A stretch of 64,000 bases of DNA, taken from positions 372,001 through 436,000 of the forward strand of contig NZ_BMQC01000002.1 in the NCBI RefSeq assembly GCF_014647915.1, read 5' to 3'. The notes under the pieces are model-generated. The model was not told the origin of the DNA. It worked only from the letters and a program-made list of their open reading frames with translations, and did not search any database. Positions within the stretch are counted from its first letter, which is position 1. Each line of letters begins with the position of its first letter. Shown here piece after piece: positions 1 through 64,000 of the stretch. Made by a program: the position numbers and the translations under genes. Source of the DNA: Pilimelia terevasa. GTDB taxonomy: Bacteria; Actinomycetota; Actinomycetes; Mycobacteriales; Micromonosporaceae.

Positions 1-281
<281 letters not shown>

Positions 282-313
282 CCCCTCCGGCCGGGCCGGC
301 AGCGGACCCGACC

Positions 314-359
314 AGACGCCGACGGCCGCCGTGCACGTGCACGGCGGCCGTCGGCGTCT
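314..359. terminator. Perfect 46-bp palindrome after atpD, probable terminator
   Basis: Bases 314-336 are the exact reverse complement of 337-359, a 23-bp perfect dyad with no built-in loop, starting 33 bases after the atpD stop. Its position suggests a transcription terminator for the ATP synthase operon. There is no T-tract, as is common for GC-rich actinobacterial terminators. Confidence 0.7.
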
Positions 360-467
360 CCGCGTACCGGCCGGCGGCGGTCCCGCCCCGGCGGCCGACG
401 ACTCCGACGGGACGGACCGGGTGTGCGTCGGGTGCCGCGGAATCCGGGCCATGCTGGACTGCGGGGC

Positions 468-499
468 GCCGGATTCCGTTGCCCCCAACGGAATCCGGC
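468..499. promoter_or_regulatory. 14-bp hairpin upstream of the beta-propeller gene
   Basis: Bases 468-481 pair perfectly with 486-499 around a CCCC loop. A second copy of the half-site GGAATCCGG lies at about 439-447. The hairpin sits about 65 bases before the ATG at 566. It could be a second terminator, an attenuator or a protein-binding site. A TACATT hexamer at 536-541 is a possible -10 box downstream of it. Confidence 0.5.
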
Positions 500-565
500 T
501 GTCGCGCGGGGCCTCGATCTATGGCCGCGCGCTGCTACATTGACCCCGATCGACCGCAGGTTCTA

Positions 566-1903
566 ATGTGGAGGGTTTGGGTCGCCTTGAGACTTTTCGC
601 ATCACCGCCGCCGGGAGCCGTCCGCCGCCGGGCGGCCCGGGCGGTGCTGGCCGGCGGCGCTGCCGCGCTGCTCGCCGCCGGCGTCGGCACGCCCGCCGAC
701 GCCGTCAATCCGGCCCATACCCGGATCGTCACCGCCAACCCCGCCGACTGGACGCCCGACGTCCTCGACGGCGCCGTCGAGACCATCGTCCAGGTCGGCG
801 ACCGGGTGTACCTCGGCGGCTCCTTCACCCGGCTGCGCAACCCGCGCAATGGCGCGACCGTCGCCCGGCCGTACCTCGCCGCCGTCAACGCCCGCACCGG
901 CGTGGTCGACACGACGTTCGACGCGCGCCTGGACCGGGCGGTCCGGGCGCTCGCGCCCGCCGCCGACGGCAGGTCGCTGTACGTCGGCGGCGACTTCCGC
1001 AACGCCGGCCGGGGCAAGGCGCGCTCGCTGGCCCGCGTCGCCGCGACGACCGGCGCCGCCGTCGCGGGCTTCCGGCCGCCCGCGCTGGACGGCAACGTGC
1101 ACGACCTGCGGGTCGCCGGGGCACGGCTGATCGTCGGCGGCGCGTTCGGCCGGATCGCGGGCCGGGACCGGCCCGCGCTGGCCGCGGTGGACCCGCGGAC
1201 CGGCGCGCCGGACGACACCGTCGACCTGCGGTTCGCCAAGCCGCGGGTCACCTCCGCCGGGCACCGCGCGCCGCTGCGGGTCAGCGCGCTCGACGTCACC
1301 CCGGACGGCCGCCGGATGGTGGTCACCGGCGCGTTCGGCGAGGTGGCGGGCGCCAGCCGGCCGCAGGTGGCCGTCGTCGACCTCGGCGCCCGGGCCACCC
1401 TCTCGCCCTGGTCCACGGCCCAGTACGGCCCCTACTGCGCCCCCACGATCCCGTCGTACGTGCGCGACGTCGACATCTCGCCCGACGGGCGGTACTTCGT
1501 CGTCGTCACCAGCGGCGGCCCGGTCGCCCGGACCCTCTGCGACACCGCGGCGCGCTGGGAGCTGGGGCAGGCGGCGGACGCCCGGCCGACCTGGGTCAAC
1601 TACACCGGCGGGGACACCCTGCTCTCCGCGGCGGTCACCGGCGTCGCCGTGTACGTCGGCGGCCACCAGCGCTGGCTGAACAACCCGTTCGGCTCCAACC
1701 ACCCCGGCCCGGGTGCGGTCACCCGGGAGGGCATCGGCGCGATCCACCCCACCACCGGGCGCGCGCTGACCTGGAATCCCGGCAAGCAGCGCGGCATCGG
1801 CACCGGGGCCCTGCACGCCACGAACGCCGGCCTGTGGATCGGCTCGGACACCGAACTGGTGGCCGGCGAGCGCCGCCGCCGGGTGGCGTTCTTCCCGCTG
1901 TAG
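566..1903 (+). CDS. Secreted beta-propeller (delta-60-like repeat) protein
   Basis: The product is predicted to be exported and to fold as a repeat beta-propeller; the ligand is unknown. From the ATG at 566 it has 445 residues. An Arg-rich N-terminus and a hydrophobic Ala/Leu/Gly stretch at about residues 26-42 end in PADA, which fits a Sec or Tat signal peptide. The mature part repeats a motif of the type VYLGGSFTRL, YVGGDFRNAG, IVGGAFGRIAG and VTGAFGEVAG about every 50-55 residues, each followed by a phrase such as VDPRTGAPD. This matches actinobacterial PQQ-like or delta-60 propeller proteins. A TTG at 587, preceded by GGAGGG, is an alternative start. The frame stays open upstream to 227, but that part lies over the terminator and looks non-coding. 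Its location inside the atp locus is unusual. Confidence 0.75.
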   Translation: MWRVWVALRLFASPPPGAVRRRAARAVLAGGAAALLAAGVGTPADAVNPAHTRIVTANPADWTPDVLDGAVETIVQVGDRVYLGGSFTRLRNPRNGATVARPYLAAVNARTGVVDTTFDARLDRAVRALAPAADGRSLYVGGDFRNAGRGKARSLARVAATTGAAVAGFRPPALDGNVHDLRVAGARLIVGGAFGRIAGRDRPALAAVDPRTGAPDDTVDLRFAKPRVTSAGHRAPLRVSALDVTPDGRRMVVTGAFGEVAGASRPQVAVVDLGARATLSPWSTAQYGPYCAPTIPSYVRDVDISPDGRYFVVVTSGGPVARTLCDTAARWELGQAADARPTWVNYTGGDTLLSAAVTGVAVYVGGHQRWLNNPFGSNHPGPGAVTREGIGAIHPTTGRALTWNPGKQRGIGTGALHATNAGLWIGSDTELVAGERRRRVAFFPL

Positions 1904-2018
1904 GGCCGGCCGGTCCCGGATGTCGTGGACCGGCCGACGCGGCGGCACCGGCGCCGTAGGCTGGGTCGGCGCGCGCCCGCACACCGCGGGCGGGCGCCGA
2001 CCGGCCGGACGGGGGTGA

Positions 2019-3146
2019 GTGGCCGTGCTGCGCGCACAGGGTCCGCTCTGGGCCAAGCTCAGCCTCCTGGCCGGCATCCTGCTGGTGCTGGTCAGCGGCG
2101 GCACGTTCGTCGGCAGCCAGGTCCTCGCCGCCCGGTACACCGCGCCGGTGGACGCCCCGGACCTGTTCGGCGACGTCACCGCGTCGGCGGGCCCCGGCGC
2201 CCGCCCGAGGTCCGACCTGAAGGGCCCCCTCAACCTCCTACTGGCCGGCATCGACCCGCGGGAGAGCGTGGCGGACTGGATCCCGCGCGCGGACTCGGTG
2301 ATCCTCGTGCACGTCCCGCGGGAGCTGGACCGCGCCTTCCTCGTCTCGCTGCCGCGCGACCTGCTGGTGAGCATCCCGCCGTTCCCGCACGCCGGCTACC
2401 GCGGCGGGCAGGACAGGCTGGCGCACGCGATGTACTTCGGCTCCCAGGTGCCGGGCCAGACCGCCCCGGACGTGCCGCGGGGGTTCGAATTGCTGGCCAG
2501 GACCGTCAGCGCGTACACGGGGATCAAGCGCTTCGACGCCGGTGCGATCGTGACGTTCCCGGGGTTCCGGCGCATCGTCGACGCCATGGGCGGCGTGACC
2601 ATGTACCTGGACCAGGACGTGACGTCGATCCACCTGCGGCCCGACGGCAGCCACCGGGCGCCGACGGGGTACGGCGGCGAGGGGCCGTACGCGTACGTCG
2701 GGCCGCAGAAGCAGTACACCCGGGGCACCCACCACCTGAAGGGCTGGGAGGCGCTGGACTACGTCCGGCAGCGCTACATCGACGGCGGGGACTACGCCCG
2801 GCAGCGCCACCAGCAGCAGTTCCTGCGCGCCATGATCAACCGGGCCCGGGCCCGCGACGTGGTGACCAACCCCTTCAAGCTGGACCGGGTGCTGCGCGCG
2901 GCCGGGTCGGCCCTGACGTTCAACGGCCGGGGGCACTCGCTGCTGGAGTACGCCGTGACGCTGCGGCACCTGCGCTCGGAGTCGATGACGATGGTGCGGC
3001 TGCCCGGCGGCGGCCTCGACGTCGGCGGCCGGTACGCGGGGGAGCGGCTCGCGCCGGTGGCGACCGCGTTCTTCGCCGCGGTCCGGGCGAACAAGGTGGA
3101 CGAGTTCCTGGCCCGGAACCCGGCGTTGGCGACCCCGGTCCAGTGA
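2019..3146 (+). CDS. LCP (LytR-CpsA-Psr) family cell-wall glycopolymer ligase
   Basis: LCP enzymes transfer undecaprenyl-linked polymers such as teichoic acid or arabinogalactan onto peptidoglycan outside the membrane. The protein has 375 residues from GTG 2019, with one membrane helix at about residues 13-35 and the catalytic domain outside. Family motifs are NLLLAGIDPRE, RADSVILVHVP, VSLPRDLLVSIP, the FPGFRRIVDAMGGV segment and the C-terminal YVRQRYIDGGDYARQRHQQQF with its Arg residues that contact the pyrophosphate. A close paralogue lies at 18296. A TAGGCT hexamer at 1957-1962 is a plausible -10 box. No polymer synthesis genes are adjacent, so the substrate cannot be assigned. Confidence 0.93.
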   Translation: MAVLRAQGPLWAKLSLLAGILLVLVSGGTFVGSQVLAARYTAPVDAPDLFGDVTASAGPGARPRSDLKGPLNLLLAGIDPRESVADWIPRADSVILVHVPRELDRAFLVSLPRDLLVSIPPFPHAGYRGGQDRLAHAMYFGSQVPGQTAPDVPRGFELLARTVSAYTGIKRFDAGAIVTFPGFRRIVDAMGGVTMYLDQDVTSIHLRPDGSHRAPTGYGGEGPYAYVGPQKQYTRGTHHLKGWEALDYVRQRYIDGGDYARQRHQQQFLRAMINRARARDVVTNPFKLDRVLRAAGSALTFNGRGHSLLEYAVTLRHLRSESMTMVRLPGGGLDVGGRYAGERLAPVATAFFAAVRANKVDEFLARNPALATPVQ

Positions 3147-3485
3147 CGTTCTTCCCGTTCCGGCCGTAATCGCCGCGCCGCGGCGCCCGCCCGGGCGGCC
3201 CGGACCAGCGCGCCCCAGCCCGGACCGGCCCGGCTGGGGCGCGCGGCGCGCCTCCCATTAGACTCGCCCTACCCTGCCCAGGCGCCCGTCCCGCGGTGCG
3301 CGCGGGCAGGCCCGGCCCGCCGGCAGGCGGCCGCGGCTCCGCCGGGGTCACGCCCCGGCGGGGGACCTCCGCTCATCCCGCTCCGCCGTCCGACCAGGGC
3401 CCCTGCGGCCCGCGGCGCCGTCCCCGACCGGGGCGGCCCGCGGCCCCGGCGCCCCGGCCGGATCCGCCCACCGAGGAGTTGTCGC
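3147..3485. other. Intergenic region between LCP gene and atpC
   Basis: This 339-base gap holds a strong hairpin at 3208-3244 and, just after it, a TAGACT hexamer at 3258-3263 that could be the -10 box of an atpC promoter. No convincing coding frame is seen. If both signals work, atpC is transcribed apart from the main atp operon. Confidence 0.5.
3208..3244. terminator. 13-bp perfect hairpin upstream of atpC
   Basis: Bases 3208-3220 pair perfectly with 3232-3244 around an 11-base loop. It lies 61 bases after the LCP stop and probably ends that transcript. There is no T-tract. Confidence 0.65.
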
Positions 3486-3761
3486 GTGGCCAAGCAGCTA
3501 CACGTCGAGTTCGTCGCCGCCGAGGAGAAGATCTGGTCCGGCGAGGCCGCGATGCTCGTGGCCCGCACCACCGAGGGGGAGCTGGGCGTCCTGCCGGGGC
3601 ACGCCCCCCTGCTCGGCCAGCTCGCCGAGCCCAGCGAGGTGCGGGTCAACCTGGCCGACGGCACGCGCCGGGTGTACGAGGTCGCCGGCGGGTTCCTCTC
3701 CGTGACCGGCGAGGGCGTGACCGTACTGGCGGAGAGCGCCAGCCTCGTCACCGCGAACTGA
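3486..3761 (+). CDS. atpC: ATP synthase F1 subunit epsilon
   Basis: Epsilon is part of the central rotor stalk of F1 and can damp ATP hydrolysis. The 91-residue product starts at GTG 3486, preceded by GAGGAG at 3473-3478. It shows the family pattern LHVEFVAAEEKIWSGEA, the ELGVLPGHAPLLGQL turn and a beta-sandwich ending in TVLAESA. It lacks the C-terminal helical hairpin of the longer E. coli form, as is usual for short actinobacterial epsilons. A DUF2550 gene follows after 13 bases, a standard actinobacterial arrangement. What is not standard is its distance of 3.2 kb from atpD. Confidence 0.95.
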   Translation: MAKQLHVEFVAAEEKIWSGEAAMLVARTTEGELGVLPGHAPLLGQLAEPSEVRVNLADGTRRVYEVAGGFLSVTGEGVTVLAESASLVTAN

Positions 3762-3774
3762 CGGGCGGCCGCCG

Positions 3775-4197
3775 GTGGTGATCCTCAAGGGCATCGGCAT
3801 CGGCATCCTGCTCCTGCTCGCCGTCGTCCTCGTGCTCTACCTGCGGCGTGCCGCGATCGCCCGCTCCGGCGGCACCATTCCGGTCCACCTGCGGCTGTCC
3901 ACGGTGCTGCCCGGGCGGGGGTGGTCGCCCGGGTTGGCGCGGTTCGCGGGGGACGAGCTGCGGTGGTTCCGCATCTTCAGCTTCGCGCCGAGGCCGCGCC
4001 GGGTCCTGTCCCGGCGCGGCCTCGTCATCGCCGACCGGCGCCTGCCCGACGGCCCCGAGCGGGCCGTGCTGCCGGCGGACTGGGTGGTCCTGCGCTGCCT
4101 GAACCGCAGCACCGTGGTCGAGATCGCCATGGCCGGCCCGACGGTGGCCGGCTTCCTGTCCTGGCTGGAGGCGGCCCCGCCCGGCGCCCCGGACTGA
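3775..4197 (+). CDS. DUF2550 membrane-anchored protein
   Basis: This 140-residue protein has one N-terminal membrane helix at about residues 4-24, followed by a cytoplasmic domain rich in Arg and Trp (RGWSPGLARFAGDELRWFRIFS, then RRVLSRRGLVIADRR). This matches DUF2550, a family normally found directly after atpC in actinobacteria; its function is unknown. The start GTG 3775 has no strong ribosome site, but the 13-base gap from atpC suggests co-transcription. It converges on the phosphopantetheinyl transferase gene with a 10-base gap. Confidence 0.85.
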   Translation: MVILKGIGIGILLLLAVVLVLYLRRAAIARSGGTIPVHLRLSTVLPGRGWSPGLARFAGDELRWFRIFSFAPRPRRVLSRRGLVIADRRLPDGPERAVLPADWVVLRCLNRSTVVEIAMAGPTVAGFLSWLEAAPPGAPD

Positions 4198-4207
4198 CCC
4201 GCCCTGT

Positions 4208-4876
4208 TCAGGCCGGCGCGGGCAGGGCGATGGCGGCCAGCAGCAGCCCGTCGCGGCTCAGCCAGCGGCCCTCGAACGCGGCCAGCGGCCGGCCGGCGTA
4301 CGGCGGCCCGGGCACCAGCAGCGCGGCGTGGAACGTGCCGTCGGCGCCGAGGCTCACCCGCGCCTCCTCGAAGCCCAGCCAGCGGCCGGCCAGCGGGTAC
4401 CAGGCCTTGTAGACGGCCTCCTTGGCGCAGAACAGCAGCCGGTCGGCGTGGGCCGTCACCAGCGGGCCGGCCAGTTCGCCGGGCAGGGCGATCACGTCCC
4501 GCACGCCCTCGGGCAGCGGGGCGTCCGGCTCGGCGTCGACACCGAGCGAGGCGTAGGCCGCGCCGGCCGCGACGGCCGCCCCCCGGAAGCCGGCGCAGTG
4601 GGTCATGCTGCCGACCACCCCGGGCGGCCAGGCGGGGGCGCCGCCCTCGCCGCGGGGGAGCGGGACCGGCGGGTGCCCCAGCCCGGCCAGCGCCCGCCGC
4701 GCGCAGGCGCGGACCGTCAGGTACTCCCGGCGGCGCTGCGGCACGGCCCGCGCGACCTGGGCGACCTCCTCGGGGTAGGCGGGCCCCTCGACCAGTTCGC
4801 CGCGCGCCTCGGCGTGCCGGACGTCCGCGGGCAGCACCGCCGCCAGCAGGCTCAGCGCTGCGCTCCCGGCACCCAC
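4208..4876 (-). CDS. 4'-phosphopantetheinyl transferase (Sfp/EntD type)
   Basis: Such enzymes move phosphopantetheine from CoA onto a Ser of acyl or peptidyl carrier proteins. The 222-residue product carries the family motifs SMTHCAGFRGAAVA near the middle, GVDAE (the Mg-binding acidic pair) and FCAKEAVYKAWYPLAG, the WxxKEAxxK box. The best start is GTG with its first base at 4876, so the gene overlaps the end of the adenosyltransferase gene by 25 bases and is probably translated from the same mRNA. No carrier-protein gene is visible nearby; even the synthetase-like protein at 10994 seems to lack a carrier domain. The target must be elsewhere in the genome. Confidence 0.87.
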   Translation of the reverse strand: MGAGSAALSLLAAVLPADVRHAEARGELVEGPAYPEEVAQVARAVPQRRREYLTVRACARRALAGLGHPPVPLPRGEGGAPAWPPGVVGSMTHCAGFRGAAVAAGAAYASLGVDAEPDAPLPEGVRDVIALPGELAGPLVTAHADRLLFCAKEAVYKAWYPLAGRWLGFEEARVSLGADGTFHAALLVPGPPYAGRPLAAFEGRWLSRDGLLLAAIALPAPA

Positions 4877-5424
4877 CGCACGTCCCCGCCGGGGTTCGCC
4901 GATCTCGACAGAATGAACAGCAGGTCGGACAACCGGTTGAGATACTTTGCCGGCAGCGTGCCGGTCCGCTCCGGGTCGGCCTCCAGCAGGAGCCACGCGC
5001 TGCGCTCGGCCCGGCGGGCGACCGTCCGGGCGACGTGCAGCAGGGCGGCGCCGGGGGAGCCGCCGGGCAGGACGAAGGAGTCGAGCGCCGGCAGCGGCTC
5101 GTTGAACTGGTCGCACCACGCCTCCAGGCGGGTGACGTACTCCTCGGTGACCCGCAGCGGGGGGTACCCGGGGTCGGGGGTGATGGGGTTGCACAGGTCC
5201 GCGCCGACGTCGAAGAGGTCGTTCTGCACGGTGGTGAGCACCGCCGCGACCGACGGGTCCAGGCCGCCCAGCGCGAGCGCCACGCCGAGCGCGGCGTTGC
5301 ACTCGTCCACGTCCGCGTACGCGCCGATCCGCGGGTCGGTCTTGGCCACCTTGTCGTTGTTGCCGAGCCGCGTCGTCCCCGCGTCGCCGGCCCGCGTGTA
5401 GATCCGGGTGAGGTGAACTGCCAT
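4852..5424 (-). CDS. Cob(I)alamin adenosyltransferase (PduO type)
   Basis: The enzyme adenosylates cob(I)alamin with ATP to make coenzyme B12. The 190-residue product opens with [20 protein letters not shown], the PduO-type ATP-binding sequence, and contains [47 protein letters not shown] and a final [13 protein letters not shown] helix, all characteristic. Its start ATG at 5424 lies 7 bases after a TAGGCT hexamer (5437-5432, minus strand), which suggests a leaderless mRNA. It can supply cofactor to the B12-dependent mutase at 32174. It is divergent from murA. Confidence 0.95.
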
Positions 5425-5431
5425 GCCGTCC

Positions 5432-5437
5432 AGCCTA
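5432..5437 (-). promoter_or_regulatory. Leaderless -10 box of the adenosyltransferase gene
   Basis: TAGGCT on the minus strand with 7 bases before the ATG at 5424 fits an actinobacterial -10 element (TAnnnT) whose transcript would start at or near the start codon. Confidence 0.5.
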
Positions 5438-5503
5438 CGGGCGCCGACCCGCCGCCCGCCCGGCCCGTCGTTGACCCTCGCCGGCCCCGCCGCGGACCCT
5501 ACG

Positions 5504-6796
5504 ATGGCCGACGTGGACGTGATCCGGGTCGCCGGGGCCGCCCGGCTCGCCGGGGAGGTCGCGGTCGTCGGCGCGAAGAACTCCGCCCTCAAGCTGATGG
5601 CGGCCGCATTGCTGGCGCCGGGCCGGACGGTCCTGACCAACGTCCCCCGGATCACCGACATCGCGATCATGGCGGAGGTGCTGCGGCGGATCGGCTGCGG
5701 CGTGGCCTTCGGCCCGGGCGAGGTGGCCGTCGACGTGCCCGAGGCGCTCGCGGCGGAGGCCGACTACGACCTCGTCCGCCGGCTGCGGGCCTCCATCTGC
5801 GTCCTGGGCCCGCTGCTGGCCCGGCGCGGGCTGGCCCGCGTCGCGCACCCCGGCGGCGACGCGATCGGCTCGCGGGGCCTGGACATGCACATCGCGGGCC
5901 TGGAGGCGATGGGCGCCCGGGTGTCCGGGGCGCACGGCTTCGTGATCGCCGAGCGCGGCCACCGGCTGCGCGGCGCCAAGATCCGGCTGGACTTCCCGAG
6001 CGTCGGCGCCACGGAGAACCTGCTGATGGCGGCGGTCCTCGCCGACGGCGAGACGGTCATCGACAACGCCGCCCGGGAGCCGGAGATCGTCGACCTGTGC
6101 GCGATGCTCACCGGCATGGGCGCCGCCATCGCGGGCGCGGGCGGGTCGACCCTGCACGTGACCGGCGTCGAGGGCCTGCGGCCGGTCCGGCACGCCACCG
6201 TCGGCGACCGGATCGTCGCCGGCACGTGGGCCTTCGGCGCGGTGATGACCTACGGCGACGTGACGGTGACCGGCGTCGACCCGCAGTGCCTGGCCGTCGC
6301 GCTGGACAAGCTGGTGGACGCCGGTGCGATGGTCGAGACGCGCGGCGCGGCGGGGTTCCGGGTGCGGATGGACGGCCGGCCGCGGGCGGTCGACGTCGCC
6401 ACCCTGCCGTACCCGGGGTTCGCCACCGACCTGCTGCCGATGGCGATCGGGCTGGCGGCGGTGGCCGAGGGCGCCTCGCTGATCACCGAGAACATCTTCG
6501 ACGGCCGGTTCATGTTCATCAACGAGATGGCGCGGCTCGGCGCGGCGGTGCGCACCGACGGGCACCACGCCGTCGTGCGCGGCCTGCCCGCGCTGTCCGG
6601 GGCGCCGGTGCGGGCGACCGACATCCGGGCCGGGGCCGGGCTGGTGATCGCCGCGCTGACCGCCGAGGGGGAGACGACGGTCTCGCACGCGCACCACATC
6701 GACCGCGGGTACCCCGACTTCGTCGCGCAGCTCCGGCACCTGGGCGCGCCGGTCAGCCGGGCCGCCGCGCCGGCCGAGCCGTCGTTCGGCTTCTGA
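5504..6796 (+). CDS. murA: UDP-N-acetylglucosamine 1-carboxyvinyltransferase
   Basis: MurA transfers enolpyruvate from PEP to UDP-GlcNAc, the first committed step of peptidoglycan synthesis, in the cytoplasm. The product is 430 residues from ATG 5504. It shows [15 protein letters not shown] (binding Lys and Asn), [14 protein letters not shown], the active-site loop [12 protein letters not shown] and [14 protein letters not shown]. In the loop the usual catalytic Cys (Cys115 in E. coli) is replaced by Asp119, codon 5858-5860. The same change is known in mycobacterial MurA, where it gives intrinsic fosfomycin resistance. GTG 5513 is a possible alternative start. A hairpin at 6811-6832 follows. 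Confidence 0.96.
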
Positions 6797-6810
6797 GTCC
6801 GGCCGGGCGC

Positions 6811-6832
6811 CCCGGCGGCGCCGGCCGCCGGG
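6811..6832. terminator. Hairpin after murA
   Basis: Bases 6811-6819 pair perfectly with 6824-6832 around a 4-base loop, 14 bases after the murA stop. A TAGGGT hexamer at 6833-6838 follows at once and may be the -10 box of the next gene. Confidence 0.6.
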
Positions 6833-6876
6833 TAGGGTCGCGGCATCGGTACTGATCGGTCGGAAGGGGTACGCGG

Positions 6877-7725
6877 GTGACGGGTCGGCTGGCGGTCGTG
6901 GGCGCGGGGCTGATGGGCTCCGGCATCGCACAGGTGGCGGCGGCGTCGGGGTGGCAGGTGACCCTGCGCGACATCGACGTCGCGGCGGTGCAGCGGGGCC
7001 TGGACGGCATCCGCGCGTCGCTGGGCAGGTTCGCGGCCAAGGGGAAGATCAGCGAGGCGGACGCCGAGGCGGCGCTCGGCCGGATCGCCCCGACGACCGA
7101 CCTGGACGCGGCCGCGGAGGCCGACATCGTGGTCGAGGCGGTGTTCGAGAAGATCGAGATCAAGCACGAGGTCTTCCGTACCCTCGACAAGATCTGCCGC
7201 GACGGCGCGGTCCTGGCCACGAACACCTCGGCGATCCCGGTCACCCAGATCGCCGCGGTGACCGGGCGCCCCGAGGCCGTGGTGGGCACGCACTTCTTCT
7301 CGCCGGTGCCGATGATGCAGCTCTGCGAGCTGGTCCGCGGCTTCAAGACCAGCGACGAGACCCTGGCGGCGGCCAGGGCGTTCGCCGAGGGCGTGGGCAA
7401 GACCTGCATCGTCGTCCAGCGCGACATCGCCGGCTTCGTGACCACCCGGCTGATCTGCGCGCTGGTGATGGAGGCCGTCACGCTGGTGGAGACCGGCGTC
7501 GTGTCGGCCGAGGACCTGGACACCGCCTGCAAGCTGGGCTTCGGCCACGTCATGGGCCCGCTGGCGACCTGCGACCTGACCGGCACCGACATCCTGCTGA
7601 ACGCCGCGAAGAACATCTACGCCGACACGGCCGACGAGAAGTTCTTCCCGCCGGAGCTGCTCCAGCGGATGGTCGCCGCGGGCGACCTGGGCCGCAAGTC
7701 GGGCCGCGGCTTCTACGACCACTGA
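6877..7725 (+). CDS. 3-hydroxybutyryl-CoA dehydrogenase
   Basis: The enzyme interconverts acetoacetyl-CoA and 3-hydroxybutyryl-CoA with NAD(P). The 282-residue single-module protein starts at GTG 6877, preceded by GGAAGGGG. It has the Rossmann motif VVGAGLMGSGIAQVAA, then DIVVEAVFEKIEIK, NTSAIPVTQIA, the catalytic GTHFFSPVPMMQLCELV with its His and Glu, and RDIAGFVTTRL at the start of the C-terminal dimerisation domain. The length is normal for FadB2/Hbd proteins. It stands alone between murA and a cyclic-di-GMP gene, with a TAGGGT hexamer at 6833-6838 upstream. Related enzymes in the window are the tandem dehydrogenase at 16240 and the thiolase at 28320. Confidence 0.93.
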   Translation: MTGRLAVVGAGLMGSGIAQVAAASGWQVTLRDIDVAAVQRGLDGIRASLGRFAAKGKISEADAEAALGRIAPTTDLDAAAEADIVVEAVFEKIEIKHEVFRTLDKICRDGAVLATNTSAIPVTQIAAVTGRPEAVVGTHFFSPVPMMQLCELVRGFKTSDETLAAARAFAEGVGKTCIVVQRDIAGFVTTRLICALVMEAVTLVETGVVSAEDLDTACKLGFGHVMGPLATCDLTGTDILLNAAKNIYADTADEKFFPPELLQRMVAAGDLGRKSGRGFYDH

Positions 7726-7728
7726 CCC

Positions 7729-7745
7729 CGCGGGGCGGCCCCGCG
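7729..7745. terminator. Short GC hairpin after the dehydrogenase gene
   Basis: Bases 7729-7735 pair with 7739-7745 around a 3-base loop just after the stop at 7725. Confidence 0.45.
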
Positions 7746-7848
7746 CCGCTCCCGGGGACACCGACGGACAACCTGCGCCGCGGTCTTAGCTACGCCGCCC
7801 CCGGGCCGATGGGACCGGGGTCAGGTCCCGGCGTGTCTGTGAGGTCTT

Positions 7849-9024
7849 GTGGGTAGGCAGCGGACGGCGGCGGGGGAGCAGGTCGCGGAGCTGCTGCTGA
7901 CCGCCCGGCGCTCGCTCGGCCTCAGCGTGGCCTTCCTCAGCCGCCTCGACGACGACCTCCAGCACCTGGAGGTCGTCGAGTCCTCCGTGCCGCTGCTGTT
8001 CCGCGAGGGCGTCACCCAGCCCCGGGCCACCACGTTCTGCCAGGCGGTCCTGGACCGCAGGCTGCCCGCCGTCATGGCCGACGTGCGCCAGCACCCGACC
8101 GCCATGCGGCTGCCGGCCGCCCGGATGCCGCGGATCCGCAGCTTCGTCAGCGTCCCCGTCACCCTCTCCGACGGCAGCCTGTACGGCACCTTCTGCGCCG
8201 CCGGGCTCACCTCGGACAAGGACCTCACCGCCCGCGACGAGGCGCTGATGAACGTGCTGGCCGCCGCCGCGGCCGTCGTGGTCGAGCCGGAGGTCCGCGA
8301 GGCGGGGCGGCGGGCCGAGATCGACGCCCGGCTGGACGAGGTCGTCGGGGCCGGCGGGCCGACCGTCCTGCTCCAGCCGATCGTCGCCCTGCCCGGCGGC
8401 GTGCGGGTCGGGGCCGAGGCGCTCAGCCGGTTCCCCGCGGCCTGGCAGGCGCCGCCGGACGCCTGCTTCGCCCAGGCGCACAGCGTCGACCGCGGCGCCG
8501 AGTTGGAGCTGGCCGCCCTGCGCGGCGCGGCGGCCCACCTGGACGCGGTCGCCGGGTACGTGTCGATGAACCTGTCCCCGGGCGTCCTGCTGCACCCCGA
8601 CGGCGCCGCGCTGCTGGCCACCCTGCCGCTGGACCGGGTCGTGCTGGAGCTGTCCGAGCACGACCCGGTGGCCGACTACGAGGCGCTGACCAAGGTCCTC
8701 GCGCCACTGCGCGCGGGCGGGATGCGGCTGGCCGTCGACGACGTCGGCGCGGGCTTCGCCTCCATGCGGCACATCGTGCTGACCGCCCCGGACCTGCTGA
8801 AGCTGGACCGCAGCATCGTCGACGGGATCCACGCCGACCAGGTGCTGACCACGCTGGTCGGCTCGCTGGTCACGTTCGGGCACGGCTGCGGCGCCGCCGT
8901 CGTGGCCGAGGGCGTGGAGACCGCCGAGGACGCCGCCGCCCTGCACGCCCTCGGCGTCGACTACGCCCAGGGCTGGCTCTACGGCCGCCCCGGCCCGCCG
9001 GAGGCGCTCACCGCCGTCGGCTGA
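7849..9024 (+). CDS. GAF-EAL protein, probable cyclic-di-GMP phosphodiesterase
   Basis: EAL domains hydrolyse cyclic-di-GMP. The 391-residue protein has an N-terminal GAF-like sensor (about residues 10-150, with FVSVPVTLSDGSLYGTFC) and a C-terminal EAL domain. Catalytic signatures are kept: GAEALSRF for the EAL box, the metal-binding Asn in MNLSP, ELSEHD, VDDVGAGF, LLKLDRSI and VVAEGVET. There is no GGDEF domain. The start GTG 7849 is followed at once by a basic sequence. It converges on the ABC permease gene with a 6-base gap. Enzyme activity is likely; the signal sensed by GAF is unknown. Confidence 0.88.
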   Translation: MGRQRTAAGEQVAELLLTARRSLGLSVAFLSRLDDDLQHLEVVESSVPLLFREGVTQPRATTFCQAVLDRRLPAVMADVRQHPTAMRLPAARMPRIRSFVSVPVTLSDGSLYGTFCAAGLTSDKDLTARDEALMNVLAAAAAVVVEPEVREAGRRAEIDARLDEVVGAGGPTVLLQPIVALPGGVRVGAEALSRFPAAWQAPPDACFAQAHSVDRGAELELAALRGAAAHLDAVAGYVSMNLSPGVLLHPDGAALLATLPLDRVVLELSEHDPVADYEALTKVLAPLRAGGMRLAVDDVGAGFASMRHIVLTAPDLLKLDRSIVDGIHADQVLTTLVGSLVTFGHGCGAAVVAEGVETAEDAAALHALGVDYAQGWLYGRPGPPEALTAVG

Positions 9025-9030
9025 GCCGGC

Positions 9031-9816
9031 TCACCGGTCGAGCGACCAGCGGAACGTCCGCAGGCACAGCGCCAGCCCGACGACGCACCAGGCGCCGAGC
9101 ACGAGCGCCACCCGCCCCAGCTCCCACGACCCGGCCGGCTCCAGCGCGGCGAACGAGTCCGGCAGGAACACCGCCCGCAGCCCCTGGCACATCCACTTGA
9201 GCGGGAACACCGCCGCCACCTGCTGCATCCACTCGGGCAGGCGGGTGAACTCGACGAACACGCCCGAGGTGAACTGGAGGACCAGCGCCACCGGGGTCAC
9301 CACGGCGGTGGCGCCGCGGGCGCTGCGCGGTACCGAGGAGAACGCGATCCCGCACAGCGTGCAGGCGGTGACGCCGAGGACCGACACCCAGGCCAGCGTC
9401 CACCAGTGGCCGGGCGCGGCCGGCAGCCGCAGGCCGAAGAACAGCACCGCGACCGCGACCAGCAGCAGCGTCTCGGCGGCGGCGATCACGGCGACGAGCA
9501 CGACTTTGCCGGCGAAGTACGCCCACGGCGGCATCGGCGTGCCGCGCAGCCGCTTGAGGACGCCGCGCTCGCGCTCGATCGGGATCTGGATCGCCAGCGC
9601 CTGGAAGCCCACCGTCATCAGGCCGGTGGCGATCATGCCGCTGACGAAGTACTGGGTGAAGGTCACCCCGGGCGCCAGGTCCCAGTCGAAGATCGACGAG
9701 AAGATCAGGATCATGATGACCGGGAAGGCCATCGTGAACACGACCGACTCCCGGCTGCGCAGGAACTGGGTCAGCTCCAGCCGGCCGCGCCGCCAGCTCA
9801 GGTCCAGGGCGTTCAC
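9031..9816 (-). CDS. ABC-2 type transporter permease
   Basis: This is the membrane half of an ABC exporter, probably for a drug, lipid or antibiotic. The 261-residue protein has about six hydrophobic segments, including FTMAFPVIMILIFSSIF, FVSGMIATGLMTVGF and VVLVAVIAAAETLLLVAVAVLFF, and the ABC-2 sequence ERERGVLKRLRGTPMPPW. Its ATG at 9816 overlaps the stop of the ATPase gene by 4 bases, so the two are translationally coupled. The substrate cannot be told from sequence. Confidence 0.9.
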   Translation of the reverse strand: MNALDLSWRRGRLELTQFLRSRESVVFTMAFPVIMILIFSSIFDWDLAPGVTFTQYFVSGMIATGLMTVGFQALAIQIPIERERGVLKRLRGTPMPPWAYFAGKVVLVAVIAAAETLLLVAVAVLFFGLRLPAAPGHWWTLAWVSVLGVTACTLCGIAFSSVPRSARGATAVVTPVALVLQFTSGVFVEFTRLPEWMQQVAAVFPLKWMCQGLRAVFLPDSFAALEPAGSWELGRVALVLGAWCVVGLALCLRTFRWSLDR

Positions 9817-10667
9817 GCGGTGGCTCCGATCATCCGCAGGTAGGTGTCCTCCAGGCTGGGCCGGCTCACCGTCAGGCCGGGCACCTCGCCGCCGTACGCC
9901 GCGGCCAGCTCGGCGACCAGCGCCGCCGGGGTGTGCGTCTCGCGCCGCCGGGCGCCCTCCGCCGGGTCCCGCCAGGCCACCACGGCCGGCGCGTCCCGCC
10001 GGCCGCCCAGGTCGGCCGGTGCGGCCACCTCCACGATCCGGCCCGCGGCGATGACGGCCACCCGGTCGGCGAGCGCCTCGGCCTCGTCCAGGTAGTGGGT
10101 GGTGAGCAGGATCGTCGTACCGGCACCGGCCAGCCCCCGGATCAGCTCCCAGAACTCCCGCCGGGCCTGCGGGTCGAAGCCGGTGGTCGGCTCGTCCAGG
10201 AACAGCAGCTCCGGCCGGCCGACGATGCCCAGTGCCACGTCCAGCCGCCGCTTCTGCCCGCCGGACAGGGTCCGGGTCCGGCGCCGGCCGCTGTCGGCGA
10301 GACCGACCCGGGCGACGACCTCGGCGGGGTCCTGCGCGCGCGGGTACAGGCCGGCGAAGTGGCCGACGACCTCGGCCACGGTCAGGTCGTCGAACTCGCC
10401 GGTGCTCTGCAGGACGATGCCCAGCCGGGCCCGCCAGGCGGCACCGGCGGTGGCCGGGTCCGCCCCGAGGACCCGTACCTGCCCGGCGTCGCGGCGGCGG
10501 TACCCCTCCAGGATCTCCACCGTCGTGGTCTTGCCCGCGCCGTTCGGACCGAGCAGCGCCACGACCTCGCCGGTGCGCACCTGGAGGTCGACGCCGTCGA
10601 CGGCGACGCGGTCGCCGTAGGACCTGCGCAGGCCGCGCACCGCGACGGCCAGCCCATCTGTATTCAT
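9813..10667 (-). CDS. ABC transporter ATP-binding protein (ABC-2 exporter)
   Basis: This is the nucleotide-binding half of the exporter with the permease at 9031. The 284-residue product from ATG 10667 has Walker A LLGPNGAGKTTT, Q-loop region VLQSTGEFDDLTV, signature LSGGQKRRLDVA, Walker B LLFLDEPTTGFD and switch His in LLTTHYLDEA. The C-terminal 60 residues resemble the regulatory extension of DrrA/CcmA-type ATPases. No strong ribosome site precedes the ATG. A much longer open frame reaching 11048 lies over the divergent promoter region and is not believed. Confidence 0.93.
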   Translation of the reverse strand: MNTDGLAVAVRGLRRSYGDRVAVDGVDLQVRTGEVVALLGPNGAGKTTTVEILEGYRRRDAGQVRVLGADPATAGAAWRARLGIVLQSTGEFDDLTVAEVVGHFAGLYPRAQDPAEVVARVGLADSGRRRTRTLSGGQKRRLDVALGIVGRPELLFLDEPTTGFDPQARREFWELIRGLAGAGTTILLTTHYLDEAEALADRVAVIAAGRIVEVAAPADLGGRRDAPAVVAWRDPAEGARRRETHTPAALVAELAAAYGGEVPGLTVSRPSLEDTYLRMIGATA

Positions 10668-10993
10668 TCGCCCACTATCGCCTGCCGACGCCCACCCGGT
10701 GCGCGCGGACCCCCGCCCTATCCCCGTCCCGGGTGCGCTGACCTGCGCGAATGCCTGTTGCCCTGGCGGCGGCTTGCCTTTACGGTGGGCATCGAAACCA
10801 GTAGATCCGACGGTCCGCGGCCCGCCGCGGGTGGGCGCCACGGACGAGCCACCCCGCTCGTGCGGTACGTCGCACACGGGGTGCACCGCGCCGCGGGCAC
10901 CGGGACCGTCACCACCGCCAGCCGGCCCTGCCGACCGTGCTGGCGGCGGCTCATGTCGCGCGTCGGGGCGACGCGACGACGAAAGGGACCCCT
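10668..10993. other. Divergent intergenic region with a promoter for the Pls-like gene
   Basis: This 326-base region separates the ABC ATPase (minus) from the synthetase-like gene (plus). It holds a good sigma-70-type promoter on the plus strand, TTGCCC at 10758-10763, a 17-base spacer and TACGGT at 10781-10786, giving a leader of about 200 bases. No convincing coding frame or known riboswitch was recognised in that leader. Confidence 0.5.
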
Positions 10994-13900
10994 GTGACCT
11001 CCAGCGATGACGCGCGCCTCCGCGCGGTTTTCTCCGCCACCGCCGCACGGACGCCGGACGCGATCGCCGTCGCCTGCGAGGACCGGTACGTCACGTTCGC
11101 TGAGCTGGCCGACCTCACCGACCGGTTCGCCCGGCGGCTGCGCCAGCACGGCGTCCGCCGCGGCGACGTGGTCGCGGTCCACCTGACCCGCTCCGAACTG
11201 CCGGTCATCGCCGTGCTGGCGTGCCACTCGCTGGCCGTCACCTACGTGCCGATCGACCCTGGCTGTCCGGTCGAGCGGATAGCGCAGATCATCGACGAGC
11301 TGGGCGTGGGCTGGTGCGTGACCGAGCCGGCCCTCGGCGGGCGCGTCGCGCCGCTGCTGGCCGCCCGCCGCACCATCGCCATCCGCCACGACTCGGCGTT
11401 CTTCACCGTCGGCGTGCGCTCCGATCACCGCGGCCCCATCGACGACGCCGAGCCCGACGACCCGGCGTACGTGACGTACACCCGCGACGCCGGCGGCGCC
11501 CCCAAGGCCGTCGTCGCCGAGCACCGGCACGTCGCGGCGTACCTGGCCGGGTTCCGGGAGATCTGCCCGGTCGGCCCCGGGGACCGGGTGTACCAGGGCC
11601 ACGCGCTGAGCTTCGACGGCAGCATCGCCGAGATCTGGTCGGCGCTGGCCGGTGGCGCGACGCTGGTGGTACCCGCGCCGGACGCCCCGCGCACCGGCGC
11701 CGCGCTGACCGACCACCTCGCCGACCTGCGCATCACCCACCTGGCGACCACCCCGGAGACGCTCGCGGACCTGGACCCGGCGGCGCTACCGGAGCTGCGC
11801 GCCGTGGTGCTGTCCGGCGGCGCCTGCCCGCCGGAGCTGGTCGCCCGCTGGAGCGGCGACGGCGTCGTGCTGCTCAACGTGTACGGGCCGGCCGAGACCA
11901 CCGTGCACGCGCTGGTCAAGCGGTGCGCGCCCGGCGCGCCGGTCACGCTGGGGCGGGCACTGCCCGGGTACGAGGTCAGCGTGGTCGACGCGGGCCTGCA
12001 CCCGGTGCGCGACGGGCACACCGGCGAGCTGCTGCTCGGCGGGCCGGCGCTGGCCGCCGGGTACGTGGGCGACCCGGAGCTGACCCGGGAACGGTTCGTC
12101 ACCCTCGACGGCGGCCGGCGGGCCTTCCGCACCGGCGACCGGGTGCGGCAGGTCGGCGACGAACTGGAGTACCGCGGCCGCCAGCCCGCGCCTGCCGCCC
12201 CGCACCCTCCGCGCCAGCGCGGGGACGGGCCGCCCCCCGTACCGCCGGCCGGCCCGCCGTCGGGGCGGGCTCCGGTCCCCGGGCGCCCGGCCGCGGCGGA
12301 GTCCGGCGGCCGGCCCGCGCGCACCGCCCCGCCCGAGCCGACGCCGCCGGTGCGCCCGCCCGCGCCGCGCACCGCCCGCGAGGTCTTCCGGGACACCTCC
12401 GCCGACGCCCGCGCGACCAGCCGCAGGCGCCAACTGCTCGGCCTGTATCTGGTGGCCGCCATGGTCGCGGTACCGGCCGCCCTCGTCGTCACCGCCGCCG
12501 CGGCGTGGGTGACCGGCGGCACCGGTCCCGCCGGCCTGCTCGGCCGGCTGCTGCTGGTCGCCGTTCTGGCCTGGCCCGCGCTGCTCGGGGTGACGCTCGC
12601 CGCGAAGTGGCTGCTGATCGGCCGGTACGCCGAGGGCGAGTACCCGCTGTGGGGCGAGTTCCACCGCCGCTGGTGGCTGGTGGGCCGGCTGTACGCGCTC
12701 AGCGGCGTGGGCCTGCTCGCCGGTACCCCCGCCCTGCCGGTGTACCTGCGCCTGCTCGGCGCGCGGATCGGCGAGCGGGTCCACCTGGAGACGGTCGCGT
12801 TCGGCGCGTTCGACCTGCTCCGCATCGGCGCCGACAGCAGTGTCGGCCCCGGCGCCGACCTGCGCGGCTGGGCCGTCGCGGACGGCGTGCTGCGGGTCGG
12901 CCGGATCGCGGTCGGCGACCGCTGCTTCGTCGGCGCCCGCGCCGCCCTCGGCCCGGACGTCGTCCTCGGCGACGACTGCGCGCTGGACGACCAGTCGGCG
13001 CTCGCCGCCGACAGCCAGATCCCGGCCGGCGCGCAGCGGCGCGGGGCGCCCGCGGTACCGGCGCGGGTGCCGCTGCCCGCCCCCGCGGCGCCGGCCAGCC
13101 GGCACCGCCAGCTCGGCTACGGCGTGGCGCACGTGCTGGGCGCGTACCTGGTCATTTTCCTGGCGGCGCTGCCGCCGCTGCTCGCCCTGCTGCTGTACGG
13201 CGCGCTCGCGGAACGGCTCGGCGGCTGGTCGGCGGCCGGGGCGGTGGTCGCCGCGCTGCCGGTCCTGACGCCGTTCTCGGTGCTGCTGCTGGCCGTGGCG
13301 CGGCGGCGCCTGCTCGGCGAGTTCTACGTCGGCACCTACCCCGTGCACAGCCCGGCCTACCTGCGCAAGTGGCTCGCCGACCAGCTCCTGCGGGTGGTCC
13401 GGGTGCCGCTGACGCCGGTGTTCGGCACGGCGTTCACCCGGCCGGTGCTGTCCCTGTTCGGCGCCCAGATCGGCCCGGGCGCGGAGGTCGAGCGCCCGCA
13501 CCTGGTCTCGCCCGAGGCCCTGAACGTCGCCGCCGACGCGCACCTCGCCGCCGACGCGGTCGTCGCCCCCCGCCGGGTGCACCGCGGCGCCTTCACCGTG
13601 GCGGCCAGCCGGATCGGCCGGCGCGGCGAGGTCGGCGACGGCGCCGTCGTCCGCGGCGGCGTCAGCGTCGGCGACGACTCCACGCTCGCGCCGGGCACGC
13701 TGGCCCCCGACGACAGCCAGCGGTCCGCCGCCGGCAGCCGGTGGGCGGGGTCGCCGGCCGCGCCGGTCGGGCGCAGGCCCGCGCCGCGGGCGCAGCGGTA
13801 CCGACCGAGCCGGCGGGAGCGGGCCGAGCGGCTGCTGTACGACGCCGCGCGGGTCCTCGTACCGTACGGCCTGGCCCTGCTCGGCGCGGTGCTGTTCGCC

Positions 13901-14632
13901 TACCCGACGTACCTGCTGTGGTCGGCCCTCGGCGCCTGGGCCGCGGTACCGGTCGCCCCGCTGCTCGGGCTGGCGGCCGGCGCGGCGGTCGTGGCCGCGG
14001 TCGCCGCGCTCAAGCGGCTGGTGCTCGGCCGGGTGCGGGCGCTGCCGCGGGCCGCCTGGTCGCCGTACGCCCGCCTGTACGGCGTCGTCTCGGCCGCCTA
14101 CGACACGCTCGCCGCGCCGCTGCTGTCGGCGCTGGTCGGCACGCCCTTCCTGGCCGGGCCGCTGCGCGCGTTCGGGGTGCGGGTCGGCCCGCACGCCTAC
14201 CTCGGGACGACCCGCATCGCCGGGTTCGACCTGGTGCGGATCGGCGCGTTCGCGGCCCTGGGCGCGGACGCGGTAGTCAAGGCGGACCTGCGGACCGGGC
14301 AGCGGTTCCTCACGGGCACCGTGACCGTGGCGGACGAGGCGTCGGTCGGCCAGGGCGCGGTGCTGCTGCCGGACTCCGCGGTCGGCGCCGCCGCCGGTCT
14401 GGCGCCGCTGGCGGTCCTGCCGGCCGGCGCGATCCTGCCGCCGGGCGAGCGGGCGCACGGCATTCCGTGCCGGCTGATCCCCGCCGCGTTGCCCGCGGCG
14501 CGGCCGCCGCGCCGGGACGCCGCCGCCGGCCGCGGGGCCGGGGATCCGCGGCCCGACGACGACGGCGACGCCGCGGCGGGCTGGCTGGCGGCCGGGCCGG
14601 TGGGCACGGGCGCCCGGATCCGCCGGGCCTGA
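10994..14632 (+). CDS. Pls/PosA-like membrane synthetase with incomplete adenylation domain and no carrier domain
   Basis: The 1212-residue product resembles the epsilon-polylysine synthetase family: an adenylation domain, then six membrane helices alternating with three soluble domains. GTG 10994 follows AAAGGG. Residues 1-395 are an NRPS adenylation core with recognisable A4 (FDGSIAEIW), A5 (NVYGPAETT), A6 (GELLLGGPALAAGYVG) and A7 (FRTGD). A3 is altered, TYTRDAGGAPKA in place of the Ser/Thr/Gly-rich loop. The sequence stops at YRGR, the beginning of A8; A8-A10 with the catalytic Lys, and the whole carrier domain, are absent. A Pro-rich linker (about 397-462) takes their place. Membrane pairs are at about 482-543, 707-776 and 954-1013. 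Hexapeptide-like C domains lie at about 589-673, 823-910 and 1061-1170. Family placement is likely; activity is doubtful. Confidence 0.8.
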   Translation: MTSSDDARLRAVFSATAARTPDAIAVACEDRYVTFAELADLTDRFARRLRQHGVRRGDVVAVHLTRSELPVIAVLACHSLAVTYVPIDPGCPVERIAQIIDELGVGWCVTEPALGGRVAPLLAARRTIAIRHDSAFFTVGVRSDHRGPIDDAEPDDPAYVTYTRDAGGAPKAVVAEHRHVAAYLAGFREICPVGPGDRVYQGHALSFDGSIAEIWSALAGGATLVVPAPDAPRTGAALTDHLADLRITHLATTPETLADLDPAALPELRAVVLSGGACPPELVARWSGDGVVLLNVYGPAETTVHALVKRCAPGAPVTLGRALPGYEVSVVDAGLHPVRDGHTGELLLGGPALAAGYVGDPELTRERFVTLDGGRRAFRTGDRVRQVGDELEYRGRQPAPAAPHPPRQRGDGPPPVPPAGPPSGRAPVPGRPAAAESGGRPARTAPPEPTPPVRPPAPRTAREVFRDTSADARATSRRRQLLGLYLVAAMVAVPAALVVTAAAAWVTGGTGPAGLLGRLLLVAVLAWPALLGVTLAAKWLLIGRYAEGEYPLWGEFHRRWWLVGRLYALSGVGLLAGTPALPVYLRLLGARIGERVHLETVAFGAFDLLRIGADSSVGPGADLRGWAVADGVLRVGRIAVGDRCFVGARAALGPDVVLGDDCALDDQSALAADSQIPAGAQRRGAPAVPARVPLPAPAAPASRHRQLGYGVAHVLGAYLVIFLAALPPLLALLLYGALAERLGGWSAAGAVVAALPVLTPFSVLLLAVARRRLLGEFYVGTYPVHSPAYLRKWLADQLLRVVRVPLTPVFGTAFTRPVLSLFGAQIGPGAEVERPHLVSPEALNVAADAHLAADAVVAPRRVHRGAFTVAASRIGRRGEVGDGAVVRGGVSVGDDSTLAPGTLAPDDSQRSAAGSRWAGSPAAPVGRRPAPRAQRYRPSRRERAERLLYDAARVLVPYGLALLGAVLFAYPTYLLWSALGAWAAVPVAPLLGLAAGAAVVAAVAALKRLVLGRVRALPRAAWSPYARLYGVVSAAYDTLAAPLLSALVGTPFLAGPLRAFGVRVGPHAYLGTTRIAGFDLVRIGAFAALGADAVVKADLRTGQRFLTGTVTVADEASVGQGAVLLPDSAVGAAAGLAPLAVLPAGAILPPGERAHGIPCRLIPAALPAARPPRRDAAAGRGAGDPRPDDDGDAAAGWLAAGPVGTGARIRRA

Positions 14633-14634
14633 CC

Positions 14635-14657
14635 GGCTGACCGCCGCGCGGTCAGCC
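14635..14657. terminator. Bidirectional terminator between convergent genes
   Basis: Bases 14635-14644 pair perfectly with 14648-14657 around a 3-base loop. The hairpin starts just after the stop of the plus-strand synthetase-like gene and covers the stop codon of the minus-strand DUF4126 gene, so it can end both transcripts. Confidence 0.65.
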
Positions 14658-15299
14658 CTGTTCCGCGCTGCCGCCGGCCCGCTGCGCGCCACCGCCCGGC
14701 GGCGGGGCGGTTTCCGGTGCGGCCGCGCGCGCCCGGCGTCGCCGCAGGACCGTCCATGCGCCGTACCCCACCGCGCCCAGCAGGACGAGCACCAGCGCCG
14801 GGAGCAGCAGCGCCGCCACCGACAGCGAGGCGCTGGTGACGTCCTCGGCGGTACTGACCACGGGCGCGCCGACGCCGCCGGTCATGGTGTTCACCACCGG
14901 CCGGGCCAGTGCCTTGGCCCCGTGGACGGCCAGCGCGACCGCCAGCCCGCAGGCCACGGGAACCCACTGGTGCGAGGTGAAGAACTCGCCCGGGTCGGTG
15001 ACCGCCGCGGTCTGCGCCCCGGAGCCGGCGCCGAACACCAGGCCGCCCGCGGTCGGCCGGACGACGGTCTGCAGGATGTCGTTGACGTGGTCGACCGCCG
15101 GGATCTTGTCGGCGACGAACTCCACCGCGAGCAGCAGCGCCAGGATGCCCAGCGTCCAGCCGCCGGTCAGCCACTGCCACGACTCCGGCAGCGCGACGAG
15201 GTCGCTGTACCGCGCGAGCAGGCCGAGCAGCAGCAGCGGGATGTACGCGTTGAGCCCGGCCGCCGCCGCGAGCCCGATCCCGGTCACCAGTTCCCACAC
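14652..15299 (-). CDS. DUF4126 membrane protein
   Basis: The 215-residue protein is mostly hydrophobic with about five membrane segments. It begins MWELVTGIGLAAAAGLNAYIPLLLLGLL, contains FVADKIPAVDHVNDILQTVVRPTAGG and ends in a basic, Pro/Gly-rich cytoplasmic tail. These are the hallmarks of DUF4126, a widespread family of unknown function. The conserved DK-PAVDH-ND block suggests a functional site at the membrane. It is transcribed alone, divergent from nucS. Confidence 0.88.
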   Translation of the reverse strand: MWELVTGIGLAAAAGLNAYIPLLLLGLLARYSDLVALPESWQWLTGGWTLGILALLLAVEFVADKIPAVDHVNDILQTVVRPTAGGLVFGAGSGAQTAAVTDPGEFFTSHQWVPVACGLAVALAVHGAKALARPVVNTMTGGVGAPVVSTAEDVTSASLSVAALLLPALVLVLLGAVGYGAWTVLRRRRARAAAPETAPPPGGGAQRAGGSAEQG

Positions 15300-15417
15300 G
15301 CCTCCAGCATCCCCGCCCCGCGCGGCGCCGACACCGCGAACGCCCGCGCTTTCCGCCCCCCGCCGCGGCGCGGCCGGAGCGCCGGAGGGCGCCGGGCGGC
15401 CGGCGGCGCCGGGTCGG

Positions 15418-15423
15418 TAGGGT
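15418..15423 (+). promoter_or_regulatory. Leaderless -10 box of nucS
   Basis: TAGGGT ends 6 bases before the nucS ATG. The spacing puts the transcript start at the A of ATG. Confidence 0.55.
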
Positions 15424-15429
15424 CGCGGG

Positions 15430-16089
15430 ATGCGGTTGGTGGTCGCGCAGTGCCAGGTGGACTACGTCGGACGGCTCTCGGCACACCTGCCGCTGGCCAC
15501 CCGGCTGATCATGGTCAAGGCCGACGGGTCGGTGTCGATCCACGCCGACGACCGCGCGTACAAGCCGCTGAACTGGATGAGCCCGCCCTGCAAGCTCACC
15601 ACCGACGGCGCCGTGTGGACGGTCGCCAACCCCAAGGGCGAGCGCCTGCTGATCACGATCGCCGAGGTGCTGCACGACAGCGCGCACGAGCTGGGCGTGG
15701 ACCCGGGCCTGGTCAAGGACGGCGTCGAGGCGCACCTGCAGGAGCTGCTGGCCGCCTCGCCCGAGGTGCTCGGCGCGGGCGTGACGCTGGTCCGGCGCGA
15801 GTACATGACCGCGATCGGCCCGGTGGACCTGCTGTGCCGCGACGCGGCGGGCGGCGCGGTCGCCGTGGAGATCAAGCGCCGCGGCGAGATCGACGGCGTG
15901 GAGCAGCTCACCCGGTACCTCGCCCTGCTCAACCGCGACCCGCTGCTCGCCCCGGTCGCCGGGGTCTTCGCCGCCCAGGAGATCAAGCCGCAGGCGCGGG
16001 TCCTGGCCGAGGACCGGGGCATCCGCTGCGCCGTCCTGGACTACGACGCTCTGCGCGGCTTGGCGCGCGACGAGCTGACCCTCTTCTGA
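15430..16089 (+). CDS. nucS: Mismatch-specific endonuclease NucS (EndoMS)
   Basis: NucS cuts both strands at mismatches and replaces MutS/MutL repair in most actinobacteria. The 219-residue product has the N-terminal DNA-binding part ([32 protein letters not shown]) and the RecB-like nuclease core with GPVDLLCRD and [21 protein letters not shown], which holds the acidic residues and Lys of the active site. It ends in DELTLF, a good match to the beta-clamp-binding motif. It seems to be transcribed from a leaderless promoter at 15418. Confidence 0.97.
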
Positions 16090-16239
16090 CGACCTCTCCC
16101 GAGCCGGAGCGGTGGTAGTAGAGGAAGTGGCGCCGCGGCGGGAGATGCCGGTGCTCAGCGACTAGCGGCCGCCGCCGGCATGGGAGGATGCCGGCGGGGT
16201 ACGCCGGCCGCGGCGTACGCGAGCCAGCAGGAGGCGGGC

Positions 16240-17868
16240 GTGAGCCGTACGTTCCAGCGAGTCGGCGTGATCGGGCTGGGCACCATGGGTGCCGGGATCG
16301 CGGAGGTCTTCGCCCGCAACGGCGCCGAGGTCACCGCCGTCGAGATCACCGACGAGGCGCTGGAGCGCGGCCGGCGGACGCTGACCGCGTCGGTCGACAA
16401 GGCGGTCGCCCGCGGCCGGCTCGACGCCGCCGACCGCGACGCCGTACTCGGCCGGGTCGCCTTCGCCGTCGGCCTGCCCGCGCTCGCCGAGGCGGACCTC
16501 GTGGTGGAGGCGGTACCGGAGCGGCTGGAGATCAAGCGGTCCCTGTTCGCGGAGCTGGACCGGGTGTGCAAGCCGGACACGATCCTGGCCACCAACACCT
16601 CCTCGCTGAGCGTCACCGACATCGCGGTCGCCACCCACCGCCCCGACCGGGTCGTCGGCGTGCACTTCTTCAACCCCGCGCCGGTGATGAAGCTCGTCGA
16701 GATCGTCCGCACCGTCGTCACGGCCCCCGACGTCGCCGAGGACCTGGCCGCGCTGTGCACCTGGCTGGGCAAGACGCCGGTGACGGTCGGCGACCGGGCC
16801 GGCTTCGTGGCCAACCACCTGCTGTTCGGGTACCTGAACCAGGCCGTCGGCATGCTGGAGGCCGGCCACGCCACCCGGGACGACATCGACGCCGCGATGC
16901 GGCACGGCTGCGCGCTGCCGATGGGGCCGTTCGCCCTGCTGGACCTCATCGGACTGGACACCTCGTACGAGATTTTGCGCACCATGTACGCCCGCGGGGG
17001 CCGCAGCCGCCGGCACGCCCCGGCGCCGCTGCTGGCCGAGATGGTCACCGCCGGCCTGCTGGGCCGCAAGACGGGCCGCGGGTTCTACACGTACGAGGGC
17101 GGCAGGGCCGTCGCCGACGCGGCCGCGCCGGCCCCGGCCGCCGAGGCGCCGCGCCGCGTGGGGGTCGTCGGCGCCGGACCGGTCGCCGGCATCCTGGCCA
17201 CCCGGCTGCGCGAGACCGGCCGCACGGTCGTGACCGCGGCCGAGGACCTGTCCGCGCTCGCCGACGTCGACCTCGTGGTCGAGATGTCGGGCGCCGACGC
17301 CGACGCCGTGCGGGCGCGCTTCGCCGAGCTGGGCCGGATCTGCCGGCCGGGCGCGGTCCTGGCCGCGGCCGGCGACGCCCTGCCGGTGATCGCGTGCGCG
17401 GCGGCCAGCGGCCGGCCGGAGGACGTCGTGGGGCTCCGGCTGCCGGCCCCGGCCGTGAAGTTGATCGAGATCGTCCCGACCGTCCGGTCTGGTGCGCCGG
17501 CGCTCGCCGCCGCCCGCGCGCTGGCGGCCAGCCTGGACAGCGTCGCCGTCGAGTGCCGCGACCGGGCCGGGGCGATCGTGCACGCGCTGCTGATGCCGTA
17601 CCTCAACGACGCGGTGGCCCTGGTCGACTCCGGGTACGCCGACGCCGACGCGGTCGACGCCGCGATGACGAAGGGCTGCGGGTACCCGGTCGGCCCGATC
17701 GCCTTCCTCGACCACGTGGGCCTGGACCGGGCCGCGGCGACCCTGCGCCGGATGTGTGCCGAGACGGGCGAGCCGTCGTTCACCCCGGCGCCGCTGCTGG
17801 AGCAGATGGTCACGGCCGGGCGGACCGGTCAGCGGGCGGGTCAGGGTTTCCGTACCCACCGCCGGTGA
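16240..17868 (+). CDS. Tandem 3-hydroxyacyl-CoA dehydrogenase, second half degenerate
   Basis: The first half (about residues 1-280 of 542) is a complete NAD-dependent 3-hydroxyacyl-CoA dehydrogenase: VGVIGLGTMGAGIAEVFA, DLVVEAVPERLEIK, NTSSLSVTDIA, the catalytic VGVHFFNPAPVMKLVEIV and GDRAGFVANHLLFGYLNQA. The second half (about 300-542) repeats the fold, with a weaker Rossmann turn (GVVGAGPVAG) and VGLRLPAPAVKLIEIV, where the catalytic His position holds Arg. It is therefore probably a structural or regulatory copy. The GTG at 16240 has AGGAGG at 16229-16234; an in-frame ATG at 16180 lacks such a site. The stop overlaps the GTG of the next gene. A role in beta-oxidation or phenylacetate-type pathways is likely but not provable here. 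Confidence 0.88.
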   Translation: MSRTFQRVGVIGLGTMGAGIAEVFARNGAEVTAVEITDEALERGRRTLTASVDKAVARGRLDAADRDAVLGRVAFAVGLPALAEADLVVEAVPERLEIKRSLFAELDRVCKPDTILATNTSSLSVTDIAVATHRPDRVVGVHFFNPAPVMKLVEIVRTVVTAPDVAEDLAALCTWLGKTPVTVGDRAGFVANHLLFGYLNQAVGMLEAGHATRDDIDAAMRHGCALPMGPFALLDLIGLDTSYEILRTMYARGGRSRRHAPAPLLAEMVTAGLLGRKTGRGFYTYEGGRAVADAAAPAPAAEAPRRVGVVGAGPVAGILATRLRETGRTVVTAAEDLSALADVDLVVEMSGADADAVRARFAELGRICRPGAVLAAAGDALPVIACAAASGRPEDVVGLRLPAPAVKLIEIVPTVRSGAPALAAARALAASLDSVAVECRDRAGAIVHALLMPYLNDAVALVDSGYADADAVDAAMTKGCGYPVGPIAFLDHVGLDRAAATLRRMCAETGEPSFTPAPLLEQMVTAGRTGQRAGQGFRTHRR

Positions 17869-18161
17869 GTCCCCGGCGCAACCGGCGTGACGACCCGGCG
17901 CCGCCCGGCGGCCCGGACCGGGCCTGGCCGGGGGCGGCCACGGTCGAGACCTGGGCCGGCGGGCGGTGGCACGTGCGCACCGTCCCGGCGCCGTCGGCGG
18001 CCAAGGCGTACCGCTGCCCCGGCTGCGACCACGAGATCGCCCCGGGCACCCCGCACGTGGTGGCGTGGCCGGCGGACGACGGGGGCGACCTCGCCGACCG
18101 CCGCCACTGGCACAGCGGCTGCTGGCGGGCCCGGTCCCGGCGCCGGCCGCCCCGCTCCTAG
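17865..18161 (+). CDS. Small Cys/His-rich (zinc-ribbon-like) protein
   Basis: This 98-residue protein is coupled to the dehydrogenase gene by a GTGA overlap (GTG 17865-17867, preceding TGA 17866-17868). Its centre reads AYRCPGCDHEIAPGTPHVVAWP, followed by DRRHWHSGCWRAR. Cys51, Cys54, His81 or His83 and Cys86 could bind one zinc. Both ends are rich in Arg and Pro. Short proteins of this pattern are common in actinobacteria, often labelled ATP/GTP-binding without evidence. I cannot assign a function; RNA or DNA binding would fit the charge. Confidence 0.78.
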   Translation: MSPRRNRRDDPAPPGGPDRAWPGAATVETWAGGRWHVRTVPAPSAAKAYRCPGCDHEIAPGTPHVVAWPADDGGDLADRRHWHSGCWRARSRRRPPRS

Positions 18162-18166
18162 ACATT

Positions 18167-18221
18167 GATCAAGGGATTTCCCGCGCATTCATCACGGATT
18201 AACGTCGGAAATTCCTTGATC
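18167..18221. repeat. Long inverted repeat before the second LCP gene
   Basis: Bases 18167-18181 and 18207-18221 form a 15-bp inverted repeat with one mismatch and a 25-base spacer. It starts 5 bases after the stop at 18161 and ends 74 bases before the LCP start. It may be a terminator for the upstream genes or an operator for the LCP promoter (a TAGCGT hexamer lies at 18257-18262). Confidence 0.55.
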
Positions 18222-18295
18222 GCGTTGTCGGGGGTGGCGGTCCCGACGGCGAGGTCGTAGCGTGCGGAGTCGGGTTTCCTGGGGAGGAACGGAAC

Positions 18296-19567
18296 GTGGC
18301 GGGTGCGCGGCGGCTCAGCAGGGTGGCAGAGGATCTTCCGGCGGCACCGGCCGCGTCGACGGCGCAGGGCGGCCCCGGGGTGTACGGCAGCGCGGCGGCG
18401 CGCGGCGGTCCCGCCGCGACCGGCGCCGCGGCCGCGCGGGGTGTCCCGGCCGCGGCCGGGACACCGGCCAAGAGTCCGCTCTGGGCCCGCCTGTGCGTCG
18501 CCGGCGGGGTCGCGCTGGCCGTGCTCGCCGGCGGCAGCCTGACGGCGACGACCGTCCTGGCCAGCCGCGTCGACAACGCGGTCGGCAAGGGAGACCTGTT
18601 CGGCGACGGCGCCGAGGCGGCCGAGGGCGCGAAGGACCTGCGCGGCCCGATGAACATCCTGCTCGCCGGCATCGACCCACGCGAGTGGGAGGACAATCCC
18701 GACCTGCGGGCCGACTCGGTCCTGGTGATGCACGTACCGGCGAGCCTGGACCGCGCCGTCCTGTTCTCGCTGCCCCGCGACCTGCTGGTGGACATCCCGG
18801 CCTTCCCGCCGGCCCGGTACCCCGGCGGCAGGGACAAGCTGACCCACGCCATGTACTACGGCTCCCGGGTCGACGGCGACGGCAGGAAGGATCCGGTCCG
18901 CGGCTTCGAGCTGCTGTCCCGGGCGGTCAGCAACGCCACGGGGATCGCCCGGTTCGACGCGGGCGCGATCGTGACGTTCAACGGGTTCAAGCGGATCGTC
19001 GACGCCCTCGGCGGCGTGCGCATGTACGTCGACATGGACGTCGCCTCGATCCACATGCGCCCCGACGGCAAGCACCGCGCGCCCAACCCGGGCGGCGGCG
19101 AGGGCGCCCTGGCCTTCAAGGGCCCCCGCAAGCAGTACCGCAAGGGCAACCACCAGCTCTCCGGCTGGGAGGCCCTGGACTACACGCGACAGCGCTACAT
19201 CGAGGGCGGCGACTACGCCCGCCAGCGCCACCAGCAGCAATTCCTGCGGGCGATGGTCGGCCAGGCGCTCAGCCGGGACGTCGTCACCAACCCCGGCAAG
19301 CTGGACGCGGTCCTCCAGGCCGCCGGCAAGACGCTGACCTTCAGCGGCCGCGGCCACAGCGTCACCGACTTCGCGTTCGTCCTGCGCAACATCCGCTCGG
19401 ACAACATCACCATGGTCAAGCTGACCGGCGGCTCGGTGCTGACCGGCGGGGCGTACCAGGGCGAGGCGCTGGACGCGGCTGCCAAGCAGTTTCTGGCCGC
19501 GCTGCGCAGCGACACGACCGAGCAGTTCCTCGTCTCCCATCCCGAAATGATCAACCGGGACCGGTAG
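18296..19567 (+). CDS. LCP (LytR-CpsA-Psr) family cell-wall glycopolymer ligase, second copy
   Basis: This 423-residue paralogue of the protein at 2019 should attach lipid-linked polymers to peptidoglycan. GTG 18296 has an excellent ribosome site, GGGGAGGAA at 18281-18289. It adds an Ala/Pro-rich cytoplasmic N-terminus of about 60 residues before the single membrane helix (about 65-87). The catalytic part repeats the same blocks: NILLAGIDPREW, LRADSVLVMHVP, FSLPRDLLVDIP, RIVDALGGVRMYVD and TRQRYIEGGDYARQRHQQQ. Identity to the first copy is high across the domain, pointing to a lineage duplication. An alpha/beta hydrolase gene follows after 68 bases. Confidence 0.94.
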   Translation: MAGARRLSRVAEDLPAAPAASTAQGGPGVYGSAAARGGPAATGAAAARGVPAAAGTPAKSPLWARLCVAGGVALAVLAGGSLTATTVLASRVDNAVGKGDLFGDGAEAAEGAKDLRGPMNILLAGIDPREWEDNPDLRADSVLVMHVPASLDRAVLFSLPRDLLVDIPAFPPARYPGGRDKLTHAMYYGSRVDGDGRKDPVRGFELLSRAVSNATGIARFDAGAIVTFNGFKRIVDALGGVRMYVDMDVASIHMRPDGKHRAPNPGGGEGALAFKGPRKQYRKGNHQLSGWEALDYTRQRYIEGGDYARQRHQQQFLRAMVGQALSRDVVTNPGKLDAVLQAAGKTLTFSGRGHSVTDFAFVLRNIRSDNITMVKLTGGSVLTGGAYQGEALDAAAKQFLAALRSDTTEQFLVSHPEMINRDR

Positions 19568-19635
19568 CCGCGGTCTGGATCACGTTTCCGCGGGGTGCGC
19601 CCGCGCCCGCGGCCGGCGCGGCGCACCATGGGGGA

Positions 19636-20412
19636 GTGAGCACCCCGATCCGCGCCAACTCGATCCTGCCGGCCACCCGCGAGGCACTGGCCCTGGAGAC
19701 CGCCGACGGCCTGCGCCTGGTCGGCGAGCTGGCCCTGCCGCCCGCCGGCCGGACCCCGGTGGCGACGCTGATCTGCCTGCACCCGCTGCCCACCCACGGC
19801 GGGATGATGGACAGCCACGTCCTGCGCAAGGCGGCCTGGCGGTTGCCGGCGCTCGCCGACGTCGCGGTTCTGCGGTTCAACACCCGCGGTACCGCGAGCG
19901 TCCAGGGGACCAGCGAGGGCGCCTTCGACGGCGGCGACGGCGAGCGGTTCGACGTGGCCGCGGCCATCGAGTACGCCGAGTTCGCGCAGTTGCCGTCCCG
20001 GTGGCTGCTCGGCTGGTCGTTCGGCACCGACCTGGCCCTGCGGCACGGCTGCGACCCCGCCGTCGCCGGTGCCGTCCTGCTCTCGCCGCCGCTGCGCTCC
20101 GCCACGGCCGCGGACCTGGCGCGCTGGGCGGTCAGCGGCAAGCCGCTGACCGCGCTGGTCCCCGAGCACGACGACTACCTGCGGCCGGACGAGGCGCGGC
20201 GGCGGTTCGCGGCCGTGCCGCAGGCCGAGGTGGTCGGGGTACCCGGGGCGAGGCACCTGTGGGTCGGCGACGCCGAGACGGTCCTGGACGCGGTCGTGGC
20301 CCGGGTCGCCCCGGGGCGCGGGCCGCTGCCGCGCGCCTGGGACGGCCCGATGGAGTACGGCGACGCCAGCGCCTACGCCGACCGGACGACCGCCGCCTTC
20401 GACACCGACTGA
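19636..20412 (+). CDS. Alpha/beta hydrolase
   Basis: The 258-residue protein has the fold of a serine hydrolase: LICLHPLPTHGGMMDS for the oxyanion-hole region, AVLRFNTRGT, the nucleophile elbow GWSFGTD with Ser, a later Glu/Asp in LVPEHDDYLRP and His in GARHLWVGD. No lid domain is evident, so it may be a small esterase or dienelactone-hydrolase-like enzyme. The start GTG 19636 immediately follows a run of G. Its 3' end overlaps the convergent histidine kinase gene by 40 bases. The substrate is unknown. Confidence 0.82.
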   Translation: MSTPIRANSILPATREALALETADGLRLVGELALPPAGRTPVATLICLHPLPTHGGMMDSHVLRKAAWRLPALADVAVLRFNTRGTASVQGTSEGAFDGGDGERFDVAAAIEYAEFAQLPSRWLLGWSFGTDLALRHGCDPAVAGAVLLSPPLRSATAADLARWAVSGKPLTALVPEHDDYLRPDEARRRFAAVPQAEVVGVPGARHLWVGDAETVLDAVVARVAPGRGPLPRAWDGPMEYGDASAYADRTTAAFDTD

Positions 20413-23054
20413 GCGGCCGCGTCCTCCCGCCCGCTCCGGTCGCGGCCCTGCGGGTCGGTCAGGTCCTCCAGGTGGTGCAGCCAGTTCTGGACCGCGTCGA
20501 CCGGGTCGGCACCCTTGGCCGCGACGCCGAGGATCTTGCCGGAGAGCCGCGCCTTGTCCGCCTCCGACAGGTCCTGCGAGGTGAGTACGAGCACCGGCGT
20601 ACCGCTGGTGCGCGCGTCCCCGTGCAGCGCCGCAATGACGGAGAAGCCGTCCAGGTCGGGCATCAGCAGGTCGCAGATGATCAGGTCGAACGCGTGCTGG
20701 CGGGCCAGCCGCAGCCCCTCGACGCCGTTCTCGGCGGTGACGACCCGCAGGCCGGGCCGGGCGAGGCGGCGCTGGGCCAGTGTCCGTACCGCGGGGTCGT
20801 CGTCGATGACCAGCAGGTTCGTCTCCTCCGCGGCCAGCGGCGGGACCATGCCGTGCCGGATCAGCCAGGCCAGCAGGAGGTCGTAGTTCAGCGGCTTGGT
20901 GAAGTAGTCGACCGCGCCGAGCGCCAGCGCCACCGTGTGGTCCTCCACCACGCTGATGATCGCCACGGGGATGTGCCGCAGCCGGGCGTCGGCCTTGAGC
21001 CGGCGCATCACCTCCCAGCCGTCGATGCCGGGCAGGACCACGTCGAGCAGGATCAGCTCCGGGCGCTGCTGGGCGGCCATGGCCAGCCCGGCCTCGCCGT
21101 TGCCGGCGACGCCGACCGCGTACCCGACCCGGCGCAGGTGGGTGGCCAGCAGGTCGGCCGCGGCGCGGTCGTCCTCGACGACCAGGATGCCGCCGTGCTC
21201 CACCTCGGCCTGGCCGGGCTGGTCCGCGGCGCGGGCGGCCACGATGTCGGTCCGGGTGGAGGGCAGCCACACTGTGAACCGGGCGCCGTGCCCGGGCACC
21301 GAGGCCACGTCGATCCGGCCGTGGTGCGCCTCGACCAGCCGCCGGGTCAGCGCCAGGCCGAGGCCACTGCCGGACTTGTGCATCGTCGGGTCGCCGACCT
21401 GCTGGAACTCGTCGAAGATCCGGGCCTGGTCGGCGGCGCTGATGCCCGGCCCGGTGTCGCTGACGGTGATCGCGATGTCGGCGCCGATCCGCCGGCCCGC
21501 CACGAAGATGGACCCGCCCTCGGGGGTGAACTTGATGGCGTTGGACAGCAGGTTGGTCAGGATCTGCCGCAGCCGGGTCACGTCGGCGCGCAGCGGCAGC
21601 GGCGGCACGGCGGTCATGATGTCGAGGTGCTTGGCCGCGCCGAGGGAGTGCAGGGAGGCGACGACCTCGTCGACGACCTGGCCGCTGTCGAGCAGGACCG
21701 GCCGCAGCTCCACCTTCCCGGCCTCGATCTTGGCCAGGTCCAGAACGTCGTTGATCAGGGCGAGCAGGTGCTGGCCGCTGGTGTGCACGTACTCGATCCA
21801 CTCGGCCGGGATGACCCGGCCCGTGTCGACCGCCGGCTCGTCGCGCATCAGGTCGCTGAACCCGATGATCGCGTTCAGGGGCGTCCGCAGTTCGTGGCTC
21901 ATGCTGGCCACGAATTTCGTCTTGGCCTCGCTCGCGGCGTCGGCCGCGGCCAGCGCGTCGGCGAGCCGGTCGGTGAGCGCCTGCCGCTCGGCGAGGACGG
22001 CGGCCGCGCCGCCCAGCTCGCCGAACAACTGCATGTCGTCCTCGCCGAACAGCGTCTCGTACGCGTCCAGGACGATCAGCACGCCGGTCCGGCCGTCGGG
22101 GAGCGGCACGGCCGCGACGACGCCGTGCGCGGCGCTCTCCCGCAGCCCCACCTCGCGGGCGAGGTCCCGGGTCGCCGACGAGGTGAGCCGCCGCTGGGGC
22201 TGCGCGGCCGCGGCCAGCAGGCTCGCGCGCGCCTCCTCGCTCAGGCGCGGCGCGCGGCCGGCCGGCTCGGCCGGCAGGCCGCGTTGGGCGCCGACCACCA
22301 TCCCCCCGCGGGTCTCGGGCAGCACCACGAGGACCGCCTGCGAGGCGCTGAGCCGCGCGACCGTGTCCACGTACCGCTGCCAGGTGTCGGCCGCGGTGGT
22401 GTGCGGCGTCCGGTCGAGCAGGCTCAGGGTGAGTTCGTGCGCCGAGGCCCGCGACCAGCGGCGGCGCAGCCAGCCGGGCGGCGCGAACGTCATCGCGTAG
22501 CCGGCGGCCGAGGCCAGCGCGATGACCCGGGAGACGCGGCCGCCGGTGGGCCCGCCCGCCGCCGCCAGCAGGGTGACGGCGAACGCGATGGTGCTCAGTC
22601 CGGCCAGGACCAGGCGCCGCCGCGAGGAGCCGGCCCGCCCGCGCGCGGCGGCGAGGAAGTAGCCGGCGGCGACGAGCTCCCCGGCGGCGAACATCCCGAC
22701 GAGCAGCCAGACGAACCAGGGCGGGCGGACCGGGTACAGCAGCAGCCCCGCCGCCGTCAGCGCCCAGCCGGCCAGCGTCACCGCGCGTACCCACCGCGCG
22801 ACGGGTCGGATCAGCGCGGCCAGGCCGAGGGTGAAGAACGGCTGCCCCAGGAGCATCAGGGTCACGCCCGTCTGCACCCAGCCCGGCGCGGTGACGCCGA
22901 GGAACCGGAACAGCCCGAGGACGAACAGGCAGGTCACGGCGGCGAAGACCAGCATCACCTGGCGCTGGAGGGCGTCGCGGTGCCGTACGTACCCCACGAG
23001 GGCGCGCAGGAACACCGCGAGAAACAGCACCTCCACGATCAGCACCAGGAGCAC
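20373..23054 (-). CDS. Hybrid sensor histidine kinase: 7TM-like sensor, GAF, HisKA/HATPase and two receiver domains
   Basis: The N-terminal 200 residues hold about seven membrane helices. A GAF-like domain (about 210-350) follows, then the dimerisation domain with FVASMSHELRTPLNAIIGF, phospho-His near residue 387. The ATPase domain has NLLSNAIKFTPEGG, DTGPGIS and SGSGLGLALTRRLVEAH. Two receivers follow: ILVVEDDRAAADLL with LILLDVVLPGIDGW and FTKPL, then LLVIDDDPAVRTLA with LIICDLLMPDLDGF. No output domain follows, so phosphate may pass on to another protein. GTG 23054 has GGAGG five bases upstream; GTG 23060 also reads in frame. No cognate regulator lies adjacent. Confidence 0.88.
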   Translation of the reverse strand: MLLVLIVEVLFLAVFLRALVGYVRHRDALQRQVMLVFAAVTCLFVLGLFRFLGVTAPGWVQTGVTLMLLGQPFFTLGLAALIRPVARWVRAVTLAGWALTAAGLLLYPVRPPWFVWLLVGMFAAGELVAAGYFLAAARGRAGSSRRRLVLAGLSTIAFAVTLLAAAGGPTGGRVSRVIALASAAGYAMTFAPPGWLRRRWSRASAHELTLSLLDRTPHTTAADTWQRYVDTVARLSASQAVLVVLPETRGGMVVGAQRGLPAEPAGRAPRLSEEARASLLAAAAQPQRRLTSSATRDLAREVGLRESAAHGVVAAVPLPDGRTGVLIVLDAYETLFGEDDMQLFGELGGAAAVLAERQALTDRLADALAAADAASEAKTKFVASMSHELRTPLNAIIGFSDLMRDEPAVDTGRVIPAEWIEYVHTSGQHLLALINDVLDLAKIEAGKVELRPVLLDSGQVVDEVVASLHSLGAAKHLDIMTAVPPLPLRADVTRLRQILTNLLSNAIKFTPEGGSIFVAGRRIGADIAITVSDTGPGISAADQARIFDEFQQVGDPTMHKSGSGLGLALTRRLVEAHHGRIDVASVPGHGARFTVWLPSTRTDIVAARAADQPGQAEVEHGGILVVEDDRAAADLLATHLRRVGYAVGVAGNGEAGLAMAAQQRPELILLDVVLPGIDGWEVMRRLKADARLRHIPVAIISVVEDHTVALALGAVDYFTKPLNYDLLLAWLIRHGMVPPLAAEETNLLVIDDDPAVRTLAQRRLARPGLRVVTAENGVEGLRLARQHAFDLIICDLLMPDLDGFSVIAALHGDARTSGTPVLVLTSQDLSEADKARLSGKILGVAAKGADPVDAVQNWLHHLEDLTDPQGRDRSGREDAAAQSVSKAAVVRSA

Positions 23055-23179
23055 GCACACCTCCGCGGATCGGCGGGTCGCTGTCGCCCCCGGCTACCCG
23101 GGCAGGCGCCGGGCCAACCCTGCGGTGTGCGAGAAAGATCAGACGTCTGCGTGGCGGTCGGCGACGCGCCGGAGCGCGG

Positions 23180-24433
23180 TCAGTGGCGCTGCTGGCGCGG
23201 TACGACGACCTCGTCGATGACGAGCTGGATCGCCGCCACCGCCGGGATCGCCACGAGCGCCCCGATCACGCCGAACAGGGCGACGCCGGTCAGCGCGGCC
23301 ACGATCGCGGCCAGGTCGCTGACCTTGACCGACCGTCTCATGATCTTGGGATAGATCAGGTAGTTCTCGACCTGCTGGTACACGACGAAGAAGACGAGGC
23401 AGGCGATGCCGACGGGGACGGACGTGGCGAACCCGGCCAGGCTCACCACCACCGCGCCCAGCGTCGCCCCGATCTGCGGGATGAGGTCGCAGACGGCCAC
23501 GACGAACGCCAGCGCGAACGAGTAGGACACGCCCATGGCGTAGAGGAAGCCGAAGGCGCTGAGGCCGGCGAGCAGGGCGATGGACAGCGCCCCGACGAGG
23601 TACGCGCCGACCTTGACCAGGATGGCGTCGCCGAGAAGCTGCACCCGTTCGCGGCGCGAGGCCGGGACGAGCTGGTAGGCGCGGGTGCGCAGCCGGTTGA
23701 AGGACGCCATGAAGTACAGCGTCAGCACGAAGACGGTGAGGACCTTGAACAGGGTGCCGAACACCACCCCGGCCCCGCCGACGAGCCCGCCGGCCAGGTC
23801 GGAGAGGCGGTCGGCGGTGACCGCGCCCTGGAGCTTGTCGATGAGCTGGTACCGCGCGTCGAGGTCGCGCACGGTGGCGCTGCGGTTCAGCGCCTGGATG
23901 TACTCGGGCAGCTTGGTGGCGAACTCCTTGGACTGGTGCACCAGCGGCGGTACCAGGGCCAGCAGGCCGCCGCCGAAGATCCCGACGGCACTCAGGGCGA
24001 CCAGCAGTACCGCGAAGCCGCGGCGCATCCGTAGCCGCTGCAGGGCCTCCACGGCCGGGTTCAGGCCGATGGCCAGGAACAGGGCGCTGAACACCAGGAC
24101 CAGCATCGGCGCCGCCTGGTCCAGGGCGCGGAACACCCCGAACGCGGTGAGCGCGCCCAGGGCGAAGACGAATCCGAAGGCGAACTGGCTCCGCGACAGC
24201 GGCCGGCCGGGACTGCCGAACCGCTGCCCGTCCCCGGATCGACGACCGAAGGGCGGCGGCGGCGTCCCCGCCTCCCGGCCGTCGTCGATGGGCTCCGCCG
24301 CCACCGGGGCGTCCGGCTGCGGTCGCCCCGCCGCCGGCTCCGCGGCCGCTTCCGCATCCGGGGGCGCGGGGTCGCCGCCCGCGCCGCCGGGTGGCGGTGC
24401 GGGCGGTGGCGGGGCGGCGTCCGAACCGGTCAT
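23180..24433 (-). CDS. AI-2E family transporter-like membrane protein
   Basis: The 417-residue product has a Pro/Ala-rich cytoplasmic N-terminus of about 85 residues and about seven to eight membrane helices. Family features are IGLNPAVEALQRLRMRRGFAV, LVPPLVHQSKEF, YFMASFNRLR and the C-terminal VVYQQVENYLIYPKIMRRSV followed by LFGVIGALVAIPAVAAIQ. The family includes TqsA, an autoinducer-2 exporter, and Na+/H+ antiporters, so the substrate is open. It starts 11 bases after the coiled-coil gene at 24445 and is very probably in the same operon. Confidence 0.88.
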   Translation of the reverse strand: MTGSDAAPPPPAPPPGGAGGDPAPPDAEAAAEPAAGRPQPDAPVAAEPIDDGREAGTPPPPFGRRSGDGQRFGSPGRPLSRSQFAFGFVFALGALTAFGVFRALDQAAPMLVLVFSALFLAIGLNPAVEALQRLRMRRGFAVLLVALSAVGIFGGGLLALVPPLVHQSKEFATKLPEYIQALNRSATVRDLDARYQLIDKLQGAVTADRLSDLAGGLVGGAGVVFGTLFKVLTVFVLTLYFMASFNRLRTRAYQLVPASRRERVQLLGDAILVKVGAYLVGALSIALLAGLSAFGFLYAMGVSYSFALAFVVAVCDLIPQIGATLGAVVVSLAGFATSVPVGIACLVFFVVYQQVENYLIYPKIMRRSVKVSDLAAIVAALTGVALFGVIGALVAIPAVAAIQLVIDEVVVPRQQRH

Positions 24434-24444
24434 CGGCGCGGGCT

Positions 24445-25995
24445 CTAGTCGGTTTCCGCGCCGACCCGCTGGGCCTGCACCGCGGCGTCCCCCGCGGCCG
24501 GCCGTGCGTTGCCGGCCTGCTCGGCGCGCTTGGCCTGGTCCGTCGGGCGGGCCGCGGGCGGCTGGTCGGCGGCCGGCCGCGCGGAGGTACCCGCAGCGCC
24601 GGAGTCCGCCGCCGGACCGGCCGGCTGCCCGGCGGCGCCGCCCTGCGCCTTCTCGTCCCGCGCGGCCCTGTCGCCCGCAGCCCTGTCGCCTGTGTCCCTG
24701 TCGACCGCAGTCTTGTCGTCCGGGGCCTTGTCGTCCGGCCGGGCCTGACCGGAGGGTGCCGGCGGGCGCAGGGACTGCGTCGGCGACCCGGCCGCGGGTG
24801 TCGGGCCGCCGGTCGTCGGGCCGGCGGCGCGCGCCCTGCTTTCGGCGTCCTGCACCTTGCGGGAGGTGGCCGCCAGGCGCTCCTCCAGATGGGCGAGGCG
24901 CTGCTGGCCGGCCACGAGGTCCTTGCGGGTCTCGCCGGTCCGCTGCTCGACCTCGGCCAGCCGTTCGTGCGCCTGGGTGATCTCGGCCTGCAGGCCGCCC
25001 ATGCGCTCGCGGGCGTGCTGCATCTGGGTCTCGGCGTCGCGGTGCACCTGGGTGGCGTACTCCTCGGCCTCGGCGCGCCGCTGGGCGATCTCCTGCTCCA
25101 CCTTGGTGACCTGCGTGCGCAGTTCCTGCTCGGCCTGGCCGCGCCGGGCGGTGATCTCCTGCTCCAGCTCGGTCCGCCGCTGGGCGAACTCCTGCTCGGC
25201 CTGAGTGCGACGCTTGGTGATCTCCTGCTCCAGCGCGGCGCGCTGCTGCGTCGCCTCCTGCTGGAGCTGGGCGCGGACGGCCTGGGTCTGCGCCTCCAGC
25301 TCGGACAGCGTGCTCTCGACCTGCTTGCGGGCGCCCTCGGTGACCTGCTGGGCCTCGGCGCGCGCGGCGGCGAGCTGGCGCTCGACCTCGCCCCTGGCCT
25401 CGGCGAGCTGGCGCTCGGCGGCCTCGCGGATCTTCCCCGCCTCCTGCGCCGCGGAGGTGCGCAGCTCCGCGCACTGGCGCGTCGTGTCGGCGATCTTCGC
25501 CTGTCGGACGCGCTCCTGCTCGGCGTCGGTCTTCTCCTCCTCGGCCCGGCGGGCGGCCAGCGCGACCTCGAAGTCGCGGACCGCGGTCTGGGCCTTGTCC
25601 TGCGCGTCGCTCAGCGCGCGGTCGGCGGCCTGCCGGAGCTGCTCGACATCGCGCGCGGCCTCGCCGCGAAGCTGGTCCGCCTGGTCCTCGGCGAGGCTGA
25701 GGATCTGCTCGACCCGGGCGCCGAGATGCCGGAACGAGACCTTCTCCGGGGTGGCGGCGCGGCGCCGGGCGTCGACGAGTTCGTTCTGGAGCTGGTCGAT
25801 CTGGCCGGCCATGGCCTGCACCTGCGCGTACGCCTGCTCGCACTCCGTGCTCAGCGTGGCCTTCTCCGCGTCGACCTGGGCCACGTAGCGCTCGACCTGG
25901 CGGCGGTCGTAGCCGCGGAGGGCGAAGTCGAAGGTGGGTTCGGTCGCGCCGTCGTCGAGGGGAAAGAACTCTGCGCCGTGCTGCACCATGCTCAC
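24445..25995 (-). CDS. DivIVA-headed hendecad coiled-coil protein (Scy/FilP type)
   Basis: The protein has 516 residues. Its N-terminus holds FDFALRGYDRRQVERYVAQV, the GYD-xx-QV membrane-curvature motif of DivIVA proteins. Then comes a long coiled coil (about 35-390) with the phrase EQE recurring exactly every 11 residues at 256, 267, 278, 289 and 300 (a hendecad repeat). The C-terminal 120 residues are disordered and rich in Ala, Pro, Asp and Lys. Such proteins (FilP and Scy in Streptomyces) build cytoskeletal assemblies near the growing pole. It lies between a second coiled-coil gene and the transporter gene, all on one strand. Function in polar growth or cell shape is inferred from family and context. 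Confidence 0.82.
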   Translation of the reverse strand: MSMVQHGAEFFPLDDGATEPTFDFALRGYDRRQVERYVAQVDAEKATLSTECEQAYAQVQAMAGQIDQLQNELVDARRRAATPEKVSFRHLGARVEQILSLAEDQADQLRGEAARDVEQLRQAADRALSDAQDKAQTAVRDFEVALAARRAEEEKTDAEQERVRQAKIADTTRQCAELRTSAAQEAGKIREAAERQLAEARGEVERQLAAARAEAQQVTEGARKQVESTLSELEAQTQAVRAQLQQEATQQRAALEQEITKRRTQAEQEFAQRRTELEQEITARRGQAEQELRTQVTKVEQEIAQRRAEAEEYATQVHRDAETQMQHARERMGGLQAEITQAHERLAEVEQRTGETRKDLVAGQQRLAHLEERLAATSRKVQDAESRARAAGPTTGGPTPAAGSPTQSLRPPAPSGQARPDDKAPDDKTAVDRDTGDRAAGDRAARDEKAQGGAAGQPAGPAADSGAAGTSARPAADQPPAARPTDQAKRAEQAGNARPAAGDAAVQAQRVGAETD

Positions 25996-26084
25996 ATCTT
26001 TTCATGCGGGAGCCCGGCGCGCTGGGGATCCATCCCCGCGCCGGGCTGTCCGCTGGCTGGGTGCCGCCCGGGCCGTCGCCCGGG

Positions 26085-27392
26085 CTAGCTGGTCTTGGCT
26101 GCCTGCTTCGACGTGCGGTTGCCGCCGGCGTCGGCGGGGGGCGCCGGCGTGGCGGCCGGCTTGCCCGTGTCCGCCTTGGAGGCGGGCTTGCCGGCGGCGG
26201 GTGCCGCGGCCGGTGCGCCGACGGTGGGCACGATACCCGCAAGGCCGGACAGCATCTGCCCGAGCTGGGCCGTGACGACCTCCTTCTGCCGCGTGAGGTC
26301 CTCGACCTCCCGCCGGGCGGCCTGCAGGGTGATCTCCGCCTCGGTGCGCGCCTCGCTGACCAGCCGCTGGGCCTCGGCCCGCGCCTCCGCGACGGTCTTG
26401 TCCGCGGTGGTCTTGGCCTTGTCGACGGTCTCGGCGGCGGTCTTCTCCGCCTCCAGGCGGCGGCCCTCGGTCTTCTTCTCGGTCTCCTTGGCGCGCTGGT
26501 CGGCGACCTTCGCGCGCTCCTCGGCCTCGCCGACCAGCTTCTGGGTGGCGGAGACCTGGGCCGCGTGCCGCTGGGACTCCTCGCGCTCGGCCTTCTCGTT
26601 GCGCTCGGCGATCTCCAGCGCCAGCGCCTGGATGTCCTTGTCCCGCTTCTCGCGGGCGTCGGCGAGGATCTTGCTGGCCTCGTTGCGCTTCTCCTCGGCC
26701 TCGCGGGAGGTCTTCGCCCGTAGCTGGGTCACCTCCCGCTCGGCGGTGGCCCGCATCGTGGCGACCTCCCGCTCGGCCGTGGACTTCAGCTCGGCGACCT
26801 CGTGCGTGGCGACGGTGCGTAGCTGCTTGGTCTCGCGCTCGGCGTCCGAGCGGAGGGTGTCGGCCTCCCGGCGCGCCTGGACCCGCGTCTCGGCGGCCTC
26901 GCGCTCGGCGGCGGTGCGCAGGTTGCCCGTCTCGCGCTCGACGCTGGCCTTCAGCGACGTGGCCTCGGCCCGGGCCTTGTCGGTGATCTCGCGCGACTCC
27001 AGCTTCGCCGCCGACAGGATGCCCTCGGCCTCGCGCCGCGCGTCCGCGCGGTGGTCGTTGGCCTGCTCCTCGGCCAGCCGCAGGATCTGCTCGACGCGGG
27101 TGCCCAGCCCGGCGAGCGTCGGTCGGTTGTTCTCCTCAAGCTGCTTCTGGCTGTCGGAGAGCTTCTGCTCGACCGCCGTCACCCGCTGCTCGGTCTGGCG
27201 GAGGCGCCGCTGCGCGTCGTTCATCCGTTGCTCGGCCTCGCCGCGGGCCTGCTTGGCCTGGTCGAGGGCGGACGTCATCCGCTGGAGGTGGTTGTCCACC
27301 TGCTGGCGGTCGTAGCCGCGCAGGACCACGGTGAAGTACTGGTCCTCGTTGCTGTTGTCGAAGAACGCGATGGACGAATCCTGCTGGGCCAT
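26085..27392 (-). CDS. DivIVA-headed hendecad coiled-coil protein, second member
   Basis: The 435-residue product from ATG 27392 begins with an acidic segment and the DivIVA-like head [22 protein letters not shown] continuous coiled coil follows to about residue 370. From residue 154 to 231 a Glu closes each 11-residue repeat (154, 165, 176, 187, 198, 209, 220, 231), usually as RE, a very regular hendecad that favours a straight, right-handed coil. The tail is Ala/Pro/Lys-rich. It is the first gene of the three-gene minus-strand unit and leaves an 89-base gap to the next. A likely promoter lies at 27435-27463. It is probably a cytoskeletal partner of its neighbour. Confidence 0.82.
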
Positions 27393-27728
27393 TGCCACAT
27401 CGTCGCAGACCGACCGGGGGGCTCCGCAAGGGTCGATAAGGGGCATTCATCGACAGTTGACAAGGTGTTTTGCGTCTTCCGCCCGGGGCGCCCGGAGTGC
27501 CGCGGCGGGCTGTCCGCCCTGCCCCGCGCGGAGGCGCGCGCGGGGCAGGGCCAGGCTGACCGGCGCGCGTCTCTCCACAGGGGAGGAAAGGTCGGCGGGG
27601 TGTGCGGCGGCCGTCGCACGCCGAGTCCGAGTTGCGACGGTCGTCCGGCGATCCGCGCGGTGGGCGTGTCGGCATGTCCACCGGCCGGGGGAGGCCGCCG
27701 ACAGGCCATCGGGTGGCCGACGGGCGGC
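27393..27728. other. Intergenic region upstream of the coiled-coil operon
   Basis: This 336-base gap lies between two minus-strand genes. On the minus strand TTGTCA (27463-27458), a 17-base spacer and CTTATC (27440-27435) form a plausible promoter for the coiled-coil operon, with a leader of about 40 bases. The remaining part toward 27728 is very GC-rich and shows no convincing gene. Confidence 0.4.
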
Positions 27729-28211
27729 TCAGGCCGCCGGTTCGACCAGCTCCACCAGGACCCCACCGGCGTCGGCGGGGTGGACGAAGTTGATCCGGGA
27801 GCCGGCCGTGCCGCGGCGCGGGGCGTCGAACAGCAGCCGCAGGCCGCGGCCGCGCAGGGCGGCGCACGCGGCGTCGAGGTCGGCGACGGTGTACGCGAGC
27901 TGCTGCATCCCCGGGCCGCGCCGGTCCAGGAACTTCGCGATCGTGCTCTCCGGGGACAGCGGGGCCAGCAACTGGATCCGGGTGGCGCCGTCGCCGGCCG
28001 TGAGCATGGCCTCGGCCACCCCCTGCTCCTCGTTCACCTCCCGGTGCGCGCAGCGCAGGCCGAACGCCGCGGCGTGGAAGGCGATCGCGGCGTCCAGGTC
28101 GGGGACGGCGAGGCCGACGTGGTCGATCCGCAGGACGCCGATCCCCGCCGGCCCGACAGGGGCGTCCGCGGCGGGCGGCGCGGGGTGGTCCTGGTCGTCT
28201 CCGGTGTGCAT
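27729..28211 (-). CDS. Methylmalonyl-CoA epimerase
   Basis: The enzyme interconverts the R and S forms of methylmalonyl-CoA, feeding B12-dependent mutases or propionyl-CoA carboxylase products into the TCA cycle. The 160-residue VOC-fold protein shows [19 protein letters not shown] with the metal His, the Gln-rich [24 protein letters not shown] block, [13 protein letters not shown] with a second metal site, and a terminal Glu in VLVELVEP. These are specific to the epimerase. It is divergent from the thiolase gene with a 108-base gap. The window holds isobutyryl-type mutase and meaB, but no true methylmalonyl-CoA mutase. Confidence 0.93.
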
Positions 28212-28233
28212 GGGGATAGTCTGGCTGAACCAA

Positions 28234-28239
28234 CGTTAG
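28234..28239 (+). promoter_or_regulatory. Candidate -10 box of the thiolase-meaB unit
   Basis: TAGGGT lies 80 bases before the thiolase ATG in the short divergent gap. No clear -35 box is seen. Confidence 0.35.
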
Positions 28240-28319
28240 GGTGTGCGGGGAGCCCCGCCCCAAGCGGTGGGCAGGCCGTGCTTCGCGGCGGGCAGGCTGT
28301 GCTTCGGAGGGTGGAGACC

Positions 28320-29504
<1,185 letters not shown>

Positions 29505-29514
29505 GGCGTCGGCG

Positions 29515-30489
29515 ATGACCGTCCCACCGCGCCGCTCCCGGGACGTCGGGCAGTTGGTGGCGCTGGCGCGCGACGGCGACCCGCGCGCGGTGGCGCGCCT
29601 GCTGACCCTCGTGGAGAACGGCGATCCGCTGCTGCCCGCCATCGCGGCGGCGCTCGCGCCCTACACCGGTCAGGCCCAGGTGATCGGCCTGACCGGCTCG
29701 CCGGGCGTGGGCAAGTCCACCACCACCAACGAGCTGGTGCGGGCGTACCGCGCGGCCGGCCACCGCGTCGGCGTGCTCGCCGTCGACCCGTCCAGCCCGT
29801 TCACCGGCGGCGCCATCCTCGGCGACCGGGTGCGGATGCAGGACCACGCCACCGACGCGGGCGTGTACATCCGCTCGATGTCCAGCCGCGGCCACCTCGG
29901 GGGCCTGTCGGCGGCGACCCCGCAGGCGGTCCGGGTGCTGGAGGGCGCCGGCTGCGACGTCGTGCTCGTGGAGACGGTCGGCGTGGGCCAGGCGGAGGTC
30001 GAGGTTGCCAGCCTCGCGGACACGACGCTGGTGCTGCTGGCGCCGGGCATGGGCGACGCGATCCAGGCCGTGAAGGCCGGCATCCTGGAGATCGCCGACG
30101 TCTTCGTGATCAATAAGGCGGACCGCGACGGCGCGGACGCGACGTACCGCGACACCCAGGGCATGATCGCGCTCGGCGAGCGCGCGGCCGGGCAGTGGCG
30201 GCCCCAGGTGGTCCGGGCCGTGGCCTTCCGCAACGAGGGCATTGAGGACATCGTCGCCGCGGTGGCCAAGCACCGCGCGTGGCTGGTGGAGACCGGCGAG
30301 GCGACCGCCCGCCGCGAGCGCCGGGCGGCGGCGGAGATCGAGTCGATCGCCCTGGGCGTCCTGCGGGCGCGCATCGGCGGGCTGGGCGAGGCCAGCGTCC
30401 TGGACGCGCTCGCCGCCGCGGTCGCCGCGGGCCGCCTCGACCCGTACGCCGCCGCGGACGCCGTCCTGGAGCGTCTCCACCCGGCCTGA
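29515..30489 (+). CDS. meaB: MeaB-type GTPase chaperone of B12-dependent mutases
   Basis: MeaB gates loading and repair of adenosylcobalamin in acyl-CoA mutases. The 324-residue SIMIBI-class GTPase has the P-loop VIGLTGSPGVGKSTTTNELV (about residues 56-75), VDPSSPFTGGAILGDRVRM, SMSSRGHLGGLS, VLVETVGVGQAEVEV for switch II and the base-binding NKAD. A C-terminal helical dimerisation arm follows. It is translated 10 bases after the thiolase stop and 1.7 kb before the mutase gene, which supports a role with that mutase. Confidence 0.95.
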   Translation: MTVPPRRSRDVGQLVALARDGDPRAVARLLTLVENGDPLLPAIAAALAPYTGQAQVIGLTGSPGVGKSTTTNELVRAYRAAGHRVGVLAVDPSSPFTGGAILGDRVRMQDHATDAGVYIRSMSSRGHLGGLSAATPQAVRVLEGAGCDVVLVETVGVGQAEVEVASLADTTLVLLAPGMGDAIQAVKAGILEIADVFVINKADRDGADATYRDTQGMIALGERAAGQWRPQVVRAVAFRNEGIEDIVAAVAKHRAWLVETGEATARRERRAAAEIESIALGVLRARIGGLGEASVLDALAAAVAAGRLDPYAAADAVLERLHPA

Positions 30490-30566
30490 CCGGGCCCCTC
30501 CCCCCGCTGGCCCTGCCGACCTGCACCGTGCGGTCCGCCGGGCCGCGTGGCGTTCACATGCACACG

Positions 30567-30578
30567 TGTCGGTCGACA
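30567..30578. promoter_or_regulatory. 12-mer dyad TGTCGGTCGACA, copy 1
   Basis: The arms TGTCG and CGACA pair around GT. The same sequence with one change recurs at 30851-30862, which suggests two binding sites for one regulator. Confidence 0.4.
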
Positions 30579-30617
30579 ACTGTAAAAAGAATTATTTCAT
30601 TTTTGACAGTTCTCGAC
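30572..30617. repeat. Inverted repeat with A/T tracts
   Basis: The left arm 30572-30588 pairs with 30600-30617 with one mismatch and one bulge, around an 11-base spacer. The A and T tracts lie inside the stem. It lies 82 bases after the meaB stop and may be a terminator or an operator. Confidence 0.45.
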
Positions 30618-30773
30618 GTCTGTGTTGTGAAAGTTGGACGGTCCGTGGCGGGGTGCGTGTGGACCTTCAGGTCGGGCGTCGATCCCTCATGGTCGGCCTT
30701 CACCGCGCGACCCACCGGCGGAGATGCGGTGTATGCCGAAGCAATAGGTGTCAAAGGGACGATCTGCCGGCGC

Positions 30774-30791
30774 CTTCACAGCGCTGTGAAG
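30774..30791. promoter_or_regulatory. Perfect 18-bp palindrome
   Basis: CTTCACAGCGCTGTGAAG is a perfect dyad about 70 bases upstream of the candidate promoter. It has the size of a typical dimeric repressor or activator site. Confidence 0.45.
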
Positions 30792-30849
30792 ATTGCTGTC
30801 CTTTATCGACGCTATGCTCGCGCTAAGCATTTTGCTTGATGTGGATTAC

Positions 30850-30879
30850 TTGTCGGTTGACACGCCATCTGAATAGGAT
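30850..30879 (+). promoter_or_regulatory. Candidate promoter of the secreted nuclease-like gene, overlapping 12-mer copy 2
   Basis: TTGTCG (30850-30855), an 18-base spacer and TAGGAT (30874-30879) match a primary-sigma promoter. The second 12-mer copy (30851-30862) covers the -35 element, so a bound regulator could block it. The leader would be about 130 bases. Confidence 0.45.
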
Positions 30880-31017
30880 AGACGGTTCTCGATTGTCCGT
30901 TTCAGCGTGTGCGCGGTTCCTCCGGGGAGTGGTCCCCGCCAGGCTGCACCACCTGGTTCACGGCAGCGGAACACCGCTGCGGGATTCTCACTTTCATTCG
31001 CAGAAGGACAGGACTCC

Positions 31018-31959
31018 ATGCCCTCACATGGTCTGACTCGCGTGCGCTCCGGCGCCTCGCGTACCACCGGGTTCGCCCGCTTCGCCGTCGCCGCGGCGCT
31101 GGTCGGCGCGGCGCTCGGCGCCCCCGCCGCGGCCTCCGCGGCGCCGGCCGACGCCGGGCACCGCAGCGGCGTGGCGGCGCCGCTGGCCCCGTCCGCGGCC
31201 GCCGCGCCGCGGCTGGAGGCCGCGACCGTCCTGCAGGTCAACCTGTGCAACAGCGGCGCCGACAAGGAGTGCTACGCCCAGGGCAAGTCGGTCAAGGCCA
31301 CCGCCGAGCTGGTCCGGGAGATCGAGCCGCAGATCCTCACGCTGAACGAGGCGTGCAGCAAGGACGTCGACGCGCTGTTCGAGGTCATGCGCCGCGTCAA
31401 CTCCGGGACCATGGTCCACTGGTCCTTCTCGCCGATCCACTACGCCAACGGCCACCACATCATGTGTGCCAACGGCGGCCACTACGGCTCCGCGGTCATC
31501 GACTCGCTGGACGGCATGAGCCACTACAACTCGTGGGCCTACACCTTCAAGGACCAGGCCCGGGGCGACGAGCGCCGGCTCGCCAACTGCTCGATGGTGA
31601 ATACCAAGGACAACGCCGGCTACTTCACCTGCGCCGTGCAGATGACGGAGCGGGACAAGGCCACGGCCACGGCCCAGTGCAAGCAGCTCGTTGAGTCGAT
31701 CATGGATCAGGTGGCGGGCAAGTCCGACATGCCGATCCTCTCGGCCGGTACGTTCAACATCCGGGCGACCGGCAAGGACAGCATCGCGACCTGCATGGAG
31801 GACGTCGCCGACGACTACACCACGGCCGGCCAGGGCGTCCAGCACGTCGTCGCCTCGACCGGCATCACCCTGGGCCAGGTGACCACCCACGAGCTGGAGG
31901 GCACCAAGGTCCCGGCCGCGGCCTTCGAGATCGACTTCGACGGCGAGGGCCGCCGCTGA
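31018..31959 (+). CDS. Secreted endonuclease/exonuclease/phosphatase-superfamily-like protein
   Basis: The 313-residue product has an Arg-containing N-terminus, a hydrophobic stretch at about 20-38 and an AxA-type end (ASAAPADA), which suggests a signal peptide. The mature part resembles EEP nucleases: VLQVNLCNSG for the first metal-binding strand, ILTLNEACSKD for the catalytic Glu and LSAGTFNIRA for the GDFN strand. The usual Asp of that strand is Thr, and the C-terminal SDH motif is not seen; the protein ends in EIDFDGEGRR. Cys residues occur in pairs, fitting extracellular disulfides. ATG 31018 follows AGAAGGACAGG. It may be a divergent secreted DNase or a non-catalytic relative. Confidence 0.72.
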   Translation: MPSHGLTRVRSGASRTTGFARFAVAAALVGAALGAPAAASAAPADAGHRSGVAAPLAPSAAAAPRLEAATVLQVNLCNSGADKECYAQGKSVKATAELVREIEPQILTLNEACSKDVDALFEVMRRVNSGTMVHWSFSPIHYANGHHIMCANGGHYGSAVIDSLDGMSHYNSWAYTFKDQARGDERRLANCSMVNTKDNAGYFTCAVQMTERDKATATAQCKQLVESIMDQVAGKSDMPILSAGTFNIRATGKDSIATCMEDVADDYTTAGQGVQHVVASTGITLGQVTTHELEGTKVPAAAFEIDFDGEGRR

Positions 31960-32024
31960 CCGCGGGCGACCGCGGACCCGGCCCGCCGCCGACCTGAGCG
32001 GGCAGCGGCGCCGACGACGCACGG

Positions 32025-32054
32025 AAGGCGTCCCCTGTCCGCGGGGGGCGCCTT
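32025..32054. terminator. Hairpin after the secreted protein gene
   Basis: AAGGCG(T)CCCC at 32025-32035 pairs with GGGGCGCCTT at 32045-32054 with one bulged base. It is the first of two tandem hairpins after the stop at 31959. Confidence 0.55.
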
Positions 32055-32063
32055 CGGCGCGTG

Positions 32064-32099
32064 CGGCAGGCGGGCCGGCCGCGGCCGGCCCGCCTGCCG
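32064..32099. terminator. Perfect 36-bp GC palindrome
   Basis: Bases 32064-32081 are the exact reverse complement of 32082-32099. With the preceding hairpin it forms a tandem terminator ahead of the icmA promoter (TAGACT at 32138-32143). Confidence 0.6.
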
Positions 32100-32173
32100 G
32101 GTGCCCCGGGCCACCCCGCGCCGCGCCGCGCGCTGACTAGACTCGGGTGGCGCTGAGATGAAGGAGCCGTCCC

Positions 32174-33847
32174 ATGAACGCCGACGAGATCGCCGCAGGC
32201 CGGGCCCGCTGGCAGGCCCGCTACGACGCCGCCCGCAAGCGCGACGCGGATTTCACCACGTTGTCCGGAATGCCGGTCGAGCCGCTGTACGGCCCGCCGG
32301 AGGGCGCCGAGGTGCCCGGCTTCGCGCGGATCGGCTGGCCGGGGGAGTACCCGTACACCCGCGGCCTGTACCCGACGGGGTACCGCGGCCGCCGCTGGAC
32401 GATCCGCCAGTTCGCCGGCTTCGGCAACGCCGAGCAGACCAACGCCCGGTACAAGATGATCCTCGCCGCGGGCGGCGGCGGCCTGTCGGTGGCCTTCGAC
32501 ATGCCCACGCTGATGGGCCACGACTCCGACGACCCCAAGGCGCTCGGCGAGGTCGGCCACTGCGGCGTGGCGATCGACTCGGCGGCCGACATGGAGACGC
32601 TGTTCGACGGCATCGACCTGCAGGCCACCACCACGTCGATGACGATCTCCGGGCCGGCGGTCCCGGCCTTCTGCATGTACCTGGTCGCGGCCGAGCGGCA
32701 GGGCGCCGACATCACCAAGCTCGACGGCACGCTCCAGACCGACATCTTCAAGGAGTACATCGCGCAGAAGGAGTGGCTGTTCGCGCCCGAGCCGCACCTG
32801 CGCCTCATCGGCGACCTGATGGAGTACTGCGCCCGGCACATCCCGCGGTACAAGCCGCTGTCGGTGTCCGGGTACCACATCCGGGAGGCCGGGGCGACGG
32901 CCGCGCAGGAGCTGGCGTACACGCTGGCCGACGGCTTCGGGTACGTCGAGCTGGGCCTGTCCCGCGGGCTGGACGTCAACGTCTTCGCCCCCGGCCTGAG
33001 CTTCTTCTTCGACTCGCACGTGGACTTCTTCGAGGAGATCGCGAAGTTCCGCGCCGCCCGCCGGATCTGGGCCCGCTGGCTGCGCGAGGAGTACGGCGCC
33101 ACCAGCGAGAAGGCTCTGTGGCTGCGGTTCCACACGCAGACCGCCGGAGTGTCGCTGACCGCGCAGCAGCCGGTCAACAACGTCGTGCGGACCGCCGTCG
33201 AGGCGCTGGCCGCCGTCCTGGGCGGGACGAACTCGCTGCACACCAACGCCCTGGACGAGACCCTGGCGCTGCCGACCGACGAGTCCGCCGAGATCGCCCT
33301 GCGCACCCAGCAGGTGCTGATGGAGGAGACCGGCGTCACCAACGTGGCCGACCCGCTGGGCGGCTCCTGGTACGTCGAGGCGCTCACCGACAAGATCGAG
33401 GCGGAGGCGGAGGCGATCTTCGCCAAGATCCGTTCGCTGGGCAGCGACGGCACGATCACCGCCGGCATCCTGCGCGGCATCGAGGACGGCTACTTCACCG
33501 GCCAGATCGCCGACTCGGCGTTCACCTACCAGCAGGCGCTGGAGAAGGGCGACAAGCGGATCGTCGGCGTCAACTGCCACACCACCACCGTCGCCAAGGA
33601 CCTGGAGATCCTGCGGATCTCCCACGAGGTCGAGCTGGCGCAGAAGAAGCTGCTCGCCGCGCGCAAGGCCGACCGGCAGCGGGACACGGTGGACGCGGCG
33701 CTCGCCGCGCTGGTCGAGGTCGCCCGCGGTACCGGGAACATGATCCCCGCGATGCTCGACGCCGTGCGTGCCGAGGCGAGCATGGGCGAGATCTGCGACG
33801 CGCTGCGGGCCGAGTGGGGTGTCTACCGCGAGCCGGCGCGCTTCTGA
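32174..33847 (+). CDS. icmA: Isobutyryl-CoA mutase large subunit (often labelled methylmalonyl-CoA mutase)
   Basis: The enzyme rearranges isobutyryl-CoA and n-butyryl-CoA with adenosylcobalamin. The 557-residue protein is a substrate-binding TIM-barrel subunit without the B12 domain, so it needs a small partner (IcmB type) not found here. Residues that set specificity in this family are visible: TIRQFAGF has Phe80, where methylmalonyl-CoA mutase has Tyr89, and EYIAQKE has Gln198, where that enzyme has Arg207. Both are the isobutyryl type, and the numbering agrees with Streptomyces IcmA. Other blocks are [29 protein letters not shown] and [19 protein letters not shown] 32174 has AAGGAG at 32161-32166. 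The meaB gene upstream is its likely chaperone. Confidence 0.9.
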
Positions 33848-33886
33848 CGCCGACCGCCGCGCCCCTACGTGCCAGACTGGACAACT

Positions 33887-34780
33887 ATGAGCGACCCACG
33901 TAATTCCCCATCGATCTTCACCCGCGGCGCGGTGGACCTGGGCGCGCTGCGCCGCCCGGCCGCGCCCCCGGCGGCGGCCGCGTCCGCCGCCCCGCCGGCC
34001 GGCGGCGCCGCCGTGGCCGTGGTGGACGTGACCGAGGCCACGTTCCAGGGCGAGGTCCTCGAACGCTCGCTGACCACCCCGGTGGTCGTGGACTTCTGGG
34101 CCTCCTGGTGCGAGCCGTGCAAGCAGCTCTCGCCGCTCCTGGAGAAGCTCGCGGCCGAGGCCGGCGGCGCGTGGGTGCTGGCCAAGGTCGACGTCGACGC
34201 CAACCCGCGGCTGGCGCAGCTCTTCCGCATCCAGGGCATCCCGATGGTCATCGGCATCGTCGGCGGGCAGCCGGTCGACGCCTTCTCCGGCGTGGTACCC
34301 GAGGCCCAGCTCCGGCAGTGGGTCGACGCGCTGCTCAAGGCCGGCGGCGTCGAGGTCGTCGCCGCGGAGGACCCGCGCCTGGACGAGGCCGACGAGGCCC
34401 TGATGACGGGCGACCTGGACGCGGCCGAGGCGGCGTACCAGAAGATCCTGCACGAGACCCCCGGCGACGTCGCGGCGCAGTCCGGCCTGGCCCAGGTCAC
34501 GCTGACCCGGCGGGTGCGCCACGTCGACCCCGCCGCGGCGGTCGCCGCCGCCGACGCGGCGCCCGCCGACGTGGCGGCGCAGCTCACCGCCGCCGACGTC
34601 GAGGTCCTGTCGGGGCTGGCCGAGCGGGCGTACGACCGGCTGGTGGCGCTCGTACGCCGGACGGCGGGCGAGGAGCGCGACACCGTCCGCGACCACCTGG
34701 TCTCCCTGTTCGCCGTTGCCGGACCCGACGATCCCGCGGTGGCCGCGGCGCGTCGGGCGCTGGCCAGCGCGCTGTTCTGA
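33887..34780 (+). CDS. Thioredoxin-domain co-chaperone, YbbN/CnoX type
   Basis: The 297-residue product has an Ala/Pro-rich N-terminal 45 residues, a thioredoxin domain (about 46-155) with WASWCEPCKQ (Cys75, Cys78) and the cis-Pro in QGIPMVIG, and a C-terminal TPR-like helical part (about 165-297; DLDAAEAAYQKILHETPGDVAAQSGLAQ). This order is that of YbbN, a redox-linked holdase. E. coli YbbN lacks the CxxC pair; here it is intact, so disulfide exchange is possible. ATG 33887 lies 39 bases after the mutase stop, and the arginase-like gene begins 10 bases after this one. Confidence 0.9.
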   Translation: MSDPRNSPSIFTRGAVDLGALRRPAAPPAAAASAAPPAGGAAVAVVDVTEATFQGEVLERSLTTPVVVDFWASWCEPCKQLSPLLEKLAAEAGGAWVLAKVDVDANPRLAQLFRIQGIPMVIGIVGGQPVDAFSGVVPEAQLRQWVDALLKAGGVEVVAAEDPRLDEADEALMTGDLDAAEAAYQKILHETPGDVAAQSGLAQVTLTRRVRHVDPAAAVAAADAAPADVAAQLTAADVEVLSGLAERAYDRLVALVRRTAGEERDTVRDHLVSLFAVAGPDDPAVAAARRALASALF

Positions 34781-34790
34781 GGTGGCGGCG

Positions 34791-35729
34791 GTGCGTCGGA
34801 TAGCGGTGCTCGACGCGCCGTCCAACCTCGGGCTGCGGCCCCCCACCTCCACGTCCGTACCCGGCTGCGCGAAGGCGCCCGGCGCCCTGCGGGACCACGA
34901 CCTGCTCGGCCGGCTGGGCGCCCGCGACGCCGGCTGCCTCACCCCGCCGCGGTACGACCTGGGCGGCTGGCGGCCCGGCGACGGCGCCGCCCACGCGCCG
35001 CAGCTCGCCGGGTACGCCCGGCGGCTGGCGGAGCGCATCGGCGCCATCGTGGACGCCGACGAGTTCCCCCTGGTCCTGGGAGGGGACTGCGGCATCCTGC
35101 TCGGCGCGGCGCTGGCGATGCACCGGCTCGGGGAGGCGGTCGGCGGCCGGGTCGGCCTGGTGTACCTCGACGCCCACTCCGACTTCCGGCACCCCGGCAA
35201 CGCCGCCTACGTCGGGGCGGCGGCCGGCGAGGTGCTCGCGCTGGTGACGGGCCGCGGCCAGGGCGACCTGGCGGCGATCGAGGGCCGCCGGCCGTACTTC
35301 CAGGACGTGGACGTGGCGGTGCTGGGGCTGCGCGCGCACGACGACTACCGGCTCGACCTCCAGGCCGCCGGGATCGTGCACCGGCAGGTGCCGCAACTGC
35401 GCACCGACGGTCCGGCGCGCAGCGCCCAGTGGGCGCGCGAGCAGCTCGCCGACTGCGCGGGCTACTGGCTGCACGTGGACGTGGACGTCCTCGACCCGGC
35501 CGTGATGCCGGCGGTCGACGCGCCGGAGCCCGGCGGGATCGCGCTGGCGGAGCTGGAGCTGCTGCTCGCGGGCCTGGTGGACACCCCGCACTGCCTGGGG
35601 ATGCAGGTGACCGTCTTCGACCCCGACTACGACTCCGACGGCGAGCACGCCGGAGAGCTGGTCACCGCGCTGGCCAGCGGCCTGGCGGCGCTGCGGCCGT
35701 TGGGCGGCGTCAGCCGCGGACCGCGGTGA
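34791..35729 (+). CDS. Arginase/agmatinase-family hydrolase with altered metal ligand
   Basis: The 312-residue protein has the ureohydrolase fold, whose members split guanidino groups using two Mn ions. Metal-binding blocks are LGGDCGILLG, VYLDAHSDF (Asp127, His129, Asp131) and HVDVDVLDP. The first block normally reads GGDH; here Cys100 (codon 35088-35090) stands for the His that binds the first Mn. The rest of the family pattern, such as PEPGG and the late acidic residues, is present. GTG 34791 is 10 bases after the thioredoxin gene; GTG 34782 is possible. The 3' end overlaps the convergent PBP gene by 20 bases. The substrate is uncertain. Confidence 0.82.
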   Translation: MRRIAVLDAPSNLGLRPPTSTSVPGCAKAPGALRDHDLLGRLGARDAGCLTPPRYDLGGWRPGDGAAHAPQLAGYARRLAERIGAIVDADEFPLVLGGDCGILLGAALAMHRLGEAVGGRVGLVYLDAHSDFRHPGNAAYVGAAAGEVLALVTGRGQGDLAAIEGRRPYFQDVDVAVLGLRAHDDYRLDLQAAGIVHRQVPQLRTDGPARSAQWAREQLADCAGYWLHVDVDVLDPAVMPAVDAPEPGGIALAELELLLAGLVDTPHCLGMQVTVFDPDYDSDGEHAGELVTALASGLAALRPLGGVSRGPR

Positions 35730-37773
35730 GGAACCGGCCCGCCAGCGGCACGGCGGTCGCGCCGCTGCCGCCCCCGTTCTCCACGAACACCGCGATCGCC
35801 ACGTCCCCGCGCCAGCCGACGAACCACGCGTGGGTGTGGGCGGGGTTGTTGTCGAACTCGGCCGTGCCCGTCTTGCCGTAGACCGGGCCGCCGGGCACGC
35901 CGCGCAGCGCCGCGGCCGTGCCGTCGGTGACCACCTCGCGCATCATCGCGTGCAGCGCCTGGACGCTGGCGGCCCGCAGCGGGGCGGCCGGGCCGCCGCT
36001 GGGGACCGGCGCGGGCGGCGCCGTCGTGGGCGCGGCGGTCGCCCCCGGCACGCCGGCCGAGGGCGTCTGCGGCGCCGCCGCGTCGGGCAGCGGGTCCAGG
36101 ACGAACGACGGCGGCCGCCAGCTCCCGCGGGCGACGGCGGCGGTGGCGGCGGCCATCGCCAGCGGGCTGACCACGGTGCGGCCCTGGCCGAACGCCGCCG
36201 CGGCCTGCTCCGCCGGGTCGCCGTCGCGGGAGACCGTGCCGCTGGCCGCGTCGAGCCCGACGTCCCACCGCTGGCCGATCCCCAGGCTGGCGCCGGCCTC
36301 GGCCAACCCGCCCGGTCCCAGCCGCGGCGCCAGCGAGGCGAAGGCGGTGTTGCACGACTGCGCGAAGTCGACCCGGAACGGGACCGTGCCGAGCGCGAAG
36401 TTGTTGGCGTTCTTGAAGGTGCGGCCGCCGGCGGCGACGGTCTTCGGGCAGGCGACCGGCGTCGCCGGGGTGACCGCGCCGCGGTCCAGCAGCGCCAGCG
36501 CGCTGACCATCTTGAACGTCGACCCCGGCGGCACCTGGGCGGTGAAGGCCAGGTTGACCGCGGCGCCGGCCGGGGCGTTGGCCGCCGCGAGCACGGCGCC
36601 GTCGCGGACCCGGACCGCCACCAGCGCGGCGCGCCGCGTGGTCCCGGCCAGGGCCAGCTCGGCCGCCGCCTGTACCGCGGGTTCGAGGCTGGACTTCACC
36701 GGCTGGCCGGCGACCGGCTCGATCCGGTGCAGCTCGCGCGCCTGCGCACTGCCGCCGGGCGCGCTGCTGCGGGCCACGATCCGCTGCCCGGCCGTACCCC
36801 GCAACCGGTCCTCGTACCGCCCCTGCAACCCCCCGTGCCCCACCTGGTCGCCGAGCGCGTAGGCACCCGGCCGCCCGGCCATGTCGTCGCGCTGGACCGG
36901 GTCCACCGTGCCCAGTACCGCGCGGGCGAAGGTGCGGCTCGGCGCGAGCTGCCGGTGCTCCTCCCGGAAGACCGTGCCGGCCAGCGGCTGGATCCGGTTG
37001 CGGATCTTGTTGTAGTCCGGCTGGCGGAGTGTGACCACCTCGACGAAGGCGTCCTTGTCCGCCTTGGCCACCTGGGCCGGCAGCCCCGCCAGGTCGACGG
37101 TGACACCCGCGAGCTTGAACGCGGCCGCCAGCGCCGGGACCAGCTTCTTCACGTCGGCCACCCGACCGGGCTGCACCCCGACGACCACGACCGGCCGGTC
37201 GGTGATCAGGGGCCGCCCGGCGGCGTCCTGGACGGGGCCGCGCGGGGCCGGGACCCGCTCGGTACCCAGCGCCTCGCCGTCGACCAGGTCCGGGTGGACG
37301 ACCGCCGACTGCCACACGACCGCCCACTCCTCGCCGACCCGGTTGAGGGCGAGCGCGGTCCCGTACCTCCAGCGCGCGCCCCCGGGCAGGCCCCAGTCGA
37401 CGTCGACGGCGAAGTCGGCCGCCTTCTCGGCGGTCTTCGGCCCGCCGCGCAGCTTCAGGTTCGGCGGGGTGGTGCGCAGCTCGCCGGAGAGCGCGGCGAG
37501 CTGCGCGGCCACCTCGGCCGCGGCCAGCTTCGACCCGTCGGGCCGGACGAACGCCAGCGAGTCGAGCCGGCCGCCCCGCCAGCCGTCGAGGAACGCCTGC
37601 GCGGTCTCCCGCGGCCCGTCCGACCCGCACGCGGCCAGTACGCCCGCCGCGAGGGCCGCCGCCGTCACCGCCGCGGACCGGCGCCCGGCACCCCACGTCG
37701 GTTTGCGGTCGGATGTCCGGTGTGCCGGCCTGCGGAGGAAGCCGCGGCGGCGCGCGCCCTGCTGGTGGCCCAT
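35710..37773 (-). CDS. Penicillin-binding lipoprotein, class B transpeptidase (PBP-lipo type)
   Basis: The enzyme cross-links peptidoglycan outside the membrane. The 687-residue product has a basic N-terminus, a hydrophobic stretch and the lipobox VLAAC (Cys49), as in the mycobacterial penicillin-binding lipoprotein. An NTF2-like MecA-N domain (about 55-170) and a dimerisation domain follow. The transpeptidase domain has GSTFKM (Ser418), QSCNTAF (Ser473) and YGKTGTAEF (Lys634), all three catalytic motifs. ATG 37773 has an excellent AAGGAG seven bases upstream; upstream in-frame ATGs lack one. A Pro/Ala-rich insertion of about 35 residues lies just before the last motif. Confidence 0.93.
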   Translation of the reverse strand: MGHQQGARRRGFLRRPAHRTSDRKPTWGAGRRSAAVTAAALAAGVLAACGSDGPRETAQAFLDGWRGGRLDSLAFVRPDGSKLAAAEVAAQLAALSGELRTTPPNLKLRGGPKTAEKAADFAVDVDWGLPGGARWRYGTALALNRVGEEWAVVWQSAVVHPDLVDGEALGTERVPAPRGPVQDAAGRPLITDRPVVVVGVQPGRVADVKKLVPALAAAFKLAGVTVDLAGLPAQVAKADKDAFVEVVTLRQPDYNKIRNRIQPLAGTVFREEHRQLAPSRTFARAVLGTVDPVQRDDMAGRPGAYALGDQVGHGGLQGRYEDRLRGTAGQRIVARSSAPGGSAQARELHRIEPVAGQPVKSSLEPAVQAAAELALAGTTRRAALVAVRVRDGAVLAAANAPAGAAVNLAFTAQVPPGSTFKMVSALALLDRGAVTPATPVACPKTVAAGGRTFKNANNFALGTVPFRVDFAQSCNTAFASLAPRLGPGGLAEAGASLGIGQRWDVGLDAASGTVSRDGDPAEQAAAAFGQGRTVVSPLAMAAATAAVARGSWRPPSFVLDPLPDAAAPQTPSAGVPGATAAPTTAPPAPVPSGGPAAPLRAASVQALHAMMREVVTDGTAAALRGVPGGPVYGKTGTAEFDNNPAHTHAWFVGWRGDVAIAVFVENGGGSGATAVPLAGRFLTAVRG

Positions 37774-38102
37774 GCGTTTTACTCCTTGGACGGCCGAGAC
37801 GCCATTGTCCGACATGCGTGCCACTCCCTGCTGTACCACACTCCGGGGGGCCGGTCCGGGAACAGCCGAGTCCCGTGCTGGCTGCGGCCCGGGCCCGGCG
37901 AGGACCTAGGCTGTGAGGGATCCTCCAGTCGGATGACGGCGCCGCGCGGGCGCGCGTCGTGCGGCACCACCGGGCGCGGCGCGGACCGCGGGAGCCGGCG
38001 GGCCGCGCGCACCGCGGGGCAGCGGCGCGGGACGGACGACGAGGCGCCAGGAAGCAGGGCGCCGCGCGGTGGCCGCGCGGCGGCGAGGGGAGTGGGCGGT
38101 AC
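37774..38102. other. Divergent region between PBP and glutamate dehydrogenase genes
   Basis: This 329-base region must hold promoters for both genes. On the plus strand TAGGCT at 37907-37912 is a candidate -10 box for the dehydrogenase gene, which would leave a leader of about 190 bases. No clear -35 box and no coding sequence were seen. Confidence 0.4.
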
Positions 38103-41100
38103 ATGGAGCGGCACGCCGGGGTCAGCGTGGGCACCACGGTCGGCGCGGGACCGACGCGCGACGGCGAGGCGGTCGGGGACGGCCCGCCCAGCGCCGAGCA
38201 CCTGATCGCCGCCGCCGCCGCCGCGGCGGCGGACGACGCCGAGCGGGCGCTGGTCGCGCGGTACTGGATGTTCGCGCCGGACGAGGACCTGGCCGGGCGG
38301 ACGCCGGAGCAGCTCCTGGCGGCGGTCCGCCAGCACGCGGAGCTGGCCGCCCGGCGGGTGGGCGGCGAGCTGAAGCTGCGGATCGGCGAGCCGGCCCCGG
38401 GCGACCACCACACCGTGGTCGAGATCGCCACCGACGACATGCCGTTCCTGGTCGACTCGGTGACCGCGGCGCTCGCCGCCCAGCACCTCGACGTCCGCCT
38501 CATCGTGCACCCGCTGCTGGTGGTCCGGCGCGAGGCGCTGGGGCAGCTCGTCCAGATCGCCGACCGCGAGCCCGACGAGGCCGGCCCGGGCGAGATGGTG
38601 GAGAGCTGGATCCGCATCGAGATCGACATCGTCCGGGACCCGGCGAAGCGGGTCGAGGTGCAGCGCGCGCTCCAGCGGGTCCTGACCGACGTGCGCGAGT
38701 CGGTCGAGGACTGGCCGCGGATGCAGCAGCGCGCGCTGGAGCTGGCCGACGAGCTGCGCGAGGCGCAGCTCCCGGTACCGGACAAGGACATCTCCGACTC
38801 CGTCGAGCTGCTGCGCTGGCTGGTGGAGGACAACTTCACCTTCCTCGGCTACCGCGAGTACCGGCTGATCGACGCCGAGGGCGAGGACGGCAGCCCGGAG
38901 CTGATGCTCCAGGCGGTCCTCGGCAGCGGGTTGGGCATCCTGCGCTCCGAGCCGGCCGCGGCCCGGGTGCTGTCGTCGATGACGCCGGAGGCCTACGCCA
39001 AGGCGCTGGAGCGGCGGCTGCTGACCATCACCAAGGCCAACTCGCGGGCGACCGTGCACCGCAACGCGTACCTGGACTACATCGGGTTCAAGACGTTCGA
39101 CGACAGCGGCGCGGTGGTGGGCGAGCGCCGGTTCCTCGGCCTGTTCTCCTCCTCGGCGTACCTGACCAGCGTGCGCGAGCTGCCGGTGGTCAAGCGCAAG
39201 GTCGCCGAGGTGCTCGACCGCTCCGGCCTGACCCTGCGCAGCCACTCCGGCCGCGACCTGATGGACATCCTGGAGAGCTACCCGCGCGACGAGCTGTTCC
39301 ACGCCCGGACCGATGAGCTGTTCCACACCGTCCTCGGCGTGCTGCGGATGGCCGGGCGCCGGCAGTTGCGGCTGTTCCTGCGCCGCGACGACTACGGCCG
39401 GTTCATCTCCTGCCTGATCTTCCTGCCGCGGGACCGCTTCACCACCGCCAACCGGCTGAAGATGCAGGCCATCCTGCTGCGCGAGCTGAACGGCGTCGGC
39501 GTCGACTACACGACCCGGGTCAGCGAGTCGGTACTCGCCCGCGTGCACTTCATCGTCCGCACCGACCCGCACAACCCGCCCGGCGACGTCGACACCCCGG
39601 CCCTGGCCGAGAAGCTGAACACGGCCACCCGGGCGTGGGAGGACGACTTCCGCATCGGGTTGGAGGCCAAGTTCGGCGAGAGCCAGGCGCGGATCCTGTT
39701 CGACCGGTACGCCCCGGCGCTGACCGAGTCGTACAAGGACGAGCACACCGCCTTCGAGGCCGGCCAGGACATGGCGAAGCTGGAGCTGCTGGAGGAGCCT
39801 GGGCAGCTCGAACTGCACCTGTTCCGCAAGCGCAAGGACGACGACGACGTCCGGTTCAAGGTGTTCCGGTACGGCGAGCCGATGCTGCTGTCCGCGGTCC
39901 TGCCGGTGCTGCACTCCCTCGGCGTGAAGGTCGCCGACGAGCACCCGTTCGAGGTGCGCCGCACCGACGGCACCATCTACCTGTACGACTTCGGGCTGCA
40001 ACTGCCCGAGGGCCACCGGGCGCTGACCGAGGTCCGCGCGCACGTGGAGAACGCGTTCTCGGCGACGTGGCGCGGCGAGGCGGAGGTCGACGGCTTCAAC
40101 GAGCTGGTGCTGCGGGCGGGCCTGACCTGGCGGCAGGTGGTGGTCCTGCGCGCCTACGCCAAGTACCTGCGCCAGGCCGGCACCGTGTTCTCCCAGGAGT
40201 ACATGGAGCAGACCTTCATCGGCTACCCGCAGATCGCCCGGCTGCTGGTGCGGCTGTTCGAGGCGCGCTTCGCCCCGGCCGTGCACGCCCCGGCGGGCCG
40301 CGACCACCTGGCCCGCGACATCACCACGGCGATCGGGCTGGAGCTGGAGGGCGTCACGAGCCTGGACCAGGACCGGATCTTGCGCTCGTACCTGACCCTG
40401 ATCCAGGCGACCCTGCGCACGAGCTTCTTCCAGCGCGCCTCCACCGCCGACGGCGGCCGGCCGAAGCCGTACGTGTCGTTCAAGCTGGACCCGACGGCGA
40501 TCCCGGACCTGCCGGCCCCCCGGCCCAAGTTCGAGATCTTCGTGTACTCGCCGCGGTTCGAGGGCGTGCACCTGCGCTTCGGCGCCGTGGCCCGCGGCGG
40601 CCTGCGCTGGTCCGACCGCCGGGAAGACTTCCGCACCGAGGTGCTGGGCCTGGTCAAGGCGCAGATGGTCAAGAACGCCGTCATCGTGCCCGTCGGCGCC
40701 AAGGGCGGCTTCGTCCTCAAGCAGAAGCCGGGGGACCGCGACGAGGCGGTCGCCTGCTACCGGATGTTCATCGCGGCGCTGCTGGACGTCACCGACAACA
40801 TCGTGGCCGGCGCGGTCGTGCCCCCCACCGACGTGGTCCGGCACGACGGCGACGACCCGTACCTGGTGGTCGCGGCGGACAAGGGGACGGCGACGTTCTC
40901 CGACATCGCCAACGAGATCTCGGCCAACTACGGCTTCTGGATGGGCGACGCGTTCGCCTCGGGCGGCTCGGCCGGCTACGACCACAAGGGCATGGGGATC
41001 ACCGCCCGCGGCGCCTGGGAGTCGGTGAAGCGGCACTTCCGGGACCTGGGCGTGGACACCCAGTCGCAGGAGTTCACCGTCGTCGGCGTCGGCGACATGT

Positions 41101-42986
41101 CCGGCGACGTGTTCGGCAACGGGATGCTGCTCAGCGCGCACATCCGGCTGGTGGCGGCGTTCGACCACCGGCACATCTTCATCGACCCGGACCCGGACGC
41201 CGCGACGTCGTTCGCGGAGCGGAGCCGGATGTTCGCGCTGCCGCGCTCGTCCTGGGCGGACTACGACCCGACCAAGATCTCCGCCGGGGGCGCCGTCTTC
41301 CCGCGGACGATGAAGTCGATCGAGCTGACGCCGCAGATCAGGGACGCCCTGCACATCGAGCCCACCGTCGCGGCCATGACGCCGCCGGAGCTGATGAAGG
41401 CGATCCTGCAGGCGCCGGTGGACCTGCTCTGGAACGGCGGCATCGGGACCTACGTCAAGGGCACCGGCGAGACCCACCTGGACGTCGGGGACAAGGCCAA
41501 CGACGCCATCCGGGTCAACGGCGCCCAGCTACGGGTCAAGGTGGTCGGCGAGGGCGGCAACCTGGGCCTGACCCAGCGCGGGCGGATCGAGTTCGCCACC
41601 TACGGGGGCCGGATCTTCACCGACTTCATCGACAACTCGGCCGGCGTCGACTGCTCCGACCACGAGGTCAACATCAAGATCCTGCTGGGCAGCGCGGTCG
41701 CCGACGGGACGATGACGCTGGCCGAGCGCGACGCGCTGCTGGTGGAGATGACCGACGAGGTCGCCGACCTGGTCCTGCAGGACAACTACGACCAGGCGCG
41801 GGCGCTGGGCAACGCGGGCGCGCAGGCGCTCTCCCTGCTGCCCGTGCACCGGCGGATGATCATCGAGCTGGAGCGCTCCGGGCACATCGACCGGGTGCTG
41901 GAGTCCCTGCCGACGGACAGCGACCTGCAGATCCGCGGCGAGAGCGGCCGGGGCCTGACGATGCCGGAGTTCGCCGTCCTGCTGGCCTTCGTCAAGATCG
42001 CCATGGAGGAGGAGATCCTCGCCAGCGAGCTGCCCGACGACCCGTGGACGGCCGACCTCCTCGTCGACTACTTCCCGACGCCGCTGCGCAAGCGGTTCGC
42101 CGACCGGATGACCGAGCACCGGCTGCGCCGGGAGATCATCACCACCGCGCTGGTCAACGAGGTCGTCAACCGGGGCGGTACCTCGTTCGTCTACCGCGCG
42201 GTGGAGGAGACCGGCGCCTCGGTGGCCGACATCCTGCGCGCGTACGTGGTCGTGCGCGAGGTCTACGGCTTCCGGGAGCTGTGGCAGACGGTCGAGGACC
42301 AGGACAACCGGATCTCCACCGACGCGCAGACGGCGCTGTACCTGGAGTCGCGGCGGCTGCTCGACCGCGCCGTCCGCTGGCTGGTCAGCTCCCGGCCCTC
42401 GCCGCTGGACGTCGCGGGCGAGACCGCCCGCCTGCGGCCCGGGGTCGCCGACCTGCTGCCGCGTACCGACGCCCTGTTCCGGGGCGCCGAGCGCCAGTCC
42501 CTGCGCGCGCACGTCGCGCACCTGGCCGAGGGCGGCGTACCCGCCGACCTGGCGGAGCGCTCGACCCGCATGGTGTACAGCTTCGGCCTGCTCGACATCG
42601 TCGAGATCGCGGCGAACACCGGCCACGAGGTCGGCGAGGTCGCGGGGGTGTACTTCGAGCTGTCGGAGCGGTTCCGGGTCGACAACCTGCTGTCCAAGGT
42701 CTCCTACCTGCCCCGCAACGACCGCTGGCAGACCCTGGCCCGGATGGCCCTGCGCTACGACCTGTACGCGGCGCTGGCCGGGCTGACCAACGAGGTGCTG
42801 GCCGGTACCGCGTCCGGCCTGTCGCCGGAGGACCGGGTCCGCCGCTGGGAGGAGGACAACGCCACGGCGATCACCCGGACGCGCAACGCCGTCACCGAGT
42901 TCGGCGAGTCCCCGGCCGACCTGGCCGCGCTGTCGGTGCTGCTGCGCCAGATCCGGACCCTGGTCCGCACCTCCCGCGCCTCCTGA
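38103..42986 (+). CDS. gdh: NAD-specific glutamate dehydrogenase, large (~180 kDa) type
   Basis: The enzyme oxidises glutamate to 2-oxoglutarate and ammonia with NAD. The 1627-residue product is the expected size for the actinobacterial L_180 class. ACT-like regulatory segments lie in the first ~700 residues (DDMPFLVDSVTAALAAQHLDVR near 110). The catalytic part begins near 810 with GGLRWSDRREDFRTEVLGLV and MVKNAVIVPVGAKGGFVLK; PPTDVVRHDGDDPYLVVAADKG and GMGITARGAWESVKRHF follow, then the NAD-binding VVGVGDMSGDVFGNGM. ATG 38103 follows GAGGGGAGTGG. In mycobacteria this enzyme is controlled by GarA; no garA gene lies here. A hairpin ends the gene at 42995-43027. Confidence 0.95.
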   Translation: MERHAGVSVGTTVGAGPTRDGEAVGDGPPSAEHLIAAAAAAAADDAERALVARYWMFAPDEDLAGRTPEQLLAAVRQHAELAARRVGGELKLRIGEPAPGDHHTVVEIATDDMPFLVDSVTAALAAQHLDVRLIVHPLLVVRREALGQLVQIADREPDEAGPGEMVESWIRIEIDIVRDPAKRVEVQRALQRVLTDVRESVEDWPRMQQRALELADELREAQLPVPDKDISDSVELLRWLVEDNFTFLGYREYRLIDAEGEDGSPELMLQAVLGSGLGILRSEPAAARVLSSMTPEAYAKALERRLLTITKANSRATVHRNAYLDYIGFKTFDDSGAVVGERRFLGLFSSSAYLTSVRELPVVKRKVAEVLDRSGLTLRSHSGRDLMDILESYPRDELFHARTDELFHTVLGVLRMAGRRQLRLFLRRDDYGRFISCLIFLPRDRFTTANRLKMQAILLRELNGVGVDYTTRVSESVLARVHFIVRTDPHNPPGDVDTPALAEKLNTATRAWEDDFRIGLEAKFGESQARILFDRYAPALTESYKDEHTAFEAGQDMAKLELLEEPGQLELHLFRKRKDDDDVRFKVFRYGEPMLLSAVLPVLHSLGVKVADEHPFEVRRTDGTIYLYDFGLQLPEGHRALTEVRAHVENAFSATWRGEAEVDGFNELVLRAGLTWRQVVVLRAYAKYLRQAGTVFSQEYMEQTFIGYPQIARLLVRLFEARFAPAVHAPAGRDHLARDITTAIGLELEGVTSLDQDRILRSYLTLIQATLRTSFFQRASTADGGRPKPYVSFKLDPTAIPDLPAPRPKFEIFVYSPRFEGVHLRFGAVARGGLRWSDRREDFRTEVLGLVKAQMVKNAVIVPVGAKGGFVLKQKPGDRDEAVACYRMFIAALLDVTDNIVAGAVVPPTDVVRHDGDDPYLVVAADKGTATFSDIANEISANYGFWMGDAFASGGSAGYDHKGMGITARGAWESVKRHFRDLGVDTQSQEFTVVGVGDMSGDVFGNGMLLSAHIRLVAAFDHRHIFIDPDPDAATSFAERSRMFALPRSSWADYDPTKISAGGAVFPRTMKSIELTPQIRDALHIEPTVAAMTPPELMKAILQAPVDLLWNGGIGTYVKGTGETHLDVGDKANDAIRVNGAQLRVKVVGEGGNLGLTQRGRIEFATYGGRIFTDFIDNSAGVDCSDHEVNIKILLGSAVADGTMTLAERDALLVEMTDEVADLVLQDNYDQARALGNAGAQALSLLPVHRRMIIELERSGHIDRVLESLPTDSDLQIRGESGRGLTMPEFAVLLAFVKIAMEEEILASELPDDPWTADLLVDYFPTPLRKRFADRMTEHRLRREIITTALVNEVVNRGGTSFVYRAVEETGASVADILRAYVVVREVYGFRELWQTVEDQDNRISTDAQTALYLESRRLLDRAVRWLVSSRPSPLDVAGETARLRPGVADLLPRTDALFRGAERQSLRAHVAHLAEGGVPADLAERSTRMVYSFGLLDIVEIAANTGHEVGEVAGVYFELSERFRVDNLLSKVSYLPRNDRWQTLARMALRYDLYAALAGLTNEVLAGTASGLSPEDRVRRWEEDNATAITRTRNAVTEFGESPADLAALSVLLRQIRTLVRTSRAS

Positions 42987-42994
42987 GCGACGCC

Positions 42995-43027
42995 GGTGTG
43001 CGACCGCCGACCCGGCGGTCGCACACC
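42995..43027. terminator. 15-bp perfect hairpin after gdh
   Basis: Bases 42995-43009 pair perfectly with 43013-43027 around a 3-base ACC loop, 9 bases after the gdh stop. It also lies 55 bases past the end of the convergent TetR gene and may serve both. Confidence 0.75.
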
Positions 43028-43082
43028 GCGGCGTGCCCGCCGCTGGCGGGGCCGCGCGGCGCGTCGCGGCCGGCGCGGCGGG

Positions 43083-43760
43083 TCAGGCGCGCAGCGCGCG
43101 GATCAGCGCGGTCACCTCGCGGGTCACCGGGCGCAGCACCCGCAGCCGGCTCAGCCCGACGAGCCGGTCGATGAGCGGCACCGCGCCGTCGATGAGCGTG
43201 CGGGTGCGGCGCTGGCCGGGGGACCGGTCGTGGACCCAGTACAGGACCACGCCCAGGTAGGCCAGCCACAGCAGCTCGGGCAGGTCCGCGCGCAGTTCGG
43301 GGTCGGGCTTGACGGCGGCGCCGTCGAGGACGTCCCGGAACAGCCCCACGGCCGTCTCGCGGGGCCCCGCCGACTCCGGCGAGAACGGGTTGAGCGGCGA
43401 GGTCGGCGCGGCGGCGGTCTTGAAGAAGGTGCCGGCGAAGTCGTGGTACGGCGCGGTGGTGTCGATGCCCGCGTGCAGGACCGCCCGCAGCCGCGGCGCG
43501 AAGGCCGTCTCCGCCGCCAGGGCCGGGGCGGCCGCGGCCCGCAGGCGCTCCTGGAGGTCGGCGTAGAAGTGCTGGACCAGGTGCTCCTTGGACGGGAAGT
43601 AGTAGTAGGCGTTGCCGACGGCGACCCCGGCCTCCCGGGCGACGGCCCGCATCGTGGTAGCGGCGTACCCGCGCTCGCGGAACATCCGCAGGGCGGTGTC
43701 CAGGATGAGCTGCCGGGTGCGGTCGCCGCGGGCGGTCGGGGGGGCGGGTGCGTCGCTCAC
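43083..43760 (-). CDS. TetR-family transcriptional regulator
   Basis: The 225-residue protein from GTG 43760 has an N-terminal helix-turn-helix, RQLILDTALRMFRERGYAATTMRAVAREAGVAVGNAYYYFPSKEHL, of the standard TetR form; the remaining 150 residues form the ligand-binding part. Two matched dyads, TGAAC-nn-GTTCA, lie upstream at 43940-43951 and 43981-43994 and are its probable operators. A TACCGT hexamer 7 bases before the GTG (43773-43768) would allow a leaderless transcript; a stronger promoter overlaps the operators. It is divergent from an ABC ATPase gene that it may control. The ligand is unknown. Confidence 0.9.
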   Translation of the reverse strand: MSDAPAPPTARGDRTRQLILDTALRMFRERGYAATTMRAVAREAGVAVGNAYYYFPSKEHLVQHFYADLQERLRAAAAPALAAETAFAPRLRAVLHAGIDTTAPYHDFAGTFFKTAAAPTSPLNPFSPESAGPRETAVGLFRDVLDGAAVKPDPELRADLPELLWLAYLGVVLYWVHDRSPGQRRTRTLIDGAVPLIDRLVGLSRLRVLRPVTREVTALIRALRA

Positions 43761-43924
43761 CGGCGCCACGGTAGCCGGCGCCGGGCGGCGGCGGGAGCGG
43801 CGGGAGTGGCCCGCGACGCCGCGCCCGGCCCGGCCCAGCCGCACGCCCCGCCACCGCGGACACCCCACCCGGCCGCGGCCGCCGTCAGCGGGCACGGAGC
43901 GCCGCCCACACCTGTCGAATCCAT
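43757..43924 (-). CDS. Possible 55-residue leader ORF coupled to the TetR gene
   Basis: An ATG at 43924 has AGAGGT five bases upstream and lies about 34 bases after the start expected from the promoter at 43994-43965. Its frame runs 55 codons and ends in TGA that overlaps the TetR GTG as GTGA. The peptide is rich in Gly, Ala, Pro and Arg, with no recognisable domain. In such GC-rich DNA open frames arise by chance, so this is a weak call resting on its signals and coupling. Confidence 0.25.
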   Translation of the reverse strand: MDSTGVGGAPCPLTAAAAGWGVRGGGACGWAGPGAASRATPAAPAAARRRLPWRR

Positions 43925-43939
43925 CAGAAACCTCTTTTC

Positions 43940-43951
43940 TGAACGCGTTCA
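43940..43951. promoter_or_regulatory. TetR operator candidate 1
   Basis: TGAACGCGTTCA is a perfect dyad lying just downstream of the expected minus-strand transcript start. Confidence 0.55.
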
Positions 43952-43964
43952 ACTAAGCGTCCTG

Positions 43965-43994
43965 AGTGTACGCGGCAATTTTGAACAAGTTCAA
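43965..43994 (-). promoter_or_regulatory. Minus-strand promoter overlapping operator 2
   Basis: TTGAAC (43994-43989), an 18-base spacer and TACACT (43970-43965) form the best sigma-70-like promoter in the window. The -35 box is half of the dyad TTGAAC-AA-GTTCAA (43981-43994). Confidence 0.55.
43981..43994. promoter_or_regulatory. TetR operator candidate 2
   Basis: TTGAAC-AA-GTTCAA shares the TGAAC-nn-GTTCA core with the dyad at 43940. Their centres are 42 bp apart, four helical turns, which would put both on the same face of the DNA. Confidence 0.55.
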
Positions 43995-44065
43995 GTGCCC
44001 GGTCCGGCCGCCGGCGCCCGGGCGGCCGGTGCGGCGGGGCCGGCGCGGCGTGATTACATTGGCCC

Positions 44066-44926
44066 GTGCCGAATGCCGCAGCCGAGCCCCTCGTCACCGC
44101 GCCCGCCCCGGCGGAGCCGCCCGACCCGCCCGCACCGTGCGCGGCCGACGAGGCGGCCGTCGCGCTCTGCGGGGTCCGCGTCACCCGCGGCGACGCCGTG
44201 CTGCTGGAGGCGGTCGACTGGCAGGTCGACCCGGCCGAGCGCTGGGTCGTGCTCGGCCCCAACGGCGCGGGCAAGACCACGCTGCTCCAGCTCGCCGCCG
44301 GCCGGATGCACCCCAGCGGCGGCACGGTGACCCTGCTGGGTGAGCGCCTCGGCGCCACCGACGTCGGCGCGCTGCGGGCCCGGATCGGCCTGACCAGCGC
44401 CGCGGACCGGCTGCCCGACCGCGAGCGCGTGCACGACGTGGTCCTGACGGCCGCGTGGTCGGTGGTGGGCCGGTTCCGGGAGCGGTACGAGGCGCTCGAC
44501 GACGCGCGCGCCGCGGCGCTGCTGGCGCAGCTCGGGGTCGGCGGGCTGGCCGACCGGTCCTACGGCACGCTGTCCGAGGGCGAGCGCAAGCGGGTGCAGA
44601 TCGCCCGGGCGCTGATGACCGACCCGGAGCTGCTGCTGCTCGACGAGCCGGCCGCCGGGCTCGACCTGGCCGGCCGCGAGCGGCTGGTGGAGCGGCTGGC
44701 GGCGCTCGCCGCGGACCCGGCCGCCCCCACGATGGTGCTGGTCACCCACCACGTCGAGGAGATTCCGCCCGGCTTCACCCACGCGCTCGTCCTGCGCGGC
44801 GGCGCGGTGGTCGCCCGCGGGCCGCTAGCTGAGACGGTGACGGCCGAGACGCTGTCGGCGGCGTTCGCCCTGCCGCTGGAGGTGCGGCGGGTGGGCGAGC
44901 GGTTCACCGCCGCGGCGGCGGGCTAG
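44066..44926 (+). CDS. ABC transporter ATP-binding protein
   Basis: The 286-residue protein has a Pro/Ala-rich start, then an ATPase domain with Walker A VLGPNGAGKTTLL, signature LSEGERKRVQIARAL, Walker B LLLLDEPAAGLD and the switch His in VLVTHHVEEIPPGF. The pattern resembles ModF/iron-siderophore-like stand-alone ATPases; no permease gene is adjacent. GTG 44066 lies 5 bases after TACATT, so its mRNA may be leaderless. The stop overlaps that of the convergent DUF6232 gene. It may be controlled by the neighbouring TetR protein. Substrate unknown. Confidence 0.88.
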   Translation: MPNAAAEPLVTAPAPAEPPDPPAPCAADEAAVALCGVRVTRGDAVLLEAVDWQVDPAERWVVLGPNGAGKTTLLQLAAGRMHPSGGTVTLLGERLGATDVGALRARIGLTSAADRLPDRERVHDVVLTAAWSVVGRFRERYEALDDARAAALLAQLGVGGLADRSYGTLSEGERKRVQIARALMTDPELLLLDEPAAGLDLAGRERLVERLAALAADPAAPTMVLVTHHVEEIPPGFTHALVLRGGAVVARGPLAETVTAETLSAAFALPLEVRRVGERFTAAAAG

Positions 44927-45366
44927 CGCTCGGCGGCGCGCTCGATCGCCCGGTACACCTGGCCGAACTTCTGCCGGTCCCGGGTGCGCAGCAGCAGGAC
45001 CTCGGTACCCCGCCAGCGCCCCCAGATCTCCCACTCGCGGGCGCCGCGGGCGTACGCGCGGTCGAGGTGCTCCAGCACGAGGTCGGCCAGCGGCGCGGTG
45101 ACCAGTCCGACGACCAGCGCGGCGCCGACGACGACCGCCATCGCCATGCCGGACAGCCGCAGCGCGAGCGCCACCGCGACGGCGGCCAGGCCCAGCGCCG
45201 CCGGTACGCCGATCACCAGGCCGAGCGTGGCCCGCCCCGCGACGCGCCGCCAGGACCGGCCGCCGCGCCGGTGCCACACCTCGGTCAGCTCGGCGAGCGG
45301 GATGTGCCGGCCGTCGGTCTCGATGCCGGCGGCGGTCACCGTCACCCGCGAGTCGCGGTAGTGCAT
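44923..45366 (-). CDS. DUF6232-like membrane protein
   Basis: The 147-residue protein starts HYRDSRVTVTAAGIETDGRHIPLAELTEVWHRRGGRSW, continues with two adjacent membrane helices (about 45-90) and ends in a soluble tail with EWEIWGRWRGTEVLLLRTRDRQKFGQVYRAIERA. This PH-like, helix pair, tail layout is that of DUF6232 proteins of actinobacteria; the function is unknown. ATG 45366 is preferred. It overlaps the convergent ABC ATPase gene by 4 bases. Confidence 0.72.
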   Translation of the reverse strand: MHYRDSRVTVTAAGIETDGRHIPLAELTEVWHRRGGRSWRRVAGRATLGLVIGVPAALGLAAVAVALALRLSGMAMAVVVGAALVVGLVTAPLADLVLEHLDRAYARGAREWEIWGRWRGTEVLLLRTRDRQKFGQVYRAIERAAER

Positions 45367-45471
45367 CCGGTCCACCGGCACCACCGTACGCGCCCGCCGG
45401 GTCCGCGCCGTAGGGTGAAACGGTCGCAACCCGGAGGACGGCCGCACACCGCGGAGGACAGGAGTGGGCGC

Positions 45472-46263
45472 ATGAGCGAGGGCAGCTTCAAGGGCGAGTT
45501 CGTACGGCTGGAGGTCGCCGACGGCCTGGCCACCATGCACCTGGACCGGCCGCCGATGAACGCCCTGAACGCCGCGCTCCAGGAGGAGCTGCGCGCCGCG
45601 GCCGGGATCGCCGACGCGGCACCCGAGATCAGGGCGGTCGTGGTGTACGGGGGCGGGAAGGTGTTCGCCGCGGGTGCGGACATCAAGGAGATGGCCGGCA
45701 TGTCGTACGTCGACATGGCCGCCCGCGCCCCGGGCCTCAGCAGCGCCTTCGACGCCGTCGCGCGGATCGGCAAGCCGGTCGTGGCCGCCGTCACCGGGTA
45801 CGCCCTCGGCGGCGGCTGCGAGCTGGCGCTGGCCTGCGACTGGCGGGTCGTGGCCGACGACGCCCGGCTCGGGCAGCCCGAGATCAAGCTGGGCCTCATC
45901 CCCGGCGCCGGCGGCACCCAGCGCCTCGCCCGGCTCGTCGGCCCGGCGCGCGCCAAGGACCTCATCCTCAGCGGCCGGATGGTGGACGCCGCGGAGGCGC
46001 TGGCGATCGGCCTGGCCGACCGCGTCGTCCCCGCGGCCGACGTCTACGACGCCGCGTGCGCGCTGGTGCGGCCGTACCTGACCGGCCCGGCCCAGGCGCT
46101 GCGGGCGGCGAAGCTGGCGGTCGACGGCGGCCTGAGCATGGACCTGGCGGCCGGGCTGGCGTGGGAGACCCAGCTCTTCGCCGGCCTGTTCGCCACGGCG
46201 GACCGGACCGAGGGCATGGCGGCGTTCGTGGAGAAGCGCAAGCCGGACTTCACCGGCCGCTGA
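45472..46263 (+). CDS. Enoyl-CoA hydratase/isomerase family protein
   Basis: The crotonase-fold protein has 263 residues, the normal hydratase length, from ATG 45472 after GGAGGACAGGAG. The CoA-binding loop is KVFAAGADIKEMAGM, the oxyanion hole is ALGGGCELAL with the first catalytic Glu, and PEIKLGLIPGAGGTQRLARLVG carries the second Glu. Both acids being present favours a true hydratase of beta-oxidation over an isomerase. It stands alone, 117 bases before an exporter operon. It complements the dehydrogenases at 6877 and 16240 and the thiolase at 28320. Confidence 0.93.
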   Translation: MSEGSFKGEFVRLEVADGLATMHLDRPPMNALNAALQEELRAAAGIADAAPEIRAVVVYGGGKVFAAGADIKEMAGMSYVDMAARAPGLSSAFDAVARIGKPVVAAVTGYALGGGCELALACDWRVVADDARLGQPEIKLGLIPGAGGTQRLARLVGPARAKDLILSGRMVDAAEALAIGLADRVVPAADVYDAACALVRPYLTGPAQALRAAKLAVDGGLSMDLAAGLAWETQLFAGLFATADRTEGMAAFVEKRKPDFTGR

Positions 46264-46325
46264 CCGGGCCGCCGCCGCTGCCCGGACGGGAGCGGCGGCG
46301 GAAAACCGATCGAGTTTGTCGGACC

Positions 46326-46367
46326 CCTCGGGCAGTCTGGGGCTGTCGACCACCCCGCTGTCCGAGG
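46326..46367. promoter_or_regulatory. Inverted repeat before the DrrAB-type genes
   Basis: Bases 46326-46335 and 46358-46367 form a 10-bp inverted repeat with one mismatch and a 22-base spacer, ending 13 bases before the ATG at 46381. It could be an operator or a leader hairpin affecting translation. Confidence 0.35.
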
Positions 46368-46380
46368 GAATCCCACTGCC

Positions 46381-47361
46381 ATGACCCACGCCACCAGTAC
46401 CGGCCCCGCCATCGTCGCGGAGGGCCTGGTCAAACGGTTCGGCGACACCACCGCGCTCGACGGCGTCGACCTGGAGGTCGCCAGCGGCACCGTCCTGGGC
46501 GTGCTCGGCCCCAACGGGGCGGGCAAGACGACGGCGGTCCGCATCCTGGCCACGCTGCTGCGGCCCGACGCCGGGCGCGCCGTCGTAGCCGGCCACGACC
46601 TGGCCGCCGCGCCGCACCGGGTCCGCGAGGCCATCGGCCTGACCGGCCAGTACGCGGCCGTCGACGAGACCCTGACCGGCGCGGAGAACATGCTGCTGAT
46701 CGGCCGCCTGCTGGGCCTGTCCCGCACCGCCGCCCGGGCCCGCGGCGCGGACCTGCTCGGGCGCTTCGGCCTGGCCGACGCCGCCCAGCGCGCGGCCAAG
46801 ACCTACTCGGGCGGTATGCGCCGGCGGCTCGACCTGGCGGCCAGCCTCGTCGGCTCGCCCCGCGTCCTCTACCTGGACGAGCCCACCACGGGCCTGGACC
46901 CGCGCAGCCGCAACGACCTCTGGGACATCGTCCGCGGCCTGGTCGCCGACGGTGTCACGGTCCTGCTGACCACCCAGTACCTCGACGAGGCAGACCGGCT
47001 CGCCGACGACATCGTGGTCATCGACCACGGCCGGGTCATCGCCACCGGCACGCCCGCCGAGCTGAAGGCGCGCACCGGCGCGCAGACCCTGTCGGTCCGC
47101 CCGGCCGACGCCGCCCACCTGCCGACCGTGGCCGCGGCGCTGGCCGCGCTGGACCACGCCGCGCCCGAGACCTCCGGCGACCAGGTGTCGGTCCGGGTGG
47201 CGGACGCCGACGTGCTCCCGCACCTGGTCCGGCGGCTGGACGCCGACGGCGTGGCGGTCGCCGAGCTGTCCCTGCGCAACCCCAGCCTCGACGAGGTCTT
47301 CCTGTCCCTGACCGGGCGCCCGGCGGAGTCCGGCGCCGCACAGAACGAGGTACCGGCATGA
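46381..47361 (+). CDS. DrrA-like ABC exporter ATPase
   Basis: This is the ATPase of a daunorubicin-resistance-type exporter. The 326-residue product has Walker A VLGPNGAGKTTAV, IGLTGQYAAVDETLTG, the signature YSGGMRRRLDLAASL, Walker B VLYLDEPTTGLD, LLTTQYLDEADRLADDIVVIDHG and the C-terminal LRNPSLDEVFLSLTG, the DrrA-specific tail. Its last codons overlap the permease ATG (ATGA at 47358). An inverted repeat precedes it. No regulator or biosynthetic cluster is adjacent, so the exported compound is unknown. Confidence 0.93.
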   Translation: MTHATSTGPAIVAEGLVKRFGDTTALDGVDLEVASGTVLGVLGPNGAGKTTAVRILATLLRPDAGRAVVAGHDLAAAPHRVREAIGLTGQYAAVDETLTGAENMLLIGRLLGLSRTAARARGADLLGRFGLADAAQRAAKTYSGGMRRRLDLAASLVGSPRVLYLDEPTTGLDPRSRNDLWDIVRGLVADGVTVLLTTQYLDEADRLADDIVVIDHGRVIATGTPAELKARTGAQTLSVRPADAAHLPTVAAALAALDHAAPETSGDQVSVRVADADVLPHLVRRLDADGVAVAELSLRNPSLDEVFLSLTGRPAESGAAQNEVPA

Positions 47362-48146
47362 CCGCCGCCACCGTCGCCCGGGTGTCACCGGCCGCGGCGC
47401 TCCAGCAGACCCTGACGCTGTCCTGGCGCAGCCTGGTGCAGATCCGGCACAACCCGATGGAGCTGCTCGACCTGAGCATCACGCCCATCATGTTCGTCCT
47501 GCTGTTCACGTACGTGTTCGGCGGCGCGATCGCCGACTCGCCGCAGCAGTACCTCCAGTTCATGCTGCCGGGCATCATCGTGCAGAACACGATATTCGCC
47601 ACGATGTACACCGGCATGGGCCTCAATAGCGACCTGACCAAGGGCGTCTTCGACCGGCTGCGTTCGCTGCCGATCGCCCGGTCGGCGCCGCTGGCGGGCC
47701 GGATCCTGGCCGACACCGTCAAGCAGGCGTGGGCCATCGCGCTGCTGCTGGCCATCGGCTTCGCGCTGGGCTTCCGGGCCCCGGGCGGGGTACTCGGCAT
47801 CCTGGCGGCCACCGGCCTGATGCTGCTGTTCGCCCTCGCCGCGGCGTGGATCGCCGTCCTCGTCGGCGTCCTGGCCAGCGACCCCGAGAAGGTCCAGGTC
47901 TACGGGTTCACGGTGATGTTCCCGCTGACGTTCACCTCGAACATCTTCGTCCAGACCGAGTCGATGCCCGGCTGGCTCCAGGCGTGGGTGAAGGTCAACC
48001 CGGTCACCCTGCTCGCCGACGCGATGCGCGGGCTGATGGTCGGCGGGCCGGTGGCCCGCCCGGTCGTGTTGTCGCTGGTCTGGGGGGCGGTGATCGCGCT
48101 CGTCTTCGCCCCGCTGGCGGTGCGCGCCGTCCGGCGGCGGGTCTGA
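47358..48146 (+). CDS. DrrB-like ABC exporter permease
   Basis: The membrane partner of the preceding ATPase has 262 residues and about six helices. DrrB-type features are IRHNPMELLDLSITPIMFVLLF, VFGGAIADSPQQYLQFMLPGI, GVFDRLRSLPIARSAPLAGRIL and PLTFTSNIFVQTESMPGWLQ. The 4-base overlap with the ATPase gene indicates coupled translation. A hairpin at 48166-48180 follows. Confidence 0.93.
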   Translation: MTAATVARVSPAAALQQTLTLSWRSLVQIRHNPMELLDLSITPIMFVLLFTYVFGGAIADSPQQYLQFMLPGIIVQNTIFATMYTGMGLNSDLTKGVFDRLRSLPIARSAPLAGRILADTVKQAWAIALLLAIGFALGFRAPGGVLGILAATGLMLLFALAAAWIAVLVGVLASDPEKVQVYGFTVMFPLTFTSNIFVQTESMPGWLQAWVKVNPVTLLADAMRGLMVGGPVARPVVLSLVWGAVIALVFAPLAVRAVRRRV

Positions 48147-48165
48147 CAGCGGCGCCGGACGGCGC

Positions 48166-48180
48166 GCCCGCCGCGCGGGC
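48166..48180. terminator. Short GC hairpin between convergent genes
   Basis: Bases 48166-48171 pair with 48175-48180 around a 3-base loop, between the DrrB-like stop and the end of the convergent small membrane gene. Confidence 0.45.
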
Positions 48181-48183
48181 TCC

Positions 48184-48474
48184 CTAGGGCCGGCGCGGCG
48201 GGTCGTCGTCCGGGCGCTCGCGCAGGGAGCGCAGGAAGTCGGGGTCGTCGTCGGGCGCCAGTGGCCGGCGGGGCGCCGGGGGCCGCGGCGCCCGGTCGCG
48301 GCCGGCGGCGAACCAGGCCACGCCGCCGACGATGGGGAACAGCAGGATCACGATGACCCAGCCGATCCGGGGCAGCACCCGGACCCGCCCCTCGTCGGTG
48401 GACAGGCAACTGATCAGGGCGGCGATGGCCAGCCCGATCTCGACGACGGTGAGCAGCAGGAGTAGCCGGGCCAT
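48184..48474 (-). CDS. PLD nuclease N-terminal-domain (PLDc_N) small membrane protein
   Basis: The 96-residue protein has two membrane helices (about 2-22 and 38-56), with VLPRIGWVIVILLFPIVGGVAWFAAGR, the PLDc_N signature, and a charged Pro/Arg/Asp tail. Such proteins often stand alone and have no known enzyme activity. ATG 48474 is preferred; ATG 48483 and 48486 are in frame. Confidence 0.8.
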   Translation of the reverse strand: MARLLLLLTVVEIGLAIAALISCLSTDEGRVRVLPRIGWVIVILLFPIVGGVAWFAAGRDRAPRPPAPRRPLAPDDDPDFLRSLRERPDDDPPRRP

Positions 48475-48629
48475 ACCCGCCATCATGCGTGATCGCCGCC
48501 CGTGTGACCACACCGTGGTCCGCCACCCGGGGCTTCGGCGGGTCGGTCGCGGTACCCGGCCGCGGCAGGCATCCTGTGAGATGCCCCCCGACCGCCCTCC
48601 TGACCGGTCGCGGTGCCGCGGTGTGCGGC

Positions 48630-48659
48630 TAGGATGGGGTCCGCACATGAACGATCGTT
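48630..48659 (+). promoter_or_regulatory. etfBA promoter -10 box with overlapping dyad
   Basis: TAGGAT at 48630-48635 is a good -10 box. It is followed by AACGATCGTT at 48650-48659, a perfect 10-bp dyad (14 bp with one mismatch) placed just past the expected transcript start. A repressor bound there would block etfBA transcription. Confidence 0.45.
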
Positions 48660-48688
48660 AACCTCAAGCTGGGGGGTCATCGGGCGCG

Positions 48689-49468
48689 ATGAACATCGTC
48701 GTACTTGTCAAGCAGGTGCCTGACTCCGGGGCGGAGCGCACCCTGCGCGCCGACGACAACACCGTCGACCGGGCCGCCGCCGACAACGTGATCAATGAGA
48801 TGGACGAGTACGCCATCGAGGAGGCCCTGCAACTGCAGGAAGCCGGCGGCGGCGAGGTCACCATCCTCACCATGGGCCCCGAGCGGGCCGCCGAGTCGAT
48901 CCGCAAGGCGCTGTCGATGGGGCCCGACGGCGCCGTCCACGTCACCGACGAGGCGCTGGCGGGCTCGTGCGCGCTGGCCACCTCGCGGGTGCTGGCCGCC
49001 GCGCTGCGCGAGCTGAACCCGGACCTCGTCCTCTGCGGCGCGGAGTCCACCGACGGCCGCGTCCAGGTCATGCCGCACATGCTGGCCGAGCGCCTGGGCA
49101 TGGCCGCGCTGACCGGCGCGCGCAAGCTGACCGTCGACGGGGACACCCTGACCGTCGAGCGGCAGACCGACGAGGGGTACGAGGTCGTCACGGCCGCCAC
49201 CCCGGCGGTCGTCTCCGTCTGGGACACGATCAACGAGCCGCGGTACCCGTCGTTCAAGGGCATCATGGCCGCGAAGAAGAAGCCCGTCCGCACGGTCAGC
49301 CTCGCCGACCTGGGGATCCCGGCCGAGGAGGTCGGCGCCGCGGGGGCCACCAGTGCGGTGCTGGAGCACCGCAGGCGCCCCGCCCGCAGCGCCGGCGTGA
49401 CGGTCGCCGACTCCGGCGACGGCGGGGTCCGACTGGTGGAGTACCTGGCCACCGAGAAGTTCGTCTGA
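48689..49468 (+). CDS. etfB: Electron transfer flavoprotein subunit beta
   Basis: ETF carries electrons from acyl-CoA dehydrogenases to the respiratory chain. The 259-residue beta subunit binds AMP and shows MNIVVLVKQVPDSGAERTLR, NEMDEYAIEEALQLQE, VTILTMGPERAAESIRKALSMG, LCGAESTDGRVQVMPHMLAE and the tail PRYPSFKGIMAAKKKPV, all diagnostic. etfA follows after 21 bases. Upstream lies a promoter with a dyad. It links to the beta-oxidation genes in the window, although no acyl-CoA dehydrogenase is present here. Confidence 0.96.
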   Translation: MNIVVLVKQVPDSGAERTLRADDNTVDRAAADNVINEMDEYAIEEALQLQEAGGGEVTILTMGPERAAESIRKALSMGPDGAVHVTDEALAGSCALATSRVLAAALRELNPDLVLCGAESTDGRVQVMPHMLAERLGMAALTGARKLTVDGDTLTVERQTDEGYEVVTAATPAVVSVWDTINEPRYPSFKGIMAAKKKPVRTVSLADLGIPAEEVGAAGATSAVLEHRRRPARSAGVTVADSGDGGVRLVEYLATEKFV

Positions 49469-49489
49469 GCAGGGCAGGGGAGAAGGATC

Positions 49490-50446
49490 ATGGCTGAGGT
49501 ACTCGTCGTCGTCGAGGCCAACGCGGCCGGCGTCAAGAAGGTCACCCTCGAACTGCTCACCCACGCCCGCGAGCTGGGCACCCCCGCGGCCGTCGTCATG
49601 GGCGCGCCCGGCGCGGCCGCGGCGCTGACCGACAAGCTCGCCGAGTACGGGGCGGCGAAAATCTACGCGGCCGAGCACGAGGACATCGACAACCACCTCG
49701 TCGCGCCGAAGGTCAGCGTCCTCGCGCACCTGGTCGCCCGGGTCCAGCCGGCGGCCGTCCTCGTGGGGGCCACCCAGGAGGGCAAGGAGATCGCCGGCCG
49801 CCTGGCGGTCCGGCTGGACAACGGCCTGCTCACCGACGCCGTCGCCGTCGCCGCCGACGGCGCGGCCACGCAGGTCGCGTTCGCCGGGGCCACCATCGTC
49901 ACGGCCCGGGTGACCCGCGGCCTGCCGCTGGTCGCGCTGCGGCCGAACTCGATCAGCCCCACGCCGGCCCCGGCCGACGCCGAGGTGACGCCGGTGGCCG
50001 TGGAGCTGACCGACGCCGACCGGCTGGCCCGGGTGTCCGAGCGGGTGGTCGAGCAGAAGGGCTCGCGGCCGGAGCTGACCGAGGCGTCCGTCGTCGTCTC
50101 CGGGGGCCGCGGCGTCGGCAACGCGGAGAACTTCACGATGGTGGAGGAGCTGGCCGACCTGCTCGGCGGCGCGGTGGGCGCCTCGCGCGCGGCGGTGGAC
50201 TCCGGGTTCTACCCGCACCAGTTCCAGGTCGGGCAGACCGGCAAGACGGTCTCGCCGCAGCTCTACGTCGCACTCGGCATCTCCGGGGCCATCCAGCACC
50301 GCGCCGGTATGCAGACCTCGAAGACGATCGTGGCGGTGAACAAGGACGGCGAGGCGCCGATCTTCGAGCTGGCCGACTTCGGCGTCGTCGGCGACATCTT
50401 CAAGGTTGTACCGCAGGCCGCCGAGGAGATCCGCAAGCGCAAGTGA
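49490..50446 (+). CDS. etfA: Electron transfer flavoprotein subunit alpha
   Basis: The 318-residue subunit binds the catalytic FAD. The N-terminal part pairs with etfB; the C-terminal FAD domain reads [63 protein letters not shown] and [31 protein letters not shown]. All flavin contacts known in the family are present. ATG 49490 has GGGGAGAAGG just upstream. A small hairpin at 50469-50485 follows. Confidence 0.96.
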
Positions 50447-50759
50447 CCGGTTCGGCGCGCGCCGCCACCGGGCGCACGGCGCCCGCGGCGACCGGGCGGA
50501 AACGGCGGGCGGAAACGGGGCGGGGCGGGCCGAGGCCGGGCGCCGGAACGGGCGGCGAGCGCGCGGCTGTCGCCGCTCCCCCGACAACAGCCGCGCGTAC
50601 CGGAGAGCCTACGTGCTCACGCCGCGCCGGTGGGGGCAGCCTGTCCAACGTGGACGCTCCGCCTCCGCCGGCCCGGTACCGCGCCCCGGTGCCGTCGCCC
50701 GGGGCCCGTACCCGGTCGGCCCCGGTCCGCCGAGGCGCCGACGTTAAGCTGGCCCGGAC
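50447..50759. other. Intergenic region between etfA and cysteine desulfurase
   Basis: This 313-base gap has a hairpin at 50469-50485 (7-bp stem, ACG loop) that may end the etf transcript, and TAAGCT at 50745-50750, a -10-like box 9 bases before the next start codon. No gene is seen in the rest. Confidence 0.45.
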
Positions 50760-51935
50760 ATGGCATACCTGGACCACGCCGCGACGACGCCCATGCGGCC
50801 CGAGGCGCTCGCGGCCTACGCGGAGGCGGCCGGCGGCGTGGGCAACGCCTCCTCGCTGCACGCCGCCGGCCGCCGCGCCCGCCGCCGCGTCGAGGAGGCG
50901 CGCGAGCGGGTCGCCGCGGCACTCGGCGCCCGCCCGTCCGAGGTCGTCTTCACCGCCGGCGGCACCGAGAGCGACAACCTGGCGGTCAAGGGCATCTTCT
51001 GGGCGCGCCGCGACGCGCGGCCGGCCCGGCGCGGGGTTATCGCCAGCGCGGTCGAGCACCACGCCGTCCTCGACGCCGTGCAGTGGCTGGCCGACGCCGG
51101 GGACGCCGCGGTCACCTGGCTGCCCACCGACGGCGACGGGGTGGTCGCCCCGGCCAGCCTGGCGCGGGCGCTGGCGGCCGAGGGTCCCGAGCCGGCGCTG
51201 GTGACGGTGATGTGGGCGAACAACGAGATCGGCACGGTCCAGCCGATCGCCGAGCTGGCCCGGCTGGCCGCGGCGCGGGGCGTGCCGATGCACACCGACG
51301 CCGTGCAGGCGGTGGGTCAGGTCCCGGTCGACTTCGCCGCCAGCGGGGTCGCCGCACTGACGGTCAGCGGGCACAAGCTCGGCGGCCCGGTCGGGGTGGG
51401 CGCGCTGCTGCTGGGGCGCGACGTCGCCTGTACGCCGCTGCTGCACGGCGGCGGCCAGGAGCGCGACGTGCGCTCGGGCACCCCGGACGTCGCCGGGATC
51501 GCGGCGTTCGCGGCCGCGCTGGACGCGGCGGTGGCCGAGCGGGAGCGGGCGGCGCCCGCCCGGGCCGCCCTGCGCGACGCCCTCGTCGCCGGTGTGCGGG
51601 CGGCGGTGCCGGACGCGGTCCTGAACGGACACCCGCGCGCGCGGCTGCCCGGCAACGCGCACTTCAGCTTCCCCGGCTGCGAGGGCGACGCGCTGCTGCT
51701 GCTCCTGGACGCCCAGGGTGTGGCCTGCTCGACCGGTTCGGCCTGCTCGGCGGGCGTGGCGCAACCGTCCCACGTCCTGCTCGCCCTGGGCGCGGACGCC
51801 GACCGGGCCCGCGGCTCGCTGCGCTTCACTCTCGGCCACACCTCGACCAGGGCCGATGTCGAGGCCCTGCTCGGGGCGCTGCCGGCGGCGGTCGCCCGCG
51901 CCCGCGCGGCCGGCGCCCTGCGCGCCCGCCGCTGA
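50760..51935 (+). CDS. Cysteine desulfurase (IscS/NifS type)
   Basis: The PLP enzyme takes sulfur from cysteine for tRNA thiolation or Fe-S clusters. The 391-residue product has YLDHAATTP at the start, [23 protein letters not shown], the PLP Lys206 in SGHKLGGP and the persulfide Cys329 in STGSACSAG. mnmA follows 1.2 kb downstream on the same strand, and this pairing, known as iscS-trmU in mycobacteria, suggests it feeds sulfur to MnmA. Two small minus-strand genes and a VOC gene interrupt the pair here. ATG 50760 may be leaderless. Confidence 0.95.
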
Positions 51936-52016
51936 CCCCGCCGCGCCACCGGCGCCCTGCGCGCCCCCGCGCCACCGGCGAGCCGGTCGCCGCGCGGATC
52001 CGGTCGTCGCGCGGGG

Positions 52017-52304
52017 TCAGTCGACGCTGCGCAGCAGGGTCTCCACGGCCTCCACGCGGGAGCGGATGAACGCCAGCTCGTCGCGCATGTCGCGCTCGGC
52101 GGTGGCCGCCCGGGTCAGGTGCGCGTCGTACTGCTCGGCCAGCCTGCGGTACGCGTCGTCGCGCGCCAGCGCGGCACTGGCCTGCTTCGTCTGGGTGAAC
52201 GCCCGGATGCTGACCACCAGCACGATCGTCAGCAGGACGAGGAAGCCCAGCCCGAAGCCGATGCCCATCACGACCTCGGGCCACGCGGGGACGTTGTCCT
52301 TCAT
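52017..52304 (-). CDS. Small single-helix membrane protein with coiled-coil tail
   Basis: The 95-residue protein has one membrane helix (about 12-33, GIGFGLGFLVLLTIVLVVSI) and a C-terminal amphipathic helix with repeated Ala/Arg/Glu (YRRLAEQYDAHLTRAATAERDMRDELAFIRSRVEAVETLL), likely a coiled coil. Its ATG overlaps the stop of the HTH gene by 4 bases, so the two are translated together. I do not recognise a named family; it may sense or relay a membrane signal to the regulator. Confidence 0.78.
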   Translation of the reverse strand: MKDNVPAWPEVVMGIGFGLGFLVLLTIVLVVSIRAFTQTKQASAALARDDAYRRLAEQYDAHLTRAATAERDMRDELAFIRSRVEAVETLLRSVD

Positions 52305-52624
52305 TTCTGCTCCTTCTGCTCGGTCAGGGTCGGGATCGCCCGGGCGATCGTCTCGGGGGTCAGATGCAGCGCGAACGGCGCCGCCTCGACGTACTTCACG
52401 GCCTTGCCGCTGTCGGAGATCTCCAGGTCGGCGGTGACCAGGTCGGCCGCCTCCAGGCGCTGGAGGTGCATGTGCAGCAGCGGCCGGCTGATCCCCAGCT
52501 CGCGGGCGAGCTGGGAGACGTACTGCCGGCGGCCGGCGAGGGTGGCCACGATCCGCATCCGCTGCGGGTTGCCCAGGGCGGACAGCGCCGCGAGCAACCG
52601 GTCCCCGTTCACAGGTTCATCCAC
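52301..52624 (-). CDS. ArsR-like winged-helix regulator
   Basis: The 107-residue protein is a compact winged helix: RLLAALSALGNPQRMRIVATLAG, then VSQLARELGISRPLLHMHLQRLEAADLVTADLE, the recognition helix and wing. No metal-binding CxC motif is visible, so it is not a classical metal sensor. GTG 52624 has GGAAGG seven bases upstream. A 10-bp inverted repeat at 52637-52662 covers its promoter and is the likely autoregulatory site. It is coupled to the small membrane protein gene downstream and divergent from a VOC gene. Confidence 0.85.
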   Translation of the reverse strand: MDEPVNGDRLLAALSALGNPQRMRIVATLAGRRQYVSQLARELGISRPLLHMHLQRLEAADLVTADLEISDSGKAVKYVEAAPFALHLTPETIARAIPTLTEQKEQK

Positions 52625-52636
52625 AGCATCACCTTC

Positions 52637-52662
52637 CACGTGTAAGAAAAAGCTTACATGTG
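52637..52662. promoter_or_regulatory. Operator candidate of the ArsR-like gene
   Basis: CACGTGTAAG and CTTACATGTG form a 10-bp inverted repeat with one mismatch around a 6-base spacer. The minus-strand -10 box TAAGCT (52656-52651) lies inside it, so binding of the winged-helix protein would shut off its own promoter. Confidence 0.5.
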
Positions 52663-52690
52663 ATATCGGATGCTGCCAAGGGGCGGCCGC

Positions 52691-52696
52691 TAGGGT
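52691..52696 (+). promoter_or_regulatory. Leaderless -10 box of the VOC gene
   Basis: TAGGGT ends 6 bases before the ATG at 52703, the same spacing as at nucS. Confidence 0.5.
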
Positions 52697-52702
52697 CGGG
52701 GG

Positions 52703-53071
52703 ATGAGCGTAGGCAAGCTGCACACCGTGGTGCTCGACTGCCCCGACCCGGCCGCGCTGGCCCGGTTCTACGCGGAGCTGACCGGGCTGGCCGTGGTCGA
52801 CGAGGACGAGACCTGGGTGACGCTGCGCGCGGGCGACGGCGTCCGGCTGGCCTTCCAGCGGGCGCCCGCGGACCCGGCGCCGACCTGGCCGGAGCCCGGC
52901 GTCCCGCAGCAGGCGCACCTGGACATCGAGGTCGCCGACATCGGCGTCGCCGAGCCGCGGGTGTGCGCCCTCGGTGCCCGGCTGCTGCGCGGCGGCGGCG
53001 GGGTCCGGTCGGGCTTCCGGGTGTACGCCGACCCCGCCGGCCATCCGTTCTGCCTGGTCTGGGGCCAGTAG
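52703..53071 (+). CDS. VOC (glyoxalase-like) family protein
   Basis: The 122-residue protein has the paired beta-alpha-beta-beta-beta fold of vicinal-oxygen-chelate proteins: KLHTVVLDCPDPAALARFYAELTGL at the start, WVTLRAGDGVRLAFQRA, AHLDIEVADIGVAEPRVCALGA and the end RVYADPAGHPFCLVWG. Typical metal positions are His7 in the first block and His in the second, with a terminal residue unclear. Members include bleomycin-resistance and dioxygenase-like proteins, so the function is open. A truncated relative lies at 55285. The mRNA appears leaderless. Confidence 0.85.
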   Translation: MSVGKLHTVVLDCPDPAALARFYAELTGLAVVDEDETWVTLRAGDGVRLAFQRAPADPAPTWPEPGVPQQAHLDIEVADIGVAEPRVCALGARLLRGGGGVRSGFRVYADPAGHPFCLVWGQ

Positions 53072-53104
53072 GGCGGGCCCGGCGGCCCGCGGTACCGTGG
53101 GCGC

Positions 53105-54175
53105 GTGCGAGTGGTGGCGGCGATGTCCGGCGGGGTCGACTCGGCGGTGGCCGCGGCCCGCGCCGTCGACGCCGGCCACGACGTCACGGGCGTGCACCTG
53201 GCGCTCTCCCGCCACCCCCAGGCGTACCGCACCGGCGCGCGCGGCTGCTGCACCGCCGAGGACGCCCGCGACGCCCGCCGCGCCGCCGACGTCCTCGGCA
53301 TCCCGTTCTACGTCTGGGACCTGGCGCAGGAGTTCCACGAGGACGTGGTCGAGGACTTCGTCGCCGAGTACGCCGCCGGCCGGACCCCGAACCCCTGCCT
53401 GCGCTGCAACGAGAAGATCAAGTTCGCGGCGGTCCTGGACCGGGCCGTCGCGCTCGGCTTCGACGCGGTCGTGACCGGCCACCACGCCCGGCTCGGCGCG
53501 GACGGCCTGCTGCGGCGCAGCGTCGACACCGCGAAGGACCAGTCGTACGTGCTGGCCGTCCTCGACCGCCGCCAGCTCGACCGCTCGCTGTTCCCGCTCG
53601 GCGACTCCACCAAGGAGCAGGTCCGCGCGGAGGCGGCCGCCCGCGGCCTCGCGGTGGCGGACAAGCCGGACTCGCACGACATCTGCTTCATCGCCGACGG
53701 CGACACGCGCGGGTTCCTGGCCCGGCGGCTCGGCGAGCGCCCCGGTGACATCGTCGACGCGGCCAGCGGCGAGGTCCTCGGCACCCACGGCGGCGCCTAC
53801 GCCTACACCGTCGGCCAGCGGCGCGGCCTGCGGCTGGACCGCCCGGCCCCCGACGGCCGGCCCCGCTACGTCCTGTCGGTGACCCCGGTCAGCAACACGG
53901 TCACCGTCGGGCCGGCGGCGGCGCTGGAGGTCGACGAGGTGCGCGCCGTCCGCCCGGTCTGGACCGGCTGCCCGCCGCCCGCGGCGCCGCTGGAGTGCGC
54001 GGTGCAGCTCCGCGCGCACGGCGCCGCCACGCCCGCGGTCCTGACCGCCGGCGCCGACGGCTGGTCCGCCCGGCTGCGCACGCCGGTGCGCGGCGTGGCG
54101 GCGGGCCAGGCGCTCGTCGCGTACCGCCCGGACCCCGGCGGCGACATCGTGCTCGGCGCCGCCACCATCGCCTGA
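53105..54175 (+). CDS. mnmA: tRNA-specific 2-thiouridylase MnmA
   Basis: MnmA puts sulfur at C2 of the wobble uridine in Glu, Gln and Lys tRNAs. The 356-residue product has the PP-loop [15 protein letters not shown], the catalytic Cys101 in [12 protein letters not shown] and the partner Cys194 in DICFI, DQSYVL and [12 protein letters not shown] 53105 lies 6 bases after TACCGT (53093-53098), another leaderless pattern. It receives sulfur from a cysteine desulfurase such as that at 50760. It is followed 58 bases later by the MetE-like gene, the order also known from mycobacteria. Confidence 0.96.
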
Positions 54176-54233
54176 GCGGCCCCCGGTGGCGCGGGTCACC
54201 GCGACAACTGACTCCCGGGTAACCTCGGCGCTC

Positions 54234-55238
54234 ATGAGTGCGCAGACGTGGCCCTGGCCGGCGGGCTCCGCCACCGGCATCGGTTCCCTGCCCGGCACCG
54301 ACGTGGCCGAGGCGCAGCGGATGGTGCTCGGCGAGCTGGGTGACCTGCCGCACCTGGTCGAGCTGCCCGGCCGCGGTCCCGGCGCCGACCTGGTCGGCCG
54401 CGGTGCCGGCCTGCTCGCCGCGCTGCCGGTCGAGCTGTACGCCGCGCGCTGGCAACTGGCCAGCCACCCCGGCCGGGACCTGCGGGTGACCCGGGACCTG
54501 ATGGAGCGCGACCTCGACCAGCTCACGGCCGCCGCTGACGGCTACACCGGCCCGCTGAAGGTGCAGGTCGCCGGCCCGTGGACGCTGGCGGCGAGCCTGG
54601 AGCTGCCCCGGGGCGGCCCGGCGCTGGCCGACCCGGGCGCGGCCCGGGACGTCGCCGGGGCGCTGGCCGAGGGGGTCCGGGTCCACGTGGCCGACGTCGC
54701 GGCGCGCGTCCCGGGCGCCCACCTCCTGCTGCAACTGGACGAGCCGCTGCTGCCGGCGGTGCTCGCCGGGCGGATTCCCACCGCGAGCACGCTGTCGGCG
54801 ATCCGCCCGGTCGAGGCCGACCTGGCCCGGTCGGCGCTCGCGGCGGTCGTCGAGGGGGCGGGCGTGCCGACGACCGTCCACTGCTGCGCCGCGGACGCGC
54901 CGGTGGCGCTGATCGCCTCGGCCGGGGCGGCCGCCGTGGCGGTCGACCTCGACCAGATGGGCGACCTGGATGAACTCGGCGGGGCGCTGGACCGTGGTCT
55001 GGGGTTGTTCGCCGGTGCCGCCAGCACCGATCCGCAGGTACCGGCGAGCGCCCAGGTGGTCGCGGACCGGGTGCAGCGGCTGTGGCACGTCCTCGGCTTC
55101 GCGCCGGAGCTGCTCCCGCGTCAGGTGGTCGTGACGCCCGCCTGTGGTCTCGCGGGCGCTTCGGCGACCCGTGCCCGCGCCCTGCTCACGGCGTGTCACG
55201 AGGCCGCCCGGGAGCTCCGTGACCGGATTGGCGCATAG
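54234..55238 (+). CDS. MetE C-terminal-domain-like protein (putative methionine synthase)
   Basis: The 334-residue protein resembles only the catalytic C-terminal half of cobalamin-independent methionine synthase. It has ATGIGSLPGTDVAEAQRMV at the start, LKVQVAGPWTLAASL, LLLQLDEPLLPAVLAG, the zinc-type TTVHCCAADAP (His, Cys) and VVVTPACGLAG (the late Cys). The N-terminal domain that binds folate polyglutamate in MetE is absent. A gene of this size lies between trmU and ligA in mycobacteria as well. The methyl donor and acceptor are therefore unclear. TAACCT at 54220-54225, 8 bases before the ATG, may make the mRNA leaderless. Confidence 0.85.
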   Translation: MSAQTWPWPAGSATGIGSLPGTDVAEAQRMVLGELGDLPHLVELPGRGPGADLVGRGAGLLAALPVELYAARWQLASHPGRDLRVTRDLMERDLDQLTAAADGYTGPLKVQVAGPWTLAASLELPRGGPALADPGAARDVAGALAEGVRVHVADVAARVPGAHLLLQLDEPLLPAVLAGRIPTASTLSAIRPVEADLARSALAAVVEGAGVPTTVHCCAADAPVALIASAGAAAVAVDLDQMGDLDELGGALDRGLGLFAGAASTDPQVPASAQVVADRVQRLWHVLGFAPELLPRQVVVTPACGLAGASATRARALLTACHEAARELRDRIGA

Positions 55239-55284
55239 ATCACCATCGGACTATGGTTCACGACCATCAATGGAAGGAGTTGCC

Positions 55285-55419
55285 GTGATTGGCCGCTTGC
55301 ACTCGTTTGTGCTCGCCTGTCCCGGTCCGACCGGGCTGCGGTCCACCGCGGCGACCTCGCGACCTCCCGTCCCGCCGACCACGGTCGGGGGCGCGTGGTC
55401 CGGTCGGCTGTGGAGCTGA
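55285..55419 (+). pseudogene. Truncated VOC-family remnant
   Basis: A GTG at 55285 with GGAAGGA seven bases upstream opens a 44-codon frame that begins IGRLHSFVLACPGPTGLR. This matches the first strand and helix of VOC proteins; compare KLHTVVLDCPDPAALARFY at 52703. After about 18 residues the similarity is lost and the frame ends at 55419. It looks like the 5' end of a VOC gene, with its signals, fused to unrelated sequence by a deletion. It is probably not functional. Confidence 0.55.
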
Positions 55420-55421
55420 CG

Positions 55422-58770
<3,349 letters not shown>

Positions 58771-58806
58771 GACGGCCCGCACTCCGGGATTGCAAATTTG
58801 TTACAA

Positions 58807-58833
58807 GTTAGTCCGGTTAGTCCCTTAGTGTCC
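58807..58833 (+). repeat. Triple direct repeat before the GGDEF-EAL gene
   Basis: GTTAGTCC occurs at 58807-58814 and 58816-58823, and a variant TTAGTGTCC at 58825-58833, about 9 bases apart. TAGCGT at 58842-58847 is a candidate -10 box just after. The repeats may be regulator sites. Confidence 0.45.
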
Positions 58834-58915
58834 GTTACTCCGTAGCGTGTACACGAAGTAGGAACGGCCCCGCCCGGCGACGGTCGTAGCCGGATGAGGC
58901 GTCGGAGGTTCGTCC

Positions 58916-61072
58916 ATGGGGCCTGAAGCGTCGCGGAACACGGTTCCCCGCGACCGGGCGGTACCGCTCTACGGCTTCGCCCTGTTGATCACCATCGCCG
59001 CGGTCACGGCCTGCGCCGGCCCGCTGCGCCGCCTCGTCGACACGGTGCCCGACCTGCCGGCGGGCTTCTGGCTGATGGCGATCCTCGCGGTCGTCAGCGA
59101 CGCCCGGCCCTTCGTCCCGCCCGGCCGCCGGGAGAGCTCGGCGATCTTCCCCTCGATCTGCTTCACCTTCGCGATCCTGCTCCAGTGGGGACTCGGCGCC
59201 GCCGCGGCGGTGCAGTGCGCGGCCGTCGTCGTGGCCGCGCTCCGGCAGCGGCAGGCGCTGTGGCGGGCGAGCTTCAACGTCGGGCAGTACACCCTCGCGC
59301 TCGCGGCCGCCGACCTGGTGCTGCGGCTGGGCGGGTCGGCGCCGCCGGGCGTACCGCAGCGGTGGGGCCAGGTGGCCCTGCTCGGGCTGGCCGGGCTGGC
59401 CTGGTTCGGCGTCAACAACGGCGCCGTGACCCTGGCCGTCCACCTGCGCTTCGGCGGCGGGTGGGCGCGCGCCTTCCCCGGCCTGGGGGTGGAGGCGCTG
59501 GCCACCGCCGCCCTGCTGCTGCTCAGCCCGATCATGCTCAGCGCCGCGTCGGCCACCCCGGCGCTGATTCCCCTAGTGCTCGTGCCGCTGTACGCGGTGT
59601 ACCGGATGAGCCGGCTGGCCGCCGAGCAGATCGCCCGCGACCGGCTGGACACCCTCACCGGCCTGGCCAGCCGGACCGCCCTCGTCGCGGCCGTCGCCGC
59701 CCGGATCGCGGCCCCCGGCCGCGGCCGGCGCCCGCCGATGGCCCTGATCCTGCTCGACCTGGACCGCTTCCAGCACGTCAACGACGCCCTCGGCCACACC
59801 GTCGGCGACCAGCTCCTGGTCGAGGTCGGGCACCGGCTCACCGCGGCCGTCGGGCCCTCCGACGTGGTCGCGCGCCTCGGCGGCGACGAGTTCGCCGTCC
59901 TGTCCGTCGGCGTCGGCGGCGAGGCGCAGGCCCGGGAGCTGGCCGACCGGCTGTGCGCGGCCCTGCGCCCGCCCGTGGTCCTGGACGGGCTGCCGCTGGA
60001 CGTGGACGCCTCGATGGGCATTGCGCTGTACCCGCGCCACGGCGACGACGTGCACACGCTGCTGCGCCGCGCCGACGTGGCGATGTACGAGGCCAAGCAG
60101 AGCAGCGCCGGGACCGCCGTGTACGCCCCGGAGTCCGACCACCACACCGCCGACCGGCTGGCCCTGCTCGCCGACCTGCGCCGGGCGCTGGAGGACCCGG
60201 CGGCCGACGAGATCGCCATGTATTACCAGCCCCAGGTGGACATCGCCACCGGCGAGGTCGTCGGCGTGGAGGCGCTGCTGCGCTGGCACCACCCGCGGCG
60301 CGGCCTGGTCGACCCGGAGGAGCTGATCCGGGTCGCCGAGCAGACGGCGGTGATGGCCCTGCTGACCCGGCGGGTCGTGGACACCGTCGTCCACCAGGTG
60401 GCCGCCTGGGCGGCGGCCGGCCGGCCGCTGCGCGCGTCGCTCAACGTCAGCGTCCGCGACCTGCACACCGGCGAACTCGTGGACCAGATCGCCCGGCTGC
60501 TCGCCGCGCACGACCTGCCGCCGTACCTGATCCAGTTGGAGATCACCGAGGGCGCGCTGATGGCCGACCCGCGCCGGGTGCTGGCCACCATCAGCCGGCT
60601 GGACCGCACCGGGGTGGCCATCGCGCTGGACGACTTCGGCACCGGCTACTCCTCGATGTCGCACCTGCGGCGGCTGCCGCTGACCGAGGTCAAGATCGAC
60701 CGTTCGTTCGTCCTGGGCATGGCCGTGGACCCGGACGACGCGGCGATCGTCCGCTCGATCATCGAGCTGTCCGGCGCCCTCGGGCTGCGGGTGGTCGCCG
60801 AGGGCGTGGAGGACGAGCGGATCTGGCGGGCACTGCACGCCGCCGGCTGCCACGTCGCCCAGGGCTGGTTCCACGCCCGCCCGATGCCGGCCGACGAACT
60901 GATGACGTGGCTGGGGCGGTACCGGCCCGTGGTGCCCGCCCGCCTGCCGGCCCCGCGCCCGCTGGCCCCCCGCGACGGCGCCGCCGACGAGGCGCCCGCC
61001 GCCGCGACCGGCGCGACACGCGACGGACTCGCCGCGACCCCGGCCGCCTCGGCCAGCCCGCGCAGCAAATAG
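58916..61072 (+). CDS. Membrane GGDEF-EAL protein, bifunctional cyclic-di-GMP enzyme
   Basis: The 718-residue protein has about seven membrane helices in residues 18-225, then a GGDEF domain with the intact motif LGGDEFAVL (about 322) and an EAL domain with [11 protein letters not shown] (about 452), [40 protein letters not shown] and AEGVED. Both catalytic sites look complete, so it could make and break cyclic-di-GMP. The membrane part resembles MASE-type sensors. ATG 58916 has GGAGGT at 58904-58909. The tail of about 40 residues is Ala/Pro-rich. gatC follows after 45 bases. Confidence 0.93.
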
Positions 61073-61117
61073 ACTCCACGGGTCGCACCCGCACCCACCC
61101 GTCACCGAGGGGGACCG

Positions 61118-61417
61118 ATGGCCGCCATCTCCCGCGAGGAGGTCGCGCACCTGGCGCGCCTGTCGCGGCTCGCCGTCACCGACGCCGAGCTGGACCAGTT
61201 CGCCGGGCAGCTCGACGTCATTCTCCAGGCGGTCGCCCGCGTCGGCGAGGTGGTGGCGGCGGACATCCCGCCGACCTCGCACTCGGTGCCGCTGACCAAC
61301 GTCCTGCGCGCCGACGAGGTACGCCCCGGGCTGGCGCGGGACGAGGCGCTGGCCGGCGCGCCCGACGCGTACGAGGACCGTTTCCGGGTGCCGCGCATCC
61401 TGGACGAGGAGGCGTGA
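61118..61417 (+). CDS. gatC: Asp-tRNA(Asn)/Glu-tRNA(Gln) amidotransferase subunit C
   Basis: GatC stabilises the GatAB amidotransferase that makes Gln-tRNA and Asn-tRNA. The 99-residue product has [40 protein letters not shown] and [15 protein letters not shown], all family features. ATG 61118 follows GAGGGGG. gatA begins 2 bases after its stop. gatB is not in the window. Confidence 0.95.
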
Positions 61418-61419
61418 GC

Positions 61420-62895
61420 ATGACCGATCTCACCACCGCGACCGCCGAGCAGCTCGGCCGCGCCATCGCCGCGGGCGAGTCGTCCGCGGAGGAGGTCACC
61501 CGGGCCCACCTGGACCGGATCGCCGCCGTGGACGCGCGCGTGCACGCCTTCCTGCACGTCGACGCCGACGGCGCGCTGGCCGCCGCCCGGGCCGTGGACG
61601 CCCGCCGCGCCGCCGGGGAGGCGCTCGGCCCGCTGGCCGGCGTGCCGGTCGCCGTCAAGGACGTGCTGTGCACCCGGGGGGTGCCGACCACCGCGGGCTC
61701 GAAGATCCTGGAGGGCTGGCGGCCGCCGTACGACGCGACGCTCGTCGCCCGCCTGCGCGAGGCCGGCATGGTGATCCTCGGCAAGACCAACATGGACGAG
61801 TTCGCGATGGGCTCCTCCACCGAGTACTCCGCGTACGGCCCGACCCGCAACCCGTGGGACCTCGGCCGGATCCCGGGCGGCTCCGGCGGCGGCTCGGCCG
61901 CGGCCGTGGCCGGCTACGAGGCCCCGCTGGCCATCGGCACCGACACCGGCGGCTCGATCCGCCAGCCGGGCGCGGTCACCGGCACCGTCGGCGTCAAACC
62001 CACCTACGGCGGCACCTCCCGCTACGGCCTGGTCGCCTTCTCGTCCTCGCTGGACACCCCGGGCCCCTGCGCCCGCACCGTCACCGACGCCGCTCTGCTG
62101 CACGCGGTGATCGGCGGCCACGACCCGATGGACTCCACGTCGATCCCCGCGCCCGTGCCGCCGGTCGTCGAGGCGGCCCGCCGGGGCGCCTCGGGCGACC
62201 TGTCCGGCGTCCGGCTGGGCGTGGTGGCCGAGTTCGCGGGCGACGGCGCCGAGCCGGGCGTGGCCGCGGTGTTCCGGGACACCGTCGCGCGCCTGACGAA
62301 GCTCGGCGCGGAGATCGTCGAGGTCTCCTGCCCCCACTTCGCGTACGCGCTGCCGGCGTACTACCTGATCGCGCCGAGCGAGTGCTCCTCGAACCTGGCC
62401 CGCTTCGACGGCGTCCGGTTCGGCCTGCGCACCGGCGACGACGGCCAGCGCTCGCTGGAGGAGGTCATGTCGATGACCCGCGAGGCGGGCTTCGGCGCGG
62501 AGGTGAAGCGGCGCATCATCCTCGGCGCGTACGCCCTGTCCTCGGGCTACTACGACGCGTACTACGGGCAGGCCCAGAAGGTCCGCACGCTGATCACCCG
62601 GGACTTCACGGCGGCGTTCGGCAGGGTCGACGCGCTGATCTCGCCCACGACCCCGTTCGTGGCGTTCCCGTTCGGCGCGCGCACCTCGGACCCGTACCAG
62701 ATGTACCTGGCTGACCTGTACACGATCCCGACCAACCTGTACGGCGGCCCGGCGATCTCCGTACCGGCCGGCCTGTCCGACGGCCTCCCGGTCGGCCTCC
62801 AGGTGATGGCGCCGACGATGGCCGACGACCGGATGTACCGGGTCGCCGCCGCGCTGGAGGCCGCCGTCGGCCCGCTCGCGCCGCCGGCCTTGTAG
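61420..62895 (+). CDS. gatA: Asp-tRNA(Asn)/Glu-tRNA(Gln) amidotransferase subunit A
   Basis: GatA hydrolyses glutamine and passes ammonia to GatB. The 491-residue amidase has the Ser-Ser-Lys triad: Lys in [12 protein letters not shown], Ser in [12 protein letters not shown] and Ser in [10 protein letters not shown]. Other features are [19 protein letters not shown] and the C-terminal [23 protein letters not shown] 61420 has GAGGAGG at 61406-61412; GTG 61414 is possible but too close to that site. In mycobacteria gatA is followed by pfkA and gatB; here an AAA ATPase gene follows after 11 bases. Confidence 0.96.
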
Positions 62896-62906
62896 CGGGA
62901 GTCGCC

Positions 62907-64000
62907 GTGCTCACCCGGATCGAGATCGACGGCTTCAAGACCTTCCGTGGCTTCGCACTGGACGTCCCGCCACTGCTCACGGTCGTCGGCCGCAACGCCG
63001 CGGGCAAGTCCAACCTTTTCGACGCGCTCCAGTTCCTGCGGCTGTTGGCGACGGAGCCCCTCCTCCACGCGGTGCAGCACACCCGCGGAGACCTGGCCGA
63101 ACTGCTGCACCGCTACGCGGACGGCAGTCACGCCGACCGGATGCGGTTCGCGGTGGAGGTACTGCTCGACGGCGCTGCCGTGGACGCGTTCGGCGACCGG
63201 GCAGTGGTGACCCACTCCCGACTCCGCTACGAGGTGGAGATCGAAGCCCGCCGGGTCGACCTGAGCCTGCGACCATTCGTCGTCGACGAAAGGGTCCAGC
63301 GGATCAGGAAAGCCGACGACAGGTGGATCAGGCAGTTTCCGCCGCAGGTCGCCGAGCGGCTCGCGGTCTACTCGCTGAACCGCAAGCCGCTGCTGGACGT
63401 GGACGCCGACCCCGAGCGGCCACGGTTCAAGATCTACCAGCAGGGGTCACAGGGCCAGCCGCGCCAGCTACCGGCCGCCGATGCCACGGCGACGGCGCTG
63501 TCGAGCATCACGACCGCCAACGACTTTCCGCTTCTGTTCGCCCTCCAGCGTGAGATCGCCAACTGGCGCCTCCTCCACCTCGACCCGACGGCGCTGCGGA
63601 TGGCGGACTCCTACGACGACCCGGACAGCCTCTCGGGTACGGGCCAACACCTGCCCAACACCCTGCGGCGCGTCAGCCGGGAGACGGGTACCGGGGATCG
63701 CCCCGAGGGAGTGCTGAACGATATCTCGGCGGACCTGGCCAGCGTCGTGGCCGGCATCCAGGGCGTGCGGATCAGCGACGACCCCGGACGCCGGCAGCGG
63801 CAGGTGGAGGTGCTCACCAACGGCGAGGCGCCGTTCCTGGCGCGCGTCTCGTCCGACGGCACGCTGCGTACCGTCGCGCTGCTTGCCGCCCTCTACGAGC
63901 CGCGCGGCGCGGGTCTCGTGTGCTTCGAGGAGCCCGAGAACGGGGTGTTCCCGCAGCGGTTGCAGGTACTGATGCGCCATCTGCGTACGCAGGTCGAACG
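62907..64000 (+). CDS. AAA family ATPase (AAA_21/OLD-like), 3' end outside window
   Basis: The first 364 residues of a predicted ATPase are present. GTG 62907 follows GGGAG. It begins LTRIEIDGFKTFRGF, with Walker A VVGRNAAGKSNLFDAL (about 26-41), a signature-like VSSDGTLRTVALLAALY and Walker B GLVCFEEPENGVFP, the pattern of RecF/SMC-like AAA_21 ATPases (COG4637 group). Several members act with a partner nuclease or TOPRIM protein in defence against phages. Codons such as AGG, AAA, CGA, CCA and TTT are clearly more frequent than in its neighbours, suggesting recent acquisition. The partner, if any, would lie beyond 64000. Confidence 0.83.
   Translation, partial: MLTRIEIDGFKTFRGFALDVPPLLTVVGRNAAGKSNLFDALQFLRLLATEPLLHAVQHTRGDLAELLHRYADGSHADRMRFAVEVLLDGAAVDAFGDRAVVTHSRLRYEVEIEARRVDLSLRPFVVDERVQRIRKADDRWIRQFPPQVAERLAVYSLNRKPLLDVDADPERPRFKIYQQGSQGQPRQLPAADATATALSSITTANDFPLLFALQREIANWRLLHLDPTALRMADSYDDPDSLSGTGQHLPNTLRRVSRETGTGDRPEGVLNDISADLASVVAGIQGVRISDDPGRRQRQVEVLTNGEAPFLARVSSDGTLRTVALLAALYEPRGAGLVCFEEPENGVFPQRLQVLMRHLRTQVE

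Follow-up and report, generated by a model that had tools for sequence, protein, structure and literature searches.

A Pls-type synthetase gene of Pilimelia terevasa that lacks the A8-A10 and carrier block and probably encodes a catalytically dead paralogue

The closest described systems are the epsilon-poly-L-lysine synthetase Pls and the delta-poly-L-ornithine synthetase PosA. Pls consists of an adenylation (A) domain, a thiolation domain, six transmembrane helices and three C regions, C1 to C3 (PMC8117764). The PosA paper reports that mutants of Asp217 and Glu221 are inactive, describes Glu221 as conserved across all such synthetases, states that no structural information existed for the C1-C3 domain, and relates that epsilon-poly-beta-lysine was reached through a lysine-2,3-aminomutase gene neighbouring a Pls homologue (PMC10522769). 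How C1-C3 of Pls-type synthetases join amino acids and set chain length is not settled. A split form of Pls exists in genome G117, where the transmembrane and C (TM/C) part, L146, is encoded apart from a full A domain; it keeps a carrier, and the neighbouring gene has AMP-binding, AMP-binding_C (23.1 bits, with a cut-off of 24.5) and carrier matches.

The gene described here, a descendant of enzymes that make antibiotic-like lysine polymers, lies in a stretch of 64,000 nucleotides, which we call the window. Its architecture is that of the synthetase named Pls in PDB entry 7wew, save for one missing block; whereas Pls makes polymer, the window protein has neither A-sub nor carrier, and synthesis is predicted to be dead. 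The frame runs from a GTG at 10994 to a stop at 14632, 1212 codons with no internal stop and no frameshift relative to the aligned relatives (Table 1). The core observation of an earlier note on this DNA, a Pls/PosA-type gene whose adenylation core ends at YRGR and is followed by neither A8-A10 nor a carrier, holds. Codon-position GC, 0.82/0.58/0.97 when counted from an upstream GTG at 10937, falls inside the range of the other window genes and is kept outside the linker and the C-terminal tail. The linker, at 0.92/0.86/0.94, is the exception within the gene, the tail has a GC2 of 0.82, and the composition of both is, by these values, as expected of unconstrained GC-rich DNA.

Table 1. Positions of the gene and its parts in the window; residue numbers are those of the 1212-residue protein
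Feature	Position	Strand	Basis
Likely ribosome-binding site, AAAGGG, 6 nt 5' of the GTG	10982..10987	+	read directly; role inferred
Whole gene	10994..14632	+	open frame, 1212 aa, GTG start
Adenylation core, residues 1-396, ending at YRGR	10994..12181	+	PF00501 14-357, TIGR01733 34-397
Degenerate A3 phosphate loop, AYVTYTRDAGGAPKA	11465..11509	+	comparison with 38 relatives
Ala212, where 38/38 relatives have Glu (E212A); PosA Glu221 position, conserved Asp + 4	11627..11629	+	family column
Pro/Ala/Gly/Arg-rich linker, residues 397-462 (66 residues), in place of A8-A10 and carrier	12182..12379	+	GARP 0.79, GC2 0.86
Membrane helix pair 1, residues 481-499 and 519-537	12434..12604	+	hydropathy scan
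C1 region, hexapeptide (left-handed beta-helix type) repeats	12605..13132	+	PF00132 640-662; 18-nt spaced repeats
Membrane helix pair 2, residues 714-732 and 750-768	13133..13297	+	hydropathy scan
C2 region; R820S, D853A, F879E, N882D and L897T at near-invariant positions	13298..13843	+	38 relatives
Membrane helix pair 3, residues 951-969 and 978-996	13844..13981	+	hydropathy scan
C3 region; Q1096K, H1098D, D1102G and S1140A	13982..14548	+	38 relatives

Alignment with full-length relatives shows that the window protein diverges right after YRGR, just ahead of the Asp that forms the hinge in A8, and rejoins them past the carrier. Between the end of YRGR and residue 471 it has 74 residues, compared with 193-225 in 38 relatives, and it matches 2/21 of the near-invariant columns of the block (columns at least 95% conserved across 38 other Pls-type proteins, the relatives themselves being scored leave-one-out). 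This agrees with the earlier estimate of a linker of about 65 residues, too short to hold A8-A10 and a carrier. The profile check that the note had proposed gave the same picture: AMP-binding is matched, and neither AMP-binding_C nor PP-binding is found in the window protein by Pfam at E up to 1. Its claim that the other frames hide no displaced copy was also borne out. A profile made from the A8-carrier blocks of the relatives, run with filters off over all six frames of 11900-12700, found no remnant (best score 2.0 bits, with 234-249 bits in three controls), and tblastn with the block of L041, a full-length Pls of the same genome, yielded no hit below E 0.47. The catalytic Lys of A10 and the phosphopantetheine Ser of the carrier are absent. 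Judged from the alignment, A-sub and carrier are missing as one in-frame block that begins at the A-core/A-sub hinge and extends through the whole carrier.

The adenylation core that remains is readily recognized (Pfam AMP-binding, residues 14-357, E 1.6e-64; a TIGR01733 match ending at residue 397; PDB 7wew matching residues 9-396). It keeps 42/55 near-invariant residues (0.76), where the lowest of the 38 relatives scores 0.87. The A3 stretch, the phosphate loop, has changed from TSG-S/T-T/S-G to TRDAGG; positions 164 and 165, S and G in 38/38 relatives, are here R and D (S164R, G165D). Asp208, Glu301 and Asp382 are retained. Of the diamino-acid pocket, Asp208, at the place of the conserved Asp of PosA, is present, whereas the Glu is replaced by Ala212. 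The counterpart in PosA, Glu221, is mutationally essential (PMC10522769); its equivalence with Ala212 is assigned from the family column and from a position four residues after the conserved Asp, rather than through alignment with PosA itself. Neither the change in the A3 loop nor the loss of the substrate-binding Glu had been noticed in the earlier note.

The C-terminal part matches TIGR02353, the Pls/PosA terminal domain that it has in common with PosA, over residues 489-1158. The score of 371.6 bits is below the cut-off of 423.1, and the alignment covers positions 11-694 of 695 (E 7.3e-111), and homology is clear. A hydropathy scan found six membrane helices, arranged as three pairs about the three C regions, along with additional stretches over threshold at 59-77 and 1130-1148. 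Intactness of all three membrane/C repeats, as originally reported, can be upheld for the six helices and for helix pair 1 with C1, which keeps 8/8 near-invariant residues (the lowest relatives, L102 and L103, are at 0.80), but not for the other two C regions. Helix pair 2 with C2 keeps 7/12, the lowest relative being at 0.83, and helix pair 3 with C3 keeps 8/12 (0.67). The full-length relatives L102 and L103 are equally low here, at 0.67, and the latter total is not diagnostic by itself. Within C3, the motif QNHLFEDR(V/I)FKS of eight sister proteins is replaced by KADLRTGQRFLT (residues 1096-1107, nt 14279-14314), a change of 10/12 residues, H1098D and D1102G among them. The residues lost from C2 and C3 may, to judge by their conservation, be catalytic. 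Across the whole protein 22/87 near-invariant residues are lost, with no significant clustering of the losses within it (p 0.19). Structure prediction for the TM/C part from the single sequence gave a mean pLDDT of 41.4, too low to be of use.

Synthesis looks dead because the A3 loop, the substrate Glu, the A10 Lys, the carrier Ser and conserved C2/C3 residues have all been lost, and we infer that the window protein makes no polymer. The earlier proposal that peptide synthesis had been lost is therefore supported, and by more than the missing block. Its companion suggestion, that the protein had become an acyl- or aminoacyl-transferase, is unsupported, because conserved C2/C3 residues are among those that have gone.

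Among the matches listed, the nearest relatives are L041 (same genome, contig C3), L104 (G122), L145 (G452) and L161-L165. All eight are full-length, as seen by alignment for all and by Pfam for L041, L104, L145 and L163; they are 44-48% identical to the window protein over the A-core and 37-41% over the TM/C part. A lysine-2,3-aminomutase-like gene adjoins 7/8 of these sister synthetases; the one beside L041 is cut off by the contig start, and none lies within 16 kb of L163. Two of the aminomutase-like genes were tested and match KamA-family/AblA models at E 3e-44 or better, below the curated cut-offs, with no Pfam match at 0.001. Because of these neighbours, together with the report in the PosA paper, the sister clade probably consists of poly-beta-lysine synthetases. 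Its members have the A-core, the membrane helices and the three C regions in common with the window protein, but they also have A8-A10, the carrier, the A3 loop, Glu at 212 and the C2/C3 motifs, all of which the window protein lacks; and whereas seven of them sit beside an aminomutase-like gene, no lysine-2,3-aminomutase homologue was found in the 64-kb window.

Trees that include all eight place the window protein outside and next to them, the group of eight that excludes it having support of 80 (A-core), 99 (TM/C) and 98 (whole protein); trees with three of the eight give 83, 99 and 97 for the A-core, the TM/C part and both together. A chimeric origin was rejected because the A-core, the TM/C part and the two combined all place the protein alike. 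Measured over the whole protein, it lies 1.06 from the common ancestor, near the maximum of the eight but still inside their span of 0.55-1.10, which argues against long free drift; for the A-core alone the distance is 1.02, above their range of 0.44-0.87. On these trees the gene is an old paralogue and no fresh copy of L041.

Absence of the block is rare among the genes examined. We took all fetched loci with a TM/C match above 200 bits, whose 136 frames represent 101 distinct genes; 99 of these have an upstream in-frame match of more than 30 bits to the block or its carrier part. Besides the window gene, a frameshifted Pls in G437 is without such a match, but there the A-carrier part lies just upstream in another frame, leaving the window gene as the only one of the 101 in which the block is absent outright. 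Queries were TIGR02353 or three aligned TM/C parts, in 1595 overlapping genome scans that sampled several groups. A single-protein scan of genome contigs matched only three distant adenylation domains, plasmids gave partial matches with no place covering 80% of the query, and no relative turned up in a scan of viral contigs. The earlier note had held that recurrence of this architecture in several species, with a shared break, would mark a real family; no second species with it appeared among the 101 Pls-type genes examined, and the window gene is a singleton, with no demonstrated family.

We favour, with a probability of about 0.6, the reading that this is a catalytically dead, open-framed and partly constrained Pls paralogue of the poly-beta-lysine type, a "pseudo-synthetase". 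A-sub and carrier would have gone as a block from a protein whose A-core is also without its phosphate loop and diamino-acid Glu, and what is left would be the A-core, a flexible linker and a six-helix, three-repeat membrane domain. Retention in use is favoured by the open frame, the kept C1 residues and helices, a block that is missing at domain borders, and a whole-protein branch length inside that of the relatives' range; the failure to find an orthologue, the long branch of the A-core alone and a simulation of neutral drift speak against it. The chief rival is that the gene was recently silenced and is in plain decay, its frame open by chance in GC-rich DNA, and we consider this somewhat unlikely but a serious contender. 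The loss of a quarter of the near-invariant residues, the singleton status and the GC2 of linker and tail all fit decay. So does the simulation: with substitutions only, 0.1 per site of neutral drift reduces amino-acid identity by about 20%, close to the observed 22/87, and leaves no stop with a probability of 0.02-0.15, or in 8-42% of cases at 0.05 substitutions per site. Nevertheless, 1212 codons free of stops and frameshifts, the complete set of near-invariant residues in helix pair 1 and C1, a break confined to domain borders, a likely ribosome-binding site still in place and a tree distance inside the range of the eight relatives are all points against decay.

It is much less probable that the protein is an active synthetase or transferase that relies in trans on the carrier and A-sub of another protein, such as the full paralogue on contig C3. 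The genome does contain three full Pls and 19 carrier matches, and the split Pls of G117, with its carrier-TM/C protein beside a gene for A and carrier, offers a precedent. However, 0/19 of the carrier matches are on the window's contig, the G117 split retains both A-sub and carrier, and supply in trans would leave an A-core without its A3 loop or the Glu at 212 and C regions without their conserved C2/C3 residues. Least credible of all is an assembly or sequencing artefact by which an ordinary Pls gene would falsely have lost its sequence at about 12180. Although this is a draft genome of 42 contigs, an in-frame linker fills the block's place, the flanks match the relatives' neighbourhood, and the substitutions at A3, 212, C2 and C3 agree with genuine loss, so that the sequencing deletion considered earlier fails as the sole explanation.

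If the pseudo-synthetase reading is correct, the protein may still be made and act without catalysis, a weaker part of the proposal. It would then most likely partner or regulate, in the membrane, a catalytic Pls of the same cell, or else bind polycations. The specific version, in which it tunes chain length by pairing in the membrane with the cell's catalytic poly-beta-lysine synthetase, or binds and shields the polymer, is speculative and, in our estimate, unlikely. A search of open-licence PMC papers by title and the start of the abstract, directed at inactive adenylation domains or pseudoenzymes among nonribosomal synthetases and at related synthetases, found no protein of this kind. We know of no earlier non-catalytic subunit in the Pls family of NRPS-like proteins, and this would be the first known to us. 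A protein that is made would imply a membrane domain that is useful without synthesis; one that is not made would be an ordinary decaying duplicate. A paralogue that keeps the C1 residues and the membrane frame but is without specific C2/C3 residues also suggests candidate catalytic residues. GARP drift was dropped as a mark of relaxation, since the value for L040, which is also a Pls of this genome, is similar (0.469).

The neighbours that were tested (an ABC-2 transporter, DUF4126, NucS, a GAF-EAL protein and EPSP synthase) do not look like a biosynthetic cluster. A light search for signs of mobile-element insertion found no tRNA at 5000-20000 and no clear flanking pair among the repeats listed at 10600-15400. 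For comparison of the site, 20 of the 59 NucS loci found were fetched, and neither half of the window protein has a match at E 1e-10 in any of the 20 stretches. The order EPSP synthase, 3-hydroxyacyl-CoA dehydrogenase, ABC permease and ATPase, DUF4126 and NucS occurs in whole or in part in many of the loci, with the ABC genes and DUF4126/NucS together in 9/20 (L167, L169, L170, L172, L174, L175, L180, L181 and L184). Most simply, the gene would have entered this site in this lineage.

A lysine-2,3-aminomutase-like gene adjoins a full Pls (polycation synthetase) gene at seven of the fetched loci; these loci, spread over several genera, are probably poly-beta-lysine loci. At L163, a further locus with a full-length sister synthetase, the Pls gene is present and no aminomutase was found inside 16 kb. 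Four Pls-type genes are carried by the 4.5-Mb genome to which the window belongs, two of them on contig C9 and one each on C3 and C2.

Locations of the genes discussed
Feature	Location	Remark
Pls/aminomutase pair	L041:1-4501	aminomutase-like gene cut off by contig start
Pls/aminomutase pair	L104:3630-9067	
Pls/aminomutase pair	L145:6078-11530	
Pls/aminomutase pairs	L161, L162, L164, L165	
Two-frame Pls, G437	L147:6190-10045	
Split Pls, G117	L146:4458-9502	
3-Hydroxyacyl-CoA dehydrogenase-like gene	window 6877-7725	Pfam domains
3-Hydroxyacyl-CoA dehydrogenase-like gene	window 16180-17868	562 aa; only matches shared with 6877 gene

Two full-length, strongly divergent Pls-type proteins, both from one genus (L102 in genome G361 and L103 in G363), score 366-386 bits against TIGR02353, the TM/C model of the family, below its cut-off of 423.1 bits. 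In genome G437, one Pls gene has its A-carrier part in one frame and its TM/C part in another, a split that may reflect decay or sequencing error. One Pls of genome G117 is in two pieces: an 845-aa carrier-TM/C piece that lacks an A domain, and an adjoining 850-aa frame with AMP-binding and carrier domains.

The two 3-hydroxyacyl-CoA dehydrogenase-like genes of the window lie about 9 kb apart; the one at 16180 owes its name solely to the fact that its matches among the genes of relatives are shared with the one at 6877.
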